Assembly: GCA_017623155.1 (NCBI GenBank)
Contig: JAGAPR010000064.1
Location: 1 to 36,290 of the forward strand
From: Prevotella sp.
GTDB lineage: Bacteria > Bacteroidota > Bacteroidia > Bacteroidales > Bacteroidaceae
Reading direction: 5' to 3'
DNA: 36,290 nucleotides
Part shown: positions 1 through 36,290 of the stretch, in pieces
Layout: the number at the start of each line of letters is the position of its first letter
How positions within the stretch are numbered: position 1 is the first letter of the stretch
The notes under the pieces: model-generated
Told to the model about the DNA's origin: nothing
What the model saw: the letters and a program-made list of their open reading frames with translations, nothing else
The model's database searches: none
Position numbers and translations under genes: made by a program

Positions 1-181
1 GTAGGGAGATAGTCAGGAAATTGAAATAATCGAACCCTTGTCACCATCTTTAAGTTGTTTTCCGGGAGTTAATGTACCCGGCTTGTTTCTTGGACTGTAT
101 ATAATATTGATTTTCAGCAGTAGTAAGAAATTCCTTGACAATTGATTATCGTTAATTTGCCATCTGCATAAATAGCAAACA

Positions 182-211
182 AAAAGGAGATGTTTTTCAT
201 CATCTCCCTTT
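182..211 (-). terminator. Intrinsic terminator after the integrase gene
   Basis: An 11-bp inverted repeat (AAAAGGAGATG at 182-192 against CATCTCCCTTT at 201-211, one mismatch) with an 8-base loop lies just past the integrase stop codon. Read on the minus strand the stem is followed by a T-rich run. The remaining bases 1-181 show no gene I can support. Confidence 0.7.
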
Positions 212-218
212 TGAATTT

Positions 219-1394
219 TTACTTCCACGCTCTGAACATCTTATCCCCAATATTCTGCGACACATATTGCATTGGCAACTTTGCATAAATTTCAGTTGTC
301 TTTATTGAGGTATGCCCCATCATAAATTGTAATACCTCTTTGGATATACCCTGCCCGAGAGCCACCGTACAGGCGAAGGTATGGCGGGCAATATGCGTGG
401 TTAATGGGAAAGAACAATTGAGAGCCAAGCCTATGCCTTTGAGGAACTGGTTGTATTTCTGATTGGAGGTTATTTCCATCTTGTAATTGTTACGTTCCAA
501 GATTTTTCGTGTAATTGGCAGGACTGGAGTAACAAACTCGTTTCCAGTCTTTATACGATGTCCGTCAATGTAATCTTTGCCGTCAATAGTGACAATGTGC
601 TTTTCATAATCGAATGATTTGGCATCGCTATATGCCATGCCTGTAAAAGTCTGGAAGAGAAAGAAGTCAAGATACCTGTTCATTACGGCATCCGTGCTTT
701 CTTCCCGCATACGGATTAGCTTTTTCACTTGTGCTTCGGTGAGGTGAGGACGGTCGCTTTTCTCCCCACGTTTATCTTGAAAACGCTCGTATGGATTTTC
801 TTTGATAAGCCCGAGACGGAAAGCTTCGGCCACATACGACTTAAACCGTTTGTGATAGTTGTGGATGGCAGCCTGGCTTCTTATGATTGGCTTCCCTTTC
901 ATCGTACAGGTTTGCTCCTCCCTTATGAAAAGGTCGAACTGATAGATATGTTGCAAGGTTACATCATCAAAGGTTTTGAACTTGCCGAATCGTTCAAGTG
1001 CTTTGTATGTGGTTAAATGCCCTTTTCGAGTACCTTCGCGAAGCGGACGATTATTGATACGTTCCCTGAGCCATGCCATAAAATTACGGCGATTGCCACC
1101 GTCTGCACTTAGGTATGTTTTGAATTGGGCAATGGTCATATCATCCTTATTCACCTGCATGGCTATAAGAATATGCTCAAACTCTGTCACTTTCTTTTGG
1201 ATTTCCTCATTGATAACAACGGCACGCGGATGATTAACCACCATTCCATTCTCCCATTGGTCGAGGGTAACGTTATGTCCTGAATGAAAATAACAGCGTT
1301 CCCTTTGTAGGCAAACTACGATTTCAATGGCTCCTGCCACTGTTGTTGTGGCTTTCTTCTTCCGGTTGAAGAATAATCTGACGTACTTACTCAT
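219..1394 (-). CDS. Tyrosine recombinase / integrase of an integrated element
   Basis: A 391-residue site-specific recombinase of the Bacteroidetes phage-integrase type: N-terminal arm-binding domain (about 1-90), SAM-like core-binding domain (about 100-200) and C-terminal catalytic domain (about 215-391). Visible catalytic residues are HIAR (H334, R337), H361 in GHTS and the nucleophile Y370 in IYAKL. The position usually held by the first catalytic arginine reads TGMAYSD, with no Arg; loss of this Arg is known in Bacteroidetes recombinases such as IntDOT. The gene sits just beyond the 3' end of a tRNA-Lys gene and is read away from it, the usual arrangement for an element integrated into a tRNA 3' end. 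The rest of the element would lie left of base 1. The start at 1394 directly follows a GGTAACAC repeat, which suggests self-regulation. Confidence 0.93.
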   Translation of the reverse strand: MSKYVRLFFNRKKKATTTVAGAIEIVVCLQRERCYFHSGHNVTLDQWENGMVVNHPRAVVINEEIQKKVTEFEHILIAMQVNKDDMTIAQFKTYLSADGGNRRNFMAWLRERINNRPLREGTRKGHLTTYKALERFGKFKTFDDVTLQHIYQFDLFIREEQTCTMKGKPIIRSQAAIHNYHKRFKSYVAEAFRLGLIKENPYERFQDKRGEKSDRPHLTEAQVKKLIRMREESTDAVMNRYLDFFLFQTFTGMAYSDAKSFDYEKHIVTIDGKDYIDGHRIKTGNEFVTPVLPITRKILERNNYKMEITSNQKYNQFLKGIGLALNCSFPLTTHIARHTFACTVALGQGISKEVLQFMMGHTSIKTTEIYAKLPMQYVSQNIGDKMFRAWK

Positions 1395-1397
1395 AAT

Positions 1398-1510
1398 GGT
1401 AACACATTTGTGAGATTGGTAACACAGCTACGGTAACACAAAAACCGTCCCGAGGGGGCTTTTTACGTCCAAGTGTGTCGCTTTTTCTCGTTTTTTTTGA
1501 TGGTGTTACC
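1398..1510. repeat. Four GGTAACAC sites, putative integrase arm sites
   Basis: GGTAACAC occurs in direct orientation at 1398-1405, 1418-1425 and 1432-1439, and inverted (GTGTTACC) at 1503-1510. All lie in the 214 bp between the integrase start codon and the tRNA 3' end. This is where arm-type binding sites of a tyrosine recombinase are expected. That they bind integrase or an excisionase is inference; an operator role is also possible because the first copy abuts the start codon. Confidence 0.5.
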
Positions 1511-1572
1511 ACCTTATATACTGCCTCAAAAGAATGGATAACTGACTGAGCATCAGAGGCAGTGAATGTTTT

Positions 1573-1605
1573 TGAAAAGAAAAGGTCTTCATTGCTGAAG
1601 ACCTT
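1573..1605 (-). terminator. Intrinsic terminator of tRNA-Lys
   Basis: A perfect 9-bp stem (AAGGTCTTC at 1582-1590, GAAGACCTT at 1597-1605) with a 6-base loop begins 4 bases after the encoded CCA. On the minus strand it is followed by TTTTCTTTTC. It lies inside the putative attachment region, so it may have been brought in or preserved by integration. Confidence 0.7.
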
Positions 1606-1608
1606 CTT

Positions 1609-1684
1609 TGGTGATCCGCTTGGGGCTCGAACCCAAGACCCCAACATTAAAAGTGTTGTGCTCTACCAGCTGAGCTAGCGGATC
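1609..1684 (-). tRNA. tRNA-Lys (anticodon TTT), CCA encoded
   Basis: A full cloverleaf reads on the minus strand. The acceptor stem GATCCGC (1678-1684) pairs with GCGGATC (complement of 1613-1619). The D arm contains AGCTCAGCTGGTAGAGC, the anticodon stem-loop is CAACA-CTTTTAA-TGTTG with anticodon TTT, and the T loop is GGTTCGAGCCCC. Discriminator A is at 1612 and CCA at 1611-1609. The 3' end faces the integrase, so this gene is the likely integration target and its 3' half the attachment core. Confidence 0.97.
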
Positions 1685-1713
1685 TGAACTTTTCTTGTTC
1701 TGAAAAGCGAGTG

Positions 1714-1744
1714 CAAAGGTACTGTTATTTTTTGAAACCTGCAA
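1714..1744 (-). promoter_or_regulatory. Promoter of tRNA-Lys
   Basis: On the minus strand a -7 box TACCTTTG (complement of 1714-1721) follows a TTG -33 box (complement of 1742-1744) by 20 bp. This is a near-perfect Bacteroidetes housekeeping promoter about 30 bp upstream of the mature tRNA. Confidence 0.8.
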
Positions 1745-1799
1745 ATATTTTTGCGCTTTTTATTGAATAAAATTGCTTTTATTCTGTTTTTTGAAGCTC

Positions 1800-2924
1800 T
1801 TAAATTGATATTTGTTGTGTTTGTTCTTGTTTCTTGTCCGGTTTTTCTTCCGGCTCGGAAGTCTCTTTTGTCACATATCTTTGGTAGTATGCTATGAGCA
1901 GCGTTGTGAGTGGCAGCGCTATTATCAGACCTATAAATCCGAGCAGCGCGCCCCAAACGGATAGCGAAAGGAGCAGCACGGCGGGGTTGAGTCCCATCGC
2001 TTTGCCCATGATTTTTGGTGTCAGCACCATGTCGGTGATGAGCTGTATTATTGCGAATACGGTCAGTGCCGACAGTAATATCACCCAAAAATTTGTTCCG
2101 GTGTCGGCCGCTTTGAGCAATGAGAGAAAAACTATTGGTATCAGTGCCAGTGAGTGTACGTATGGGATAAGGCTCATCACGCCGATCATGATGCCCATAC
2201 CGATTGCCATGGGGAAGCCTATTATCGTAAATCCGATACAGAACAGTACTCCGATGCACAGTGCCACGAGTCCCTGTCCTCGTATGTAGCTGTTCAGCTC
2301 CCGTTCGGCGTCGTCGATGAGAGCTCGCCAGAACGGGCGGTTTTTCTTTGGGAATATTTTTATCATTCCCGCTGCTAGCGTCTCGTAATCCAGCAGGATG
2401 AAGAACATGTAGAGCAGTGCTATGAGCGATGCCACGATGCTTATGATGATGTTTGCCGTCTGGGTGATGACTGCAAACACCTGCGGCATTACTTTCCTCA
2501 GCGTATCCGGTATGTTGCTGTCTTTGAAAAAACGGTTGATTTGTTCATGGTTGTTTGTTATCCAGTCTCGTATTGCAATAGGAAAGTTGGAGATATTTGT
2601 TACTTCATGCAGATATTTATTTACCAAATATCCCAATTTCTCAAACTGTTCTATCATCGACGGTACAATAAGATATGTGATACCGCCGATTACCGACAGC
2701 ACGACAATCAGTGTTATCAGTATCGACAGCACCCTGCTTTTCACGTGCATGCGGTGCTGTACGAATATCACTGCCGGATAAAGCAGATATGCGAGCAGCC
2801 ATCCGATGAAGAACGGGAGTAGCACGTTACTCAGATAATTCGTTATGTAAAGTAATGCCGCGGCGAAAAGCATGCCGAGCATAAGCCGCACGAAACGGTC
2901 GAAAGTTATTGTCTTGTCAAGCAT
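1800..2924 (-). CDS. AI-2E family transporter (PerM/YhhT-like permease)
   Basis: A 374-residue polytopic inner-membrane protein with about eight hydrophobic segments: two pairs near the N terminus (about 12-90), a long soluble stretch (about 95-145), then several helices between 150 and 345 including a Gly- and Pro-rich GFPMAIGMGIMIGVMSLIPY segment typical of the family. The charged tail (about 350-374) is Lys/Glu/Gln rich. Members export small molecules (AI-2 in TqsA) or act as Na+/H+ antiporters, so the substrate here is unknown. The start lies 6 bp after the thymidine kinase stop, so the two genes are probably co-transcribed. Confidence 0.88.
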   Translation of the reverse strand: MLDKTITFDRFVRLMLGMLFAAALLYITNYLSNVLLPFFIGWLLAYLLYPAVIFVQHRMHVKSRVLSILITLIVVLSVIGGITYLIVPSMIEQFEKLGYLVNKYLHEVTNISNFPIAIRDWITNNHEQINRFFKDSNIPDTLRKVMPQVFAVITQTANIIISIVASLIALLYMFFILLDYETLAAGMIKIFPKKNRPFWRALIDDAERELNSYIRGQGLVALCIGVLFCIGFTIIGFPMAIGMGIMIGVMSLIPYVHSLALIPIVFLSLLKAADTGTNFWVILLSALTVFAIIQLITDMVLTPKIMGKAMGLNPAVLLLSLSVWGALLGFIGLIIALPLTTLLIAYYQRYVTKETSEPEEKPDKKQEQTQQISI

Positions 2925-2930
2925 TTCCGG

Positions 2931-3518
2931 TCATTTAGATTGGTTCTTCTCTATGGCTTTCTTGTAACATTCGCGGCATAGCGGCTCGTATTCCTGTGTT
3001 TCGCCGAGCAATACCCGCCTGTCGCTGTCCACCGTGCGATGGCTCACGTATGCCAGTGCGCCGCATCGCACGCAGATGGCGTGTACTTTCGTCACTTCGT
3101 CGGCAATGGCGCATAACTCCGGTATCGGTCCGAACGGTACACCCCGATAGTCCATGTCAAGTCCGGCGATGATTACCCTCACACCGCGGTTGGCGAGTTG
3201 ATTGCAAACATCGGGCAACCCTTTGTCGAAAAATTGTGCCTCGTCTATGCCTACGACATCAATATCGGATGAGAGAAGCAGTATTTGTGCCGAGGAGTCT
3301 ATCGGTGTCGATTTTATCGTATTCCTGTCATGGCTCACCACGTCTTCTTCCGAGTATCGCTTGTCTATCGCGGGCTTGAAAATCTCCACTGTCTGACGTG
3401 CGAACTTCGCCCGCCTCATTCTCCTTATCAGTTCTTCCGTCTTGCCCGAAAACATCGAACCGCACACCACTTCAATTCTTCCGGGACGGTGCACTTCCCC
3501 TGTTAAGTTGTCTGTCAT
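2931..3518 (-). CDS. tdk: Thymidine kinase
   Basis: Phosphorylates thymidine to dTMP in the pyrimidine salvage pathway, in the cytoplasm. The 195-residue product has the type II thymidine kinase layout: P-loop GSMFSGKT (about 20-27), the DEAQF Walker-B-like segment, the lasso-region pattern GLDMDYRG and zinc-binding cysteines in CVRC and CREC near the C terminus. I chose the ATG at 3518 rather than an upstream in-frame ATG at 3569, because a good -7 box (3526-3533) lies between them and would place transcription start almost on the 3518 ATG. This start also matches normal family length. It is the first gene of a two-gene unit with the AI-2E family permease. Confidence 0.95.
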
Positions 3519-3525
3519 TTGCTTG

Positions 3526-3557
3526 CAAAAATACAAATACGTTTTAAAAATTACAAA
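3526..3557 (-). promoter_or_regulatory. Promoter of tdk
   Basis: On the minus strand the -7 box TATTTTTG (complement of 3526-3533) follows a -33 TTTG (complement of 3554-3557) by 20 bp. The -7 box ends 7 bases before the tdk ATG, predicting a transcript with almost no 5' untranslated leader. Confidence 0.7.
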
Positions 3558-3573
3558 GAAAGCGGACATTTTT

Positions 3574-3603
3574 TTGGATATAGAGAATAATTACGTACAT
3601 TTG
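3574..3603 (+). promoter_or_regulatory. Promoter of rsmI
   Basis: TTG at 3574-3576 and TACATTTG at 3596-3603 are separated by 19 bp. The ATG of rsmI is at 3612, only 8 bases past the -7 box, so a leaderless or nearly leaderless transcript is predicted. It is back to back with the tdk promoter. Confidence 0.75.
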
Positions 3604-3611
3604 CCGACGAT

Positions 3612-4319
3612 ATGGGAACATTATATATCGTACCCACGCCTGTGGGCAACATGGAGGATATGACGTTTCGTGCTGTCAGGATACTCAAAGAGGCCGACAT
3701 TGTGTTGGCCGAGGACACTCGGACATCGGGCAAGCTGTTGAAGCATTATGACATACAAAATCATCTTTTGTCGCATCATAAGTTCAACGAGCACGGCACT
3801 TCGGCATCCGTGGTGACTCGTTTGCAAGCTGGTCAGACAGTGGCTCTTATCAGCGACGCCGGCACTCCGGGTATCAGCGACCCGGGATTTTTCCTTGTTC
3901 GCGAGGCTGTCCGTGCGGGAATTGAGGTGCAGTGTCTTCCGGGTGCCACGGCTTTCGTACCGGCGTTGGTGTCGAGCGGGTTGCCTTGCGACCGTTTTGC
4001 CTTTGAGGGGTTTCTCCCGCAGAAAAAAGGGCGGCAGACAAAGCTCGAATCGTTGAGCGACGAGAGTCGCACGATGATATTCTATGAGTCGCCTTACCGG
4101 CTTGTGAAAACCTTGCGCCAGCTGTCCGAAGTGTTTGGCGAAGACCGTCAGGCAAGCGTTTGCCGCGAGATTTCCAAGCTGCACGAGGAGAGCGTTCGCG
4201 GCACACTCTGTGAGATAATCGCCCATTTCGAGGCCACCGAGCCGAGAGGAGAGATAGTGATTGTTGTGGCCGGAGCACCGGAAAAAGATAATAAGAAACA
4301 TAAAAATAAAGAATTATGA
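3612..4319 (+). CDS. rsmI: 16S rRNA (cytidine(1402)-2'-O)-methyltransferase
   Basis: Uses S-adenosylmethionine to 2'-O-methylate C1402 in the decoding centre of 16S rRNA. The 235-residue protein has the tetrapyrrole-methylase fold signatures of RsmI: YIVPTPVGNMEDMTFRA at 5-21, AEDTRTSGKLL at 33-43, and the glycine-rich ISDAGTPGISDPG loop at 80-92. The family's usual length is about 225-290, so this one lacks only the variable C-terminal extension. Its stop codon overlaps the start of the following lipoprotein gene (ATGA at 4316-4319), indicating translational coupling. Confidence 0.96.
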   Translation: MGTLYIVPTPVGNMEDMTFRAVRILKEADIVLAEDTRTSGKLLKHYDIQNHLLSHHKFNEHGTSASVVTRLQAGQTVALISDAGTPGISDPGFFLVREAVRAGIEVQCLPGATAFVPALVSSGLPCDRFAFEGFLPQKKGRQTKLESLSDESRTMIFYESPYRLVKTLRQLSEVFGEDRQASVCREISKLHEESVRGTLCEIIAHFEATEPRGEIVIVVAGAPEKDNKKHKNKEL

Positions 4320-5164
4320 GAAAGTTGTTATTTATATTAATGTGCTTGGTGGCCGTAGTGTCATGCAAGCAGGAGAAAGCAAACGCCGATCTCGCGGCCG
4401 ACCGTCAGCGCGATTCGTTAAATCAGATTATCGCCCAGCGCGACAGTGAAATCAACGACATGTTGGCCACTTTCAATGAGATTGAAGAAGGATTCAAGGA
4501 AATCAACGAGGCGGAACATCGTGTGAGCATGGCCAAAGAGGGTGAGGGCGCGAGCCGTGAGCAGCGCATTCGCGAGAACATGCAGTTCATCCAGTCGGCA
4601 ATGTCGCAGAACAGAGAGTTGATAAACAAGTTGAAGCGTCAGTTGCGCGAGAGTGCTTTCCAAGGCGATGAGTTTAAGCGCACGATAGAAAACCTCACGA
4701 AACAGCTTGAAGAGAAAGACCAACAACTGGCCCAGTTGCGTGCCGAGTTGAGTGCGAAAGACATTCATATCGCCGAGCTTGACGAGAAGATAACAGGATT
4801 GAATACCGATGTCTCTTCCCTGAAAGAGGAAAACACTCAGAAAGCATCGACCATCAGTACTCAGGACAAGCAGCTCAACACCGCATGGTTCGTGTTTGGC
4901 ACGAAGAGCGAATTGAAGTCGCAAAACATCCTTGTCGACGGTAAGGTGTTGCAGTCGAATTTCAACCGAGACTATTTCACCAAGATCGACATTCGTGTAG
5001 ACAAGGAAATAAAGTTGTATTCGCGCTCTGCAAAAATTCTCACAGCCCATCCGGCCGGCAGCTATTCGTTGCAGCAGAATGCCAACAAGCAGTACGTGCT
5101 TCGCATCACAGACCCGCAAAAGTTCTGGGGCGCGAGCAAATACTTGGTCGTATTGGTTAAGTAA
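4316..5164 (+). CDS. Coiled-coil lipoprotein, unknown function
   Basis: A 282-residue protein with a lipoprotein signal peptide: a hydrophobic stretch followed by the lipobox VVSC, so Cys17 would be lipidated after cleavage. Residues about 25-185 are rich in Glu, Gln, Lys and Leu heptads and form a long predicted coiled coil. The C-terminal third (about 190-282) looks globular, with alternating beta-like segments ending in KYLVVLVK. I do not recognise a named domain. It would be an envelope-anchored rod; a structural or sensor role is guesswork. It overlaps rsmI by 4 bases and is followed 22 bases later by the YjbR-like gene. Confidence 0.85.
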   Translation: MRKLLFILMCLVAVVSCKQEKANADLAADRQRDSLNQIIAQRDSEINDMLATFNEIEEGFKEINEAEHRVSMAKEGEGASREQRIRENMQFIQSAMSQNRELINKLKRQLRESAFQGDEFKRTIENLTKQLEEKDQQLAQLRAELSAKDIHIAELDEKITGLNTDVSSLKEENTQKASTISTQDKQLNTAWFVFGTKSELKSQNILVDGKVLQSNFNRDYFTKIDIRVDKEIKLYSRSAKILTAHPAGSYSLQQNANKQYVLRITDPQKFWGASKYLVVLVK

Positions 5165-5186
5165 TGGCACCATATAGCATTGAGAC

Positions 5187-5540
5187 ATGAACATTGAAGC
5201 CATCCGCGATTATTGCCTAACGAAAAAGGGATGCGAGGAGTCTTTTCCGTTCGACGACAAAACCCTTGTCTTCAAGGTCATGGGCAAGATGTTTGCCGTG
5301 CTGTGTCTCGATACTCCCGACAGGGTGATAGTGAAGTGCGACCCCGAGCGTGCCATCGAGTTGCGCGAGCGGTATTCGGCCGTTGAGCCGGCATTTCATT
5401 TCAACAAGAAATATTGGAACCAGATATATTTCAATGTCGATGCGGGCGACAGTCTCATATACGAGTCAATCGACCATTCGCTCGACGAAGTGGTAAAAAA
5501 GTTTACCCGGAAGATGAAAGAAGAGTATGCCCGGATGTGA
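5187..5540 (+). CDS. MmcQ/YjbR family protein
   Basis: A 117-residue cytoplasmic protein matching the YjbR fold family throughout: N-terminal IRDYCLTKKGCEESFPFD, the KVMGKMFAVLCLD strand pair, the KCDPERAIELRERY segment, and FHFNKKYWNQI before the final helix. The family has a double-wing DNA-binding-like fold, but its biochemical role is not established. It is the last gene of the rsmI unit, ahead of a clear terminator. Confidence 0.9.
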   Translation: MNIEAIRDYCLTKKGCEESFPFDDKTLVFKVMGKMFAVLCLDTPDRVIVKCDPERAIELRERYSAVEPAFHFNKKYWNQIYFNVDAGDSLIYESIDHSLDEVVKKFTRKMKEEYARM

Positions 5541-5607
5541 TATTTGTCCGCATTGCGATTGTTCGAAAATTCGGCATATTTAATCTGTCCGTAACCCCTA
5601 TAAACAA

Positions 5608-5650
5608 AGCGTTTCAGGCCGTCCGTAAGGGCTGTTTGAAACGCTTTTTT
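5608..5650 (+). terminator. Intrinsic terminator after the YjbR-like gene
   Basis: AGCGTTTCA (5608-5616) pairs perfectly with TGAAACGCT (5637-5645), with further pairing inside (CCGTCC with GGGCTG, imperfect), followed by a T run to 5651. It closes the rsmI transcription unit. Confidence 0.85.
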
Positions 5651-5716
5651 AATATAAATAATTGATATTCAATAATATGTAAAAAGTGTAAAAAGTACTC
5701 TTTTTTGCCGTTTCCC

Positions 5717-5747
5717 TTGGTCGTTCGGATATTTTTTCGTACCTTTG
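5717..5747 (+). promoter_or_regulatory. Promoter ahead of the structured leader
   Basis: TTG at 5717-5719 and TACCTTTG at 5740-5747 with a 20-bp spacer. Transcription should begin near 5752, leaving about 145 nt of leader before the best start codon of the next gene. Confidence 0.75.
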
Positions 5748-5752
5748 CACCC

Positions 5753-5896
5753 GATAACAGAACAAGCATTATTTTTGTCTCGCGGTGAGACGCCTGTGCT
5801 TGTAGTATAAATAGGAGCCAGACATGGCGTTGACATTGTTTGATTGGTGTCATGTCGCGGATGTCTTTCATGATGTTCAGCTCCATAAAATCATTT
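5753..5896 (+). ncRNA. Structured leader RNA upstream of the transglycosylase-like gene
   Basis: The leader folds by eye into two modules. First: ACAAGCA (5762-5768) pairs with TGCTTGT (5797-5803), enclosing GTCTC (5777-5781) paired with GAGAC (5787-5791). Second: GGAGC (5814-5818) pairs with GCTCC (5880-5884), enclosing GACATG (5821-5826) paired with CATGTC (5851-5856); TGACA (5831-5835) and TGTCA (5848-5852) offer an alternative pairing. There is no T-tract terminator before the start codon, so regulation at translation or an independent small RNA is more likely than attenuation. I cannot assign it to a known RNA family. Confidence 0.45.
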
Positions 5897-6349
5897 ATGA
5901 TGAGTATATTTAATAAAATCGTATGTTTAGTTTTAATTTCAGTATTATCGAATCCAACTCCGGTGTTTGCCGGAAATAACTCTGCCGCATCATCATCGTC
6001 GTTCAATTGGACTCCGGTTATCGATGCCATAATAATGGTCGAGAGCGAAGGAAATCCCAAAGCCGTAAGCGGAAATTCGGTCGGCGCGATGCAGATTACA
6101 CCTATTCTTGTACGTGAGTGCAACAACATATTGAAAAGCAGAAACAGCAAGAAGAGGTACACATTGAAAGACCGTTTCAGCGTGGATAAGTCGAAAGAGA
6201 TGTTTCTTCTTATACAGTCTCAACACAATACGTCAAACAATGTGGAGCGCGCCATACGTTCGTGGAACGGAGGCATGCGATACAGCGTGAAGCGCACGCA
6301 GCGCTATTACAACAAGGTAATGGCGCGAATGAAAGCCGACAAGGATTAA
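5897..6349 (+). CDS. Small secreted lytic transglycosylase-like protein (SLT fold)
   Basis: About 150 residues from the ATG at 5897 (or 5900): a signal peptide (KIVCLVLISVLSNPTPVFAG), a short Ser-rich linker, then a lysozyme-like domain. Family marks are AIIMVESEGNPKA, where the Glu in VESEG fits the catalytic acid, GAMQITP (the GxMQ motif), and the late RSWNGG motif. The product is expected to act on peptidoglycan in the periplasm. The frame is open upstream to a TTG at 5840, but those codons overlap the hairpins of the leader and do not look like coding sequence, so I prefer the later start preceding the signal peptide. The domain is small, about 100 residues. Confidence 0.8.
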   Translation: MMSIFNKIVCLVLISVLSNPTPVFAGNNSAASSSSFNWTPVIDAIIMVESEGNPKAVSGNSVGAMQITPILVRECNNILKSRNSKKRYTLKDRFSVDKSKEMFLLIQSQHNTSNNVERAIRSWNGGMRYSVKRTQRYYNKVMARMKADKD

Positions 6350-6364
6350 AGGCGTCTAAAAGTG

Positions 6365-6462
6365 AAAAAGTAAAAAAGGTAAAAAAGCAAAAAGGTAAAA
6401 AAGCTGCGCTTAGAAATACGCTGCATGATTTTACCTTTTTGCTTTTTTACCTTTTTACTTTT
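6365..6462 (+). terminator. Long A/T-rich hairpin after the SLT-like gene
   Basis: The run 6365-6400, made of AAAAAGT/AAAAAGG/AAAAAGC blocks, is nearly the reverse complement of 6429-6462. The arms are about 34-36 bp around a 28-base loop. It can stop transcription from either side, but its length exceeds a usual terminator, so it may instead be a palindromic intergenic repeat. Confidence 0.55.
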
Positions 6463-6633
6463 AAACGGTTTTTTTGTGTTTAAATTTGTAAAAATCGCGG
6501 GGTAATTGTTAAAAGCAAAAGGTGCGACTTGAAGTCACCGTTTAGAAAAAGCCTAAAATTTTAATTGACATTTTTGTGTCATTATTTGTGGGTTGGGATG
6601 CAATTATTCGGGTTTGGGTATGCTTTTCGGGTG

Positions 6634-6868
6634 TTTTTGCTCTGCAATAAGGCCGTAATTGCATTGCATTTACGGCCTTATTGCGTTCCAATTACGGCCT
6701 AATTGGAATGCAATTACGGCCTAATTGGAAAACAGCACGACCCGCAAAGATGAGAAAAACGACAAAAATACCATGTAAGCAACTGGCAATCAACACTTTG
6801 TGCAAAGTCGCTCAAAACTCGCGTATTTCGGCCAAAATATTTTTTCGTGGCTAAAAATCGATTCTCAG
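6634..6868 (+). repeat. Dispersed non-coding repeat, copy A
   Basis: This 235-bp segment matches 24067-24300 in inverted orientation (234 bp). Both start with TTTTTGCYYTGCAATAAGG-like sequence, contain four GGCC-centred units (GGCC at 6651, 6674, 6696, 6718), diverge in the middle, and end with a shared block that includes CGCGTATTT and ends in CGATTCTCAG. The GGCC spacing is 23, 22, 22 bp in both copies. Its function is unknown. Confidence 0.8.
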
Positions 6869-7106
6869 AGGGCTTATTGTGGAAAAACGGCCAAATTTGT
6901 TAACAGTCGTTTGTGTATTTTAACGCGAAATATTCATGCGGCGGATTTCGGATGCCTGTTTGGAAATCGCTGTGATTAATCATAAAAATACGATAAAATA
7001 CTGATTAAACCTTAAAAAAATGCGGTAAGCTCGATGTTTAGCATTATTTTTGTAGAATGATATGTGCAGGCATTGCCTGTCGATATTAACAAAAAAAAGA
7101 ATTATT

Positions 7107-7670
7107 ATGACAACAGGAATTATTATTTTAGTGGTGGTGGCGATTATCGTCATCTGGTGTGTGAGTATCTATAACAATCTCGTGAAGTTGAGAAACAACC
7201 GCGAGAATGCTTTTGCCAACATCGACGTGCAGCTCAAACAGCGTCACGATCTCATCCCGCAGCTCGTGTCGACAGTGAAAGGTTATGCCACGCACGAGAA
7301 AGAATTGCTCGCCCGCGTGACCGAGGCCCGCTCGGCAGCGATGGGTGCAAGCGGCATCAACGACAAGATAAAGGCCGAGAATGCCCTTAGCGGCGCTCTC
7401 TCGGGACTGCGGATTTCGCTCGAAGCATATCCCGACCTGAAAGCAAACCAGAACTTCTTGCAACTGCAAGGCGAGATTTCCGATATAGAGAACAAGCTCG
7501 CCGCCTCGCGCCGTTTCTTCAATTCCACCACGCGTGAGTTGAACAATGCCGTGCAGACATTCCCCTCAAACATCTTCGCCGGCATGTTCGGTTTCCACCG
7601 CGAGCCGATGTTTGAAATCCCGCAAGCCGACCGTGCGGCTCTCGACAAGGCTCCCGAGATAAAATTTTAA
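7107..7670 (+). CDS. lemA: LemA family protein
   Basis: A 187-residue protein with one N-terminal membrane helix (IIILVVVAIIVIW) and a coiled helical domain facing outward. Family marks are YNNLVKLRNNRENAFANID followed by QLKQRHDLIPQLV, then AYPDLKANQNFLQLQ and the C-terminal FHREPMFEIPQADRAA. I chose the ATG at 7107 over an in-frame ATG at 7062, because the extra 15 residues precede the membrane helix and are not family-like. Function is not settled; LemA is commonly encoded beside the HtpX protease, as here, where htpX starts 3 bp later. Confidence 0.94.
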   Translation: MTTGIIILVVVAIIVIWCVSIYNNLVKLRNNRENAFANIDVQLKQRHDLIPQLVSTVKGYATHEKELLARVTEARSAAMGASGINDKIKAENALSGALSGLRISLEAYPDLKANQNFLQLQGEISDIENKLAASRRFFNSTTRELNNAVQTFPSNIFAGMFGFHREPMFEIPQADRAALDKAPEIKF

Positions 7671-7673
7671 GCC

Positions 7674-8675
7674 ATGAAGTATGTAGGAATGCAGACCCAG
7701 ATAAGGCACAACAACATGATGAGCATGTTGCTTCTGCTGTCGTTCCCGGCGATATTGCTCGGCACGGTCTGGGTGTTTCTCGCTCTCATAAATTATTTCG
7801 GAACGTATTATTACGATGAATACGGCCGGATGGTCAACGTGTTCGATGCCGAAGTGGTGAACAGTCATTTCGTGGGCACGATACCATACGTCGTTGTCGG
7901 TGTGGGCGTATGGTTTCTGATAGCCTACTTCTCCAACACGGCGATGATAAAGAGTGCCACGGGTGCCCGCACGCTCGAGCGCAGGGAAAATCCGCGTGTA
8001 TATAATATTGTGGAAAACCTGTGCATGTCGTGCGGCATGGACATGCCTAAGATAAACGTCATCGACGACCCGCAGCTGAATGCTTTTGCCAGCGGCATAG
8101 ACAAGAAGAGCTATACGGTGACCGTCACCACAGGGCTGCTCTCGCTGCTCGACGACGATGAACTGGCGGGGGTAATAGCCCACGAGCTTACGCATATCCG
8201 CAACCGCGACACCCGTCTGCTGGTTGTCAGCATCATTTTCGTGGGCATCATATCGGCGATAATGGGCATGACGGTACGCATGATGTACCATGTGATGTGG
8301 TTTGGAGGCGGCAACAGTCGCGACAACGAGAAAGGCAACGGACTCTCCGTGCTGGTGATAATGCTGGTGGGATTTATTTGCAGCGCGGTGGCCTATTTCT
8401 TCACGCTGCTCACCCGCTTTGCCATTTCCCGCAAGCGCGAGTATATGGCCGACGCCGGCGGTGCCGAACTCTGCGGCAATCCGCTTGCCCTCGCGTCGGC
8501 GCTGCGCAAGATTTCGGGCGATCCCGGCCTCGGAGGCGTGGGGCGCGACGACATCGCCCAGATGTATATCATACACCCCGAGAACTTCTCGCATGGCGTC
8601 ATGAGCATGGTAAACTCGCTTTTCAGCACTCACCCGAGCACTGAGAGCAGAATAAGAATACTCGAACAGTTCTGA
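7674..8675 (+). CDS. htpX: Membrane zinc metalloprotease HtpX (M48)
   Basis: A 333-residue inner-membrane protease that degrades damaged membrane proteins. Two N-terminal membrane segments (about 18-45 and 68-90) are followed by the M48 domain: the zinc motif HELTH at 170-174 with E171 as catalytic acid, the third ligand E256 in EYMADAGG, and two further hydrophobic segments between 183 and 250. It is preceded by lemA (3-bp gap), and its stop overlaps the start of the SGNH hydrolase gene (ATGA type), so the three genes form one unit. Confidence 0.95.
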   Translation: MKYVGMQTQIRHNNMMSMLLLLSFPAILLGTVWVFLALINYFGTYYYDEYGRMVNVFDAEVVNSHFVGTIPYVVVGVGVWFLIAYFSNTAMIKSATGARTLERRENPRVYNIVENLCMSCGMDMPKINVIDDPQLNAFASGIDKKSYTVTVTTGLLSLLDDDELAGVIAHELTHIRNRDTRLLVVSIIFVGIISAIMGMTVRMMYHVMWFGGGNSRDNEKGNGLSVLVIMLVGFICSAVAYFFTLLTRFAISRKREYMADAGGAELCGNPLALASALRKISGDPGLGGVGRDDIAQMYIIHPENFSHGVMSMVNSLFSTHPSTESRIRILEQF

Positions 8676-9349
8676 TGAAAAATCTACGAATGACGATATT
8701 GACGTGCGCGTGCCTTGCGGCCGCGCACGTTTTTGCCCAGAAAGTGGCCTACCGCCCCACGGCACATTATGGCGCGCGCGTGGACAAGTTTGCCTCGTTG
8801 CCGCCCATAGACTCCGCCACCACGGTGATGCTCGGCAACAGTCTCACCGAGTATGGCGGCGATTGGGGCAGGCGGTTGCATGCCGATAATGTGGTAAACC
8901 GCGGCATTGCAGGCGACGATGCCACCGGAATTGCCCACCGGCTGTGCCAGATATTGCCGGGAAAACCGCGAAAGATATTCCTCATGGTGGGCATAAACGA
9001 CCTGAGCCACGGTCTTACCGCCGCGCAGACAGCATCGCTCGCCTGCCGTTTGATAGACAGAATACGTCGCGACGCGCCCGATACAGAACTGTATGTGCAG
9101 AGCGTGCTGCCCATAAACGAGAGCACCGGACGGTGGAAACGCCTCGCCGGACGCACCGACGACGTGCCGGAGATAAACCGGTTGTTGAGCCGTCATTGCT
9201 CACAGGCCGGCATAACGTATATCGACCTGTACTCAAAATTCGTGCGCCGTGGCACCAACGTGTTGCGCCGCGAGCTCACGTCAGACGGTCTTCACCTGTC
9301 GCCACAAGGCTATAAACTGTGGGCTTTCGAACTGAGAAAATACATGTGA
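8675..9349 (+). CDS. Secreted SGNH/GDSL-type hydrolase
   Basis: A 224-residue protein with a signal peptide (about 1-21, cleaved after VFA). The SGNH blocks are visible: block I GNSLTE with nucleophile Ser56, block II Gly in RGIAGDD (about 77-82), block III GINDL with N108, and block V SDGLHL with D204 and H207. Block I has Asn where many members have Asp (GDS), a known variant. Likely an esterase acting on acylated sugars or lipids outside the inner membrane; the substrate cannot be told from sequence. It overlaps the htpX stop codon by one base. Confidence 0.88.
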   Translation: MKNLRMTILTCACLAAAHVFAQKVAYRPTAHYGARVDKFASLPPIDSATTVMLGNSLTEYGGDWGRRLHADNVVNRGIAGDDATGIAHRLCQILPGKPRKIFLMVGINDLSHGLTAAQTASLACRLIDRIRRDAPDTELYVQSVLPINESTGRWKRLAGRTDDVPEINRLLSRHCSQAGITYIDLYSKFVRRGTNVLRRELTSDGLHLSPQGYKLWAFELRKYM

Positions 9350-9366
9350 GTATATGATTGAATGAC

Positions 9367-9407
9367 TGATAAAACGGCAAAAATCTTTAAATTTGACGCT
9401 TTTATCA
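9367..9407 (+). terminator. Possible terminator of the lemA-htpX unit
   Basis: TGATAAAACG (9367-9376) pairs with CGCTTTTATCA (9397-9407), allowing one bulge, around a 20-base loop. The following sequence is A/T rich but lacks a clean T run. Confidence 0.4.
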
Positions 9408-9427
9408 TTAAAAATATTACGATTTGT

Positions 9428-9458
9428 TTGTTTATTTGCGTGTAAATCGTTAACTTTG
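9428..9458 (+). promoter_or_regulatory. Promoter of the leu operon
   Basis: TTG at 9428-9430 and TAACTTTG at 9451-9458 are 20 bp apart. Transcription should begin about 9463, leaving the leader-peptide ORF at 9482 with a short 5' leader. Confidence 0.8.
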
Positions 9459-9481
9459 CAACGAAAATAAAAAGAAACATT

Positions 9482-9565
9482 ATGGGTAAGTCAAATCTTC
9501 TACACATTATTAACATTATCATTCGACTTAAACAACCGGTCGGAAGTGAAAAGGTGTGTATGTAG
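9482..9565 (+). CDS. Leader peptide of the leu operon, Ile/Leu/Val-rich (27 aa)
   Basis: ATG at 9482, TAG at 9563-9565. The peptide begins MGKSNLLHIINIIIRLKQ and ends VCM. Ten of its 27 residues are branched-chain: Ile at 9, 10, 12, 13, 14; Leu at 6, 7, 16; Val at 20 and 25. The codons for residues 21-25 contain the 5' strand of an antiterminator. Ribosome stalling on the Leu/Ile run would leave that strand free, while translation to the stop codon would cover it. Position, composition and overlap with the RNA switch together make this a translated sensor rather than a functional protein. Confidence 0.85.
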   Translation: MGKSNLLHIINIIIRLKQPVGSEKVCM

Positions 9566-9602
9566 ACGAGCCGTGATAACGATATTGAGCCTTTCTCACT
9601 TC
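9543..9602 (+). promoter_or_regulatory. Antiterminator of the leu attenuator
   Basis: GAAGTGAAAAGG (9543-9554, inside the leader-peptide ORF) is complementary to CCTTTCTCACTTC (9590-9602) with a single bulged base. The second strand overlaps the 5' half and loop of the terminator hairpin at 9587-9619, so the two structures exclude each other. A possible extra hairpin, TCTACA (9499-9504) with TGTAGA (9561-9566), would span the leader ORF. Confidence 0.8.
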
Positions 9603-9626
9603 TGACGTGGGAAAGGTTCTTTTTTT
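9587..9626 (+). terminator. Attenuator terminator of the leu operon
   Basis: A 13-bp stem (GAGCCTTTCTCAC at 9587-9599 with GTGGGAAAGGTTC at 9607-9619, including G-U pairs) with a 7-base loop is followed by seven T (9620-9626). It lies 85 bp before leuA and after the leader peptide, so it acts as a conditional terminator. Confidence 0.9.
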
Positions 9627-9710
9627 AGTCTTTATAGCCCGTTACGAAGCAGGGCGGGAGACAACGGAGGCGAAATTGACTTTAACAGACGAAAAGAAAG
9701 AACAAAAGAT

Positions 9711-11207
9711 ATGAGCGACAGACTATTTATTTTTGACACTACGCTGCGCGACGGCGAGCAAGTGCCGGGATGCCAGTTGAACACAGTGGAGAAAATTCAG
9801 GTTGCAAAGCAGCTTGAACAGTTGGGAGTAGACGTGATAGAGGCCGGCTTCCCGATATCCAGCCCCGGCGATTTCAATTCTGTGATAGAGATATCCAAGG
9901 CCGTGACGTGGCCCACGATATGCGCCCTCACCCGTGCGGTGGAGCGTGACATAGACGTGGCGGCAGAGTCTTTGAAGTATGCCAAGCACAAGCGCATACA
10001 CACAGGAATAGGCACGAGCGACTCGCATATACGCTATAAGTTCAACAGCAACCGCGAAGAGATTATCGAGCGTGCCGTGGCGGCAGTGAAATATGCGCGC
10101 CGCTATGTCGACGACGTGGAGTTTTATGCCGAGGACGCCGGCCGCACGGACAACGAATATCTCGCGCGGGTGGTGGAAGCGGTGATAAAGGCCGGTGCCA
10201 CGGTAGTCAACATTCCCGACACCACAGGCTATTGTCTGCCCGCGGAATACGGTGCCAAGATAAAATATCTGATGGACCATGTCGACGGAATAGACCGGGC
10301 GATAATCTCCACCCACTGTCACAACGACCTCGGCATGGCCACGGCCAATACGCTCAGCGGAGTGTTGAACGGCGCACGGCAGGTGGAGGTGACGATAAAC
10401 GGTATCGGCGAGCGTGCGGGAAACACATCGCTCGAAGAGATTGCCATGATATTGAAGTGTCACAAGAATATAGATATAGATACGAATATCAACACAAACA
10501 AGATATATCCGACAAGCCGCATGGTGTCGAGCCTGATGAACATGCCCGTGCAGCCAAACAAAGCCATTGTCGGCCGAAACGCTTTCGCACATTCAAGCGG
10601 TATACACCAAGACGGAGTATTGAAGAATGTGGAGACCTACGAGATAATGAATCCGAAAGACGTGGGACTCGACGACAATTCAATCGTGCTCACCGCACGT
10701 TCCGGACGTGCCGCGTTGAAATATCGTCTCGGCGTGCTCGGCGTGAATGTGGACAGCGAGGAGACGGTGGATAAGATTTATCAGAAATTCCTCAAGCTTG
10801 CCGATCAGAAGAAAGAAGTGAACGACGACGACATATTGATGCTCGCGGGAGCCGACACAGCCGACGCACATGCCGTGAAGCTCGACTTCCTGCAAGTGAC
10901 TACGGGCAAGGGAGTGAAGAGCGTGGCGAGCATAGGACTCGACATATCGGGGCAGAAATTCGAGGAGGCGTCGAGCGGAAACGGTCCTGTGGATGCCGCC
11001 ATCAGAGCGTTGAAGAAAATCATCCGTCGCGAGATGTCGCTTAAGGAATTTACCATTCAGGCCATCAGTAAAGGCTCTGACGATGTGGGCAAGGTGCACA
11101 TGCAGGTGGAATATAACGGCAGTATGTACTACGGTTTCGGCGCGAACACGGATATCGTGACGGCTTCCGTTGAGGCATATATCGACTGTATCAATAAGTT
11201 TAAATGA
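9711..11207 (+). CDS. leuA: 2-isopropylmalate synthase
   Basis: Condenses acetyl-CoA with 2-ketoisovalerate, the committed step of leucine synthesis. The 498-residue protein has the DRE-TIM metallolyase domain: [13 protein letters not shown] at 8-20, the [14 protein letters not shown] metal/signature block around 200, and the [14 protein letters not shown] signature, followed by the linker and a C-terminal LeuA allosteric domain (about 370-498) that normally binds leucine for feedback inhibition. Length matches the bacterial type. It is the first structural gene after the attenuator, followed by leuC after 37 bp. Confidence 0.96.
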
Positions 11208-11244
11208 AAGAGAGACGAGTAACATAACGCATTAAGAATATAAG

Positions 11245-12639
11245 ATGAACACATTATTTGATAAAATTTGGGACAAGCACGTGGTGCAGGTAGTGGAAGA
11301 CGGCCCAACACAGCTTTATATAGACAGGTTATACTGTCACGAGGTGACCTCGCCGCAGGCTTTCGACGGTATGCGCAAGCGCGGATTGAAATGCTTTCGC
11401 CCGTCGCAGATATATTGCATGCCCGACCACAACACGCCTACTCACGACCAAGACAAGCCGATAGAAGACCCCGTTTCAAAGAAGCAGGTGGACACTTTGG
11501 CCGCAAATGCGGCCGAGTTCGGACTCACACATTATGGAATGCTGTCGCCGGACAACGGTATTATACATGTCGTGGGTCCGGAAAAGGGATTGTCTCTGCC
11601 CGGAATGACAATCGTTTGCGGAGACTCGCATACTTCAACGCACGGCGCGATGGGTGCCGTGGCGTTCGGAATAGGCACAAGTGAGGTGGAGATGGTTATG
11701 GCTTCGCAATGTATCTTGCAGCAGAAACCGAAGTCGATGCGTATCAGTATCGAGGGAAAACTCGGCAAGGGAGTGACGGCAAAGGACGTTGCCCTGTATC
11801 TGATGGCACGTCTTACCACTTCGGGAGCCACCGGATATTTTATCGAATATGCGGGCAGTGTGGTGAGAGACCTGACGATGGAAGGCCGTCTCACGCTCTG
11901 TAACCTGTCTATCGAGATGGGTGCCCGGGGCGGATTTGTAGCTCCCGACGACACCACGTTCGAGTATATAAAAGGTCGCCAGTATGCACCCGTGGGTGAA
12001 GAGTGGGACAAAGCCGTGGCATACTGGAAGACATTGAAGAGCGGTGACGATGCCGTATTCGACAGAGAACTGACGTTCGATGCCGCAGATATAGAGCCGA
12101 TGATAACCTACGGCACCAATCCCGGCATGGGAATGGGCATTACCGAGGCAATACCCACACTCGAAGATGTTGACGATGCGGGCAAGGCATCGTTCTCGAA
12201 AGCACTCGATTACATGGGTTTCGCACCCGGCGAGAAACTTCTCGGGCATAAGATTGATTATGTTTTTCTCGGTGCTTGCACCAACGGACGTATCGAAGAT
12301 TTCCGCGCGTTCGCTTCTATCGTGCGCGGACGGCATAAGGCCGACGGTGTGACGGCGTGGCTCGTGCCCGGCTCTTGGGCTGTGGATAAGCAGATAAAAG
12401 CGGAGGGACTTGATGTCATATTAAAAGAGGCGGGCTTTGAAATACGCCAGCCCGGATGCTCGGCGTGTCTTGCCATGAACGACGATAAGATACCGGCGGG
12501 CAAATATTCGGTGTCTACCAGCAACCGGAATTTCGAGGGTCGTCAAGGCCCCGGCGCCCGAACAATTCTCGCCTCGCCGCTTGTAGCGGCCGCCGCAGCG
12601 GTAACAGGAGCGATAACAGACCCGCGAACATTAATTTAA
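11245..12639 (+). CDS. leuC: 3-isopropylmalate dehydratase large subunit
   Basis: Isomerises 2- to 3-isopropylmalate together with LeuD; an aconitase-family 4Fe-4S enzyme. The 464-residue protein shows [11 protein letters not shown] at the N terminus, the substrate and cluster motifs [14 protein letters not shown], the first cluster cysteine in LGACTNGR and the other two in [10 protein letters not shown]. The C-terminal RNFEGRQG segment is also typical. leuD follows after 9 bp. The same complex can convert citramalate to 3-methylmalate, which matters if the second synthase in this operon is a citramalate synthase. Confidence 0.96.
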
Positions 12640-12648
12640 GAATAAGCA

Positions 12649-13239
12649 ATGAAACAGAAATTTGATATAATAACAAGTACGTGCGTGCCGCTTCCGCTTG
12701 AAAATGTGGATACAGACCAGATAATACCGGCACGTTTCCTCAAAGCGACGGACAAGGAAGGGTTTGGCGAAAACCTGTTCCGTGATTGGCGATATGACAA
12801 GGACGGCCGCCCGAATAAGGACTTTGTGCTGAACAATCCTCTTTATGGCGGCTGCATACTTGTGGCCGGCAAGAACTTCGGCTCGGGCTCAAGCCGTGAA
12901 CATGCGGCATGGGCTATCGCAGGATACGGTTTCAGAGTGGTGATAAGCAGCTTCTTCGCGGATATCCACAAGAACAACGAACTGAACAATTTTGTACTGC
13001 CTGTGGTGGTGTCGGAGTCTTTTCTCGAAGAACTTTTCCGCAGCATTGAAGCCAATCCGAAAACGGAAGTGGAGGTAAACCTGCCTGCGCAGACCGTGAC
13101 CAACAAGGAAACCGGCCGCAGCGAGACGTTTGAGATAAACGGATATAAGAAACATTGCCTGATGAACGGCCTCGATGATATCGACTATCTCATACAGAAC
13201 AAGGACAAAATAGAGGAATGGGAGAAGAGAAGCAAGTGA
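12649..13239 (+). CDS. leuD: 3-isopropylmalate dehydratase small subunit
   Basis: The swivelling-domain partner of LeuC. The 196-residue protein has VPLPLENVDTDQIIPARFL near the N terminus, FGSGSSREHAAWAI (the substrate-binding loop, about 82-95) and ISSFFADIHKNNELNN. Length is usual for LeuD. Its 3' end overlaps the start chosen for the next gene by 22 bases, or by 4 bases if the GTG at 13236 is used. Confidence 0.95.
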   Translation: MKQKFDIITSTCVPLPLENVDTDQIIPARFLKATDKEGFGENLFRDWRYDKDGRPNKDFVLNNPLYGGCILVAGKNFGSGSSREHAAWAIAGYGFRVVISSFFADIHKNNELNNFVLPVVVSESFLEELFRSIEANPKTEVEVNLPAQTVTNKETGRSETFEINGYKKHCLMNGLDDIDYLIQNKDKIEEWEKRSK

Positions 13240-14780
13240 GAGGCAGGCGGGGAATACAGCCGTTTATAGAGATAATGGACTGCACGCTGCGTGACGGAGA
13301 GCAGACCAGCGGCGTGTCTTTCCTGCCTCATGAAAAGCTCGTTATTGCCCGAATGCTGCTCAAAGACCTCAATGTAGACCGTATTGAGGTCGCCTCGGCG
13401 CGTGTCTCCGAGGGAGAGAAGGAAGCTGTGAAGATGATATGTCGCTATGCCAAGCAGATAGACATGCTTGAAAAGGTGGAAGTTCTTGGCTTTGTAGACG
13501 GGAAACTGTCTATTGACTGGATTGCCGATTGCGGCGGACAGGTCATAAACTTGCTCGCCAAAGGATCGCTTCGCCACTGTACTCAGCAACTTCATAAAAA
13601 ACCGGAAGAGCACGTAGAAGAAATAAAACGGTCGATAGATTATGCCACGAGTCGCGGTATAAGCGTGAATTTATATCTCGAGGATTGGAGCAATGGCATG
13701 AAAGACTCGCCCGATTATGTGTATTTCATGATGGACGAGTTGCGCGACACGGCTGTGAAACGGTTTATGTTGCCCGATACGCTCGGTATTATGAACCCGT
13801 TGCAAGTGATAGAATTTTTCAGGAAAATGATTAAAAGATATCCCGAAAAACACTTCGACTTCCACGCACATAATGATTACGACCTTGCCGTGAGCAATTC
13901 GCTTGCTGCCGTTCTCAGTGGGGCCAAAGGCTTGCATGTCACTGTCAACGGGCTCGGTGAGCGTTGCGGGAATGCTCCCATGTCGAGCGTTCAGGTGATA
14001 TTGAAAGACCAATTTCAGGCAAAGACGAGTATCAATGAAGAGAAACTGAACGATATCAGCCGGTTGGTTGAGGGATATTCGTGTATCGCTGTGGCTCCGA
14101 ACCAGCCTATTGTGGGCGAGAATGTATTCACGCAAGTGGCGGGAGTGCATGCCGACGGCGACAACAAGAGCAATCTTTATTGTAATGATCTGGTACCGGA
14201 ACGTTTCGGCCGAAAGCGCGAATATGCCTTGGGAAAGACCAGCGGAAACGCGAATATAGCCCGAAACCTGCAAGAACTCGGCCTCGAACTTACCGAAGAG
14301 CAGACCCGCAAGGTCACCAAGCGCATCACGGAGCTTGGCGATCGCAAGGAGATTGTCACCCGTGAAGACCTCCCTTTTATTGTAAGCGACGTTTTGAAGC
14401 ACACTACTCCCGAAGACAAAGTGAAGCTCGTGAGTTACATGGTGTCGTCAGCCTACGGCCTGAAGCCCATTGCCTGTGTGAAAGTAGAGATCAACGGCAG
14501 GCAGTTTGAGGGCGATTCGACTGGTGACGGACAGTATGATGCGTTTGTGAAAGCGTTGCGCAAGATATACAAAGACGCTCTTGACAGAACTTTCCCCATC
14601 TTGGCGAATTATGCCGTGACCATCCCGCCGGGCGGACGAACCGATGCTCTTGTGCAAACGGTGATAACATGGCGTAACGGAGATAATATCTTTCGCACCC
14701 GCGGACTCGATGCCGACCAGACGGCGGCTGCCATAAAAGCTACAATAAAGATGCTGAACATGATAGAGGAAGACAAATAA
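13218..14780 (+). CDS. Second LeuA-like synthase, possible (R)-citramalate synthase
   Basis: A 520-residue DRE-TIM metallolyase: MDCTLRDGEQTSGVSF at about 20-35, a FDFHAHNDYDLAVSNSL metal site, the VNGLGERCGN signature, and a C-terminal LeuA-type regulatory domain (about 385-515). It is a paralogue of the leuA in this operon but clearly diverged (HAHNDY rather than HCHNDL; SGVSF rather than PGCQL). Sitting between leuD and leuB, it may make citramalate from pyruvate for isoleucine, using LeuCD and LeuB for the next steps; homocitrate-like or auxiliary isopropylmalate activity is also possible. Start uncertain: ATG 13218 or GTG 13236, the latter in a 4-base overlap with the leuD stop. Confidence 0.8.
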   Translation: MGEEKQVRGRRGIQPFIEIMDCTLRDGEQTSGVSFLPHEKLVIARMLLKDLNVDRIEVASARVSEGEKEAVKMICRYAKQIDMLEKVEVLGFVDGKLSIDWIADCGGQVINLLAKGSLRHCTQQLHKKPEEHVEEIKRSIDYATSRGISVNLYLEDWSNGMKDSPDYVYFMMDELRDTAVKRFMLPDTLGIMNPLQVIEFFRKMIKRYPEKHFDFHAHNDYDLAVSNSLAAVLSGAKGLHVTVNGLGERCGNAPMSSVQVILKDQFQAKTSINEEKLNDISRLVEGYSCIAVAPNQPIVGENVFTQVAGVHADGDNKSNLYCNDLVPERFGRKREYALGKTSGNANIARNLQELGLELTEEQTRKVTKRITELGDRKEIVTREDLPFIVSDVLKHTTPEDKVKLVSYMVSSAYGLKPIACVKVEINGRQFEGDSTGDGQYDAFVKALRKIYKDALDRTFPILANYAVTIPPGGRTDALVQTVITWRNGDNIFRTRGLDADQTAAAIKATIKMLNMIEEDK

Positions 14781-14824
14781 CGAGAACGTAAAACATGCGG
14801 ATAAACATTAAAAAATAATATATT

Positions 14825-15886
14825 ATGAAGTTAAAGATAGCTGTATTGCCCGGTGACGGTATCGGGCCGGAGATAATGAAACAAGGCGTGGCGGTGTTGG
14901 ATGCCGTGGCAAGCAAGTTCGGACATGAGGTAACATACGAGGAAGCTATATGCGGTGCGCATGCAATAGATACCGTTGGCGACCCGTTTCCCGAGGAAAC
15001 ATATCGCGTTTGCCGTGATGCCGATGCTGTTTTGTTTGCCGCTGTGGGCGATACGAAGTTTGACAACGACCCCACGGCCAAGGTTCGCCCCGAACAGGGA
15101 CTGCTTGCAATGCGCAAGAAGCTCGGTCTTTTCGCCAATATCCGTCCCGTTCAGACGTTCAAGTGTCTTGTGCATAAATCGCCGTTGAGACCCGAGTTGG
15201 TTGAGGGTGCCGATTTTATCTGCATCCGCGAGCTCACCGGCGGAATGTATTTCGGCGAGAAGTATCAGGACAATGACAAGGCGTATGACACCAATTACTA
15301 CACACGTCCCGAGATAGAGCGCATCTTAAAGGTCGGATTTGAGTATGCACGCCGCCGCAACAATCACCTGACGGTTGTCGACAAGGCTAATGTTCTTGCG
15401 TCGAGCCGTCTCTGGCGTCAGATTGCCAAGGAGATGGAACCGCAGTATCCCGATGTGAATGTCGACTATATGTTTGTCGATAATGCTTCCATGCGAATGA
15501 TAGCCGAACCTAAATTCTTTGACGTGATGGTCACGGAAAACACTTTCGGCGACATACTTACCGACGAGGGAAGTTGTATTTCCGGCTCAATGGGATTACT
15601 TCCGTCGGCCTCCACAGGCGAGAGCACTCCCGTATTCGAGCCCGTTCACGGCTCATGGCCGCAGGCCAAGGGCAGGAATATCGCCAATCCGCTTGCCCAG
15701 ATACTTTCGGTTGCCATGCTTTTAGAGCATTTCGACCTTAAAGAAGAGGGCGCGTTGGTGCGTCGTGCCGTCGACGCGTCGCTCGATGCCAATGTCCGTA
15801 CTCCCGAAATTCAAGTTGAAGGTGGCGAGAAATACGGCACGAAAGAAGTGGGAGCGTGGATTGTAGATTATATAACGAAAGCCTGA
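14825..15886 (+). CDS. leuB: 3-isopropylmalate dehydrogenase
   Basis: NAD-dependent oxidative decarboxylation of 3-isopropylmalate to 2-ketoisocaproate. The 353-residue protein has [11 protein letters not shown] at 8-18, the [21 protein letters not shown] substrate loop, the [10 protein letters not shown] loop, the DKANVL block with the catalytic Lys, and the [10 protein letters not shown] metal-binding motif followed by [10 protein letters not shown]. Length is normal. It follows the second synthase by 44 bp. The TPR gene starts one base after its stop. Confidence 0.96.
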
Positions 15887-15887
15887 C

Positions 15888-16562
15888 GTGCGAAGATTAT
15901 TAGCGTTTATAGTATTGTTGCTGCCGCTGTCGCTGTCTGTCTGCGGACAGACAGCGAGCCGGTGGCGCGATTCTCTGTCGGTTATCAACAGGCAGATAGC
16001 CGTCTCTCCTTATTCTTCCGACCTGCATTTGCGCAAGGCCGCCATAAATATCGAGTTGGAACAGTGGGAATATGCCGTCGAGGAATATGGCACGGTGCTT
16101 TCTCACGACCCCTCAAATCTTGCGGCATTGTTCTATCGCGCATACGCCAACACCCATTTGCGACATTATAATCTTGCCAGAAACGACTATGAGGCGTTTC
16201 TCCGTCTGGCTCCCGTGAACATGGAAGCCCGTCTCGGTTTGGCGCATGTGCTTGTGAAAATGGAGCGCAGTGCCGATGCCATGGACCAGTATAACCGACT
16301 TGTCGAGTTGCATCCCGACAGTGCTTTGGTGTATGCCGCCCGTGCAGGATATGAGTCGGAGCGTGGCGTTTACGATGCTGCTCTTTACGATTGGGAGGTA
16401 GCTGTGCGCTTGGCTCCCGACAATACCGAGTATATAATATCGCGTGCCGACGTGTTGTTGAGGCTCGGCAAGAAAGCCGAAGCGCGCCGTTCGCTCGACA
16501 GTGCGGTGAAAAAAGGCGTTCCACGTGCCGCGTTGCGTGATTGGTATAAGCGCTGTAAGTAG
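15888..16562 (+). CDS. Secreted TPR-repeat protein
   Basis: A 224-residue protein with a signal peptide (about 1-20, hydrophobic core AFIVLLLPLSLSV) and about four tetratricopeptide repeats between 40 and 215; typical spots are WEYAVEEYGTVLSHDPSNLAAL, YNLARNDYEAFLRLAPVN and YDAALYDWEVAVRLAPDN. It uses a GTG start at 15888, one base after the leuB stop, and is likely translationally coupled. A role in protein interaction in the periplasm is expected from the repeat family; there is no obvious link to amino acid synthesis, so it may be a passenger of the operon. Confidence 0.85.
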   Translation: MRRLLAFIVLLLPLSLSVCGQTASRWRDSLSVINRQIAVSPYSSDLHLRKAAINIELEQWEYAVEEYGTVLSHDPSNLAALFYRAYANTHLRHYNLARNDYEAFLRLAPVNMEARLGLAHVLVKMERSADAMDQYNRLVELHPDSALVYAARAGYESERGVYDAALYDWEVAVRLAPDNTEYIISRADVLLRLGKKAEARRSLDSAVKKGVPRAALRDWYKRCK

Positions 16563-16578
16563 ATGAAGAATAATTAAT

Positions 16579-17244
16579 CTATTCTATGCTTACGATTTCA
16601 ATGTCGGCCTTTTCGTTCAGTATACCGTTCATCCAATTGTCGTATACCGTTCTTTTTACTTTCAAATCCATTGTCACTAGAAACATTTTCTCATCCTTGT
16701 GCCCTTTCACTTCCATGTTGTAAGCATACAGCTCCACGCACTCTTTCTTGATAAGTGCGGCCACGTCTTTCAGGTTTTCTTTCGATGATGAGGCCAGAGT
16801 TATCGACATGTTCTTGTTTCCGAAGCGTATAAGGATAACATTCAGTGTTTCGAGACACAACAGGACGAGTGCCGTTGTGGCAAAGGCCAGCACATAAAGG
16901 CCGGCACCGCAGGTGAGACCGATGGCCGATGTTACCCACAATCCGGCGGCGGTGGTAAGTCCGCGTATCACGTTTTTCTGGAAAATAATAAGTCCGGCAC
17001 CGATAAATCCTATTCCCGTCACCACCTGTGATGCTATTCGCGAGGGGTCGAGCGATGCCGTTCTGTCGAGACTTAGCGATGTGTCGAAGCCGAATTGCGA
17101 CAGTATCATGAACAGAGAGCTGCCCAAGGCCACGAGAAAATGCGTTCTGAACCCGGCATCTTTTGCCCTGTATTCACGTTCGAGACCTATCAGTCCGCCG
17201 AGAAAAGCGGCGACGAATATACGTAAAAAGAATTCGACAGTCAT
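16579..17244 (-). CDS. MgtC/SapB family membrane protein
   Basis: A 221-residue protein with four to five membrane helices (about 1-140) and a cytoplasmic C-terminal domain (about 145-221) with an ACT-like pattern. Family hallmarks are GGLIGLEREYRAKDAGFRTH (about 16-35), QVVTGIGFIGAGLI and RGLTTAAGLWVTSAIGL. Related proteins affect Mg2+ homeostasis or F-type ATPase activity, but no transport is proven for this group. The start lies 2 bp after the PAP2 gene stop on the same strand, so the two are co-transcribed. Its 3' end converges on the TPR gene with 16 bp between. Confidence 0.93.
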   Translation of the reverse strand: MTVEFFLRIFVAAFLGGLIGLEREYRAKDAGFRTHFLVALGSSLFMILSQFGFDTSLSLDRTASLDPSRIASQVVTGIGFIGAGLIIFQKNVIRGLTTAAGLWVTSAIGLTCGAGLYVLAFATTALVLLCLETLNVILIRFGNKNMSITLASSSKENLKDVAALIKKECVELYAYNMEVKGHKDEKMFLVTMDLKVKRTVYDNWMNGILNEKADIEIVSIE

Positions 17245-17246
17245 GA

Positions 17247-18206
17247 TTATTCCTTTCTTATAAATTTGTCATACACAAAATAAAGCACTGCGTAAATGGC
17301 TATTGCCGACACCCATCCGGCGAAAACGTCTATCGCATAGTGCGCATATATGTATACGGTAGACAGGCACAGCAAAACATATAGCGGCAGAATGCCGTAG
17401 AAAAGGCGGCGGTTTCGGCTCTCCCAAGCCAGCAACATGAGTATCGTTGTCACTCCCACGTGGCTGCTCGGGAATGCCGCTGTGGGGCGTTCGCCGGCGT
17501 TGTGTGCGTCTACCACCATCTGATAGAACACGCCGTCGCTATATCCCGGTGTGGGGAGAGCCTCGCGAATGGTGGCGAAATAGTTGCCAATGTCGGGAAA
17601 TACGCCGCGTGCTATATTGTCGATACCCACGGCGGGGTAGTAGTATTGCGGTCCGGCCACGGGCAGTATTATATATATTATGTAATATACGAAAAACGAA
17701 CCGAGTATTATAAACGACGCTCTGGCGAATTGGTTGTAACGCCGGGCGAAGTAAAACAGTGTCACCACGGCTATCAACGGGTAGTAACTTGCATATCCGA
17801 GACACATTAATTCGCTGAACACCCCGTTGCTGACAGCTTTGGAGAACAGCAATGCCGGCTGGCAACCGAACAGATATTGCTCGTAAGCGGCAAAGCTGTG
17901 GTCGAGATTTGGGAACATTCTGTTAAACTCATACGTGTCGGGATACCACCACGAGAGCAGTGCCATCTGCACGATTATGCGGCAGAGGCGCGTAAAGCGG
18001 CATGGTATCATGCGGTAAACGCCCCATAAGGCTATCGTTATGGCCAATATTCTGACACGTCCCCACAGCATCGACTCGGGGTTGGTGAGCTTTGTGTAGG
18101 TGAAAAACATCAGCAGCGATGTTATCACGAGATATGCCAATGCCACCCATTCGGCGGCGAGAAGCCCTTTCTTTGGCTTTTTCTCTATTTTGAAAATACT
18201 GTTCAT
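17247..18206 (-). CDS. PAP2-superfamily membrane phosphatase/phosphotransferase
   Basis: A 319-residue protein with about six membrane helices. The PAP2 catalytic pieces are visible in the C-terminal half: AAFPSSHVGVTTILM with the proton-donor His, and YIYAHYAIDVFAGW with the nucleophile His and supporting Asp. The first signature (KX6RP) is not evident, as in the PAP2_3 (inositol phosphorylceramide synthase-like) subgroup, which also carries a long N-terminal membrane region like this one. Likely acts on lipid phosphates at the inner membrane; transfer of a head group to a sphingolipid is possible but unproven. Confidence 0.82.
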   Translation of the reverse strand: MNSIFKIEKKPKKGLLAAEWVALAYLVITSLLMFFTYTKLTNPESMLWGRVRILAITIALWGVYRMIPCRFTRLCRIIVQMALLSWWYPDTYEFNRMFPNLDHSFAAYEQYLFGCQPALLFSKAVSNGVFSELMCLGYASYYPLIAVVTLFYFARRYNQFARASFIILGSFFVYYIIYIILPVAGPQYYYPAVGIDNIARGVFPDIGNYFATIREALPTPGYSDGVFYQMVVDAHNAGERPTAAFPSSHVGVTTILMLLAWESRNRRLFYGILPLYVLLCLSTVYIYAHYAIDVFAGWVSAIAIYAVLYFVYDKFIRKE

Positions 18207-18288
18207 CTCTTTGGTTGTGAGTTAAAAACGGCAGAGTGTCGCCTGCCTATAACGGTTTCTGTATATGTTGTTATAAGCCTGCCCGGTA

Positions 18289-19281
18289 TTATAACCAGCC
18301 GTTTTCCTTATACCATTTCATGGCTTCTGTCACACCGCGGTCAAGGTCGAACTCCGGTTTGTAACCCAGTTCTTCTCTTGCCGGAGTGATGTCGCAGCGC
18401 CAGTTGCGCTGTTTCATTATGTTATACTTGTCGTTGTTGAGTGCCGTTACCTTTCCTCTTGCCCGTCCGGCATATTCGCCTATCCACGTCACTATGCGCA
18501 ATACCCATATCGGTGCCTTTATGCGCAGCACCCACGGGTTGCCCATCTCGCGGCAGAGCAGGTCGCTGAATGTGCGCGATGAGTATGTGTTTCCGTCGCT
18601 GAGAATGTATTTCGAGCCGTTCGCTCCTTTTTCGATGGCTTTGAAAACAGCCTGCACAAGGTCTTTCACGTATATGAATGTGAGTTGTTGCGGGCGGTAG
18701 CCGACAGAGAAGTCAGTGTGGCTCTTGATGCTTTTTGCCATCATGAAGTAGTCGGTCTCTCTCGGACCGTACACTCCCGTGGGGCGGAGAGTGACGCACG
18801 GAAAGTCGTCGAGCGTGTCGAGAAACTCCTCGGCGGCCAGTTTGCTCTTTGCATACAGCGTGTCGGGCATCGGTGTGTCCGTGCTCTTGATATCCTCGTC
18901 GGGATGCAAATCTTTCACGGGTCCGTATATGCTGAGGCTGCTTATGAACACAAACTTCTTCAGTCCGGGTTGTGTCTGACGTATTGCGAGTGCCAGATTG
19001 CGTGTGCCATCGGTGTTCACACGGTTGAAATCGCTCGCGCGCAGGCATTTTGTGGCTCCCGCGGCGTGCACCACATAGTCGAGATTGAGTCCTGTCAACT
19101 GTTCCGTAAGTTCTTTCTGACTGTCAAGATTAAGCTCGATGAAGTTTATTCGGCTGTCGGTGAGATACCTCTTGCTGCTCGTTTTGCGCATGGCGGCCCA
19201 CACGGTCATGTTTTGTCTGAGTGCTTCCTCGACAATGAAACTGCCTATAAAACCGCTTGCTCCTGTTATTAGAATGTTCAT
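18289..19281 (-). CDS. NAD-dependent epimerase/dehydratase (extended SDR)
   Basis: A protein of about 330 residues with the extended short-chain dehydrogenase layout: Rossmann loop TGASGFIGS at about 6-14, VHAAGATK, catalytic YAKSK in the DTLYAKSKLAAEEFL helix, and RPTGVYGPRE. I moved the start from an in-frame TTG at 19305 to the ATG at 19281 because the -7 box TATCTTTG (complement of 19303-19310) covers the former. Substrate not known: a nucleotide sugar, sterol-like or ceramide-type substrate are all possible. It heads a minus-strand run with the PAP2 gene (82-bp gap) and the MgtC-like gene. Confidence 0.87.
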   Translation of the reverse strand: MNILITGASGFIGSFIVEEALRQNMTVWAAMRKTSSKRYLTDSRINFIELNLDSQKELTEQLTGLNLDYVVHAAGATKCLRASDFNRVNTDGTRNLALAIRQTQPGLKKFVFISSLSIYGPVKDLHPDEDIKSTDTPMPDTLYAKSKLAAEEFLDTLDDFPCVTLRPTGVYGPRETDYFMMAKSIKSHTDFSVGYRPQQLTFIYVKDLVQAVFKAIEKGANGSKYILSDGNTYSSRTFSDLLCREMGNPWVLRIKAPIWVLRIVTWIGEYAGRARGKVTALNNDKYNIMKQRNWRCDITPAREELGYKPEFDLDRGVTEAMKWYKENGWL

Positions 19282-19302
19282 TATGTATCTTAATTTGTTC
19301 TG

Positions 19303-19310
19303 CAAAGATA
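19303..19310 (-). promoter_or_regulatory. -7 box of the epimerase gene
   Basis: TATCTTTG on the minus strand, about 22 bases upstream of the chosen ATG. A clear -33 TTG at the right distance is missing, so the promoter may need an activator. Confidence 0.5.
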
Positions 19311-19413
19311 CTATTTTAAAATAAATTATTACTCTAAATGCTTGAAATAGGGAATATTTTTGTTACTTTGCATAAGGTGGAAACACTATGATTAATATTT
19401 AAAACTTACGATT

Positions 19414-21609
19414 ATGGGAAAGAAAAAAGGAGGTAAGCGAATGACAAAAAAGCAGCTGGCCGATGCTTTGCGCGATTTTTTTATGGCCGGTCCGGACAAA
19501 ACTTTCAGCTTCAAGTATATTTTCAAGGAACTCAAACTCAACACACATCCGTTGAAAATGCTTGCCATCGACTTGATGGAAGAGATGGCATGGGACGATT
19601 TTCTCACAAAAGTCAGCGAAAATTCATACCGCCTGAACACAAAGACGCAGGTGCAGGAGGGACGTTTCCGCCGCAAGGCAAACGGCAAAAACAGTTTTAT
19701 TCCCGATGATGGCAGCCTGCCGGTGTTCGTGGCCGAGCGTAATTCGATGTCGGCACTCGACGGCGACAAGGTGCGGGTGACGTTTCTCGCGCGGCGTGCA
19801 AATCATATCAAGGAGGCCGTGGTGACGGCAATTCTCGAACGTGCGCGCGATTCTTTCGTCGGTCGTCTGCGCGTGGAGCGCGACTATGCGCTGCTCGTCA
19901 TGCCCGACAATGTGTTTGCCCACGACATGATTATCCCCAAAAGTTCGCTCAAAGGCGGCAAAACCGACGACATGGCGGTGGTGCGGGTGACACAATGGCC
20001 CGATGCCGAGCATAAAAACGCGGTGGGGGAGGTAGTCGACGTGCTCGGCGAACATGGTGACAACGATGTGGAGATGAACGCCATTCTCGCACAGTATGGC
20101 CTGCCATACAAGTATCCCAAGGAGGTTGAAGAAGCCGCAAACAAGATTTCGGATGTGATTACCGATGAGGATCTGGCCGAGCGCGAAGACTTCCGCGGAG
20201 TGTTCACATGCACCATCGACCCGCACGACGCAAAGGATTTCGACGATGCTCTGTCGATAAGGCGCGTCGATGGGAGTGACCTTTGGGAGGTTGGTGTGCA
20301 TATAGCCGACGTTTCTCACTATGTCACCGAGGGCTCGATAATCGACCGCGAGGCAGTGAAGCGCGCCACGAGCATTTATCTTGTCGACCGCACGATACCC
20401 ATGTTGCCCGAGCGGCTGTGCAATTACATCTGCTCGTTGCGTCCCGACGAGGATAAACTCGCATACAGCGTGATATTCGAAATGACGGATGATGGCGAGG
20501 TGAAACGCTGGCGACTGGCGCACACCGTGATACGAAGCGATCGCCGTTATGCGTATGAGGAGGTGCAGACCATTCTTGAAGCCAACGGAGTGGTGGACGG
20601 AACGGGACAGCCTGCCCCGTCCGCAGGTCCGGAAGGGTATAAAGGCGAGAATGCCGGGATGCTCGTGCAGCTCGACCGTCTGGCAAAGAAGCTGCGCGAG
20701 GCACGGTTTAAGAACGGTGCAGTGAAATTCGACCGTGAGGAGTTGCGCTTCGATATCGACGAGAAAGGGCGGCCCACACGCTGCTACTTCAAGAAGTCGA
20801 AAGATGCCAACAAACTGATAGAGGAGTTCATGCTCCTTGCAAACCGCACCGTGGCAGAGAGCATCGGGCGGGTGAAGAAAGGCACCGCGGCCAAGACATT
20901 GCCATATCGTGTGCACGACCAACCGGATCCCGTGAAGTTGGAAACGTTGCGTGGCTTCGTCGTCAAGTTCGGATATAAGATGAAGACGGCAGGCACCAAG
21001 GGCGCAATAGCCCGCAGCCTGAACACTCTTCTCGACGAGTGTGCCGGCAAGAACGAGCAGAAACTCATCGAGACGGTGGCGCTCCGCGCGATGATGAAAG
21101 CCAAATACAGCGTGCACAACATCGGCCATTACGGACTGGCGTTCGACTATTACACGCATTTCACGTCGCCGATACGCCGCTATCCCGACACTATGGTGCA
21201 CCGGTTGCTCACGAGATACCAGCAGGGAGGCCGCTCGGCAAACAAGGAAAAGTATGAGGAACTGTGCGAGCACTGCTCCGACATGGAACTTGTGGCGCAG
21301 AATGCCGAGCGCGATTCCATCAAATACAAGATGGTGGAGTTCATGGGCGAGCATCTCGGTGAGGTGTTCGACGCTCACATCAGCGGCATACAGAGCTACG
21401 GCATATATTGTGAGATAGACGAAAACCACTGCGAGGGCATGGTGCCGATGCGCGATCTTGACGATGACTACTACGACTTCGACGAGAAAAACTATTGTCT
21501 CGTCGGCCGCCGTCACCACAACAAGTATCAACTCGGCGATGCCGTGCGCGTAAAAGTGGCACGCGCCGACCTCGACAAGAAGCAACTCGATTTCACGATA
21601 GAAAGGTAA
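19414..21609 (+). CDS. rnr: Ribonuclease R (RNB family 3'-5' exoribonuclease)
   Basis: A 731-residue exoribonuclease that degrades structured RNA in the cytoplasm. Order of domains: an N-terminal helix-turn-helix-like region (about 10-70), cold-shock/OB domains (about 80-230), the RNB catalytic domain with TCTIDPHDAKDFDDALSI (about 265-285), in which the clustered Asp residues bind Mg2+, then HIADVSHYV and FTSPIRRYPD, and a C-terminal S1 domain (about 645-731). It has the usual length but without a long basic tail. A TTACTTTG element about 35 bp upstream is a weak -7 match. Confidence 0.95.
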   Translation: MGKKKGGKRMTKKQLADALRDFFMAGPDKTFSFKYIFKELKLNTHPLKMLAIDLMEEMAWDDFLTKVSENSYRLNTKTQVQEGRFRRKANGKNSFIPDDGSLPVFVAERNSMSALDGDKVRVTFLARRANHIKEAVVTAILERARDSFVGRLRVERDYALLVMPDNVFAHDMIIPKSSLKGGKTDDMAVVRVTQWPDAEHKNAVGEVVDVLGEHGDNDVEMNAILAQYGLPYKYPKEVEEAANKISDVITDEDLAEREDFRGVFTCTIDPHDAKDFDDALSIRRVDGSDLWEVGVHIADVSHYVTEGSIIDREAVKRATSIYLVDRTIPMLPERLCNYICSLRPDEDKLAYSVIFEMTDDGEVKRWRLAHTVIRSDRRYAYEEVQTILEANGVVDGTGQPAPSAGPEGYKGENAGMLVQLDRLAKKLREARFKNGAVKFDREELRFDIDEKGRPTRCYFKKSKDANKLIEEFMLLANRTVAESIGRVKKGTAAKTLPYRVHDQPDPVKLETLRGFVVKFGYKMKTAGTKGAIARSLNTLLDECAGKNEQKLIETVALRAMMKAKYSVHNIGHYGLAFDYYTHFTSPIRRYPDTMVHRLLTRYQQGGRSANKEKYEELCEHCSDMELVAQNAERDSIKYKMVEFMGEHLGEVFDAHISGIQSYGIYCEIDENHCEGMVPMRDLDDDYYDFDEKNYCLVGRRHHNKYQLGDAVRVKVARADLDKKQLDFTIER

Positions 21610-21621
21610 ATTACGAGTTTG

Positions 21622-21662
21622 GAATTACGAGTTGTCGGCCGCAGGCCGACAACTCGTAATTC
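21622..21662 (+). terminator. Perfect 19-bp palindrome after rnr
   Basis: Bases 21622-21640 are the exact reverse complement of 21644-21662, with a 3-base loop (GCA). It starts 12 bases after the rnr stop. There is no strong T run, so besides stopping transcription it may be a palindromic intergenic element that protects the mRNA 3' end. Confidence 0.65.
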
Positions 21663-21667
21663 ATTAT

Positions 21668-22319
21668 TCATTTCAGAGAGTTTATCCTGCGCCATAAAGC
21701 TATTGAAATACTCTTCCGGTCAAGGTCATTGAGGCTGCGGAATGTTGTATGGCTTTTCAGTACATCGAACGGCATGGTTAACAGTAGCTTGCCGAGACAT
21801 TCATCCGCGAATGAGTTTGATACCACACTTACTCCCTCAAAATCTAATTTGGGTCTATTTCTTTGTTTGAGTGAATTTCGAGATACACTATTGTTCCCTG
21901 CCATGTGATATCTTCCACTACATGTGTAGTGGATTTGTTATATATAAGTTTGTGACTAACGCTTCTTTCTCTGAGATGTTTTTATATTTTTGATTTTCCG
22001 ATAAAGATTCTTTTATACCTATTCCGTCATCGGCTACAAGTATTTGTATTAGTGACTTTTCTGAATCGTAGTATGTTATTGCCGTGCCGCAATTATTTCC
22101 CGAGTGAGTAAGAACATTATCCAATATTTCATAGAAAGCATAGCTCATTAGTCGGATTATACCTAATTATATATCCGGATATATTGTCAGGGTTTTGATA
22201 ATATCCGAATATACATTATAAATATTTTCATTGTCAAATACTTCTATTGATGCTTTCAGTGTATTTTGTTTGAAGTATTTTTCTAATAATCGATCGATAT
22301 TAATGTGAGATATAAATTA
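21668..22319 (-). pseudogene. Decayed GHKL ATPase fused to STAS-like (DUF4325) domain
   Basis: Three conserved pieces follow one another on the minus strand in broken frames. From 22319 to about 22179 an open stretch contains EKYFKQNTLKASIEVFDNE and ends YPDI then TAA. The same frame resumes as MSYAFYEILDNVLTHSG (GHKL N box) and ADDGIGIKES (G1 box), stopping at 21918; the G2 glycine loop is missing. A shifted frame reads WQGTIVYLEIH, a GHKL-domain end. The last frame reads DFEGVSVVSNSFADECLGKLL to 21668, typical of STAS-like DUF4325. An in-frame stop, an apparent deletion and two frame changes indicate a dead gene. Confidence 0.75.
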
Positions 22320-22468
22320 AATGACATGAGTAAAAACAGGCAGACAGAGTGTTATGATGCTTTGTCCCGTTGTTATGTCTGTCTTTGCAAATATACAAAA
22401 AATAAAGAGAGACAGAACTAAATGAAGAATAATTTAATTCGTTCTTTTTTATAAAAAGTATATTGATA

Positions 22469-22501
22469 TTGCTAAAATCTCATGGAAATGCAGTAATTTT
22501 G
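22469..22501 (+). promoter_or_regulatory. Promoter of the PurF-like gene
   Basis: TAATTTTG at 22494-22501 fits the -7 consensus; a TTG at 22469-22471 lies 22 bp upstream, slightly far. The ATG follows 19 bases after the -7 box. The rest of 22320-22468 shows nothing I can name. Confidence 0.55.
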
Positions 22502-22520
22502 CAGCCAAAAGATATAAAAC

Positions 22521-23945
22521 ATGGGTGGCTTTTTCGGAACTATATCAGTTAAGGATTGCGTAAACGATTTGTTTTACGGCACGGATTATAACTCACATTT
22601 AGGCACTAAGAGAGCAGGCCTTGTCACTTTTGACAAGGAAAAAGGTTTCACACGCAGTATTCACAGTCTTGAACGGGACTATTTCCGTTCGCGCTTCGAA
22701 AGCGAGCTTGACAAGTTCGGAGGATGCTCCGGTGTCGGCATAATCAGCGATACCGACCCGCAGCCGATACTTGTAAACTCGCATCTCGGCAGGTATGCCG
22801 TGGTCACGGTGGCGAAGATAAACAATGTGCGCGAGATTGCGCAGGAGCTGCTCGACAACCGTATGCACTTCAGCGAGATGAGCTCAAACAACATCAACCC
22901 CACGGAGCTCGTCGCCCTGCTAATCAACATGGGCAACACTTTCGTCGACGGCATCAATCTCGTATATCGCAAGGTGAAAGGCTCGTGCTCGATGCTTGTA
23001 CTCACGGAAGACGGAATAATAGCCGCGCGCGACGCACTCGGACGCACACCGATAGTATTGGGACAGAAAGAGGGGGCGTTTGCCGCTACGAGCGAGACAA
23101 CCGCTCTGCCCAATCTCGACTTCAAGAGGTTGCGCGATGTCGGTCCGGGAGAAATCGTGAAACTGAGAGCCGACGGCATCGAAGTGATGCAGAAACCGTT
23201 TACACGCTGCCAGATATGTTCTTTCCTGTGGGTATACTACGGCTTCCCCGCAAGCGACTATGAGGGAATAAACACCGAATACGTGCGCGAGTATGCCGGA
23301 AACGTCATGGGCCGGGAAGACGACACCGAGGCCGACTGCGCCTGCGGAGTGCCCGACTCGGGAGTGGGAACGGCGCTCGGATATGCCGAAGGCCACAAGA
23401 TACCATACAAGCGTGCCGTGCTGAAATATACTCCCACATGGCCCCGCTCGTTCACTCCGGGCAACCAGAGCCGCCGCGACCTCGTGGCAAAGATGAAGCT
23501 CATCCCCAATCCGGCAATACTGAAAGACCAGCGGGTGGTGTTCTGCGACGACTCCATTGTGCGCGGCACACAGTTGCGCGACAATGTGCGCACATTCTTC
23601 GAGTACGGAGCCAAGGAAGTGCACGCCCGCATATCGTGCCCGCCGCTTGTATACGGATGCCCGTTTATCGGATTTACGGCATCGAAGAGCGACCTTGAAC
23701 TGATCACGCGCCGCATAATCCAAGACTTCGAGGGCGACGCGAACAAAAAACTGGACAAGTATGCCACGACAGACAGTCCCGAATATAAGCGCATGGTGGA
23801 GGAAATCGGTCGCAGGCTCGGTCTCACAAGCGTGAAATTCAATAAGATAGAGACACTCATCGAGGCCATCGGCCTGCCGAAAGAGAATGTATGCACCCAC
23901 TGTTTCGACGGCAGCAGCTATTTCTTTCAAGACAAGGAAAAATGA
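22521..23945 (+). CDS. PurF-like protein lacking the N-terminal catalytic cysteine
   Basis: A 474-residue homologue of amidophosphoribosyltransferase, the first enzyme of purine synthesis. The N-terminal Ntn glutaminase-like domain (about 1-230) is complete in fold motifs (GTDYNSHLGTKRAG, LVNSHLGRYAVVTVAKINN, ARDALGRTP) but begins MGGFFG, without the Cys2 used by PurF to release ammonia from glutamine. The C-terminal phosphoribosyltransferase domain keeps the PRPP loop VVFCDDSIVRGTQLRDN (about 338-354). It may use free ammonia, be regulatory, or do another PRPP reaction. A monocistronic gene with a hairpin after it. I give no symbol because true PurF activity is doubtful. Confidence 0.85.
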   Translation: MGGFFGTISVKDCVNDLFYGTDYNSHLGTKRAGLVTFDKEKGFTRSIHSLERDYFRSRFESELDKFGGCSGVGIISDTDPQPILVNSHLGRYAVVTVAKINNVREIAQELLDNRMHFSEMSSNNINPTELVALLINMGNTFVDGINLVYRKVKGSCSMLVLTEDGIIAARDALGRTPIVLGQKEGAFAATSETTALPNLDFKRLRDVGPGEIVKLRADGIEVMQKPFTRCQICSFLWVYYGFPASDYEGINTEYVREYAGNVMGREDDTEADCACGVPDSGVGTALGYAEGHKIPYKRAVLKYTPTWPRSFTPGNQSRRDLVAKMKLIPNPAILKDQRVVFCDDSIVRGTQLRDNVRTFFEYGAKEVHARISCPPLVYGCPFIGFTASKSDLELITRRIIQDFEGDANKKLDKYATTDSPEYKRMVEEIGRRLGLTSVKFNKIETLIEAIGLPKENVCTHCFDGSSYFFQDKEK

Positions 23946-23957
23946 TGTTAGATGTTA

Positions 23958-24005
23958 GGTGTTAAATGGCAGATGTCTTCCATCTAACATCTACCATTTA
24001 ACATC
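23958..24005 (+). terminator. Hairpin after the PurF-like gene
   Basis: GGTGTTAAATGGCAGATGT (23958-23976) pairs with ACATCTACCATTTAACATC (23987-24005) with G-T wobbles and a 10-base loop. A further ATGTTAGATGTTAG-type repetition around it suggests a duplicated palindromic element used as a terminator. Confidence 0.6.
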
Positions 24006-24066
24006 TTTCATGCTTTTTGGTTAAAGAAGCGTAAATAAATTGTCAAGATTTAATATGTTAACGTCG

Positions 24067-24300
24067 CTGAGAATCGATTCTTTTTCACGAAAAGTTTTTT
24101 TGGCGCAAATACGCGAAATATGACGCACTTTGCGTAAATGCTTGTATGCGAGACGGATACAAACATTTACGCTTTTTTTAGCCCTTTGAAAAAACGTCTT
24201 GTTTTCCAATAAGGCCGTAATTGCATTCCAATAAGGCCGTAATTGCACGACGGTTAGGCCGTAATTGGAATGCAATTACGGCCTTATTGCAAGGCAAAAA
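24067..24300 (-). repeat. Dispersed non-coding repeat, copy B
   Basis: Inverted counterpart of 6634-6868. Read on the minus strand, it starts TTTTTGCCTTGCAATAAGG, carries four GGCC units (plus-strand positions 24280, 24257, 24235, 24213; spacing 23, 22, 22) and ends CGATTCTCAG (24067-24076). The middle contains its own pair of GCATTTACG-type arms (TGCGTAAATGCTTGTATGCG near 24130 and the inverse near 24163), absent from copy A. Confidence 0.8.
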
Positions 24301-24726
24301 TGGACAAAAATGGGCAAAAGCGTATCGTGACAGTTAAGCAAGGTTAATCAAACTGTCTTATTGGTTAAATATTTTAAGTTAATAAAACCTACTTCGCGAA
24401 AACATTTTGTCGCGGGTTTTTACTTTTTGTTTACATCTTTTTGGTTAAATCAAAGATTGGAATGTTAAAAGAATGAGCCGGGCTGTGCCAAAATGCAAAT
24501 GAGGCGCAAAATATGTCCCTACATTGCGCAAGAACCTTATTTTGACACATCCTCCTATGGCAACATTTATTCCTGTTACGAATTCATCATCTGTTTTATC
24601 TCTCGAAACATCGGATGGGTCTGATATATAAATAAGGTGAAAGCAAAGAAAAGAATAAAAAAAAGTTAAATACCGACTTGTACAAAAACTTTTTACACTC
24701 GTTTTCTTTTTTTGTTACTTTTTAAC

Positions 24727-24734
24727 TACCTTTG
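24727..24734 (+). promoter_or_regulatory. -7 box of the secreted protein gene
   Basis: TACCTTTG, 55 bases before the ATG at 24790. No well-placed -33 box is visible; the upstream DNA is T rich. Confidence 0.5.
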
Positions 24735-24789
24735 TCTCAACCTAAGAAAAAATAACTAAAAGTGTATTTATTATATTAACTAAAACAAA

Positions 24790-25956
24790 ATGAAAAAATT
24801 ATTTACTTTATTGACTTTGGTCAGTATGTTGTTTGTTGGCTCAATGAATATGATAGCCCAAACAAACCGTGTCGTTTTAGCGTACGGGAGTATGAATTTA
24901 ACTTCTGATGGAGTAGCGAATTCTGATGGTAAAACCTATAACAATGTGCTTACCGGAAAAGAAGTGCAAAACAACGGATTTAAAATGTGGCTTAATGCAG
25001 ATAAGAAAGCTTATTCTTCTGCTCAAAAAATTACAGCTAAAATAGATGGGAGCAGCTATTCGTATACAACAATTAAGCCTTCGAATGGAGCTCCTAATGT
25101 AATAACAATTCCAGAGGGAATAAAGGTGAAGAAAGTAACTCTTGTTAGCTATGTGAATTACGATATAGCTGCAAAAGGAAAAGAAGGCAGACTCTCTTAC
25201 TGGAAGCAGATAGGAGATAAAACTTATACAGAGGGTGATGCTCAAATTATGAATTGTTGGATAGCGAGGACAGAAAACAAAAAACCTGTTTATACAGCAG
25301 ATCCGGACGTATGTGTATTTGATGAAGTTAATGCGGAGAACGAACTTATTATAACACAGACAGGAGAACAATCTTGTTTCTTTGCTTTTCTTGAATGTGT
25401 ACAATCCGTCTCTATCTCCGATGCCAAATATGCCACATGTATTACAAATAGAAACCTCGACTTTACCGGTACAGACGTTACCGCTTACACTGTGAGCGCG
25501 GTAGGTGAGACAACGATAACGCTTGCCAAGGCAGAAAAGGTTGCGGCCGGACAGGCTGTTATCGTAAGCGCGGCTGCCGGTGGCACATACGAGATACCCA
25601 CGACATCAGAAGAACTAAGTGAGGGAATCAACCTGATGACATATTCTGCTGAGGAAACGCCGGTTACAGAGGGCGGATACTATGTAGTGGCCAATGGCGA
25701 CAACGGCGTGGGCTTCTATCCTGTGAATGCCGGTACCGCAATTCCGGCAGGCAAGGGCTTCATAAAGGTTGAGGGCGAGGCAAGCAACGCAAAGGCATTC
25801 TTGGGCTTCGGCTTCGACGGCGAGACAACAGGCATCAACGAGGTGAAGACTGCCGGCAGCAAGACCGGCGAGATTTACAACCTCAACGGTCAGCGCGTGG
25901 CAGCTCCCGCAAAAGGCCTATACATCATGAACGGCAAGAAAGTGGTGATAAAGTAA
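24790..25956 (+). CDS. Secreted protein with conserved Prevotella-type C-terminal tail
   Basis: A 388-residue protein with a signal peptide (cleavage likely after MIAQ, about 24). The N-terminal half (to about residue 213) has no domain I recognise. The C-terminal half (about 214-388) reads like a beta-rich module with YVVANGDNGVGFYPVNAGTA and IPAGKGFIKVEG, and ends with GEIYNLNGQRVAAP then KGLYIMNGKKVVIK. That tail recurs in many Bacteroidales secreted proteins and resembles a degenerate C-terminal sorting domain. The DNA of the first half is distinctly A/T rich while the second half is G/C rich, a sign of mosaic origin. A 59-residue peptide gene follows after 41 bp. Confidence 0.8.
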   Translation: MKKLFTLLTLVSMLFVGSMNMIAQTNRVVLAYGSMNLTSDGVANSDGKTYNNVLTGKEVQNNGFKMWLNADKKAYSSAQKITAKIDGSSYSYTTIKPSNGAPNVITIPEGIKVKKVTLVSYVNYDIAAKGKEGRLSYWKQIGDKTYTEGDAQIMNCWIARTENKKPVYTADPDVCVFDEVNAENELIITQTGEQSCFFAFLECVQSVSISDAKYATCITNRNLDFTGTDVTAYTVSAVGETTITLAKAEKVAAGQAVIVSAAAGGTYEIPTTSEELSEGINLMTYSAEETPVTEGGYYVVANGDNGVGFYPVNAGTAIPAGKGFIKVEGEASNAKAFLGFGFDGETTGINEVKTAGSKTGEIYNLNGQRVAAPAKGLYIMNGKKVVIK

Positions 25957-25997
25957 TTATCAAATAATAAATTATAAATTCTAAATTATTAAAAGAC

Positions 25998-26177
25998 ATG
26001 AAAAAGTATATAAAGCCCGAGATAGAAATATGTGTATTGGATATAGAGAACTCTTTGCTCGCAGCGTCCGGTCCGACTGAAGGAGAAAATAATATACAGA
26101 CACCGGGAGTAGACGGCCCGAGTGCTCTCTCAAAGGGACATGCTGTGTTCAACATTTGGGGTGACGACGAAGAGTAA
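25998..26177 (+). CDS. Small MKKYIKPE-type peptide (59 aa)
   Basis: ATG at 25998, TAA at 26175-26177. The product starts MKKYIKPEIEICVLDIENSL, continues LAASGPTEGENN and ends FNIWGDDEE. Peptides with an MKKYIKP-like start, a short hydrophobic core ending near LLAAS and an acidic tail after an aromatic residue are common uncharacterised products in Bacteroidales, often beside secreted proteins. There is no normal signal peptide. The LAASGP segment could be a processing site, as in leader/core peptides; that is speculation. It lies 41 bp after the secreted protein gene and right before a strong terminator, so the two form one unit. Confidence 0.7.
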   Translation: MKKYIKPEIEICVLDIENSLLAASGPTEGENNIQTPGVDGPSALSKGHAVFNIWGDDEE

Positions 26178-26197
26178 GAATATATATTGATAAAAAA

Positions 26198-26240
26198 ACG
26201 GGTGGTTGCTTGCAGAGAAGCGACCACCCGTTGTTTTTTT
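26198..26240 (+). terminator. Intrinsic terminator after the small peptide gene
   Basis: A 14-bp stem, ACGGGTGGTTGCTT (26198-26211) with AAGCGACCACCCGT (26218-26231), a 6-base loop, then TGTTTTTTT. On the minus strand it also has an A-derived T run, so it can work both ways. Confidence 0.9.
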
Positions 26241-26276
26241 AATGATTCTATAATTATGATGAGAGCATTATAAGTA

Positions 26277-26408
26277 TCACCATAATGCGACTTTGCCGGC
26301 AAATCCCAAATCAAGTGTTGCCGTGTCGATGCCCAAAGCCTTGAATATTCGGCTCATTGTAGGTATCGTGATGCCTAAACACGATACTCGCATGTTTGCT
26401 TTTTGCAT
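26277..26408 (-). CDS. Short HTH-like ORF, possibly an antitoxin remnant (43 aa)
   Basis: A 43-residue frame with an AAGGAGAGA sequence 6 bases before its ATG. It contains TIPTMSRIFKALGIDTATLD and ends GKVALW. The TMSRIFKALG part resembles the recognition helix and following helix of XRE-type antitoxins, but the first helices are missing, so it is either a remnant or a chance frame. It is divergent from lplA and overlaps that gene's -33 region's upstream side only. Low certainty. Confidence 0.3.
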   Translation of the reverse strand: MQKANMRVSCLGITIPTMSRIFKALGIDTATLDLGFAGKVALW

Positions 26409-26427
26409 AAAAAATCTCTCCTTAATA

Positions 26428-26457
26428 TTGTTTTTACATATTTTCTTCATATATTTG
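26428..26457 (+). promoter_or_regulatory. Promoter of the lplA-gcv operon
   Basis: TTG at 26428-26430 and TATATTTG at 26450-26457, 19 bp apart. It leaves a leader of about 36 nt before lplA, too short for a glycine riboswitch; none is seen. Confidence 0.8.
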
Positions 26458-26498
26458 CATTGTTGTTATGGCATAATACTCCGAACGTCAACTGAGGC

Positions 26499-27488
26499 AT
26501 GAAGTATGTGGATTTACCCGACGGCAAAGTGAGGCGGCTGTCTTTCTATCTCGCGATGGAGGAATACGTGGCCCGGCACATGGATGAAAGCGATTGCTTC
26601 TTCATGTGGCAGGTAGATCCGAGTGTGATTTTCGGGCGCAACCAATTGATAGAGAATGAGGTGAACGTTGATTTCTGCCGTCGCCGCGGCATAAAGATGT
26701 ATCGCCGCAAGAGCGGCGGGGGATGCGTGTATGCCGACATGAAGAACATCATGTTCTCGTATATCACGGCCGAGGATAACGTCGGCTTCACATTCAACAG
26801 ATATATAAATATGGTGGCGCTCGTGCTCTGCCGTCTCGGGGTGGCGGCAAGGGCCAACGGCCGCAACGACATAATGATAGGCGACCGCAAGGTGTCGGGC
26901 AACGCTTTCTATAAGCTGCCGGGCCGCAGCATCGTGCACGGCACGATGCTCTACGACACGGATATGGAGAACATGGTGGGAAGCATCACTCCTACGGATG
27001 CCAAGCTGCTGAGCAAGGGCGTGCAGAGCGTGCGCCAGCGCATAGCCCTGCTCAAAGACTATATCGACAAAGACATTGAGGAGTTCAAGGCGTTTGTGCG
27101 CGCGAGCCTCTGCACGGGCGAGGTGACGCTCACAGCCGGCGACATCGCTGCCATCGAGATCATCGAGCGCGGCTATCTGACGGATGAGTTCATATACGGC
27201 CGTAACCCGCGCTACACCGTCACGCGCCGCAGCAGGATTGAAGGCGTGGGTGAGATGGAGGTGCGCATGGAACTGAAAAACGGTATCATCAAGGCCGTCA
27301 ACATCATGGGCGACTATTTCCAGACGGGAGATATCGACACGATGATAATTGCCCCGCTCATCGGGAAGAGGCTCGCGGCGGCAGAACTGACAGCCGCCCT
27401 GCCCGAAAGGACGGAAGACGTGGTGATGAACCTGAGCCGCGACAAACTCGTGAAACTCATTTTAAATGAAGAATTACTGCTAATATAA
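26499..27488 (+). CDS. lplA: Lipoate--protein ligase A
   Basis: Activates lipoate with ATP and attaches it to a lysine of lipoyl domains such as GcvH. The 329-residue protein has the LplA signature RRKSGGGCVYAD at 69-80, the lipoate-pocket region, the catalytic Lys at about 131 in GDRKVSGNAFY, and HGTMLYDTD. The C-terminal accessory domain (about 250-329) is present. As first gene of a unit with gcvT (30-bp gap), gcvH and the rest, it probably serves H protein lipoylation. Confidence 0.93.
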   Translation: MKYVDLPDGKVRRLSFYLAMEEYVARHMDESDCFFMWQVDPSVIFGRNQLIENEVNVDFCRRRGIKMYRRKSGGGCVYADMKNIMFSYITAEDNVGFTFNRYINMVALVLCRLGVAARANGRNDIMIGDRKVSGNAFYKLPGRSIVHGTMLYDTDMENMVGSITPTDAKLLSKGVQSVRQRIALLKDYIDKDIEEFKAFVRASLCTGEVTLTAGDIAAIEIIERGYLTDEFIYGRNPRYTVTRRSRIEGVGEMEVRMELKNGIIKAVNIMGDYFQTGDIDTMIIAPLIGKRLAAAELTAALPERTEDVVMNLSRDKLVKLILNEELLLI

Positions 27489-27518
27489 TAATGAATTACT
27501 ACTAATAAAAACAAATAT

Positions 27519-28673
27519 ATGGAAAACAAAAGGACGTGTCTTTATGACAAACATGTGGCTCTCGGAGCATTGATGAGCCCTTTCGGAGGCTTTGACATGC
27601 CGATACAGTATAGCGACATAAGGGATGAGCACAATGCCGTGCGCACGGCGTGCGGCGTGTTCGACGTGTCGCACATGGGTGAGGTGACAGTGTGCGGCCG
27701 TGATGCCGAACGATATGTGAACCATATCTTCACCAACGACGTGACGGGCATGCCCGCAGGGAAGATACTCTACGGCATGATGCTCTATGAAGACGGCGGC
27801 ACGGTGGACGACCTGCTGGTGTATAAGTTGGGCGAAGACAGTTTCTTCTTGGTGATAAACGCCGCCAACATCGACAAGGACTGGGAATGGATGCAGCGTC
27901 AGGCCACCGGCTTCGACATAGAACTGCGCAATGAGTCGGACAGCTACGGACAGATTGCCGTGCAGGGACCGCAGGCCGAGGCCGTCATGGAGGAGGTGCT
28001 GGGCATCAGATGCTCCGAACTCTCGTTCTACACTTTTAAAAGTGAAGAAGGAAGAGGGAAGAGTGAAGAATCGGGAGGCGCAGAGTCATCGCGGCAGCAA
28101 ATTCTTCATTCTTCATTCTTCACTCTTCATTTAGTTAGCCGTACCGGCTATACCGGCGAGGATGGTTTCGAGATATACGGTACGCACGAGTATATCCGCG
28201 GGCTGTGGGACAAGCTTATGGCGAGCGGCCGTTGCAAGCCGTGCGGACTGGGATGCCGCGACACCTTGCGCTTCGAGGTGGGCCTGCCGCTGTATGGCGA
28301 CGAGCTTTCCGCCGACATATCGCCGCTCATGGCCGGACTCGGCATATTCTGCAAGCTCGGCAAGGAGGAGTTTATCGGCCGCGAGGCCCTTATCCGTCAG
28401 AAGGCGGAGGGTGTCGGCCGGAAGCTTGTGGGCATAGAACTCGCCGATAAGGCGATACCCCGCCACGGATATGCCGTGCTCAAAGACGGAGTGAAGATAG
28501 GCGAGGTGACTACCGGATATCACACCATCTCCACAGACAAGAGCGTCTGCATGGCACTTATCGACTCGGCTCACGCCGCCCTCGACACGCCCGTAGAGAT
28601 ACAGATACGCAAAAAGACATTCCCCGGCAAGGTGGTGAAGAAGAAGTTTTACGACAAGCATTATAAGAAATAA
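27519..28673 (+). CDS. gcvT: Glycine cleavage T protein (aminomethyltransferase), with in-frame insertion
   Basis: Transfers the methylene unit from aminomethyl-lipoyl H protein to tetrahydrofolate, releasing ammonia. The 384-residue protein has HVALGALMSPFGGFDMPIQY, the CGVFDVSHMGEV block, GQIAVQGPQAEAVM and RTGYTGEDGFEIYG. Between LSFYTFK (about residue 173) and HLVSRTGYTGE (about 205) lies a low-complexity segment of about 30 residues (SEEGRGKSEESGGAESS and onward) encoded by a palindromic cassette at 28041-28132. This is not a feature of the family. The frame is kept, so the protein is probably still made; the site is a loop between strands. Confidence 0.93.
   Translation: MENKRTCLYDKHVALGALMSPFGGFDMPIQYSDIRDEHNAVRTACGVFDVSHMGEVTVCGRDAERYVNHIFTNDVTGMPAGKILYGMMLYEDGGTVDDLLVYKLGEDSFFLVINAANIDKDWEWMQRQATGFDIELRNESDSYGQIAVQGPQAEAVMEEVLGIRCSELSFYTFKSEEGRGKSEESGGAESSRQQILHSSFFTLHLVSRTGYTGEDGFEIYGTHEYIRGLWDKLMASGRCKPCGLGCRDTLRFEVGLPLYGDELSADISPLMAGLGIFCKLGKEEFIGREALIRQKAEGVGRKLVGIELADKAIPRHGYAVLKDGVKIGEVTTGYHTISTDKSVCMALIDSAHAALDTPVEIQIRKKTFPGKVVKKKFYDKHYKK
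28041..28132. repeat. Palindromic cassette inside gcvT
   Basis: AAGAGTGAAGAAT (28059-28071) and ATTCTTCACTCTT (28115-28127) are a perfect 13-bp inverted repeat; adjacent GAAGAAGGAAGAG and CTTCATTCTTCATT runs extend it imperfectly. The palindrome ACTTTTAAAAGT sits at the left edge (28032-28043). Such A/G versus C/T arms look like Bacteroidales intergenic palindromes rather than gcvT coding sequence. Confidence 0.7.
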
Positions 28674-28678
28674 CCAAT

Positions 28679-28717
28679 CCTCTCCCGACCTCCTCCCTTT
28701 GGGGAGGTCGGGAGGGG
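28679..28717 (+). repeat. 15-bp hairpin between gcvT and gcvH
   Basis: CCTCTCCCGACCTCC (28679-28693) pairs with GGAGGTCGGGAGGGG (28703-28717), 14 of 15 positions Watson-Crick, with a 9-base loop. There is no T run, so it is more likely a stabilising or partial-termination element within the operon than an operon end. Its CTCCCTTTGGGG core recurs near 36072. Confidence 0.65.
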
Positions 28718-28745
28718 CCAATAATAACCCTAAAACAACAATAAC

Positions 28746-29123
28746 ATGGCAAATGTAATAGAAGGACTCTACTATTCAGAGTCGCACGAGTATGTAAGAG
28801 TAGAAGGCAATATCGGTTATATCGGAATTACGGACTATGCCCAGCATGCGCTCGGCAACGTGGTGTATGTCGATATGCCCGAGGTTGACGATGAAGTTAC
28901 GGCGGGCGAGGAGTTCGGCGCCGTTGAGAGTGTCAAGGCCGCAAGCGACCTCAACTCTCCGGTGAGCGGCATCGTGGTCGAGGTCAATGAGGCACTCGAC
29001 GATACCCCCGAGCTGCTCAACAAGGACGCGTATGAGAATTGGATTATAAAGGTTGAGCTGTCTGACAAGTCGGAACTCGACAGCCTCATGGACGCGAAAG
29101 CATACGCTTCGTTCTGCGAATGA
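28746..29123 (+). CDS. gcvH: Glycine cleavage H protein
   Basis: Lipoyl carrier of the glycine cleavage system, shuttling the aminomethyl group between P, T and L proteins. The 125-residue protein has the HEYVRVEGNIGYIGITDYAQ start, the ALGNVVYVDMPEVDDEV strand pair, and the lipoylation site Lys64 in ESVKAASD. The length is standard. It lies 72 bp after gcvT, separated by the strong hairpin at 28679-28717, and 17 bp before gcvPA. Confidence 0.97.
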   Translation: MANVIEGLYYSESHEYVRVEGNIGYIGITDYAQHALGNVVYVDMPEVDDEVTAGEEFGAVESVKAASDLNSPVSGIVVEVNEALDDTPELLNKDAYENWIIKVELSDKSELDSLMDAKAYASFCE

Positions 29124-29140
29124 ATTAAGAAACAGGAATT

Positions 29141-30454
29141 ATGAATTATAAGTATTTCCCGCATACCGAGGCCGACATAAAGGCGATGCTTGATAAGGTC
29201 GGCGTCGGATCGCTTGACGAACTCTATGCCGAGGTGCCGGAGAGTATACGCTTCCGCGGTGACTACGAGTTGCCCGAGGCGATGAGCGAGCTTGACGTGC
29301 GCCGGCTGTTTGCCACGCTTGGTTCTCAAAACAAACAGCTGACATGTTTCGCCGGTGCCGGTGTCTATGACCACTATACTCCCGCGGTGGTCCCCGCCAT
29401 CGTAAGTCGTTCGGAATATCTCACGTCTTACACTCCGTATCAGGCCGAAATATCGCAGGGTACGCTACACTATATCTTTGAATATCAGTCGATGATGGCC
29501 GAACTGACGGGCATGGACATTTCCAATGCCTCGATGTATGACGGTGCCACGGCTACGGCCGAGGCCGTGCTGATGGCTGTGGCGGCGGCGAAGAAAAGCA
29601 AGAAAGTGCTCGTCTCGTCTACCGTCGATCCTAAAATACTTGATGTTGTGCGCACATACGCACACTTTAAAGGTATCGACATAGAGATGATAGACTCCGC
29701 AGACGGTGCTACGGATAAGGCCGACTTTGAGCGTAAAATGGCCGAAGGCGGTGTGGCCGGCGTGCTGGTACAGCAGCCCAACTACTACGGTGTGGTTGAA
29801 GACTATTCCGGATATGCCGAGACAGTGCACGACGGAAAAGCTCTTCTGATAATGAACAGTGTGGCGGCAGACCTCGCCGTGCTGAAGACGCCGGGAGAGT
29901 GGGGCGCCGACATCGCTGTGGGCGACGGGCAGAGCCTCGGCATTCCCATGGCGTTCGGTGGTCCGTATGTCGGGTATATGTGCTGTACGGAGAAGTTGAT
30001 ACGGAAGATGCCGGGCCGCATTGTCGGCATGACGAAAGACAGCCGCGGCCAACGTGCTTTCGTTCTCACGTTGCAAGCGCGTGAGCAGCATATCCGCAGA
30101 CAGAAAGCCACGTCGAACATCTGCTCCAACGAGAGTCTCATGGCACTCTTCGTCACCGTCTATATGTCTTTGATGGGTAAGCAAGGACTGCGCGAGGCAG
30201 CCGAACAATCGTATGCGGGAGCACATTATCTGTGCGACCGTCTCATTGCGACAGGGCATTTCACACTTGCGTACAATCGGCCGTTCTTCAACGAATTCTG
30301 TGTGCGTTACGATGGAAATGTCGACTCATTGCAGGAGCGTTTCACCGCCGCCGGATTTTTTGGAGGGGTCAAAGTGGCCGACGACATAATTATGTTTGCC
30401 GTCACCGAGAAACGCACGAAAGAAGAGATAGACCGTCTTGTAGAAGTAGTATAA
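29141..30454 (+). CDS. gcvPA: Glycine dehydrogenase (decarboxylating) subunit 1
   Basis: N-terminal half of the P protein, here a separate polypeptide of 437 residues. Typical marks: YFPHTEADIKAMLDKVGV, FAGAGVYDHYTPAVVPAI, the YTPYQAEISQGTLHYIFEYQSMM block and the ATSNICSN segment. It forms a complex with subunit 2, which carries the pyridoxal phosphate lysine. The stop is followed by the subunit 2 start after 24 bp. Many Bacteroidetes have a single fused GcvP of about 950 residues; the split form here is shared with Firmicutes, Thermotogae and archaea. Confidence 0.95.
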   Translation: MNYKYFPHTEADIKAMLDKVGVGSLDELYAEVPESIRFRGDYELPEAMSELDVRRLFATLGSQNKQLTCFAGAGVYDHYTPAVVPAIVSRSEYLTSYTPYQAEISQGTLHYIFEYQSMMAELTGMDISNASMYDGATATAEAVLMAVAAAKKSKKVLVSSTVDPKILDVVRTYAHFKGIDIEMIDSADGATDKADFERKMAEGGVAGVLVQQPNYYGVVEDYSGYAETVHDGKALLIMNSVAADLAVLKTPGEWGADIAVGDGQSLGIPMAFGGPYVGYMCCTEKLIRKMPGRIVGMTKDSRGQRAFVLTLQAREQHIRRQKATSNICSNESLMALFVTVYMSLMGKQGLREAAEQSYAGAHYLCDRLIATGHFTLAYNRPFFNEFCVRYDGNVDSLQERFTAAGFFGGVKVADDIIMFAVTEKRTKEEIDRLVEVV

Positions 30455-30478
30455 TAACATGAAAGTAGATTATAAGAT

Positions 30479-31882
30479 ATGAACAACAAGCTATATGGAA
30501 GTCTGATATTCGAACTTTCACAAGAAGGAAGACGCGGCTATTCGCTGTCGAAAAACCGTTTTGGAGATTATAAGGTTCCGGCAGAGATGTGCCGCAAGGA
30601 GGAAGCGCATCTGCCGGAGTGCGATGAACTTACCGTCGTGCGCCATTATACAAATCACAGTGCCAACAACTTCGGCGTGAACAACGGTTTTTATCCGCTT
30701 GGCAGCTGCACAATGAAATACAATCCGGCGATAGACGAGGAGGTGGCAGCCATGCCCGAGTTTGCAAATCTGCACCCGCTTCAGCCGCGAAATACGGTAA
30801 AGGGTGCCGAAGCGATGTGCACGATGCTGTCGAGAGCATTGCAGGCAATAACAGGAATGGCCGCATTTACGTTTAAACCGTATGCCGGAGCGCATGGCGA
30901 ACTTACAGGATTGATGGTCATTAAGGCATATCACGAGAGTAGGGGAGACATGAAACGCACAAAGGTCATAGTGCCCGACTCGGCACATGGCACCAATCCC
31001 GCTTCGGCTGCGGTGTGCGGTCTCGATGTCGTCGAGGTGAAGAGTCGCCCTGACGGCACGGTGGATGTCGACGACCTGCGCGGCCTGCTCGACGACACTG
31101 TGGCCGCAATGATGATGACCAACCCGAACACTCTCGGCCTCTTCGAGAAGAGCATCCCCGAGATAGCGGAACTGGTGCATGGCTGCGGCGCACTGATGTA
31201 CTACGACGGGGCAAACCTGAACCCGATGCTCGGTGCATGCCGGCCCGGAGATATGGGCTTCGACGTGATGCACATCAACCTGCACAAGACTTTCGCCACG
31301 CCTCATGGCGGAGGCGGACCGGGTTCCGGTCCCGTCGGAGTGCGTAAGGGTCTTGAAGAGTTTATGCCCGTGGTAAGCCCTTATCACGGCAATTTCGCGG
31401 TAGAGATGCGTGCATACGCTTATATACTCAGTCTCGGAAGAGAGAACATAAAATACGTGGGTCCGTTGGCAACGCTGAACGCAAACTACATCAAAGAGTC
31501 GCTCAAAGATGTATACGAGTTGCCGATAGACGGTCTTTGCAAGCATGAGTTTGTCTTCGACGGACTGAAAGACAAGTCGACAGGAGTGACAACGATGGAT
31601 ATAGCCAAGCGTCTGCTCGACTACGGCTACCACGCACCGACGATCTATTTCCCGCTGCTCTTTCACGAAAGCCTCATGATAGAGCCGACGGAGAGCGAGA
31701 GCAAGGAGACTATCGACGGGTTTGTCGATGTCATGCGGCGCATTGCCGACGAGGCCCGAACGACTCCTGACCTCGTCAAGGGCGCTCCGCACAACACCCC
31801 GATAGGGCGTGTCGACGACGTGCTGGCGGCCAAGCATCCTGTTGTTACCTACCGGCAGATGACGGCGCAGCAGGGGAATTAG
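30479..31882 (+). CDS. gcvPB: Glycine dehydrogenase (decarboxylating) subunit 2
   Basis: PLP-dependent C-terminal half of the P protein; decarboxylates glycine and passes the aminomethyl group to lipoyl H protein. The 467-residue protein has the start LIFELSQEGRRGYSL, then LGSCTMKYNP, the GTNPASAAVCG phosphate-binding region, YDGANLN and the cofactor lysine in NLHKTFATPHGGGGPGSG. The length is usual for the split form. Confidence 0.96.
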   Translation: MNNKLYGSLIFELSQEGRRGYSLSKNRFGDYKVPAEMCRKEEAHLPECDELTVVRHYTNHSANNFGVNNGFYPLGSCTMKYNPAIDEEVAAMPEFANLHPLQPRNTVKGAEAMCTMLSRALQAITGMAAFTFKPYAGAHGELTGLMVIKAYHESRGDMKRTKVIVPDSAHGTNPASAAVCGLDVVEVKSRPDGTVDVDDLRGLLDDTVAAMMMTNPNTLGLFEKSIPEIAELVHGCGALMYYDGANLNPMLGACRPGDMGFDVMHINLHKTFATPHGGGGPGSGPVGVRKGLEEFMPVVSPYHGNFAVEMRAYAYILSLGRENIKYVGPLATLNANYIKESLKDVYELPIDGLCKHEFVFDGLKDKSTGVTTMDIAKRLLDYGYHAPTIYFPLLFHESLMIEPTESESKETIDGFVDVMRRIADEARTTPDLVKGAPHNTPIGRVDDVLAAKHPVVTYRQMTAQQGN

Positions 31883-31909
31883 TGCTTACACATATTATAT
31901 ATAGGTGTT

Positions 31910-33247
31910 ATGAATACAGACCTTATCATCATAGGCAGCGGTCCGGGCGGTTACCGGGCCGCTGAGTATGCCGCCTGCAACGGCTTGCAGGTTGTCGTCA
32001 TAGAGGAGCGCGAGGCCGGAGGAACATGTCTTAACCGCGGATGTATACCCACAAAGGCCCTTTGCAGGGAGGCGGAGATTATAGATACGTTGCGTGACAG
32101 CGAGACGCACGGACTGTCAAATCTCAGATACGACCTTGATTTCGGCCACATAAAAGAGCGGCAAGTCAAGGTTGTGGAGCAGTTGCGTGGCGGTGTGGAA
32201 TACCTGATGACGAAGCCGGGGATAACTTTTGTACGCGGTAAGGGCAGCTTTAAAGACCCGCATACCATTATTGTCGGCGAAGAGGAATATACAGCCGACA
32301 ATATCATCATAGCCACCGGCGCACGTCCCAAGTTGCCCGCCATCCCGTCGCTCGATGCCGATGCCGTGATAACATCCGACGAATTGCTTTCCATCGACCA
32401 TGTTCCCGCACGACTGTGTATTGTCGGCGCCGGGGTTATAGGAATGGAGTTCGCTTCTGTTTTCGCTTCTTTCGGCAGTGAGGTAACGGTAATTGAGTAT
32501 CTTAAAGAGTGTCTGCCTGTGCTCGACAGCGATGTGGCGGGCCGTCTTCGTAAGACTGTTGCCCGCAAAGGCGTGACGTTTTTCATGCAGTCTGCGGTGA
32601 CGGCGGTAGCAGACGGATGTGTTACTTTCGAGCGCAAAGGAAAGACTCAGACCATTGAAGCCGATAAAATACTGATAGCCACGGGGCGCACGCCGAACGT
32701 TGAGGCTCTCGCACTTGATGCTGCGGGCGTGGAATATGACATGAAAGGAATAAAGACGGACGGCAACATGCGGACGAACGTACCGGGAATATACGCCATC
32801 GGGGACGTCAACGGCCGCTGCATGCTCGCCCATGCCGCCACGATGCAGGGCATCCGCGCGGTGAACGACATCCTCGGGCGTGCCGACAGCATCCGCTTCG
32901 ACATCATGCCGTCGGCCGTCTTCACCAATCCCGAAGCCGCATCGGTAGGCGTGAGCGAAGATTTCTGTAAGGCGAACAGCCTCGACTATACCTGCACCAA
33001 GGCTTTCCACCGTGCCAACGGTAAGGCACTGGCCATGAACGAGCCGGAAGGTATGGTCAAGCTCATTGCCGGCAGCGACGGCCGCATCATCGGATGCCAT
33101 GCTTTCGGCGCCCATTCGGCTGATATGGTGCAGGAGATAAGTGCCCTGATGTGCCGCGACACCACCCTCGCGCAGCTCCGCGACATCATCCACGCCCATC
33201 CCACGGTGAACGAGATGTTGCAGGAGGCGGCAATGTCTGTGTGTTGA
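31910..33247 (+). CDS. lpdA: Dihydrolipoyl dehydrogenase (L protein)
   Basis: Reoxidises dihydrolipoyl H protein using FAD and NAD+. The 445-residue protein has the FAD loop GSGPGGYRAAEYAA (about 10-23), the redox disulfide GGTCLNRGCIPTK (C40, C45), a second nucleotide site GAGVIGMEFASVFASFGSEV, the AIGDVNGRCMLAHAA FAD segment, and the active-site pair in HAHPTVNE (H430, E435). It closes the lplA-gcv unit, so this copy is likely dedicated to glycine cleavage. Confidence 0.95.
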   Translation: MNTDLIIIGSGPGGYRAAEYAACNGLQVVVIEEREAGGTCLNRGCIPTKALCREAEIIDTLRDSETHGLSNLRYDLDFGHIKERQVKVVEQLRGGVEYLMTKPGITFVRGKGSFKDPHTIIVGEEEYTADNIIIATGARPKLPAIPSLDADAVITSDELLSIDHVPARLCIVGAGVIGMEFASVFASFGSEVTVIEYLKECLPVLDSDVAGRLRKTVARKGVTFFMQSAVTAVADGCVTFERKGKTQTIEADKILIATGRTPNVEALALDAAGVEYDMKGIKTDGNMRTNVPGIYAIGDVNGRCMLAHAATMQGIRAVNDILGRADSIRFDIMPSAVFTNPEAASVGVSEDFCKANSLDYTCTKAFHRANGKALAMNEPEGMVKLIAGSDGRIIGCHAFGAHSADMVQEISALMCRDTTLAQLRDIIHAHPTVNEMLQEAAMSVC

Positions 33248-33335
33248 AGATAAGCCGCTTTCTAACGGAAACACGCATTTACATTGACTTCCGAAGTGGC
33301 TTTTATGTTCTTTCGGGTTTACAAAAAACAAAATA

Positions 33336-33370
33336 AAAGCCCCGCTTTGCTTCGTGCAAGGCGGGGCTTT
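33336..33370. terminator. Bidirectional terminator between lpdA and the BspA-like gene
   Basis: AAAGCCCCGC (33336-33345) pairs with GCGGGGCTTT (33361-33370), with inner TTGC/GCAA pairing. The T-rich run is on the minus-strand side, favouring the converging BspA-like gene, but it can also end the gcv operon. Confidence 0.8.
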
Positions 33371-33436
33371 CATTGTATGTTGGTCGGCAAGTTGTGGTTA
33401 CTTGGTGGACTGGAATGTTGTCTGTCTCCAGTGTTT

Positions 33437-35122
33437 TTATTTGGTGTTCTTCACTATAACTTTCTTTCCGTTTTTGATGTTTAATCCTTTCTTTGAATTG
33501 CTGAGCTTTCGACCGTTGAGGTCGTAATAAACGTTCTGCTCGATGTCATTCTCAGATGCTGTGATGTCTTTTATTCCCGTCGGGTCAATGGGTTTAATGT
33601 TCCAAAACATGAACCAGCAACTTGCTGTCTTGTATGCTTCCAATGCCTCTTGTGGAACATAGAGCGTAGTATTCTCATAGTGAATAAAATCAAAATCACT
33701 CATCATAGTTGGTGGGGTGGGATTAAGAGAGTAAATCTCTGTCAAGTCGCCACATCCACTGAATGCAGAAATACCAATAGTAGTGACATTGACGGGAATG
33801 GTTATTGATGTCAAACCGCAACACCAGAAAGATTCTTCTCCAATCGAAGTGACACTGTTGGGAATGGTTATTGATGACATAGAGTAACATTCTCTGAATG
33901 TCCTATCTTCTATCGAAGTGATGCCATTAGGTATGGTTATTGATGGTAATGATTTGCAATATCCGAATGCATAGCTTCCAATCGAAGTGACACTGTTGGG
34001 AATATTAATTGATGTCAATGAAGTGCAACCTGAGAATGCAGAGCTTCCAATCGAAGTGACGCTGTTGGGAATATTAATCGATGTCAATGAAATGCATCCG
34101 GAAAATGCACACTCTCCAATCGAAGTGATGTTGTTGCCAATGGTGACTTTTGTAAGCTGTTTTTGCTCATAGAATGGTGAATAGTGGGATAAATATGATA
34201 AGTTCCGTCCTAAATATACCTCTTTGATTGGACTATTTACAAACAGATGATATTTTCCGCTAATATTTATGGTATTATCGCCATCTTCAAACGTTACCGA
34301 TGACAAAGAATCGCAATTTCCGAATGCAGCACCTTCTATTAAAGTGACGCTGTTGGGAATGGTTACCGATAACAAAGAATCGCACCCCGTAAATGCCCAA
34401 TTTTTTATCAATGTGACGCTGTTGGGAATATTAATAGATGGTAATGAAGCGCATCCGTAAAATGCACACTCTCCAATTGAAGTGACGCTGTTGGGAATGG
34501 TTACAGATGTCAATGAAGTGCATCCGTAGAAAGCATACTCTCCAATCGAAGTGATGTTGTTGCCAATGGTTACTTTTGTGAGCTGTTTTTGATTATAGAA
34601 TGGCGAATATCGGGATGGATATAATAAGTTCCGTCCTAAATACACCTCTTTGATGGGACTGCCATCAAATAAATTACTATATCCGCTAATACTTATGGTC
34701 TTATCACCATCTTCAAATGTTACCGATGACAAAGAACTGCAATGAGCGAATGCATAAGTTTCTGTTAATGTTACGCTGTTGGGAATTGTTACCGATGACA
34801 AAGAGCTGCAACCAGAGAATGCACAATCTCTTATCGTGGTTACACTGTTGGGAATGGTTACCGATGACAGCGAACTGCAATTAAAGAAAGCAGACTTACC
34901 TATTTCCACAACCTTGAACATTCTGTCTTCAATCTGTGCATACAAGGGAATGACCAAATTCCCGGATATCCTGTTTCCGGATTTAGCTCCGTCTACTCTG
35001 CATGTGTAGTCGTCAATGACACTATAATCCAAGTCTTCCGGTTTTACATCTGCCTTTGTTGTGAGGCATAGCATAAGCATTGTTAATGATAAAATGTACT
35101 TGATTTTTTTCATTGTTTTCAT
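33437..35122 (-). CDS. BspA-like leucine-rich-repeat surface protein
   Basis: A 561-residue secreted protein: signal peptide (hydrophobic ILSLTMLMLCLTTKA, about 8-24), an N-terminal region to about 75, then many 23-residue LRR_5 repeats of the form SLTSINIPNSVTSIGSSAF-GC, and a C-terminal tail VYYDLNGRKLSNSKKGLNI followed by KNGKKVIVKNTK. Two non-LRR islands (about residues 127-188 and 268-330; GRNLxYxSxYSPFYxQKQLTK) are copies of each other. BspA proteins mediate adhesion to host matrix or other bacteria. The tail is like the end of the secreted protein at 24790-25956 and may direct export or anchoring. No clear promoter box is seen upstream. Confidence 0.9.
   Translation of the reverse strand: MKTMKKIKYILSLTMLMLCLTTKADVKPEDLDYSVIDDYTCRVDGAKSGNRISGNLVIPLYAQIEDRMFKVVEIGKSAFFNCSSLSSVTIPNSVTTIRDCAFSGCSSLSSVTIPNSVTLTETYAFAHCSSLSSVTFEDGDKTISISGYSNLFDGSPIKEVYLGRNLLYPSRYSPFYNQKQLTKVTIGNNITSIGEYAFYGCTSLTSVTIPNSVTSIGECAFYGCASLPSINIPNSVTLIKNWAFTGCDSLLSVTIPNSVTLIEGAAFGNCDSLSSVTFEDGDNTINISGKYHLFVNSPIKEVYLGRNLSYLSHYSPFYEQKQLTKVTIGNNITSIGECAFSGCISLTSINIPNSVTSIGSSAFSGCTSLTSINIPNSVTSIGSYAFGYCKSLPSITIPNGITSIEDRTFRECYSMSSITIPNSVTSIGEESFWCCGLTSITIPVNVTTIGISAFSGCGDLTEIYSLNPTPPTMMSDFDFIHYENTTLYVPQEALEAYKTASCWFMFWNIKPIDPTGIKDITASENDIEQNVYYDLNGRKLSNSKKGLNIKNGKKVIVKNTK
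34132..34740 (-). repeat. Internal duplication within the BspA-like gene
   Basis: About 180 bp at 34132-34317 and at 34558-34740 are strongly similar (shared AAGTTCCGTCCTAAATA and CACCATCTTCAAA-type stretches), an offset of about 425 bp. The interval between them is made of tandem 69-bp LRR units, so the repeat unit is one island plus several LRRs. Confidence 0.8.
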
Positions 35123-35635
35123 ATAAAAATGTTTTTAGTAAATTGTTACTCGTTTTTGCATCGTCACTTGCTATATTGTTAGCTTTTGCCGTATCGTCGG
35201 TATAGTGTGTAGGGCACCGGCAGTCTTAATAAAACCGCCGTTATGGTGTCTTACAAAATCCGGTATATGTTTTGTCTTTTCTATAGATTCTTTGTTTTGT
35301 TTCTGTTGTTTCGATTCGGACGATTGGCAATTATCGTGCGTACGGATATATATCGGTGCAAATAAAAGCGTGGAATCATCTTGCTGTCTGTTCCACGAGT
35401 CGAGGCTCTTGCATTGCCTATCAAAGTTGAACAGACAACGTCAGAGCCCACGCCGATATGAATACTCACCATTCCGGATAATCTCAAAAACAATCAAATT
35501 GATCCCAAAAGGGTACAATCCGTGCTTGTGAGGTCTCCGCGAGATGATATAATCACACCCGGGACATCTGTCGTTGGCTAAGTTCAAGACTTTGATTTTT
35601 GAATTTGCAAGATTCGACTCGTCTCAAACAGAGCG

Positions 35636-35806
35636 TCAGACAAACGCCTTCATTATGTATCGGACCATTTCCCATCCAAAGCCCGTTTCGTTTGGTAGTG
35701 TCGTTCTGTGAACGGAACCACACTCAACCCGGCGCAGGCTACCTTTTTGCTGCCATGGAAGAGCCTGTCTTGCCACAACAACTTTAATTTGAGGTGCATA
35801 GTCCAT
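35636..35806 (-). CDS. Possible leaderless small ORF (56 aa)
   Basis: An ATG at 35806 lies 3 bases after a TACCTTTG -7 box on the minus strand, and the frame runs 56 codons to a stop at 35636-35638 (MDYAPQIKVVVARQALPW at the start). I do not recognise it. The same bases form hairpins (CAGGCT with AGCCTG; GTGTGGTTC with GAACGACAC), so a structured RNA is just as possible. A longer frame in another register overlaps it. Confidence 0.2.
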   Translation of the reverse strand: MDYAPQIKVVVARQALPWQQKGSLRRVECGSVHRTTLPNETGFGWEMVRYIMKAFV

Positions 35807-36071
35807 ATGCAAAGGTATGAAAAATTTTTGAAGAGGGAGAAAAAGTTGAAAAAATTATGGCAATAATTAGAGAAGTCAGACGTTAAACGGCATATATAGA
35901 CGAACATTGATAGCATCTGACGTGATTTCCGTTAAGTACAGAACCTTAGTTTTTTGAATGTAGAGTTTTTGATTACTTTCAAGGCTTGTTGGTAATCATA
36001 ATTCTCCACTCTGCACTTCTCCTCCCTTTTTTCTTGGGAGAGGTTTGGTGGGGCTTCTCGGCACTCCGTTT

Positions 36072-36129
36072 CTCCCCTTTGGGAAGATTAAGAGGGATGC
36101 TTTCCTCACCCGATTACTCCAAAGGGGAG
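36072..36129. repeat. CTCCCCTTTGG inverted repeat
   Basis: CTCCCCTTTGG (36072-36082) and CCAAAGGGGAG (36119-36129) form a perfect 11-bp inverted repeat around 36 bases; a smaller one, CTCCC/GGGAG, lies at 36022-36040. The core resembles the gcvT-gcvH hairpin at 28679-28717. Confidence 0.6.
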
Positions 36130-36131
36130 GA

Positions 36132-36290
36132 GATGTGAAGAGTTATATAAACTCATTGAACAAGCAGCATCGTGAACTGCTGAATAAGTACATGGCTTTG
36201 CCTGATAATTCAAAGAATACCGCAACCTGATGTGAAAAGTATTGAAAGACTGTCCGTAAACTTATTCGACAGCGACAGGAAATTCCTGCA
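36132..36290 (+). pseudogene. Possible frameshifted gene fragment at the window edge
   Basis: An open stretch encodes VKSYINSLNKQHRELLNKY and more, stopping at 36229-36231. The +1 frame then continues open to the edge as PDVKSIERLSVNLFDSDRKF. The two pieces look like coding sequence joined by a frameshift, but no family is recognised and the upstream part runs into the palindromes, so this is tentative. Confidence 0.3.

Follow-up and report, generated by a model that had tools for sequence, protein, structure and literature searches.

The closest described counterpart of the element analysed here is PINSR, a 188-bp intergenic repeat of Prevotella intermedia and Prevotella nigrescens (Naito et al. 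2015, PMC4755523). According to the main text of that report, two P. intermedia strains carry 177 and 184 copies, the repeat is found downstream of tnaA and also in P. nigrescens, it is specific to one clade, and it has no terminal inverted repeats (PMC4755523). The internal order of PINSR is not noted in the passages drawn on here, and the terms '22-bp' and 'repeat unit' are absent from the main text. The second comparison is BrickBuilt, a MITE of Porphyromonas gingivalis consisting of a leader, 23-nt tandem repeats and a tail; as far as the accessible part of its description goes, it has 19 copies, 1 to 22.8 repeats and IS5-type terminal repeats (Klein et al. 2015, PMC4596501).

The window, that is, the whole stretch of DNA analysed (36,290 nucleotides, contig JAGAPR010000064.1 of assembly GCA_017623155.1), belongs to the draft genome of an uncultured Prevotella (2,742,619 bases in 104 contigs, 83.8% complete), hereafter the source genome. 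It contains two copies of an element which, in the alignment of copies, is composed of a left arm, an array of short palindromic units and a right arm. The element is of the same kind as PINSR, being dispersed, non-coding, non-autonomous and intergenic, and the two are also alike in their many copies and common plan. It is not a copy of PINSR, which is ruled out by length and arms: the window element measures 445–471 bp against 188 bp and has other letters and other arms. With BrickBuilt, as presented in the same accessible part of its description, it shares the order of leader or arm, repeats and tail, the intergenic position and the long predicted hairpins, but its unit is 22 bp instead of 23 nt, four units are present in 101 of the 107 scored copies (112 loci minus 5 cut by a contig end), and its ends are different.

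REP and BIME sequences of enterobacteria are dispersed intergenic palindromes that form small arrays and are linked to RAYT transposases; they differ from the window element in unit length and are not known to keep a fixed 22-bp pitch. Plasmid iterons are initiator-protein sites of about 22 bp arrayed on one helical face, but they occupy a single locus beside the rep gene, whereas the window element is found at about 100 dispersed loci. CRISPR was rejected, as the units are non-identical, the linkers are only 3 bp long and the loci number about 100. In the literature covered, mostly papers readable outside subscription, palindromes on a 22-bp pitch are nowhere described as a feature of Prevotella at large.

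The two copies in the window

The earlier note had described a non-coding repeat in two colinear copies, at 6634–6868 on the forward strand and 24067–24300 on the reverse strand, with a diverged middle. The coordinates, the lengths (235 versus 234 bp) and the mutual inversion hold, 175 of 236 aligned columns being identical, and the middle is indeed the most diverged part, with an identity of 0.59 against 0.86 in the array part and 0.78 at the end. The limits of the repeat were nevertheless wrong, since homology extends past both of them and the full elements measure 445 and 471 bp. Copy 1 occupies 6479..6923 on the forward strand (445 bp; MAFFT alignment of 36 copies of subfamily A, the right limit being less sharp than the left). 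Copy 2 occupies 23998..24468 on the reverse strand (MAFFT alignment) and runs from TTAACAT to ATGTTAA over 471 bp, the length of subfamily B. In copy 1 the left arm and the array are A-type; the right arm is of another kind, carrying a ATCGATTCTCAG block and resembling loci L001 and L103. Neither copy overlaps a called gene, in line with the earlier note, which had seen no credible gene in them.

The palindromic units of copy 1 lie on the forward strand at 6644..6662 (orientation F, followed by linker ATT), 6666..6684 (R, linker GTT), 6688..6706 (R, linker AAT) and 6710..6728 (R). Those of copy 2 lie on the reverse strand at 24272..24290, 24250..24268 (with a diverged right half, TAACCGT), 24228..24246 and 24206..24224. 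The CGATTCTCAG end block is found at 6859..6868 (forward strand) in copy 1, within the right arm and not at its end, and at 24067..24076 (reverse strand) in copy 2. A spacing of 23-22-22 bp had been read from the GGCC centres, and it is present in both copies (6651, 6674, 6696 and 6718; 24283, 24260, 24238 and 24216). The value of 23 arises because unit 1 has the opposite orientation, however, and the period measured on the unit cores is 22-22-22. A fifth GGCC of copy 1, at 6830, lies beyond the array.

A dispersed family in the source genome

BLAST with copy 1 against the draft returned at least 80 matches (40 of 131 candidates scored). The first-unit pattern with up to three mismatches gave 168 and 161 matches, 329 in all (reversed control, 0). 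When the end block was lengthened by three letters to AATCGATTCTCAG and one mismatch was allowed, 37 matches were obtained (control, 0). Both results exceed chance. Array-bearing loci were read at 112 places in the draft, comprising 105 of the 106 loci of a first set (L101 has no array) and 7 more reached through the left arm; the chromosomal copy number may be lower, as two contig ends can hold halves of one copy, or higher, as a draft loses repeats. Subfamily A accounts for 52 and subfamily B for 41 of 105 copies, with 12 unsorted. Both ends were called in 29 non-A (B-type) copies, 21 of which span 469–472 bp from a TTAACAT-like start to TGTTAA; the other 8, of 420 to 520 bp, probably reflect wrong end calls in part. 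The B-type ends form a 7-bp inverted repeat (TTAACAT/ATGTTAA). By eye, no terminal inverted repeat is clear in A-type copies, and their right-arm module ending in ATTCTCAG appears inverted relative to B-type. The element is non-coding at high copy number, a weak called ORF overlapping 1 of 82 copies. A small non-autonomous dispersed element had been offered earlier as the alternative to a protein-binding array; it is supported by the 112 loci and by the near-constant length of those 21 of 29 B-type copies, and it is compatible with the protein-binding reading.

The many dispersed copies, the near-fixed length and the inverted repeat at the B ends also speak for a plain MITE-like selfish repeat, in which the array would be a passive hairpin-forming minisatellite and its pitch inherited or a by-product of copying. 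One strand folds strongly (DNA z −6.69; RNA z −2.72), and the leader, 23-nt repeats and tail of BrickBuilt, in the part of its description drawn on here, are a precedent (PMC4596501). Against this explanation, a check of 29 copies for flanking target-site duplications, which the earlier note had proposed, found none of 3 bp or longer (offsets −3 to 3, lengths 3–9; no combination in three or more copies, 8 of the 29 possibly having a wrong end). Moreover, none of the 7 further left-arm matches was a solo arm, every one of them being array-bearing. We regard such a purely selfish origin of the arrays as possible but doubtful.

The element probably breaks the assembly, since contigs C3, C21, C23, C26, C28, C39, C85, C90 and C93 of the source genome (G000) stop either inside an array or no more than about 100 bp from one. 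A second 22-bp array family is also present (contig C89; units like GTAACGATGTTACGTGGCC; L252:10892, L253:5218, L254:1925), and two further 22-bp array types occur once each in a 100-kb sample of the same genome (L250:13677, L251:18605).

Geometry of the array

The unit is a 19-bp imperfect palindrome with a 3-bp linker, usually repeated four times per array, and the spacing of adjacent units in the source genome is exactly 22 in 319 of 322 cases. Two, five and three units are found in L371, L032 and L094, respectively, the last being cut by a contig end; an extra core outside the 22-bp grid or at 44 in L022, L067 and L081 was taken as spurious. The prevailing unit orders are FRRR (55) and FRFR (46). 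In L371 and L032 the length of the array has shifted by whole units.

An exact pitch combined with free linker letters fits a row of dimers on one face of the helix, and hairpins would not demand it. We give an even chance to the reading in which a non-autonomous dispersed element carries, as its core, a docking array for a putative dimeric DNA-binding protein. A pitch of 22 bp, about two helical turns, would bring identical dimer sites onto the same side of the helix, and one such protein could fill the array side by side. Its specificity would shift between species, with the letters turning over and the pitch held, and in the source genome the array would have spread within an element mobilised by a putative trans-acting enzyme. 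The earlier proposal of a protein-binding array is compatible with the geometry. As a counterpoint, the pitch could also arise with no protein array at all, if the copying of the element involved a step that gauges 22 bp.

Adjacent inverted units are able to form long hairpins, and the arrays might act in transcripts as tandem UTR hairpins for RNA stability or for an RNA-binding protein. Hairpins should, however, tolerate changes of linker length, and none were seen; the junction pairs of Prevotella conceptionensis (TG 15, CG 14, CA 13 and TA 5, in a pattern-biased sample) show no clear pairing preference. At gathering score, Rfam 15 places no family on the element, the sole match in the window being a tRNA elsewhere; weaker hits fall far short of their gathering scores, the best (E 0.0013) reaching 30 of the 100 bits set for a microRNA family. 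A transcribed RNA element is in our view improbable.

The 22-bp pitch in other Prevotella genomes

The conserved TTGCANTGCAA junction was rejected as a genus-wide box, as two exact boxes were found in 0 of 150 genomes. The looser pattern GCAA..TTGC occurred in 44 of 150, but its reversed control matched several genomes too, with most of these matches in G058, where the control spells real arrays; the genome counts were therefore dropped as evidence and replaced by a lag scan, in which called genes were masked and a locus was counted wherever the sequence agreed with itself after a shift by the lag in question. The sample was made up of 20-kb stretches, 4–5 per genome for 11 genomes of the same genus, one from G100 and five from the source genome, the 12 other genomes totalling about 169 kb of non-coding DNA. 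Sampling was not blind: G061, G084, G176, G058, G053, G187 and G089 were picked for prior pattern matches, and the stretches of the last four lie on contigs most of which had known matches. G181, G016, G024 and G045 were picked as single-contig genomes without earlier matches, and G100 arbitrarily.

Across the 12 other genomes, 47 loci were counted at lag 22, 31 at lag 44 and 7 at lag 66, against 0 at both lag 21 and lag 23; lag 41 gave 11 (G181 and G016), and all the remaining lags from 10 to 69 gave at most 4. Lag 22 was present in 11 of the 12 genomes; it weighs against the docking-array reading that several of these have only 1–3 loci per 100 kb and that G176 gave 0. The five genomes not selected by matches contributed 13 of the 47 (G181 7, G016 1, G024 1, G045 3 and G100 1). 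Some genomes of the genus contain arrays of like plan in other letters; by eye, the unit letters differ between genomes, often with several types within one. Palindromy exceeded a unit-permuted null (mean complementarity 0.62 versus 0.47); of 67 arrays, source genome included, 49 had z values greater than 2 and 18 did not. The arrays of 41-bp period at L225–L229 (G181) and L233 (G016), which make up the 11 loci at lag 41, recall the 41-nt MITE464/PgRS of Porphyromonas gingivalis.

The clearest sign that length rather than sequence is held comes from G058. The core AAACG-NNN-CGTTT (at most one mismatch) is common to 19 of its arrays, with core distances of 22 in 43 of 46 cases and 44 in 3, and no two of the 43 linkers that separate neighbours at the shorter distance are identical. 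This diversity of linkers at constant distance counts against a plain MITE-like repeat, as does the recurrence of the pitch with other letters within and between genomes, for which recent descent of one element is insufficient. In G084, core distances are 22 in 28 of 33 cases and 44 in 3, and a scrambled core gave 0 arrays. In P. conceptionensis, the array pattern of that species was matched 176 times (control, 0), and its letter type was found 0 times in five other named genomes; core distances of this species (5 arrays, 3 of 5 distances at 22) were left out of account because the core had been poorly defined. In 100 kb of the second replicon of P. nigrescens FDAARGOS_1486, 5 lag-22 loci were counted, with 1 at lag 21 and 0 at lag 23; all 5 lie outside the listed genes of an incomplete gene table. 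Selection on geometry, suggested earlier from the two window copies, is well supported by the constant spacing in the source genome and in G058 and by lag 22 standing out alone against 21 and 23. Array flanks elsewhere are mostly unrelated (0 pairs among 8 arrays of G061 and 0 among 11 of G089), so that arrays are not as a rule carried within a long element.

PINSR-type repeats

A dispersed repeat of G084 and its sister G017 has 22-bp palindromic units in its middle. Its length between fixed end anchors was taken from 12 copies of G084 and 2 of G017, and 13 of these 14 measure 186 bp, or 188 bp with one base added on each side. In G084, a gene that passes the cut-off of the TnaA (tryptophanase) model has one copy about 230 bp downstream of it, as published for P. 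intermedia; at the counterpart locus of G017, L421, no copy was found within 1.4 kb downstream. The G084 repeat was also found at 9 places in one P. nigrescens record, with a best identity of 77.9%, and two P. nigrescens copies measure 186 bp by end anchors and have 22-bp units inside. In all likelihood G084 represents P. intermedia or one of its sister species, and its repeat is probably PINSR, judging by length, tnaA position and species. When the four source arms were compared with both arms of the PINSR-like locus L423 of G017, the scores were reached by 10 to 205 of 300 shuffles. The PINSR-type repeats at L431:20007-20193 and in G084 start with TTTGTAAA and end with TTTACA, a short imperfect inverted repeat, in contrast to the main text of the PINSR report, which gives none (PMC4755523).

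The 22-bp pitch suggests that PINSR, described as confined to one clade in the main text of its report, is one version of something genus-wide. We put forward, tentatively, that the genus has docking arrays of fixed 22-bp pitch, the letters of which would be rewritten in each lineage in co-evolution with a fast-changing protein, PINSR and the window element being two versions. Were this so, the system would parallel, in bacteria, satellite DNA and the proteins that bind it. If the arrays bind protein, they would give common bacteria an abundant level of control over chromosome or genes, and one that evolves fast. The pitch also suggests that spacing is conserved rather than sequence, in which case ordinary similarity searches would miss such arrays.

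Limits of the distribution and right-arm homology

Outside the genus, no lag-22 locus was found in 20 stretches (229 kb, 2 of them unreadable, genes unmasked), and a further 13 stretches (169 kb, 1 unreadable, 2 from G100) also gave 0. The latter set did contain one lag-44 array in G100; the lag-22 array of that genome came from the earlier stretch. These genomes are presumed to belong to other genera, given a tally (149 genomes, 60 genera) and because the genus lists do not include them. Forty-six loci around lemA from public records, scanned with genes unmasked, showed 4 loci at lag 22, fewer than the 5 at lag 21 and the 6 at lag 42; under these conditions the lag-22 peak is not distinct. 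The feature seems to centre on Prevotella sensu lato and may reach a neighbour genus. Two arrays of 23-bp period, the unit length of BrickBuilt, are present in G107, inferred to be of another genus (L388:8224 and 9624).

A phage or viral origin was rejected, as exact matches to the source array and to a G058 array numbered 0 each in IMG/VR and phage records had no match to the source element. Plasmids had none to a 5-kb stretch of the window. Three IMG/VR contigs bear the G084-type repeat.

The right-arm pattern [TC]CGC[GA][TA]ATTTGCG had 0 exact matches in the other-genome loci then collected. TCGCGTATTTGC with up to one mismatch gave 12 matches, of which only the G058 locus L109/L134 lies beside a visible array. 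The source right arms scored against L109 above all 300 shuffles, and against L147 their scores were reached by 1 of 300 shuffles (B arm) and 32 of 300 (A arm). For four of 17 P. conceptionensis copies the corresponding numbers out of 300 were 1, 41, 14 and 21 with the B arm and 36, 45, 173 and 0 with the A arm. Since 32 comparisons were made, right-arm homology across species is suggestive only. ATCGATTCTC, ten letters of the end block of the window, is present in all 17 aligned P. conceptionensis copies.

Gene context

Sixty-seven of 68 lag-22/44 arrays in 12 genomes of the genus, source included, are intergenic with respect to called genes. In the source genome, 77 of 82 testable copies lie between two genes according to a codon-model gene caller trained on that genome; 43 of the gaps are divergent, 30 tandem and 4 convergent, against 19, 71 and 17 of 107 background gaps. 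The enrichment of divergent gaps is strong (Fisher p ~1e-7), although few background gaps reach 300 bp (5 of 18 divergent), so that the excess may partly reflect gap length. With genes taken as the longest ORFs, divergent gaps are likewise the commonest (38 of 80). In the other genomes sampled this enrichment is absent; there, arrays lie closer to gene ends than to starts (medians 133 versus 248 bp), and convergent gaps hold 16 of 59 arrays against 30 of 203 among gaps of at least 200 bp (p 0.03). These last figures are what a transcription terminator or 3' end element would lead one to expect, but with so few convergent and so many divergent gaps in the source genome relative to its background, such a function is very improbable. 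About 100 sites, with no gene side favoured consistently across genomes, are less in keeping with a single regulon than with a role across the whole chromosome or with mobile DNA that is tolerated.

Copy 1 itself sits in the gap leading from an SLT-domain gene to lemA. The LemA protein of the window organism is 84% identical to that of a Prevotella MAG and 78% to that of Segatella buccae. Between the SLT-domain gene and copy 1, a long imperfect inverted repeat of the AAAAGGTAAAAAAGC type was noticed by eye at 6359-6462. Of 150 genomes, G187 is the closest in LemA; by eye, no array is seen upstream of its lemA, and the neighbour gene is another one. In another species, the SLT-lemA gap (L188, G053) holds a different array, with units of about 22 bp.
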